A DNA stretch of 19,670 nucleotides from Deltaproteobacteria bacterium RBG_13_61_14 (GCA_001797815.1 MGQK01000130.1:76080-95749), one strand, 5' to 3'. Counted from the stretch's first letter, positions 1 to 19,670 are shown. A program made the numbers and translations. The notes: generated by a model from the letters alone, not told the origin.

Positions 1-1542
1 ATCGTAAAACAACTTCTGAAAGATTTCGGACACGGCGCCGGCATGGTCCTTGAGCTCGGCCAAAAACTTCTCCACGGCATCCGGGCCCCGGTGTCCGAAA
101 TGCCGGGCCAGGATTTCCAGGCTCCGGGAGGAAGCGGGCAACTCATGCACCTGGCGTTCGTCCTTGAGTTGCAACCGGTGCTCGACCGTGCGCAGGTATT
201 TCCAGGACGCGAGCAGCACCTCGTGCTCCACCGAGTTGATCAGGTTGTCGGCCAAAAGGCGGTCGAGCGCCTCGGGCGTGGCCAGCGCCCGGATCTGGGG
301 CCGCTTGCCGCCGTAGGTCAGGAGCAGGGCCTGGACAAAGAACTCGACCTCCCGGATGCCGCCGCGGCCGAGCTTGACGTCGTAGCCCGGGCCGATCCGG
401 CTTTTCAAGGAGCCGGCCTGGCGGTCAATCTGAAGCTTCATCTCCTTGAGGTCTTCGAGCGAGCCGAAGTCGTGGTATTTGCGGAAGAGGAACGGGTCGA
501 GCTCGCTCAGGAGCTTTTGCCCGAGCTCCCGGTCGCCCGCGACCGGCCGCGCTTTGGCCAGGGCGGCGCGCTCCCAGGGCTGGCCCCAGCTCTCGTAGTA
601 GCCGAGCGCGGCCTCCAGCGAGTTGACGATCGGGCCGTTGCCGCCTTCAGGCCGGAGGCGCAAGTCCACCCGAAAGACGAAGCCGTCGGCCGTGGTCTGG
701 CTGAGGCTGCGGGTCAAGTTCTCGGCCAGGCGGGTGTAAAAGGCGTGGAGGTCGAGCGCCGGGCTTAAGCCGCCTTGGGTCCCGCCGCGGTCGGTCGCGG
801 AGAGATAGATGAGGTCAATGTCCGAGGAGAAGTTGAGCTCGCGGCCGGCCAGCTTGCCCATGCCCAGGACCGCAAAACCCGGCTGCTGCTCCCCCGAGTC
901 GTCCTCCTTCACCGGCTCCCCGTATTCGCGGATCAAGAGCCGGGTCTCGACCTCAAGCGCGCCCTCGATGCAAGCCTCGGCCAGGTCGGAGAGCTCGCGG
1001 GCCACGACCGGAAGATCGGCCAGGCCGGCCAGGTCGCGGGTGGAGATGCGCAGGAACTCGTCATACTTGAAGCGGCGCAGCTCGCGCAGCAAGCTTTCCT
1101 CGGACTCCGCCCCGGCGAGCCGGTCCCGGAACTCTCGCCGCATGACCGGTCCCGGCTTGGCTTGATCGAGAAAGGGCGATTCGAGGACCGCGAGGCGGAA
1201 GCGGTCCGGCTCGCGGGCGAGCAGTTGCGCCAGGGCCGGCGAGCCGGAGAGCAGCGGCAGCAGGAGCGGCAGGCCGCGGGGCGCAAAGAGCCCGGCGAGG
1301 GCGATCTTTTGGCGATGGGTCTCGCTGACCAGGTTTTCGAGATGCAGCAGCGCGGCGTCCGGGTCGGGCAGGCCGGCGTTGAAGATCGAGGCCAGCGCCT
1401 GGAAGAAGGACTCGACCAAAGCGGGTTCAGAGCCAGGCGCCTCTTCCAGCATCCGGCGAAGGGAACGCAAGGCGGCTTCGATCGCCCCGGGGTTTTCAAA
1501 GCCTTCCGGATCAAGCGCCGGAATTTCGCGGTTAGGGGTCAT
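1..1542 (-). CDS. glnE: GlnE, glutamine synthetase adenylyltransferase (N-terminal part, cut by window edge)
   Basis: GlnE adenylylates glutamine synthetase and removes the AMP again, adjusting nitrogen assimilation in the cytoplasm. The frame is open for 514 codons from the ATG at 1542 to the left edge, so about half of a normal protein of roughly 950 residues is present. This is the N-terminal, deadenylylating nucleotidyltransferase domain. The family signature GMGKLAGRELNFSSDIDLIY lies at residues 228-247, with the metal-binding aspartates at 241 and 243. Further on are FLFRKYHDFGSLEDLKEMK and GPGYDVKLGRGGIREVEF, both strongly GlnE-like. No alternative start codon lies between the ATG and the upstream in-frame stop. 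There is no clear Shine-Dalgarno, but a TATACT hexamer sits 9 nt before the ATG, so the mRNA may be leaderless. It lies 68 bp downstream of etfA on the same strand and may also be reached by etfBA readthrough. Identification is secure; whether the C-terminal half is intact cannot be seen. Confidence 0.95.
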   Translation of the reverse strand, partial: MTPNREIPALDPEGFENPGAIEAALRSLRRMLEEAPGSEPALVESFFQALASIFNAGLPDPDAALLHLENLVSETHRQKIALAGLFAPRGLPLLLPLLSGSPALAQLLAREPDRFRLAVLESPFLDQAKPGPVMRREFRDRLAGAESEESLLRELRRFKYDEFLRISTRDLAGLADLPVVARELSDLAEACIEGALEVETRLLIREYGEPVKEDDSGEQQPGFAVLGMGKLAGRELNFSSDIDLIYLSATDRGGTQGGLSPALDLHAFYTRLAENLTRSLSQTTADGFVFRVDLRLRPEGGNGPIVNSLEAALGYYESWGQPWERAALAKARPVAGDRELGQKLLSELDPFLFRKYHDFGSLEDLKEMKLQIDRQAGSLKSRIGPGYDVKLGRGGIREVEFFVQALLLTYGGKRPQIRALATPEALDRLLADNLINSVEHEVLLASWKYLRTVEHRLQLKDERQVHELPASSRSLEILARHFGHRGPDAVEKFLAELKDHAGAVSEIFQKLFYD

Positions 1543-1551
1543 GCGGATTTC

Positions 1552-1557
1552 AGTATA
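1552..1557 (-). promoter_or_regulatory. Candidate -10 box for glnE
   Basis: TATACT on the minus strand, separated from the glnE ATG by nine bases. At 17-bp spacing the -35 position would read TTTTAT, which is weak, so this call rests on the -10 hexamer and its position alone. If real, transcription starts at or within a few bases of the start codon. Confidence 0.35.
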
Positions 1558-1591
1558 GCCTAGTCGTGCACGAGATAAAACTCCTCAAAAC

Positions 1592-1620
1592 GGGGTCAGG
1601 TCCTGACAATTCACAATTTC
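1592..1620 (+). repeat. GGGGTCAGG-type intergenic element, copy 1
   Basis: It begins GGGGTCAGGTCCTGAC and continues as an AT-rich tail, CAATTCACAATTTC. GTCAGG and CCTGAC form a 6-bp inverted repeat around one T. The first 28 bases match the copy at 17588 at 22 positions, and GGGGTCAGG recurs at 14969. The tail runs into the etfA stop codon, so the element abuts and slightly overlaps the 3' end of that gene. Likely a dispersed small palindromic element; it could also fold as a weak transcript end between etfA and glnE. Confidence 0.6.
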
Positions 1621-2597
1621 TTTTCTTTTTTATCCCGGAGTTTGGCGATCAAGACCGGCAGGAACCGGCGCAGGTCCTGGACAATGCCCAGGTGGGCCGC
1701 GCTGAAGATGGCAGCCGCGGGGTCGGTGTTGACGGCCACGATCAGGTCGGCCCGGCTCATGCCCATGGTGTGCTGGATGGCGCCGGAGATGCCGCAGGCC
1801 AGGTAGAGTTTCGGGGCCACGGTCTGGCCGGTCATGCCCACCTGGTGTTCGAGCGGGAGCCAGCCCGCGTCCACCACCGGCCGCGAGGCCCCGACCGCGC
1901 CGCGGTCAAAGAGGGAGGCCAGCTCCCGGATCAGGCCCAAATGCTCCGGCCCGCCCATGCCCCGGCCCGCGGCCACGATCACCTCGGCCCGGCTCAAGTC
2001 CAGGGAACGAGGGGGCGCTTGCTTCAGCCCAAGCGCGCGGGTGCCGCCGGCGCCCGCCTCCACTGATTTCACCTCGACCGCTCCCGCGGCCTCCGGCTCG
2101 GTCGGCTTGACGGCGCCCGGCATCATTGTCACCACCGCCACGGTATCAAGGATCGGCGCGACCTCGGTCGAGATCTTGCCGCCGCAGATGGCGCGATGAA
2201 ACCTGATCGGGACGCCGGCTTCAAAACCGGCGACACCGGTGGAGCACGAGCCGCTCACCGCCACCGCCAGCCGGGGCGCGAAGTCCCAGCCGGCAGCGGT
2301 GTGCGCGATCAGGATGAAGGCCGGTTGGCGCTCCGAAACAAGTCGGGCGAGCGCGCGCAGATAAGCCTCCGCGTTGTAAGCTGAAAAATTTTCATTCTCC
2401 AGCGCAAGCACCGGCAGGCCCGAGCTTTGCGCGAATTCCTCGGCCACGGACCGGGCCGGAGAGGCAAGCACAACCCCCATCACGCTTCCTCCGGCAATCT
2501 GCGCCAGTTGCCGACCGAAGGCCGCGAGCTCCAGCGACACCGGCAGGAGCTTGCCGGCGCGATGCTCGACCACCACCAGGATCTCTCTGCTTACCAT
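1611..2597 (-). CDS. etfA: Electron transfer flavoprotein subunit alpha
   Basis: This is the FAD-carrying alpha subunit of the heterodimeric electron transfer flavoprotein, which accepts electrons from acyl-CoA dehydrogenases and passes them to the quinone pool. The 328-residue length is normal for the family. The C-terminal FAD domain is clear: VDAGWLPLEHQVGMTGQ (residues 242-258), then LYLACGISGAIQHTMGM (264-280) and a VNTDPAAAIF stretch (289-298). The start at 2597 was chosen because the ATG lies inside the end of etfB (ATGGTAA, 7-nt overlap) and gives the usual N-terminus, MVSREILVVVEHR. The frame is open further upstream, but that part is antisense to the family pattern and overlaps etfB. 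The lysine-rich tail (DKKEKKL) ends where a GGGGTCAGG element begins. Translation is probably coupled to etfB. Confidence 0.95.
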   Translation of the reverse strand: MVSREILVVVEHRAGKLLPVSLELAAFGRQLAQIAGGSVMGVVLASPARSVAEEFAQSSGLPVLALENENFSAYNAEAYLRALARLVSERQPAFILIAHTAAGWDFAPRLAVAVSGSCSTGVAGFEAGVPIRFHRAICGGKISTEVAPILDTVAVVTMMPGAVKPTEPEAAGAVEVKSVEAGAGGTRALGLKQAPPRSLDLSRAEVIVAAGRGMGGPEHLGLIRELASLFDRGAVGASRPVVDAGWLPLEHQVGMTGQTVAPKLYLACGISGAIQHTMGMSRADLIVAVNTDPAAAIFSAAHLGIVQDLRRFLPVLIAKLRDKKEKKL

Positions 2598-3367
2598 ACC
2601 GGCACCCGGGCGCGCACTTTCTCGAGCAACTGCTCCGCGATCCGGTCCAGGTCGCCCTCCAAAAATTCGCAGATCGCGCTGCGCTCGGGGAGGCACGCCC
2701 GGAGCGTGGTCTCGGAGTTTGGGATCTCTCCCAGCGAAGCGGTCGGGATTGAAGGGATGGTGAGTTGCTTGACCCGGAGCACATTGGTGAGGCTCGCGTA
2801 GCGGGGCGTGTTGATCCCGGACTGGACGGTGAGGAGCGCGGGGAGAGGGAGTAGAACCCGCTCCCGCATGCCGCCTTCCAGCTCGCGCTCGCAGGTGATG
2901 GATTTCCGATCTTCGGAAATTTTTTCAGCTGCCACCGTCGTGGCGCAGGGTAGTCCTAAAAGCTGCGCGAGCATGGGCCCGGTCTGGCCGCGCTGGAGGT
3001 CTTCGGACAGCACCCCGCACAGAACCAGATCGAATTTTTTGTCCCGGGACCAGGCTGCGATCAGGGAGGCCACGGCCAGCGCGCTGGTCGCCCGGCCGTT
3101 GGAATCATCAATCAAAACGCCGTCGGCAGCGCCCAGGCTCATGGCCTTGCGGAGCGCGGCTTCGGCGCGGGGCGGGCCGACGGTGACCGCGGTGATCTCC
3201 ACCTCCCGGAACCGCTCCTTGATCCGCACCGCTTCCTCCATGGCGAAGAGATCGTATTCGTTCACCCCGAACTTGAGCCCGCTTTCTTCATAGCCGGTGC
3301 CAGCCGCATTCACCCGGAAGCTGGATTGCCGGTCCGGCACCGATTTCACGCAGACCAGGATCTTCAT
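2591..3367 (-). CDS. etfB: Electron transfer flavoprotein subunit beta
   Basis: This is the AMP-binding beta subunit, partner of the following etfA product. It has 258 residues, normal for EtfB, with the typical start MKILVCVKSVPD and the early NEYDLFAMEEAVRIKE block (residues 36-51). The ADGVLIDD and LVLCGVLSEDLQRGQTGPMLAQ segments match the domain that binds AMP and contacts partner dehydrogenases. It is the first gene of an etfBA pair and is divergent from an operon that encodes an acyl-CoA dehydrogenase, the expected electron donor. A TACAAT box lies 11 nt before the ATG, so the leader is very short and there is no strong Shine-Dalgarno. A palindrome next to the -35 position suggests control shared with the divergent operon. 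Confidence 0.95.
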   Translation of the reverse strand: MKILVCVKSVPDRQSSFRVNAAGTGYEESGLKFGVNEYDLFAMEEAVRIKERFREVEITAVTVGPPRAEAALRKAMSLGAADGVLIDDSNGRATSALAVASLIAAWSRDKKFDLVLCGVLSEDLQRGQTGPMLAQLLGLPCATTVAAEKISEDRKSITCERELEGGMRERVLLPLPALLTVQSGINTPRYASLTNVLRVKQLTIPSIPTASLGEIPNSETTLRACLPERSAICEFLEGDLDRIAEQLLEKVRARVPVW

Positions 3368-3378
3368 CTTCAGCCTGC

Positions 3379-3407
3379 ATTGTACCAGAATCCCGCCCAG
3401 AAAAAAA
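3379..3407 (-). promoter_or_regulatory. Candidate etfBA promoter
   Basis: On the minus strand the -10 is TACAAT (3384-3379), 11 nt before the etfB ATG. The -35 position at 17-bp spacing is TTTTTT, which is poor, so the promoter may be weak or need activation. The palindrome at 3407-3420 directly abuts this -35 position. Confidence 0.5.
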
Positions 3408-3420
3408 GCGAACGTTCGCT
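3407..3420. promoter_or_regulatory. Perfect 14-bp palindrome, candidate TetR operator
   Basis: AGCGAACGTTCGCT is identical to its own reverse complement. It lies between the divergent etfBA and phosphatase/dehydrogenase/kinase promoters, touching the etf -35 position and ending 9 bp before the opposite -35. A TetR-family regulator is encoded in the operon it precedes, and TetR proteins bind such palindromes. Assigning it to that regulator is inference. Confidence 0.55.
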
Positions 3421-3429
3421 CGATTTTTC

Positions 3430-3458
3430 TTGACAGGCATCTGCCGAGCGGCTACAAT
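3430..3458 (+). promoter_or_regulatory. Near-consensus sigma70 promoter for the phosphatase-dehydrogenase-kinase operon
   Basis: TTGACA (3430-3435), a 17-bp spacer, then TACAAT (3453-3458): eleven of twelve consensus bases at optimal spacing. The expected start of transcription is about 3465, next to the ATG at 3466, giving a leaderless mRNA. This is the strongest promoter match in the window. Confidence 0.8.
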
Positions 3459-3465
3459 CCCGGCC

Positions 3466-4191
3466 ATGAGCACCCTCTACCTGGTGCGGCACGGGCAGGC
3501 CTCCTTCGGCCAGAGCAATTACGATCAGCTCTCGGAGCTGGGCGATCAGCAATCCAAGCTTCTCGGCGAGTATTGGCTCAAGTGGAAGGTGTCGCTGGAC
3601 GCGGTTTACACCGGCACCCTGGTGCGCCAGATCCGGAGCGCCGAGGCCGTGGCCGCGGTCTATCAGGCCGCGGGCCAGCCCTTTCCCTCTCCCGTGGCCT
3701 GGCCCGAGTTCAACGAGTATGACACTCAGTCGCTCCTCACCAACTCCTTCCCCAAAGTCGCGGCCGAGCACCCGGAGATCGTCAAGCTGATCCGGGAGCT
3801 TAACCCCGGCAGCAGCGCGGACATCGTCGAGAACAAGAAAATTTTTCAGCGGGTGTTCAGCGCGGTCATGGACCGCTGGGTGGACGGCAAGATCAAAATC
3901 GCCGGCATGGAGTCGTGGCAGAATTTCGCCGGCCGGGTGAACCGCGGCCTGAGCGAGTTGATGAGCGAGCAAGGCCCGAGCAAGACGGTGGCGCTGTTCA
4001 CCTCGGGCGGGCCGATCTCGGTGGCCATGCAGCGGGCGCTCGGCGCCTCGGACAAGACGGCGCTGGAGCTGGGCTGGGTGATCGCCAACGGCTCGGTCTC
4101 CGAGTTCCGCTGGAGCGGGGACAAGTTCTCGCTGGCGAGTTTCAACGGGACGGCGCATCTGGATCGGGGAGAGTTGATCAGTTATCGCTAA
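3466..4191 (+). CDS. Histidine phosphatase superfamily protein (phosphoglycerate-mutase-like)
   Basis: The 241-residue protein begins MSTLYLVRHGQASFGQSNYD. RHG at residues 8-10 holds the histidine that becomes phosphorylated in this superfamily. The YTGTLVRQIRSAE and PEFNEYD segments supply the usual arginine and the acidic residue. The second catalytic histidine, normally in a (S/T)HGG motif, is replaced: the sequence reads LFTSGGPISVAM. The start at 3466 fits the family N-terminus; an in-frame TTG at 3430 falls inside the -35 box and is rejected. No Shine-Dalgarno is visible, and the -10 box ends 7 nt before the ATG, so translation is probably leaderless. It is the first gene of an operon with an ACAD10/11-type dehydrogenase, a TetR protein and an APH-type kinase, so its substrate may be a phosphorylated acyl-CoA or acid. 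That role is inferred, and reduced or altered activity is possible. Confidence 0.85.
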   Translation: MSTLYLVRHGQASFGQSNYDQLSELGDQQSKLLGEYWLKWKVSLDAVYTGTLVRQIRSAEAVAAVYQAAGQPFPSPVAWPEFNEYDTQSLLTNSFPKVAAEHPEIVKLIRELNPGSSADIVENKKIFQRVFSAVMDRWVDGKIKIAGMESWQNFAGRVNRGLSELMSEQGPSKTVALFTSGGPISVAMQRALGASDKTALELGWVIANGSVSEFRWSGDKFSLASFNGTAHLDRGELISYR

Positions 4192-4192
4192 C

Positions 4193-4237
4193 GTTAGTTG
4201 TTGCGCGGGTGAGGGTGGGGGCACCCGCACCACTAAC
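4193..4237 (+). repeat. REP-like stem-loop, unit 1 of a tandem pair
   Basis: Outer arms GTTAGT (4193-4198) and ACTAAC (4232-4237) enclose inner arms GCGGGTG (4205-4211) and CACCCGC (4222-4228). It starts one base after the phosphatase stop codon. Its left side matches unit 2 at 18 of 21 positions from TTAG onward. There is no T-run after the stem, so it is not a typical intrinsic terminator. Confidence 0.65.
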
Positions 4238-4247
4238 AGCCGCGCCA

Positions 4248-4311
4248 TTAGCGGTTGCGCAGGTGAGGCTTTCGGCCGTGAGCTCAGCCGAACGGGCACC
4301 TGCGCCCCTAA
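4248..4311 (+). repeat. REP-like stem-loop, unit 2 of a tandem pair
   Basis: Outer TTAG (4248-4251) and CTAA (4308-4311); perfect 9-bp arms GCGCAGGTG (4257-4265) and CACCTGCGC (4297-4305); inner arms TTCGGC (4271-4276) and GCCGAA (4287-4292). It has the same plan as unit 1 with a longer central insert, and ends just before the ribosome binding site of the next gene. It may modulate or process the operon mRNA. Confidence 0.7.
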
Positions 4312-4329
4312 AGTCCAAGGAGGAGCAAA

Positions 4330-5535
4330 ATGGAATTTGGGATTGACGAGAAGACACAGACGATTTTGGGAATGATCCGGGAGTTCATGGCCAAGGAGGT
4401 GTATCCGCTGGAGCCTTATTTTTTGGGCAAGAGCTTCCGGGAGATGAAGCCCAAGCTGGAAGAGGCGCGGAACAAGGTGCGGCAGATGGAATTGTGGGCG
4501 CCGCAGCTGCCCAAGGAGCTGGGCGGGGTGGGCATCGGCTTTATGGGCTACGCCATGGCCTGCGAGGAGATCGGCCGCTCGCCGCTCGGGGCCTACATCT
4601 TCGGGAGCCAGGCGCCGGACGCGGGCAACATCGAGATCCTGGCCAAATACGCAACCGAGGAGCAGCGGGAGAAGTGGATGCGGCCCCTGATCCGGGGCCA
4701 GATCCGGTCCTGCTTCTCCATGACCGAGCCCGAGTTCGCCGGAAGTAACCCCACGGTCATGGCCACGAGCGCGGTCAAGGACAAGGGCGACTACGTGATC
4801 AACGGCCACAAGTGGTTCACCAGCGCCGCCGACGGGGCCCGGTTCGCCATTGTAATGGCGAATACCAATCCTGAAAATCCCTCCCCTTACCAGCGGGCGA
4901 GCATGATCATCGTGCCCACCGACGCGCCCGGCTTCAAGCTGCTCCGCAACATCTCGGTGATGGGCCACGCCGGGGACGACTACGGCACCCACGGCGAGAT
5001 CATGTATCAAAACTGCCGGGTGCCGCAATCGAACCTGCTCGGGCCCGAGGGCCAGGGCTTCGTCATCGCCCAGGAGCGGCTGGGCCCGGGCCGCATCCAT
5101 CATTGCATGCGCTACATCGGGATCGCTCAGCGCTGCTTCGAGATGATGTGCGAATACGCGGCCAAGCGGGAGGTGACCGAGGGCAAGACCTTGGCCACCA
5201 AGCAGATTATCCAGGGCTGGATCGCGGAGTGCCGGGCCGAGATCCACGCCTCCCGGCTGATGGTGCTGCACGCGGCCTGGAAGATTGACACCCAGGGCGC
5301 TTACGCGGCCCGGGAGGAGATCTCGCTGATCAAGTTTTACGTGGCCAACACCATGCTCAAGGTGATTGACAAGGCCATCCAGGTGCACGGCGGGCTGGGC
5401 GTGTCCGACGACACCATCCTCTCCTTCTTCTACCGGATGGAGCGCGGCGCCCGCATTTACGACGGCGCCGACGAGGTGCACAAGGTGGTGGTGGCCAAGC
5501 GCATCCTCCGCCAGTACCAGGCCCAGGTGGCATGA
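4330..5535 (+). CDS. Acyl-CoA dehydrogenase, ACAD10/ACAD11-like
   Basis: A 401-residue FAD enzyme with the full acyl-CoA dehydrogenase fold. FAD/substrate-loop motifs CFSMTEPEFAGSNP (128-141) and GHKWFTSAADGARF (159-172) are present, with QVHGGLGVSDD (351-361) near the C-terminus. LGPGRIHHCMR (251-261) and YDGADEVHK (377-385) are the features I know from ACAD10/ACAD11; the position of the usual catalytic Glu of YEG is Asp here. ACAD11-type enzymes work with an APH-type kinase to turn 4-hydroxyacyl-CoA, via 4-phosphoacyl-CoA, into normal beta-oxidation intermediates. The APH kinase is encoded two genes downstream, and EtfAB, the expected electron acceptor, is divergent upstream. AAGGAGGA at 4317-4324 is a strong ribosome binding site 5 nt before the ATG. 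The stop overlaps the TetR start (ATGA). The substrate remains inferred. Confidence 0.92.
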   Translation: MEFGIDEKTQTILGMIREFMAKEVYPLEPYFLGKSFREMKPKLEEARNKVRQMELWAPQLPKELGGVGIGFMGYAMACEEIGRSPLGAYIFGSQAPDAGNIEILAKYATEEQREKWMRPLIRGQIRSCFSMTEPEFAGSNPTVMATSAVKDKGDYVINGHKWFTSAADGARFAIVMANTNPENPSPYQRASMIIVPTDAPGFKLLRNISVMGHAGDDYGTHGEIMYQNCRVPQSNLLGPEGQGFVIAQERLGPGRIHHCMRYIGIAQRCFEMMCEYAAKREVTEGKTLATKQIIQGWIAECRAEIHASRLMVLHAAWKIDTQGAYAAREEISLIKFYVANTMLKVIDKAIQVHGGLGVSDDTILSFFYRMERGARIYDGADEVHKVVVAKRILRQYQAQVA

Positions 5536-6254
5536 GCGAATCCCCGGCCACAGCGAGCTACGCCGAGTTCTCGCGGCGGCTGAAGCCGCGGATGGCCGAA
5601 CTTCTGGCCGCTCTCTTCCAGGAAAACCGCGGCTCGATCCGGGTGAAGAAGGAAAAAGTCGCGGTCAAGAACCTGGAGAAAATTTTCGCGGCGGCGCTCG
5701 CGCTCGGCCAGACCAAGGGCTTCCACGCCATGAGCCTGCGCGAGTTGTCCCGCGCCTCCGGCCTGTCCATGGGCGCGCTCTATTCCTACTTCTCTTCCAA
5801 GGAAGAGCTGCGCGGCCATATCCTCCGCTTCGGGGTCCGGCTCGCGAGCGAGGCGGTGGAGGCCGAGGCCAAGCGTTACTCGCGGCCGGCCGAGCAACTG
5901 GCCGGCGCGATCCGGGCGCACCTGTTCCTGTCCGAAGCCTTGCGGCCCTGGTTCTACTTCGCCTACATGGAGGCGCGGAACCTTCCGGCAAAAGAGCGGG
6001 AGCAGGCCATGGCCAACGAGCGCCGGACCGAGGCCGTCTTTGTTCGGATCCTGCGCGAGGGGAAAAAGCGCGGGGCCTTCCGACTGCCGGAAGTGGAGCT
6101 GACCGCGGCGGCGATCAAGGCTCTGCTCCAGGACTGGTATCTCAAGCGCTGGAAATACGGGCAGGCCGGGCTCGGAGTGGAAGAGTACGCGGCCTTTGTG
6201 GTAAATTTTGTGCTGGGCGCCATCCGCGCCCGCCCGAAGGAGTGGGGAAAATGA
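5532..6254 (+). CDS. TetR/AcrR-family transcriptional regulator
   Basis: A 240-residue predicted repressor with the N-terminal helix-turn-helix of the TetR family at about residues 46-92. It contains FAAALALGQTKGFHAMSLRE, then SRASGLSMGALYSYFSSKEEL, in which the recognition helix ends in the familiar YxYFxSKEEL. The remainder would be the ligand-binding and dimerisation domain. About 45 residues precede the DNA-binding domain, longer than typical, with basic residues around RVKKEKVAVKNLEK. The ATG overlaps the dehydrogenase stop as ATGA, and its own stop overlaps the kinase start in the same way, so translation is probably coupled. TetR proteins beside acyl-CoA dehydrogenases often sense acyl-CoAs. 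The perfect palindrome at 3407-3420 is its most likely target, giving control of both this operon and etfBA; this is inference. Confidence 0.9.
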   Translation: MSESPATASYAEFSRRLKPRMAELLAALFQENRGSIRVKKEKVAVKNLEKIFAAALALGQTKGFHAMSLRELSRASGLSMGALYSYFSSKEELRGHILRFGVRLASEAVEAEAKRYSRPAEQLAGAIRAHLFLSEALRPWFYFAYMEARNLPAKEREQAMANERRTEAVFVRILREGKKRGAFRLPEVELTAAAIKALLQDWYLKRWKYGQAGLGVEEYAAFVVNFVLGAIRARPKEWGK

Positions 6255-7318
6255 ACCCGTTGATTGACCAGACCGCGGCGGTGCGGCCGGGTGAAGAGCT
6301 GCCCCTGGACAAGGTGAGGGACTTCCTGGTCGAGGCGATCCCGGGAATTCAGGGCGAGATCGCGGTCGAGCAGTTTCCCGCGGGGCATTCCAACCTGACT
6401 TATCTGCTCAAGGTGGGCGGCCGCGAGCTGGTGCTGCGCCGGCCGCCGTTCGGGAGCAAGGTCAAGACCGCGCACGACATGGGCCGGGAGTTCCGCATTT
6501 TCCGCGCGCTGCATCCGGTGTATTCGCGGGTGCCCAAGCCGCTGGCGTTTTGCGAGGACGAGTCAATAATCGGGGCCAGGTTTTACGTGATGGAGCCGAT
6601 CCGGGGCCTGATCCTGCGCAAGGAGCTCCCGGCCGGGCTGGACTTTTCGCCGGCGGTGGTGGACCGGCTCTGCGAGTCATTCATCCAGAACCTGGCCGAC
6701 CTGCACGCGGTGGACTACCGGGCGGTGGGGCTGGACCAGATGGGCAAGCCGGAGGGCTATCTCCAGCGCCAGGTGGACGGCTGGGCCGGCCGCTACACCG
6801 GCTCGCAGACCGATGACATCCCCGAGATCAGCCGGGTGATCCCGTGGCTGAAAGCGAACCTGCCCGCCTCGCCGGCCGCCACGCTGGTGCATAACGACTA
6901 CAAATACGACAACCTGATCCTGGACCCGGACGACATCACCAAAATCATCGGCGTGCTCGACTGGGAGATGTCCACCATCGGCGATCCGCTCGCCGACCTG
7001 GGCGGGGCGCTCGGCTATTGGGTCCAGGCCGACGACCCGGACGAGCTGAAAGCCCAGGCCTTCGGGCCGACTTTCGCGCCCGGCTCCTGGACCCGGAGGC
7101 ATTTGGCCGAGCGCTACGCCGAGCTCACCGGCCGGGACATCTCCAACATCCACTACTACACCTGCTTCGCGGCCTTCCGGATCGCGGTGATCATCCAGCA
7201 GATTTACTACCGCTTCAACCAGGGCCTGACCCGGGACGAGCGCTTCGGGCCGCTGATCAACATGGTCAAGCTCCTGGCGCGGGTGGCGGATGAGTTAATC
7301 AAGCGGGGTGAAATTTAA
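6251..7318 (+). CDS. APH-family phosphotransferase, ACAD10/11 kinase-domain type
   Basis: A 355-residue kinase-fold protein of the aminoglycoside phosphotransferase superfamily. AGHSNLTYLL (residues 44-53) is the nucleotide loop and ELVLRRPP (59-66) follows it. The catalytic loop is HNDYKYDN (214-221), with catalytic Asp216 and Asn221; GVLDWEMSTIGDPLADLG (234-251) carries the metal-binding Asp237. This DWE-STIGDPLADL pattern is typical of the kinase half of animal ACAD11 and of bacterial kinases next to acyl-CoA dehydrogenases, which phosphorylate hydroxyacyl-CoAs, not antibiotics. It should therefore not be read as a resistance gene. The ATG overlaps the TetR stop (ATGA), confirming the start and the operon. 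With the dehydrogenase at 4330-5535 it forms a split equivalent of the fused eukaryotic enzyme. Family call is firm; substrate is inferred from context. Confidence 0.9.
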   Translation: MNPLIDQTAAVRPGEELPLDKVRDFLVEAIPGIQGEIAVEQFPAGHSNLTYLLKVGGRELVLRRPPFGSKVKTAHDMGREFRIFRALHPVYSRVPKPLAFCEDESIIGARFYVMEPIRGLILRKELPAGLDFSPAVVDRLCESFIQNLADLHAVDYRAVGLDQMGKPEGYLQRQVDGWAGRYTGSQTDDIPEISRVIPWLKANLPASPAATLVHNDYKYDNLILDPDDITKIIGVLDWEMSTIGDPLADLGGALGYWVQADDPDELKAQAFGPTFAPGSWTRRHLAERYAELTGRDISNIHYYTCFAAFRIAVIIQQIYYRFNQGLTRDERFGPLINMVKLLARVADELIKRGEI

Positions 7319-7383
7319 TCTCGCCATCAATCTTGATGGAATAAAGCGAGCTCAATCAGAAACTTGATTCGGGAGGCAGATAC

Positions 7384-7974
7384 ATGAAAAAACTATTTTA
7401 TGGGCTCTGGTTTTTTCTCGGTCTCACCATAGGTTTAGGATCTTGGCCGATATACTCTTACCTGATCATGAAGGCCGGAACTCAATCCGCCATTGAGTCT
7501 ATGGCGCTTATGAATTATTACACGAAGAGCCTGGAGTCCGAGGACCGGGAATTGAATTATCTGATTGAAGCAGAGGCGCCGGTTGAGGCAGTTGAAAATC
7601 AGTTTGACCGAATATCCAGGCTCATGGAATTTTTCAAAAATCAGAAATTTATGCTGGAGGATGTTTTGCCGGACGATAAGGTTATTCTCCAAGCGCGATG
7701 GAGCCGCTTTCTTGAGCAAGCAGGCCGGCAAGAGAAAGCCAACCAGCATCTGGCGCTGATGATTAAGTATGGCACAAACTCTTCCATGAAAATCACTGAT
7801 AAAACAAAAGCCAAAGAGTTCATTAAGGCTTGGGAATCAACTATGGCCCATCACTTGCTTAAGCACGGCGAAAAGGAACAGAATCCGCTTTGTAAAAAAA
7901 CGCTAACTCCGGAAGATTTGATGGTAGCGCCGGTTATCTATCTGGATTGCACCCGTTCTTCTCTGGCCCGGTAG
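7384..7974 (+). CDS. Hypothetical membrane-anchored protein
   Basis: I do not recognise this 196-residue protein. It starts MKKLFYGLWFFLGLTIGLGS, a basic N-terminus followed by one hydrophobic segment to about residue 29 (a membrane anchor or uncleaved signal). A charged, probably helical soluble region follows, rich in Glu, Lys and Gln. There are two late cysteines (LCKKTL and LDCTRS). GGGAGG lies ahead of the ATG as a ribosome binding site. Codon use is clearly more AT-rich than in the neighbours (many AAA, GAT, TTT, ATT), suggesting recent acquisition or relaxed selection. It follows the kinase gene by 65 bp, a gap holding a small CATCAA/TTGATG inverted repeat, and it is followed by a hairpin. 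It may be transcribed from the upstream operon, but nothing ties its function to it. Confidence 0.7.
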   Translation: MKKLFYGLWFFLGLTIGLGSWPIYSYLIMKAGTQSAIESMALMNYYTKSLESEDRELNYLIEAEAPVEAVENQFDRISRLMEFFKNQKFMLEDVLPDDKVILQARWSRFLEQAGRQEKANQHLALMIKYGTNSSMKITDKTKAKEFIKAWESTMAHHLLKHGEKEQNPLCKKTLTPEDLMVAPVIYLDCTRSSLAR

Positions 7975-7982
7975 GCCTGTAG

Positions 7983-8003
7983 CCGCGACCGCCTCGGTCG
8001 CGG
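7983..8003. repeat. GC-rich hairpin between convergent genes
   Basis: CCGCGACC (7983-7990) and GGTCGCGG (7996-8003) form a perfect 8-bp stem around GCCTC. It sits 8 bp after the stop of the hypothetical gene and before the convergent reductase gene. No T-run follows, so it may be a dispersed palindrome or a weak bidirectional transcript end. Confidence 0.5.
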
Positions 8004-8054
8004 GATTAGAGAAACTGAACCGGGCCGAAAAGCCCTTCCGGGAATAGCCGGCCA

Positions 8055-8972
8055 TTAACGGTAATGCCGCAAGAGCTCCGAGGCATAGCCCCTCCCCAGT
8101 TCGTGGACATGATCCCGGAGCCAGGGGCTGAAGCGGGTCGGGCAGGTGGGATTGTTCCGTGAGACCAACAGCCCGGCTATCAAGCCGCCAATTTCATCGC
8201 GGGTGATGAGCACGTCCCGCAGCAGCGGCCGGAAGAAATAACCCGCCAGCAGCCCCAGTAGCGGCGGAAGGTGGAGCAGCCTAGTCCGCCGACCTAACTC
8301 CCGGCAGATGATGCGGACGAGGTTTTCAAATGTGTAAACCTGGGGGCCGACCGCGTCCTTCACCAGGTTTTCCTGCTTTTCCGCCAGCTCTATTGCGAGG
8401 GCGGCCACATCATCCACGTAAACCGGTTGCACCTCATATTTTCCGGAGCCGAAAATGCCGAAGACCGGGAAGCGGCGTAGCAGCCAGGCAATGTTGTTGA
8501 TCAAGATATCTTCTTTCCCGAATAAAATGGTGGGCCGGAGGATCGCGTAAGAAAGTCCGCATTCTTGCAAGCTCCGCTCGAGCACGGCCTTGCCCCGGAA
8601 ATAGGGGAAAGGAGAGTCTTCCGAGGGGTTGGTGATGCTGATGTGAACTACCCGCTGGACGCCGGCGGTTTTGGCTGCCTGGAACAGGAGCTGAGTGTTG
8701 GCTACGGCCCGGTCGTAGGTGAGCGGCCCATGAGGAAATCGGATCCAGTAGGTGTTGTAAAGCGTGGTGGCCCCGCGCAAATGGGAGACCAAGAGCTCGG
8801 GCTGCTCAAAATCGAAGGGGAACGCCTCCACCTGGTCGCCGAAAGGGTGCGGCCGGTCCGGGTGTCCGGTCAGAGTGCGCACCCGGACGCCCTGTTCCAG
8901 CAGCCGGGAAGTGATGTAGCGGCCCAGGTAGCTGAAGGCCCCGGTCACTACCGATAGTTCCGTCTCGGTCAT
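8055..8972 (-). CDS. NAD(P)-dependent epimerase/dehydratase-type (atypical SDR) protein
   Basis: A 305-residue Rossmann-fold protein. The nucleotide loop is VVTGAFSYLG (8-17), a TGxxxxxG variant of the usual TGxxGxxG. YFRGK (124-128) supplies the Tyr and Lys of an SDR YxxxK site, and YAILRPTILFG and PVYVDDVAALAIELAE are typical of NDUFA9/NmrA-like extended SDRs. Such proteins may be reductases or assembly factors that bind NAD(P)H without turnover; the substrate is unknown. Two ATGs are possible. The one at 8972 is chosen because AGGAGG lies 6 nt before it, while the ATG at 8978 directly abuts AGGAGG and would leave no spacing. It lies downstream of the GbsR-type regulator on the same strand, and a copy of the regulator's presumed operator lies in the gap, so it is probably its target. 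Confidence 0.82.
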   Translation of the reverse strand: MTETELSVVTGAFSYLGRYITSRLLEQGVRVRTLTGHPDRPHPFGDQVEAFPFDFEQPELLVSHLRGATTLYNTYWIRFPHGPLTYDRAVANTQLLFQAAKTAGVQRVVHISITNPSEDSPFPYFRGKAVLERSLQECGLSYAILRPTILFGKEDILINNIAWLLRRFPVFGIFGSGKYEVQPVYVDDVAALAIELAEKQENLVKDAVGPQVYTFENLVRIICRELGRRTRLLHLPPLLGLLAGYFFRPLLRDVLITRDEIGGLIAGLLVSRNNPTCPTRFSPWLRDHVHELGRGYASELLRHYR

Positions 8973-9078
8973 GGTCATCCTCCTTCCGGCGCGGTCTGCC
9001 CAGAAAAGGGGTTAATCGCACCCCGCTTCATTTTTCACTTCGAATACTCCATAGTCCGCTGCCTGTTACTTCATTATT

Positions 9079-9094
9079 TTCAGAATATTTTGAA
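9079..9094. promoter_or_regulatory. Operator-like 16-bp imperfect palindrome, copy 1
   Basis: TTCAGAATATTTTGAA: half-sites TTCAGAAT and, reversed, TTCAAAAT differ at one base. It differs from the copy at 9641-9656 at only one position (TTCAG-A/T-ATATTTTGAA). It lies upstream of the SDR gene, just after the end of the regulator gene. Likely binding site of the GbsR/MarR-type regulator. Confidence 0.6.
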
Positions 9095-9114
9095 CATTGT
9101 TAGTAAAAAAATTT

Positions 9115-9627
9115 TCATGTCTTTTTTCGGGTTGCGCCTCCCGCCAAGAAGGCCAGGGCGGAGCGGGCGTTTTCTTCCTGGGCCAGCACCTGGCTCGCCA
9201 CCGCGTCCAGGGTCGCAAGCAAATCTTTCATCTCCTTGAGGCGCTTGACCGCCTGGCCGGAAGCTCCCTGGGGGAGCGTGCCCAACAGCTCCCGGAGCGC
9301 GGCCAGCACCGGGTCGAGCTCGCGGCGCTTGCGTTCGCGGGCGATGGCGAAGAACATCTTCCACACCTCCGGCTCTGTGAGATAGTAGTCGCGCCGGTCG
9401 CCGCGCACCTTCACCCGCCGGACCACGCCCCAGTTCCGGAGCTCCTTGAGGCACATGCTGGCGTTCCCCCGGCTGATCTGAAGCCGGTGCGCGATCGCGT
9501 CCAGGCTCAGGGGATCCTCGGAGACGATGAGCAGCGCATGCACTCGGGCCATGGAGGTGTTCAGCCCCCAGAGCGAGCCCATTTGGCCCCAGGCGTCCAC
9601 GAACCGATCCTTTTGAGTTTGTTTCAT
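9115..9627 (-). CDS. GbsR/MarR-family transcriptional regulator
   Basis: A 170-residue winged-helix regulator. Residues 16-82 match the GbsR-type MarR family: MGSLWGLNTSMARVHALLI, then the helix-turn-helix around LDAIAHRLQISRGNASMCLK, and the wing RRVKVRGDRRDYY. The C-terminal part is helical, as in dimeric members. GbsR relatives regulate osmolyte transport, but similar proteins control many small reductase or transporter genes, so the ligand is unknown. The ATG at 9627 gives the normal N-terminus; no Shine-Dalgarno is evident in the AT-rich leader. A promoter lies at 9683-9655 with a 16-bp palindrome across its -10 end, pointing to autoregulation, and the same site recurs before the SDR gene downstream. 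Confidence 0.85.
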   Translation of the reverse strand: MKQTQKDRFVDAWGQMGSLWGLNTSMARVHALLIVSEDPLSLDAIAHRLQISRGNASMCLKELRNWGVVRRVKVRGDRRDYYLTEPEVWKMFFAIARERKRRELDPVLAALRELLGTLPQGASGQAVKRLKEMKDLLATLDAVASQVLAQEENARSALAFLAGGATRKKT

Positions 9628-9640
9628 TATATTTTTAATA

Positions 9641-9656
9641 TTCAGTATATTTTGAA
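9641..9656. promoter_or_regulatory. Operator-like 16-bp imperfect palindrome, copy 2
   Basis: TTCAGTATATTTTGAA, matching the copy at 9079-9094 at 15 of 16 positions, with ATTCAG.ATATTTTGAAC-like flanks also shared in part. It overlaps the end of the regulator's -10 box and the expected transcription start, the classic position for autorepression. Confidence 0.65.
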
Positions 9657-9683
9657 CTTACCATACACTCGCTTGCCTGTCAA
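9655..9683 (-). promoter_or_regulatory. Promoter of the GbsR-type regulator gene
   Basis: On the minus strand TTGACA (9683-9678), a 17-bp spacer, then TAAGTT (9660-9655). The -35 is perfect, the -10 moderate. The operator-like palindrome overlaps the -10 and start region. Confidence 0.6.
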
Positions 9684-10026
9684 GTCTTTTTTTCATGGAA
9701 GCCAGCAAAACTCCCCCGCTTGGACCGGAACTCAAAAGGCAGCAGACGGCTTCAGCCGAGCGGCCGGCTTTTGGTCATTGGGCTTTCATGCTTCTCCCCA
9801 ACAACTCGGCGGGATCTTGCGCGGCATAATACCGGTAACGTTCGACCTCCCGTTCGGTCAGCGGCCGCGGGGTCTTGACACGGTTAAATAGGTATGATAT
9901 TTAAACTCACAATTTAATATAAGTGCTTGAAATAAAATTATAAAATTGAAGAGATTAAATAAATCTAGATTCATATTTCGGCTGGAAACTATACTGAGAC
10001 CATAGGATTTTCGCACCCCCGAAAGC
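9684..10026. other. Gene-poor interval: GC-rich possible relic, then AT-rich promoter region
   Basis: From about 9700 to 9890 the base composition is gene-like, but no supported gene was found. On the minus strand an open stretch ending at the stop 9777-9775 would encode TPRPLTEREVERYRYYAAQD and a few further residues, with no usable start codon; it may be the tail of a decayed gene. A plus-strand frame (9695-9829) has no ribosome binding site. From about 9895 to 9990 the DNA is strikingly AT-rich and likely holds the promoter of the lipoprotein gene; TATACT at 9990-9995 is a candidate -10 with a poor -35. Confidence 0.4.
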
Positions 10027-10040
10027 AAGGAGGAACAAAG

Positions 10041-10532
10041 ATGAAAAAGGTTTTGGTGTCTGTGATTTTTGCGGCTTTGTGCTTTAGTGTGGCCTGTTCC
10101 GGGAAGAAGATCTATTCCTCCCAGTCGGTCGAGATCCAGGCGCCCGCTTCAGAAGTGTGGGCGGTCCTGGTGGATCCGGACCATTGGGCGGAAGATAACC
10201 CGTCGGTGGCCGAGGCCAAGCTGGTGGAGGGCGACGGAGAAGCGGTGGGCAGCGTGATCAAGTTCAAGCCGGTGGTCGGGGGGAGGAAGGTCAAAGTTAC
10301 GCTGACCGTGGCCCAGAGCGAGAAGCACCAGAAGATTGAATACACGATCAAGGCGCCGGCGGTGAAATCGGTCATGGGTTTTGAATTGTCCGAGCAGGAC
10401 GGCGTCACCAAGCTGACCAACTACGAGGACGCGCAGGGGCTGCTGCTCCGTTTTACCAGCCAGGAAGATACGGACGCCGAACACCGCGAGTGGGTGGAAG
10501 CGGTGAAGCGGAAGGTGGAGGCTTCCCGCTAG
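10041..10532 (+). CDS. START/SRPBCC-like predicted lipoprotein
   Basis: A 163-residue protein with an N-terminal signal, [19 protein letters not shown], ending in Cys19, a probable lipidation site although the box (SVAC) is not classical. The mature part looks like the SRPBCC (START/polyketide cyclase) fold: [20 protein letters not shown] is the usual opening helix region, followed by beta-rich [20 protein letters not shown] and [18 protein letters not shown], and a C-terminal helix. Such domains bind hydrophobic ligands; an envelope-anchored copy might carry or sense a lipid, which is inference. AAGGAGGA at 10027-10034 is a strong ribosome binding site 6 nt before the ATG. Its stop TAG overlaps the convergent dusB stop inside CTAG. 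Confidence 0.75.
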
Positions 10533-11491
10533 CCCGGCGGCGGCTGAAATCCTGCCATGATCGTCTCGCGGACCGCGGCGATATCCTTCAAGCTGTTGAT
10601 CGAGCGCCGGACCGCGGCGGCGTTGGGCAAGCCCTTGCTATACCAGGCCAGGTGAGCCCGCATCTCCCGCACCGCCTGTTCCGGCCCCCACAGCTCTTCC
10701 ATCAACCGGAGATGCTTGAGCGCCGTCTCCCGCTTCTCCGCCACGCTCGCCTCGGGTCCGCCTTGCCCGATCACGCGGAAGATCCAGGGATTGCCCCGGG
10801 CGGCGCGGCCGATCATGACCGCGGCGCAGCCGGTTTCGTTTTTCATCCGCTGGAACAGCTCGGCCGAGCAGACGTCGCCGTTCCCGATCACCGGGATTTT
10901 CACCGCCTCCTTCACCCGCCGGATTACCGACCAGTCCGCGGCGCCCTTGAATCCCTGCCGGCCGGTGCGGGCATGGACCGCGACCGCGTCCAGGCCTTCG
11001 GCCTCGGCGATGCGGGCGAGCTCGGGCGCGACGATCGAGTCCTGGTCCCAGCCCGAGCGCATCTTGACCGTGAGCGGGAGATCGGTGGCCCGGCGCGCGG
11101 CGCGGAACACGGCTTCGGCTTTTTTCAGGTCGCGCATCAGGCCGACTCCGGCCCCCCGGCTCACGATCTTGCGTTCCGGGCAGCCGAAGTTGAGGTCCAC
11201 CAGGTCGGCGTCGAGGGCGGAGACGATCCGGCCGGCTTCGGCCAGGATCTCCGGGTCCGAGCCGAAGATCTGGACGCCGAGGGGCCGCTCGCCGGGCAGG
11301 CTCTGGAGCAGCCGGTGGGTGGTGAGCCGGCTCTCGCCCTTGCCGCGCACCAGGGAGTCGGCACTCACGAGCTCGGTGTAGGCCAGGGCCGCGCCCATTT
11401 CCCGGCAGAAGAGGCGGTGGGGGGCGGAGGTGAAGCCGGCCATGGGGGCGAGAAAGAGATCGCCCGGGATGGTGAGGTTTCCGATTTGCAT
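10529..11491 (-). CDS. dusB: tRNA-dihydrouridine synthase, DusB family
   Basis: An FMN enzyme that reduces specific uridines in tRNA to dihydrouridine. The 320 residues carry [19 protein letters not shown] (13-31), then [21 protein letters not shown] with catalytic Cys104, VKMRSGWD, the [16 protein letters not shown] block and IGNGDV with [13 protein letters not shown] for FMN phosphate binding. The last features and the overall length fit DusB/Nifr3. The frame is open 19 codons further upstream, but that extension is translated from a palindromic repeat, so the ATG at 11491, giving [17 protein letters not shown], is chosen. No strong Shine-Dalgarno is visible. It follows the aldolase gene by 71 bp on the same strand and ends convergently on the lipoprotein gene with a 4-nt overlap. 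Confidence 0.92.
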
Positions 11492-11510
11492 AATTTGCCG
11501 TTGAACAAGC

Positions 11511-11534
11511 AGGGGCACGGCGTGCCGTGCCCCT
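11511..11534. repeat. 24-bp near-perfect palindrome
   Basis: AGGGGCACGGC (11511-11521) and GCCGTGCCCCT (11524-11534) are exact inverted arms around GT. It sits in the 71-bp gap between the aldolase and dusB genes. Palindromes of this GGGGCACGG-type are commonly dispersed in intergenic DNA of GC-rich genomes. It could act as a transcript hairpin in the dusB leader. Confidence 0.7.
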
Positions 11535-11562
11535 ACTCGGATAATCAACTTCAGGAATTAGA

Positions 11563-12216
11563 TCACGTCAGTGAGGCGCCGGACTTTTTCCAGTCGGCCA
11601 GGAACGAGGCGATCCCCTTGTCGGTCAGCGGGTGCTGGGTAAGCTGCAGGATGACTTTGTAAGGGATGGTGCAAATATGCGCGCCGAGCAGGGCGGCCTC
11701 GACCACGTGCAGGGGATGGCGGATGCTGGCCACGATCACCTCGGTGGCAAAGTCATAGTTCTCGTAGATGGCGAGCACCTGCTCGATCAGGTCCATGCCC
11801 CGGTGCCCGATGTCATCGAGCCGGCCGATAAAGGGACTGACAAAGCTCGCCCCGGCCTTGGCCGCGAGCAGGGCCTGGTTGGGGGAAAAGACCAGGGTGA
11901 CGTTGCAATGGATCTTTTCCTTTTCCAGGGTCTTGGCCGCCTTGAGGCCCTCCGCGGTCATGGGGATCTTGGCCACGATGTTGGGATGGATGTCGGCCAG
12001 GTTGCGCGCTTCCTTGACCATGCCCGCGGCGTCAGCCGCGATCACCTCCGCGCTGATCGGGCCGTCCACCACCGAGCAGATCTCGGTGATGATCTGGCGG
12101 AAGGGCCGGCCCTCCTTGGCGATCAGCGAGGGGTTGGTGGTGACCCCGTCCACCAAACCCATGCTGGCGGCGTCCCGGATTTCCTGGAGGTTGGCGGTGT
12201 CAATAAAAATCTTCAT
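11563..12216 (-). CDS. Transaldolase-family protein (fructose-6-phosphate aldolase/TalC type)
   Basis: A 217-residue cytosolic aldolase of the short transaldolase family, which moves or cleaves dihydroxyacetone units of sugar phosphates. [16 protein letters not shown] and [17 protein letters not shown] are the classic opening, IVAKIPMT (80-87) carries the Schiff-base Lys83, and [31 protein letters not shown] plus [10 protein letters not shown] follow. The length fits FSA/TalC-type enzymes, not the longer TalB type. Sequence alone cannot separate transaldolase from fructose-6-phosphate aldolase activity. A good start is set by AAGGAAAGG upstream of the ATG. Its promoter at 12376-12348 places two hairpins in a leader of roughly 125 nt. 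Confidence 0.92.
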
Positions 12217-12239
12217 CTGCCTTTCCTTCTTTCTTAATC

Positions 12240-12259
12240 GGCGCGAATCCCATCGCGCC
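12240..12259. repeat. Hairpin in the aldolase leader, proximal
   Basis: GGCGCGA (12240-12246) and TCGCGCC (12253-12259) make a perfect 7-bp stem with a 6-base loop. It lies 24 bp upstream of the aldolase ATG, inside the predicted 5' leader. Confidence 0.55.
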
Positions 12260-12273
12260 CTACCGGCTGTGTA

Positions 12274-12295
12274 GGGCAGGTTCGGATACCTGCCC
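12274..12295. repeat. Hairpin in the aldolase leader, distal
   Basis: GGGCAGGT (12274-12281) and ACCTGCCC (12288-12295) form a perfect 8-bp stem with loop TCGGAT, 14 bp from the proximal hairpin. It resembles a dispersed GTAGGGC-type palindrome; an RNA-level role is possible because it lies downstream of the predicted start of transcription. Confidence 0.55.
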
Positions 12296-12347
12296 TCAGC
12301 TTACTCCCGCACCGGCCGGCCTTGAGCGCGGCTGCCCCTGCGCCTAG

Positions 12348-12376
12348 GTTATACACAATTCCGCCCGCGCTGGCAA
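12348..12376 (-). promoter_or_regulatory. Promoter of the transaldolase-family gene
   Basis: On the minus strand TTGCCA (12376-12371), a 17-bp spacer, and TATAAC (12353-12348). Ten of twelve consensus bases at optimal spacing. The expected start is near 12341, giving a leader of about 125 nt. Confidence 0.6.
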
Positions 12377-12428
12377 CTCTGAAAAGATAGGGCCGAAAAA
12401 AATCCTGGACGGGCAAACCAGCCCGGGT

Positions 12429-13838
12429 TCAGGGAAGGTAACCGAGCGCGCGCAGTTTGGCCTTGGTCTCCTCGTCAATCGGGGCCTCCCGCGGCGGCTC
12501 GCTTTCCAGCTCTTTCATCTTTTTGGCCACTGCCTCCAACTCGGTCTTGAGCACTGCCGGCAGTTTTTCCTGCCGGCCGAGGAGGTTGGCAGTTTCCGCG
12601 GGGTCCTTGTCCACGTCGTAGAGTTCAATCCGACCGGTGACGCGGTTGATGATCAAGTGGTAGGGACCGGAATAAAGGCTCTGTTGCTCGGGCCCGTAGT
12701 GCAGGTTCTCGCTGATGATACTGGTCCGGGGCGGGAAGGTGAAGCCGATTTCCCCGGCGGGCAGGAAGCTGCGGCCGTCCACCGCGAAGGGCACCGGCCA
12801 GCCGAGATAGTTCATGACCGTGGGGAAAAGGTCGAGCAGGCTGACCCGCTCGGGCACCACGGTGCCGGCCCACTGGCCGCGGGGGAATTTGATGAGCAGA
12901 GGCACTTCCAAAAGCTCGCGGTAGAGGGTGTGGCCGTGTTCAAAGCCGCCGTGTTCCCAGAACTCCTCGCCGTGGTCGGCGGTGACGATGATCAGGGTGT
13001 TGTCGTAAAGTCCTTCCTGGCGCAGGAAATCGAAAAAGGCGGCGATCTGGGCGTCGGTGAAACTCACCTCCGCGTCGAAAAGCCCCTGGATAAAGGCGCG
13101 GTCTTGCTCGGAAGGCTTGACCTCCCCGGACCGCAGCTTCTTGATCTCCTCCGGGCCGGGGTTGAACGGCGGGATCAACTTGCCCTGGTAGCCGTAAACA
13201 AAGGCGACCATGAATTGCGGCGGAGGGTCGTAGGCCAGGTGCGGGTCGAAATAATGCACGGCCAGGAAGAAAGGCTGGTTCTTGCGGTCGCGGGTCAGGA
13301 GCCAGCGCATGGCGGTGGCGGTGACCATGTCGGCCCGGCGGATGGTGGTGTTGTCGCCGGGCGCGTAGTCGTAAAGGTCAAAGCCGCGGTCCAGGCCGTA
13401 GCCGGGATGGGCGAAGGGGTTTTGAAAAAAGCCGGCCGTGGCGTAGCCTTTCTGGAGGAAGACCTCGGCCAGGGTCACAATGTTCTCGCTCATGGTGGCC
13501 AGCCGGCGGTCGTCCAGGGTCCAGGGGTCGAGGTGCATCCCGGCCTGGTGGCGGCTGGGCAGAGCGCCGGTGAGGATGCTGGCGAGCGAGGGCAAGGTCC
13601 AGGGGCTGGCGGAGATGGCGTGCTCGAAGCGGACGCCTTCCTTGGCCAGGGCTTCCAGGGTGCCGGTGGTCTGAAGGGGATAGCCGTAAGCGCTGGAATG
13701 CGAGGCCGGCAGCGTGTCCATGATAATCAGGAGCACGCTGGGGCTGGAAGCTTTGCGGTGGCAGGCGGGGCCGAGGATCAGAGCCGCGGCGAGCGGAAAA
13801 AGGAGAGAGAGCGACAGGAGCAACCGTTTCTTTTTCAT
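12429..13838 (-). CDS. Sulfatase/alkaline phosphatase superfamily predicted lipoprotein
   Basis: A 469-residue exported hydrolase. MKKKRLLLSLSLLFPLAAAL followed by ILGPAC is a signal sequence ending in Cys26, possibly lipid-modified although the box is atypical. The sulfatase fold is clear: LLIIMDT with metal-ligand Asp41, SPWTLPSLASILTG (78-91), VHYFDPH, and TADHGEEFWEHGGFEHGHT with metal ligands. The nucleophile region TLPSL aligns with the C/S-x-P-x-R formylglycine motif, but has Thr81 in place of Cys/Ser and Leu in place of Arg. It therefore cannot be matured like a normal sulfatase and may be a phosphodiesterase or another transferase. The start at 13838 is chosen because it overlaps the stop of the preceding gene (ATGA). 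It is last in a three-gene run with the two-TM protein and the DUF35 protein; the C-terminus LRALGYLP is typical of this subfamily. Confidence 0.88.
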   Translation of the reverse strand: MKKKRLLLSLSLLFPLAAALILGPACHRKASSPSVLLIIMDTLPASHSSAYGYPLQTTGTLEALAKEGVRFEHAISASPWTLPSLASILTGALPSRHQAGMHLDPWTLDDRRLATMSENIVTLAEVFLQKGYATAGFFQNPFAHPGYGLDRGFDLYDYAPGDNTTIRRADMVTATAMRWLLTRDRKNQPFFLAVHYFDPHLAYDPPPQFMVAFVYGYQGKLIPPFNPGPEEIKKLRSGEVKPSEQDRAFIQGLFDAEVSFTDAQIAAFFDFLRQEGLYDNTLIIVTADHGEEFWEHGGFEHGHTLYRELLEVPLLIKFPRGQWAGTVVPERVSLLDLFPTVMNYLGWPVPFAVDGRSFLPAGEIGFTFPPRTSIISENLHYGPEQQSLYSGPYHLIINRVTGRIELYDVDKDPAETANLLGRQEKLPAVLKTELEAVAKKMKELESEPPREAPIDEETKAKLRALGYLP

Positions 13839-14428
13839 AAGAGGAACCATCCTTGTTGAAAACGCTCGGCCGGCAAATGCGCTTTTAAGGCGGCAAGGAC
13901 TTCGCTGGTTTCAGGAGTCGCCTCGACCAGGGTTCCGTCTGCCTGCTTAAGCTGATAACCTCGTTTCAGCCATCGGAACGCGATTTCCGGAAGCGGGTTG
14001 CCGCGATCCACCATCTTCAGCGTCAGCCACATGCGGCCGGCGTCGGTCTTGACCACGATCGCTTCCGCATTGGGCCAACTCCAGGGGCCTTTGCCAAAAC
14101 GGACTTCCCGCACCTGGTCCCAACGCACCGTCACTTGCTTGTTTAAATAGTGCCACAAAAGGCCCTCGGAGTCCACTTTCAGCCAGATCTCGTCCCGGAA
14201 TTTTTTCAAGAGATAGAAGAGCAGCCCATAGCCGGCGGCCAGGATGCCGGCCATGAGGAGGAGGATGCGAACGGGTTGGGCGGGCCGAGATCCGGGGCAG
14301 GCCGGGTTCGCGTGCAAAGTGATCAGGACCCCAAGCAGCACGATGACCGCGGCCAGCAGGTAAATTCTCCGGACCATTCGCCAGATCCGGGCGGAATGGA
14401 GCATGGGATCTACGAAGACTTGGGGCAT
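13835..14428 (-). CDS. Two-TM membrane protein, possibly PH-like
   Basis: I do not recognise a named family. The 197-residue frame has two hydrophobic segments, IYLLAAVIVLLGVLITL and ILLLMAGILAAGYGLLFYLL. A cytoplasmic-looking beta-rich part follows, with DEIWLKVDSEGLLWHYLNK, VTVRWDQVREVRFGKG and AEAIVVKTDAGRMWLTL, resembling the PH-like domains of small bacterial membrane proteins. Start choice is uncertain: the ATG at 14428 lies 7 nt after the DUF35 stop and has no strong Shine-Dalgarno, and ATGs at 14404 and 14377 are also possible. Its stop overlaps the sulfatase start by 4 nt, so the two are likely cotranslated. The link between a membrane PH-like protein and an envelope hydrolase is suggestive only. 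Confidence 0.65.
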   Translation of the reverse strand: MPQVFVDPMLHSARIWRMVRRIYLLAAVIVLLGVLITLHANPACPGSRPAQPVRILLLMAGILAAGYGLLFYLLKKFRDEIWLKVDSEGLLWHYLNKQVTVRWDQVREVRFGKGPWSWPNAEAIVVKTDAGRMWLTLKMVDRGNPLPEIAFRWLKRGYQLKQADGTLVEATPETSEVLAALKAHLPAERFQQGWFLL

Positions 14429-14435
14429 CCGGCGA

Positions 14436-14885
14436 TCAAATCGGCTTAAAGTAGCGGATGTCCAGGATATGGCCCTTGCGCTCGCGGGCAAAGACCGGCT
14501 CCACCTTCAGCCCGATCTTGAGCTTCTTCTCGTCCACCTCCCCAAGCAAGTGGGTGAAGCCGGTATCCGCGCCGTCGAGCTTGATCACCGCGATCACATA
14601 GGGCGGAGGCAGGGGCTGGATGCTCTCGGCGTAGTGCACCACGGCGAAGCTCTCCACTCTTCCCTGGCCGGAAAGCGGCACCCAGTCTTTGATCTCGGCC
14701 TGGCACTGGCCGCAGGTCGCGCGCGGGGGCACATACACCTTATTGCAGGCCGCGCACCAAATGCCGTAGATCTTCTTCTCTTCCTTGAGCGCGAGCAGAA
14801 AGCGGCTGGCGACCGGCCCCGCGCTGTAAGAGTAAGGCACCTGCAGAACCTGCTCGGAAACCAGGATTTCCTCGAGATTGGCCAT
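14436..14885 (-). CDS. Zinc ribbon/OB-fold (DUF35, ChsH2-like) protein
   Basis: A 149-residue acyl-CoA-associated protein. The rubredoxin-like zinc ribbon is Cys44-x2-Cys47 (GIWCAACNKVYVPP) with Cys58-x2-Cys61 (ATCGQC). An OB-fold domain follows, with GQGRVESFAVVHYAE, PPYVIAVIKLDGADTGFTHLLG and the C-terminal FARERKGHILDIRYFKP. DUF35 proteins normally pair with thiolases or MaoC-type hydratases as CoA-binding, channel-forming subunits. No such partner is seen in this window, so it may act with a thiolase encoded elsewhere. AAAGGA precedes the ATG and a promoter lies at 14954-14926. It leads the run to the two-TM protein and the sulfatase-like gene, an unusual combination. Confidence 0.88.
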   Translation of the reverse strand: MANLEEILVSEQVLQVPYSYSAGPVASRFLLALKEEKKIYGIWCAACNKVYVPPRATCGQCQAEIKDWVPLSGQGRVESFAVVHYAESIQPLPPPYVIAVIKLDGADTGFTHLLGEVDEKKLKIGLKVEPVFARERKGHILDIRYFKPI

Positions 14886-14925
14886 GGGCGATCCTTTCTG
14901 GAGGCCGATTCATTCGGCGAGAAAA

Positions 14926-14954
14926 ATTGTAGCAAGGGCCGCGGATAAACTCAA
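14926..14954 (-). promoter_or_regulatory. Promoter of the DUF35 run
   Basis: On the minus strand TTGAGT (14954-14949), a 17-bp spacer, TACAAT (14931-14926). The expected leader is about 34 nt and includes a GAAAGGA ribosome binding site. Divergent from the promoter at 14985-15013, with the palindromic element between them. Confidence 0.55.
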
Positions 14955-14961
14955 CTCTTAC

Positions 14962-14988
14962 TTAACATGGGGTCAGGCCCCAAGTTAA
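14962..14988. repeat. GGGGTCAGG-type element, copy 2, forming a long hairpin
   Basis: TTAACATGGGG (14962-14972) and CCCCAAGTTAA (14978-14988) are 11-bp arms with one mismatch around TCAGG. It shares GGGGTCAGG with the elements at 1592 and 17588, but otherwise differs from them. It occupies the space between two divergent promoters, and its right end supplies most of the TTAACA -35 of the plus-strand gene. Confidence 0.6.
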
Positions 14989-15013
14989 CAAACTCTTCGA
15001 GCTGGGGTAGAAT
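14985..15013 (+). promoter_or_regulatory. Promoter of the GT-C-like/AEC operon
   Basis: TTAACA (14985-14990), a 17-bp spacer, TAGAAT (15008-15013). Each hexamer differs from consensus at one base. The start codon GTG at 15023 is 9 nt after the -10, so the mRNA should be leaderless or nearly so. Confidence 0.6.
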
Positions 15014-15022
15014 AGCCGGGTC

Positions 15023-16651
15023 GTGGCAAATTCCCGTCCCAGTGTCGCCTGGGACCGTCTGGTGATCTGCCTGGCGGTCGGGCTGCTCTACCTCGGGTTC
15101 CTTTCCAGCCGTTACAACTTTGACGGCACCGTCTTCGCCCTGCGGGTGGAGCGTGCTCTCAACCTGGGTGACCGGAACTCCTTGGGCGAACTCCTCCACC
15201 CCCGCCACCTCCTCTACGAGCCGATGGGATACCTCTTTTGCGGCCTGGCCCGGGCCCTGGGGCTAAAGTTCCGCACGGTTTTCCTCCTCCAGGTGATGGA
15301 CCTCTGCTTCGGGCTGGCCGCGCTGGCGCTCCTGCATCAACTCAACTTCCGCCTTTACCGCCATCGTCTCCTGGCCGGCGCTTCCACCCTGGTCCTGGCC
15401 TTTTCGTTCGGCTTCTGGTTCTTTGCCATCGAGGCCGAAGTATATGTGCCCGGCGCTTTCTTCCTGATCCTTGCCTTCCATTACCTGATCGGGCCGACTT
15501 ACCCCGAACCGCCGGCGCGCGCCTGGACCAGGGCTGCCCTGGTCCTCGCTCTTCTGGGCGCGCTGGCCGTGCTCAACCATGTGACCCTGGGCCTTTTCCT
15601 GATCCCGCTCGGCCTGGAAGCGCTCCTCTACCTCCGCCGGTCCCGCACTTCCTGGACCACAGGGCTGTTGCCCGCCCTCCTGTTCTCGATCATCGCTCTC
15701 GGTCTGGTCGGCGCCGCTTACCTGGGGGCAAGCCAACTTCACCCTTTCGCCCGGGCCTGGGGCTTGGTCCAATGGTTTCTGGGACCGGCCAATCCCAATA
15801 CCCCTTACGGCTACCAGATGAATTATTGGTCGGTGTCGCTTCGCGCGTTCCCCGATTTCGGCCGCGGCTGGCTCCACACCTTCCTCGCGGCCCCTTACCC
15901 GGACCCGCGCCACGGGATACCCCTAGTCCTCAAAATTTCCTGGCTGGTGATCTGGGGGACGGTGCTGGGTCTCTACCTCAGAAATTGCTTCCGGCTTTTT
16001 CAGAAAGAGACCCGGCTGCACCTCCTCTTCCTGGGTTGGCTGATCCCTTATGGACTGTGGACCTGGCTCTGGCAGGCCAATAATTTCGAGTTGAAAATCG
16101 CCCTGCTCCCGCCGCTTCTCCTCTGGGGCGGCTGGGTCTTGGCGCGGGAGCAAGAGAGGAGCGGCAAGTCCTGGCCGGCCGGGCTGTTCCCGATTCTGGC
16201 CGCAATCCTTTTGCTTTACAACCTGACCGCGGCCGTGCTGCCCGGCGCCGACGCGAAGAACAACTCCGACCTCCAGGCCGCACAGCGGATCACTCAGCTC
16301 ACCGAACCCGACGCGGTCATCTTCATCGCCGGGTCCGGCCCGGGCTACAACCTGGGAAAGATCTATATCCCCTATTTTGCCCGCCGCGAGGTGAAGGTGA
16401 TGGATTGGGCGCTGGGGTTTGCCGCCGAGCCTTTCCCCGCTGCGCTCGAATCCGAGCTTGGGCGACTACGCGGCGCCGGCCGGCCGGTCTATGTCCTCTC
16501 CGAGCTGCTCCAGCCCGGCCCGCCGCTCGAGGCTCTGGGCCGGCACCATCGGCTCCAGCCGGAAGCCATCGCCCAATTTTTCCAGGACCATCGGCCCCGG
16601 CTGGTCGCATCCTTGAATTCCCACCTGGCTTTATTTAAATTGGAGCCGTAA
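15023..16651 (+). CDS. Polytopic membrane protein, probable GT-C-type glycosyltransferase-like
   Basis: A 542-residue integral membrane protein with roughly ten hydrophobic segments in the first 400 residues, for example LVICLAVGLLYLGFLSS, VLALLGALAVLNHVTLGLFLI and LLPALLFSIIALGLVGAAYL. A soluble C-terminal part starts near residue 410. Early acidic and aromatic residues (YNFDGTVFALRVE) after the first helix, then FWFFAIEAEVYVPG, recall lipid-linked sugar transferases of the GT-C fold (DUF2723/PMT-like). I cannot name a family with certainty, and donor and acceptor are unknown. The GTG start gives a short basic N-terminus before the first helix. There is no Shine-Dalgarno and the -10 is 9 nt away. 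It is followed after 3 nt by the AEC transporter gene. Confidence 0.7.
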   Translation: MANSRPSVAWDRLVICLAVGLLYLGFLSSRYNFDGTVFALRVERALNLGDRNSLGELLHPRHLLYEPMGYLFCGLARALGLKFRTVFLLQVMDLCFGLAALALLHQLNFRLYRHRLLAGASTLVLAFSFGFWFFAIEAEVYVPGAFFLILAFHYLIGPTYPEPPARAWTRAALVLALLGALAVLNHVTLGLFLIPLGLEALLYLRRSRTSWTTGLLPALLFSIIALGLVGAAYLGASQLHPFARAWGLVQWFLGPANPNTPYGYQMNYWSVSLRAFPDFGRGWLHTFLAAPYPDPRHGIPLVLKISWLVIWGTVLGLYLRNCFRLFQKETRLHLLFLGWLIPYGLWTWLWQANNFELKIALLPPLLLWGGWVLAREQERSGKSWPAGLFPILAAILLLYNLTAAVLPGADAKNNSDLQAAQRITQLTEPDAVIFIAGSGPGYNLGKIYIPYFARREVKVMDWALGFAAEPFPAALESELGRLRGAGRPVYVLSELLQPGPPLEALGRHHRLQPEAIAQFFQDHRPRLVASLNSHLALFKLEP

Positions 16652-16654
16652 CCC

Positions 16655-17587
16655 GTGTCCTCCTTGACTCCCATCTTCCCCGCGGTGCTGCCGGTCTTCC
16701 TCCTGATCGGGCTCGGGCTCCTGCTCCGCCGCGTCGGCTTCTTCACCGCCGCCTCGGTGGAAGCTCTCTCGCGCCTGGTCTTCTACGTGGCGGTCCCCTG
16801 CCTGCTCTTTGACAGCATCGCCAAGTCCGAACTGGGCCAGGCCTTTGACTCGATCGTGATCCTCTCCGCCTGGTCCCTGGTCGCGGCCACGGCCGGCGCG
16901 CTCTACCTGGCGGGGCGGTCGCTCGCGCCCGAGCTGCGCGGCACCTTTGTCCAGGGCGTCTTCCGCTCCAACCTGGCCTTTGTCGGCCTGCCGCTTTGTG
17001 AGGGAGCTTACGGAAAAGAAGCGCTCGCCCCGGCCGCCATCTTCCTCGGCCTGATGGTCCCGATCTTCAACTTCTTCGCCGTGCTCGTGCTCCTGCTCCC
17101 GCACCACTCCGGCAACTCGCGCCAAGGTCTCGGCACCCTGGGCCGAAGCCTGGCCTTAAACCCGTTCATCATCGGCAGCGGACTCGGCATCGTCGCATCG
17201 GCCGGACAGCTGCAATTGCCCGTGGCCTTGGGCACCTCGGTGGAATGGGTCGGCCGGATCGCCCTCCCCCTCGCCTTGCTGGCGCTCGGGGGTTCGCTCG
17301 AGTTCCGCCGGCTGCAAGCCCGCACCGGGCTCATCGCCCTCGCCTCCGCGCTCAAGCTGGTCCTCTACCCCGCCCTCTTCCTGGGCATCCTCGTCTTCTT
17401 CCACCGCTCCGGCCTGCTCCTCAAGGTCCCGGTGATCCTTCTCGCCACCCCCACCGCCGTGGTCAGCTTCATCACCGCCCGGGAGATGAAAGGCTCGGAA
17501 GACCTCGCCGGCGGAATCGTCATGGCCACCACTTTGGCCTCGGCCGTCTCCTTGCCCGTCTGGCTCTGGGTGCTGGAGCTCTTTTAA
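16655..17587 (+). CDS. AEC (auxin efflux carrier) family transporter
   Basis: A 310-residue inner-membrane permease of the AEC/BART type, about ten helices in two repeats. VLPVFLLIGLGLLLRRVGFF opens the first repeat, FRSNLAFVGLPLCEGAYG is the family signature, and SLALNPFIIGSGLGIV with LPLALLALGGSLEFRRL begins the second. Bacterial members export or take up organic acids such as malate or malonate; the substrate cannot be told here. The GTG at 16655 starts 3 nt after the previous stop, with GGAG at 16642-16645 inside the previous gene as ribosome binding site, so the two form an operon. The stop codon is followed directly by a GGGGTCAGG element. The small, fully hydrophobic sequence shows no damage. 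Confidence 0.9.
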   Translation: MSSLTPIFPAVLPVFLLIGLGLLLRRVGFFTAASVEALSRLVFYVAVPCLLFDSIAKSELGQAFDSIVILSAWSLVAATAGALYLAGRSLAPELRGTFVQGVFRSNLAFVGLPLCEGAYGKEALAPAAIFLGLMVPIFNFFAVLVLLLPHHSGNSRQGLGTLGRSLALNPFIIGSGLGIVASAGQLQLPVALGTSVEWVGRIALPLALLALGGSLEFRRLQARTGLIALASALKLVLYPALFLGILVFFHRSGLLLKVPVILLATPTAVVSFITAREMKGSEDLAGGIVMATTLASAVSLPVWLWVLELF

Positions 17588-17615
17588 GGGGTCAGGTCTT
17601 CACATTTCACATTAA
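17588..17615 (+). repeat. GGGGTCAGG-type intergenic element, copy 3
   Basis: GGGGTCAGGTCTTCACATTT continues as CACATTAA. It starts at the base after the AEC stop codon and matches the element at 1592 at 22 of 28 positions, in the same orientation on the plus strand. Like that copy, it abuts a gene's 3' end. Confidence 0.6.
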
Positions 17616-17749
17616 CAACGACCAGGGAGCATCCGCGGCTGATCGTCATAAGGAGATCCCGGGCTTCTTATCCAATAGAGAATTGGGCCTCGTGAATGAA
17701 GAGGTTCACATCCTTCTTCAGTTGCTTCCCCGCGCTGCGCCGGGTCCGC
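17616..17749. other. Unassigned sequence between convergent genes
   Basis: No gene is supported here. On the minus strand the radical SAM frame stays open for 45 codons after its TAA stop, up to a TAA at 17614-17612, including a PILYWIRSPGSPYDDQPRM stretch. A CCAAT/ATTGG inverted repeat lies near 17670-17690. It may be a relic of a mobile element associated with the GGGGTCAGG repeat, or a degraded coding tail. Confidence 0.3.
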
Positions 17750-19183
17750 TTAATTTCTTTTTTCGAGGAACAGGTAGCGAAGGATGTGCCAGAGCGAGCG
17801 GGAATAGTAAAGGAACCCGCGCCAGGTCAGGGCTTTGGGCAGGGTCTTCCAGATGAAGCTGGGGCGGAGGAAAAAGCGGGCGTAGAGCGAGACCTGGTGG
17901 CGGACCAGGTCTTGGGGCAGAAAATGATCGGTGCGCCAGCAAGGCACGCTGTGCAGGTGGGTGAACTTTTCCCACTGCTCGCTGAAGAGGTAGCCCTGGT
18001 CCTGCATCTGCTGGCAGAGGGCGGTGCCGGGAAAGGGCACGGCGATGGCCAGCGCCATCAGCTCGGTGTCAATTGCCTTCATCAGTTGGAAGGACATCTC
18101 CAGGTCCTCGGCCGTCTCCGAGGGATGGGAGCCGACCATGAAAAAAGCGGTGGTGATCAGCCCGAACTCGTGGGCCCAGGCGAAAGCGCGCTGGATCTGC
18201 TCGACGGTGATGCCTTTCCGGATCAGCTCGAGGACGCGGGGGCTGCCGGACTCGACGCCGAAGGCGATTTTCTGGCACCCGCTTTCGGCGAACATCCGGA
18301 TCATGTCGCGGGTGACCAGGTTGACCCGGGTGTCGCAGTCCCAGCTGATGCCGCGCTCCCGGAAGCCCCGGCACAAGGCCAGAAGCCGCGAAGGATGATA
18401 CGTGAAGGTGTCGTCCTCCACCGTGAAGTGGCGATAGCCCCAGCGCTCCCGGCACTGGTCCACCTCCGCGAGCACGTGCTCGGCGCTGCGCGCGCGCACG
18501 GTGCGGCCGAAGGTGACCTTGGCCGCGCAGAAAATGCAGTTGTCCGGGCAGCCGCGCGAGGTGAAGAGCATGGTCCCTCGGCGCAGGGTGGCGTCCAGCC
18601 CGGGTGTGCTCGCGCCCTTGTAAAGGGAGTGATCAATCAGGTCGCGGGCCGGCAGGGGCAGGCGGTCCAGGTCCTCGATCAAGGGCCGCGCCGCTTCCAG
18701 CACGATCTCGTCCCCGCCCCGGCGCCAGGCCGTGCCGGCCACCCCGGCCAGCGACCGGCCCTGGCTCAGGCGCCGGCAGATCTCGGCCAGGGTGTCCTCC
18801 CCCTCGCTCCTGACCACCGCGTCGAAATCGGGAAACTCGCGCAACGTCCGCTCGGGCAGGGCCGTGGCATGGGGGCCGCCGAGCACGCCCAAGGCCGGGG
18901 GCAACTCCTCCTTGATCCAGCCCACGATCCGGTGCGCCACCTTGACGCTGCAGGTCATGCCGGTGATGCCGATCAGATCCGGCCGGCTGGCCCGCGCCCG
19001 CTCGCGCACCCCGGCTTCGGAGAAAGGCTCCACCTCGAAGTCCCAGACCTCGACGGCGAAACCGGCTTCGCGCACCACCGCGGCCAGCGAGAGCAGGTTG
19101 ATGGGATGCTGCACCATGCTCCGCTCCAACGCGCCCACAATTTTCGGGGGTCGGATGAGCACGACCTTGTAGGGAGAGCTCAT
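17750..19183 (-). CDS. B12-binding-domain-type radical SAM protein
   Basis: A 477-residue iron-sulfur enzyme. Residues 1-140 form a cobalamin-binding-type Rossmann domain (VVLIRPPKIVG, DLIGITGMTCSVKVAHRIV, GVLGGPHATALPERTL, DAVVRSEGEDTLAEI). The DxHxxG motif that places B12 base-off is not visible. The radical SAM core follows with SRGCPDNCIFCAAK, Cys212-x3-Cys216-x2-Cys219, which binds the 4Fe-4S cluster. VEDDTFTYHPSRLL, CDTRVNLVTRDMIRMFAESG, IAFGVESGSPRVLELIRKGI and TAFFMVGSHPSETAEDLE are further core motifs. Relatives methylate or rearrange lipids, cofactors and natural products; the substrate is unknown. It starts 14 nt after the lgt stop on the same strand with only a weak ribosome binding site, so it probably depends on lgt transcription. 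Confidence 0.9.
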   Translation of the reverse strand: MSSPYKVVLIRPPKIVGALERSMVQHPINLLSLAAVVREAGFAVEVWDFEVEPFSEAGVRERARASRPDLIGITGMTCSVKVAHRIVGWIKEELPPALGVLGGPHATALPERTLREFPDFDAVVRSEGEDTLAEICRRLSQGRSLAGVAGTAWRRGGDEIVLEAARPLIEDLDRLPLPARDLIDHSLYKGASTPGLDATLRRGTMLFTSRGCPDNCIFCAAKVTFGRTVRARSAEHVLAEVDQCRERWGYRHFTVEDDTFTYHPSRLLALCRGFRERGISWDCDTRVNLVTRDMIRMFAESGCQKIAFGVESGSPRVLELIRKGITVEQIQRAFAWAHEFGLITTAFFMVGSHPSETAEDLEMSFQLMKAIDTELMALAIAVPFPGTALCQQMQDQGYLFSEQWEKFTHLHSVPCWRTDHFLPQDLVRHQVSLYARFFLRPSFIWKTLPKALTWRGFLYYSRSLWHILRYLFLEKRN

Positions 19184-19197
19184 GCTCGGGTTGAGGG

Positions 19198-19670
19198 TTA
19201 CAGTTTAGAGCGTCGGGGTCGGAAAGTCCAGGCGAGCGCGCCGAGCGAAAGGAGGGCGAGCGGTAGAGAGATGGCCTGGGAGGTGGACAGGCCGAGCGCG
19301 GCGATGCCGCCGCGGGGATCGAGGCGCAGGTATTCCAGGCAAAAGCGGGCGACCGCGTAGAGCAGGATCATGGTCCAGATCACGACGCCGGGCCGGTGGG
19401 GCCGGCGTTCGAGCGCGATGGTGATGCCGGCGATGACGAAGGCGATCAGCATCTCGTAGAGCTGGGTGGGGTGCAGGGGCAGGCCGTCCAGGGGCACGGG
19501 CAGCCGTCCGGGCGGAAAGGTGACGGCCCAGGGCAGGTGGGGCGCGGGCCGGCCGTAGCAGCAGCCGTTGAGGAAGCAGCCGATGCGGCCGAAGCCCAGG
19601 GTGATCATGGCCGTCGGCGCCAACAGGTCGGCCCATTTCGGGAGCGGCAGCTTGTGGTAGCGGATAAAGC
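19198..19670 (-). CDS. lgt: Prolipoprotein diacylglyceryl transferase (C-terminal part, cut by window edge)
   Basis: Lgt moves diacylglycerol from phosphatidylglycerol to the lipobox cysteine of prolipoproteins in the inner membrane. The visible 157 codons carry the family signature GRIGCFLNGCCYGRPAP, the HPTQLYE motif and the final helices, among them VVIWTMILLYAVARFCLEYL. The frame continues through the right edge (RYHKLPLPKWADLLAPTA precedes the signature), so the start and the HGGL region lie outside. A TTG at 19623 is internal to the gene, not its start. The C-terminus ends RPRRSKL. The product would modify the predicted lipoproteins encoded elsewhere in this window. It is followed by the radical SAM gene after a 14-nt gap. 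Confidence 0.95.
   Translation of the reverse strand, partial: FIRYHKLPLPKWADLLAPTAMITLGFGRIGCFLNGCCYGRPAPHLPWAVTFPPGRLPVPLDGLPLHPTQLYEMLIAFVIAGITIALERRPHRPGVVIWTMILLYAVARFCLEYLRLDPRGGIAALGLSTSQAISLPLALLSLGALAWTFRPRRSKL

Follow-up and report, generated by a model that had tools for sequence, protein, structure and literature searches.

The mammalian enzymes ACAD10 and ACAD11 fuse an APH-type kinase to an acyl-CoA dehydrogenase (ACAD) with an HCMR motif, and convert 4-phosphoacyl-CoA to 2-enoyl-CoA without an electron acceptor (PMC12440821, PMC11342911). In the modelled active site of mouse ACAD11, R626, H634 and R637 hold the 4-phosphate and D753 is the base, and changing these residues abolishes activity (PMC12440821). 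ACAD10 has in addition a phosphatase-type (HAD) domain that is degenerate: one Asp of its DxD motif is missing, its phosphatase activity is negligible, and it restrains the kinase (PMC11342911). In the Lva pathway of Pseudomonas putida the kinase (LvaA) and the ACAD (LvaC) are split, and are presumed to use the same 4-phosphoacyl-CoA route (PMC12440821, PMC11342911, PMC6692424). The levulinate cluster of P. citronellolis LA18T includes homologues of lvaA and lvaC; Habe et al. noted a histidine phosphatase family gene near the lvaA homologue, did not find lvaB, and guessed at a phosphatase function for the noted gene (PMC6692424).

We have analysed a stretch of 19,670 nucleotides (the window), part of contig C130 in the 4.74-Mb, 132-contig genome of Deltaproteobacteria bacterium RBG_13_61_14, a genome with 34 ACAD matches. 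Gene calls and Pfam matches, the latter far over the cut-offs, define a locus at 1611–7318 in which etfB and etfA lie on the minus strand and, divergent from them on the plus strand, genes for a histidine-phosphatase-like protein, an ACAD, a TetR-family regulator and an APH-fold kinase. The features are as follows.

1611–2594, minus strand: etfA, electron-transfer flavoprotein alpha subunit; GTG start at 2594; Pfam ETF and ETF_alpha.
2591–3367, minus strand: etfB, electron-transfer flavoprotein beta subunit; Pfam ETF.
3379–3384, minus strand: putative extended -10 box TGGTACAAT of the probable etfBA promoter, as read from the sequence.
3410–3421, plus strand: TetR-type operator GAACGTTCGCTC, with the shared motif GARCGNTCGYTC; overlaps a 14-bp perfect palindrome AGCGAACGTTCGCT (3407–3420).
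3430–3458, plus strand: sigma-70-type promoter, TTGACA-17-TACAAT; 11/12 consensus positions.
3466–4191, plus strand: histidine-phosphatase-like protein, branch 1; ATG at 3466; Pfam His_Phos_1, 6.6e-21; RHG kept, TSGG at the second-His site.
4192–4329, plus strand: 138-bp spacer of dispersed hairpin repeats, with copies genome-wide.
4330–5535, plus strand: ACAD10/11-type acyl-CoA dehydrogenase, predicted to be phosphoeliminating; Pfam and solved relatives; R250, R255, H258, C259, M260, R261, D378, H221.
5532–6254, plus strand: TetR-family regulator; Pfam TetR_N and TetR_C_24.
6251–7318, plus strand: APH-fold kinase, corresponding as a separate protein to the kinase domain of ACAD10/11; Pfam and solved relatives; D216, N221, D237, R79, R173.

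All of the genes and motifs named in the original prediction are present, with LGPGRIHHCMR and YDGADEVHK in the ACAD and HNDYKYDN and DWEMSTIGDPLADL in the kinase. The interval it quoted, 2591–7318, takes in the start of etfA but not the end, and its description of one overlapping operon goes a little too far: the ACAD-TetR and TetR-APH overlaps are there (four bases each), but 138 bp separate the phosphatase-like gene from the ACAD gene. This spacer belongs to a REP-like family of hairpin repeats with at least 49 partial copies in the genome at 83–97% identity; the possibility that it is a module-specific attenuator was rejected, as it is a dispersed repeat with a fold z of only -1.4. No acyl-CoA ligase, SDR or hydratase is encoded within the operon itself. 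Directly after etfA on the same strand is the gene for GlnE (glutamate-ammonia ligase adenylyltransferase; window 1–1542), which is cut by the window edge.

This layout differs from those of the described bacterial clusters. By gene map and Pfam, equivalents of LvaB, LvaD (SDR), LvaE (CoA ligase) and LvaR (sigma-54 regulator) were not found in or next to 1611–7318, whereas the window has TetR, EtfBA and phosphatase-like genes that set it apart from the Lva operon. The P. citronellolis LA18T cluster resembles the window in its histidine phosphatase family protein, its lvaA and lvaC homologues and its lack of lvaB, but it encodes an SDR, a CoA ligase and LvaR, and its described part contains neither TetR nor EtfBA (PMC6692424). 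Plasmid clusters of the order ACAD-SDR-APH-histidine phosphatase-SDR (Azospirillum, Pseudoalteromonas, Ideonella and Rhodobacteraceae, with variants in Streptomyces and Deinococcus) share the three core proteins, including a phosphatase-like protein with TSGG or TSAG; unlike the window, they have SDRs and LysR or other regulators, and no etfBA.

Among solved structures the ACAD is closest to mouse ACAD11 (8v3u, 302 bits) and human ACAD11 (298 bits, 40.6% identity), followed by a Mycobacterium abscessus protein. Its R250, H258, R261 and D378 are the counterparts of mouse R626, H634, R637 and D753. In our alignment this phosphate-binding and catalytic set is invariant in 96 family rows, although invariance of the GPGRIHHC stretch among scanned loci is partly built in because the scan for related loci selected on that motif; the window and plasmid rows were picked independently of it. 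The full set was not found in the nine other ACADs aligned from the same genome. The best solved relatives of the kinase are 9o56 (370 bits), 3dxp (183 bits) and the ACAD11 kinase domain (174 bits), and its D216, N221, R79 and R173 are the counterparts of ACAD11 D220, N225, R86 and R176. The kinase thus has the catalytic Asp and Asn and the CoA-contact Arg residues, together with a second metal-site Asp (D237). Kinase and ACAD are separate genes with no ACAD10/11-like fusion and keep all of the published phosphate-binding and catalytic residues, in agreement with the prediction of a split ACAD10/11-like pair.

The trees were built with mammalian ACAD11 rows and no LvaA or LvaC rows. The ACAD lies in the HCMR-bearing superclade, apart from the nine other ACADs of its own genome (SH-aLRT 100), and within a clade of 35 rows (SH-aLRT 99) that is sister to the mammalian ACAD11 clade rather than inside it. 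The kinase groups with most of the kinases that have a phosphatase-like neighbour (35 rows, SH-aLRT 97), and this group belongs to a different and more distant clade than the ACAD11 kinase. An ACAD10/11 affinity had been expected of both proteins; it holds for the ACAD at the level of the superclade and not of the mammalian sub-clade, and the kinase does not group with its ACAD11 counterpart. Because the ACAD11 residues are kept, we consider ACAD10/11-type elimination chemistry to be well supported as a prediction from sequence, but because the ACAD is in a sister clade and the kinase is farther removed we do not assign the pair to the mammalian sub-clade. The window proteins match ACAD10 and ACAD11 in their phosphate-binding, catalytic and CoA-contact residues, and differ in being split, in the 40% identity and sister-clade position of the ACAD, in the clade of the kinase, and in the addition of TetR and EtfBA.

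In the reaction that we infer, the APH-type kinase would phosphorylate the 4-hydroxyl of a 4-hydroxyacyl-CoA. Asp378 of the ACAD would take the C2 proton, with a hydride passing to FAD while Arg250, His258 and Arg261 hold the 4-phosphate; expulsion of the phosphate and return of the hydride would give 2-enoyl-CoA, with no external acceptor. We favour with moderate confidence the overall explanation that the locus is a TetR-controlled two-operon module that brings 4-hydroxyacyl-CoAs into beta-oxidation. Points against it are the clade of the kinase, the sister genome G002, whose locus has neither TetR nor etfBA, and the lack of acyl-CoA ligase, SDR and hydratase genes in the operon. That the ACAD is in a clade of its own at 40% identity to ACAD11, that the kinase is in a clade other than that of the ACAD11 kinase, and that the neighbouring genes name no substrate would also suit some other hydroxylated acyl-CoA (5-hydroxy, branched, or ring-derived gamma-hydroxy) in place of a plain 4-hydroxy fatty acid. 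Such a substrate seems unlikely to us, as the residues placed for the 4-phosphate in mouse ACAD11 are unchanged here.

The order of elements between the divergent operons is the palindrome and then the TTGACA-17-TACAAT promoter, which lies 7 bases ahead of the ATG of the phosphatase-like gene. The TetR protein has a DNA-binding domain, a C-terminal region of the TetR_C_24 family, and this palindromic operator at its own operon; TetR orthologues with 45–49% identity occupy the same place at six other loci. The motif GARCG-NT-CGYTC, with A and T runs at its flanks and TTGAC after it, is present at all six TetR-bearing loci in which the promoter region is available. Five of these matches are exact and one has a mismatch, and at most 3 of 300 shuffles do equally well, a test that overstates the case a little because the motif was derived from the same loci. 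The operator is absent from all six loci examined that are without that TetR. Agreement of the operator across phyla, and with the presence of TetR, is strong, and the module has its own TetR, as originally predicted. The window operator is the only intergenic copy seen in its genome; a wider TetR regulon was rejected, since the other genome matches appear to be coding and a control pattern is equally frequent. The simplest reading of these sequences is that TetR would act as a local repressor of both operons, sitting between the two promoters. It may be released by an acyl-CoA of the pathway. Both promoters are near start codons (window 3379–3466), and the mRNAs of etfB and the phosphatase-like gene may be nearly leaderless.

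When one genome was scanned for each species, related ACADs turned up at 80 loci. The comparison is drawn from other phyla, with three searchable genomes for the window's own class or phylum, and the taxon names of loci are the record titles of MAGs. The complete arrangement of etfA-etfB facing phosphatase-ACAD-TetR-APH is found at loci L036 and L076 (both labelled Deltaproteobacteria) and L058 (Spirochaetia). Locus L034 (Desulfobacterales), which ends within TetR, and locus L032 (a Firmicutes MAG), which starts within the phosphatase-like gene, match the module up to their contig limits. In L033 the module is without the phosphatase-like gene, and in L038 (Planctomycetaceae) TetR has moved to the other strand. 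Recurrence of the order in other phyla places it beyond chance. The sister genome G002 has phosphatase-like, ACAD and APH genes in the window order; neither a TetR gene between ACAD and APH nor an etfBA pair beside them was found at that locus, so TetR and EtfBA are not essential. At this G002 locus (L017, 3093–5302) the phosphatase-like gene is set apart from the ACAD by a gene for a DNA methyltransferase and one more gene, which is endonuclease-like going by its position alone; the two may represent a restriction-modification insertion.

Co-occurrence was compared between ten module-clade loci and 56 other loci of the ACAD10/11 type that have 4 kb to either side. The phosphatase-like gene is present at 9/10 versus 2/56 (p 1.4e-8), EtfB at 6/10 versus 1/56 (p 1.5e-5), and TetR at 7/10 versus 6/56 (p 2e-4), Fisher values that treat related loci as independent and a module group that includes contigs ending inside the module. 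The conserved gene order and co-occurrence that had been anticipated are thus seen, complete at three loci and as enrichment of all three genes in the module clade. That the three components are all obligatory was rejected, however: many ACAD10/11-type loci of Bacteroidota, Chloroflexota and Bacillota are without them, and G002 is without TetR and EtfBA. Genes of beta-oxidation follow the module at some loci, with a 3-hydroxyacyl-CoA dehydrogenase at L058, an enoyl-CoA hydratase at L033, and SDRs at L058, L076 and L038.

The histidine-phosphatase-like protein (branch 1, Pfam PF00300) keeps R8 and H9 of the RHG motif, the second Arg (R54) and E84, numbered with Met1. Its Ser180 aligns with the second catalytic His of 9mmh and CobC. 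Among 39 relatives covering this position, Ser is found in all 33 strong family members and His in all six weak, ordinary relatives; with the second catalytic His missing, the label phosphatase is doubtful. A fold model (pLDDT 90.7) has PGAM5, PhoE and phosphoserine phosphatase as its best PDB matches, with Z about 22 to PGAM5 and PhoE; ACAD10 differs in that its phosphatase domain is HAD and not of the histidine-phosphatase fold. The gene had been singled out as a third component outside the described scheme, and it is indeed present, but it is not peculiar to the window: the family is wide, and one member has been noted beside an lvaA homologue (PMC6692424). Of 40 Pseudomonas genomes, 39 have strong TSGG-family members, and the family mostly adjoins kinases of this type, with a kinase within about 5 kb in 9 of 13 complete loci picked by the phosphatase-like gene alone. 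Plasmid clusters with the phosphatase-like gene near a kinase and an ACAD were seen in Azospirillum, Pseudoalteromonas, Ideonella, a Rhodobacteraceae strain, Caballeronia, Streptomyces and Deinococcus. Almost all of the Pseudomonas genomes (G017, G024–G062) carry a single ACAD of the ACAD11 type and a single phosphatase-like gene of the TSGG family, at separate loci. The L076 protein (9132–9962) has degenerated one step further: besides having the Ser, it reads RHA where RHG is expected.

With its fold and most of the phosphate pocket kept and the second His lost, the protein may serve the kinase as a non-catalytic partner, and would most likely bind either that kinase or the phosphorylated intermediate. 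By analogy with LvaB and with ACAD10, whose HAD domain is degenerate, it could restrain or assist the kinase. We take a regulatory role as our first choice, at about an even chance, because of the Ser at the second-His position, the kinase neighbourhood, the missing lvaB in P. citronellolis and the parallel with the ACAD10 HAD domain. An active phosphatase, in which Ser replaces the second His and phosphate is removed from 4-phosphoacyl-CoA or from the free 4-phospho-acid for editing or recycling, is possible but somewhat doubtful. The retained RHG nucleophile, R54 and Glu84 agree with it, as does the match of the modelled fold to active phosphatases, and such a role was proposed for the P. 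citronellolis homologue (PMC6692424); it is opposed by the uniform Ser/His division between family members and ordinary relatives, and constant activity alongside the kinase would make a futile cycle. Extending the regulatory role, we suggest tentatively, at rather below even confidence, that degenerate TSGG histidine phosphatases are dedicated regulatory partners of bacterial ACAD11-type kinases, convergent with the ACAD10 HAD domain and LvaB, and that in this variant of the module a single TetR operator governs the kinase, the eliminating ACAD, the pseudophosphatase and EtfBA.

Pfam identifies the domains of both EtfA and EtfB, among them the one with which EtfA binds FAD. EtfB is closer to the EtfB proteins of five other module loci (157–202 bits) than to its own-genome paralogues (137 and 101 bits); EtfA is one of three in the genome, and its affinity to module EtfAs is less clear. 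The idea that the module has its own EtfAB is upheld insofar as etfBA is conserved, but EtfBA is dispensable for the core step and is not part of it, because the ACAD10/11 reaction runs acceptor-free (PMC12440821, PMC11342911). EtfBA, divergent and sharing the operator, probably serves later steps, and would carry electrons for ordinary dehydrogenations downstream. At L038 the genes after etfBA encode an Fe-S membrane oxidoreductase and another ACAD, forming with it a general acyl-CoA oxidation set. It is improbable, in our estimate, that the ACAD of this clade passes electrons to EtfBA, for example by releasing 2,4-dienoyl-CoA, or works as an ordinary dehydrogenase. The divergence of etfBA from the ACAD operon across a shared operator region at several module loci would suit such a transfer, and EtfB tracks the module; yet every phosphate-elimination residue is kept, the mammalian enzymes manage without an acceptor (PMC12440821, PMC11342911), the G002 ACAD has no adjacent etfBA, and at L038 etfBA belongs to the general set.

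To the split pathways of the ACAD10/11 kind that are already known, the locus adds a conserved regulator, EtfBA and a degenerate phosphatase. With this gene set the bacterium can probably bring 4-hydroxy fatty acids into normal fat burning as ACAD10 and ACAD11 do. That etfBA is conserved poses a direct question, the reaction being reported as acceptor-free. In ACAD10 the degenerate HAD domain restrains the kinase of 4-hydroxy acid breakdown; degenerate phosphatases, widespread in bacteria next to kinases of this type, would provide simple two-protein systems for studying kinase restraint.
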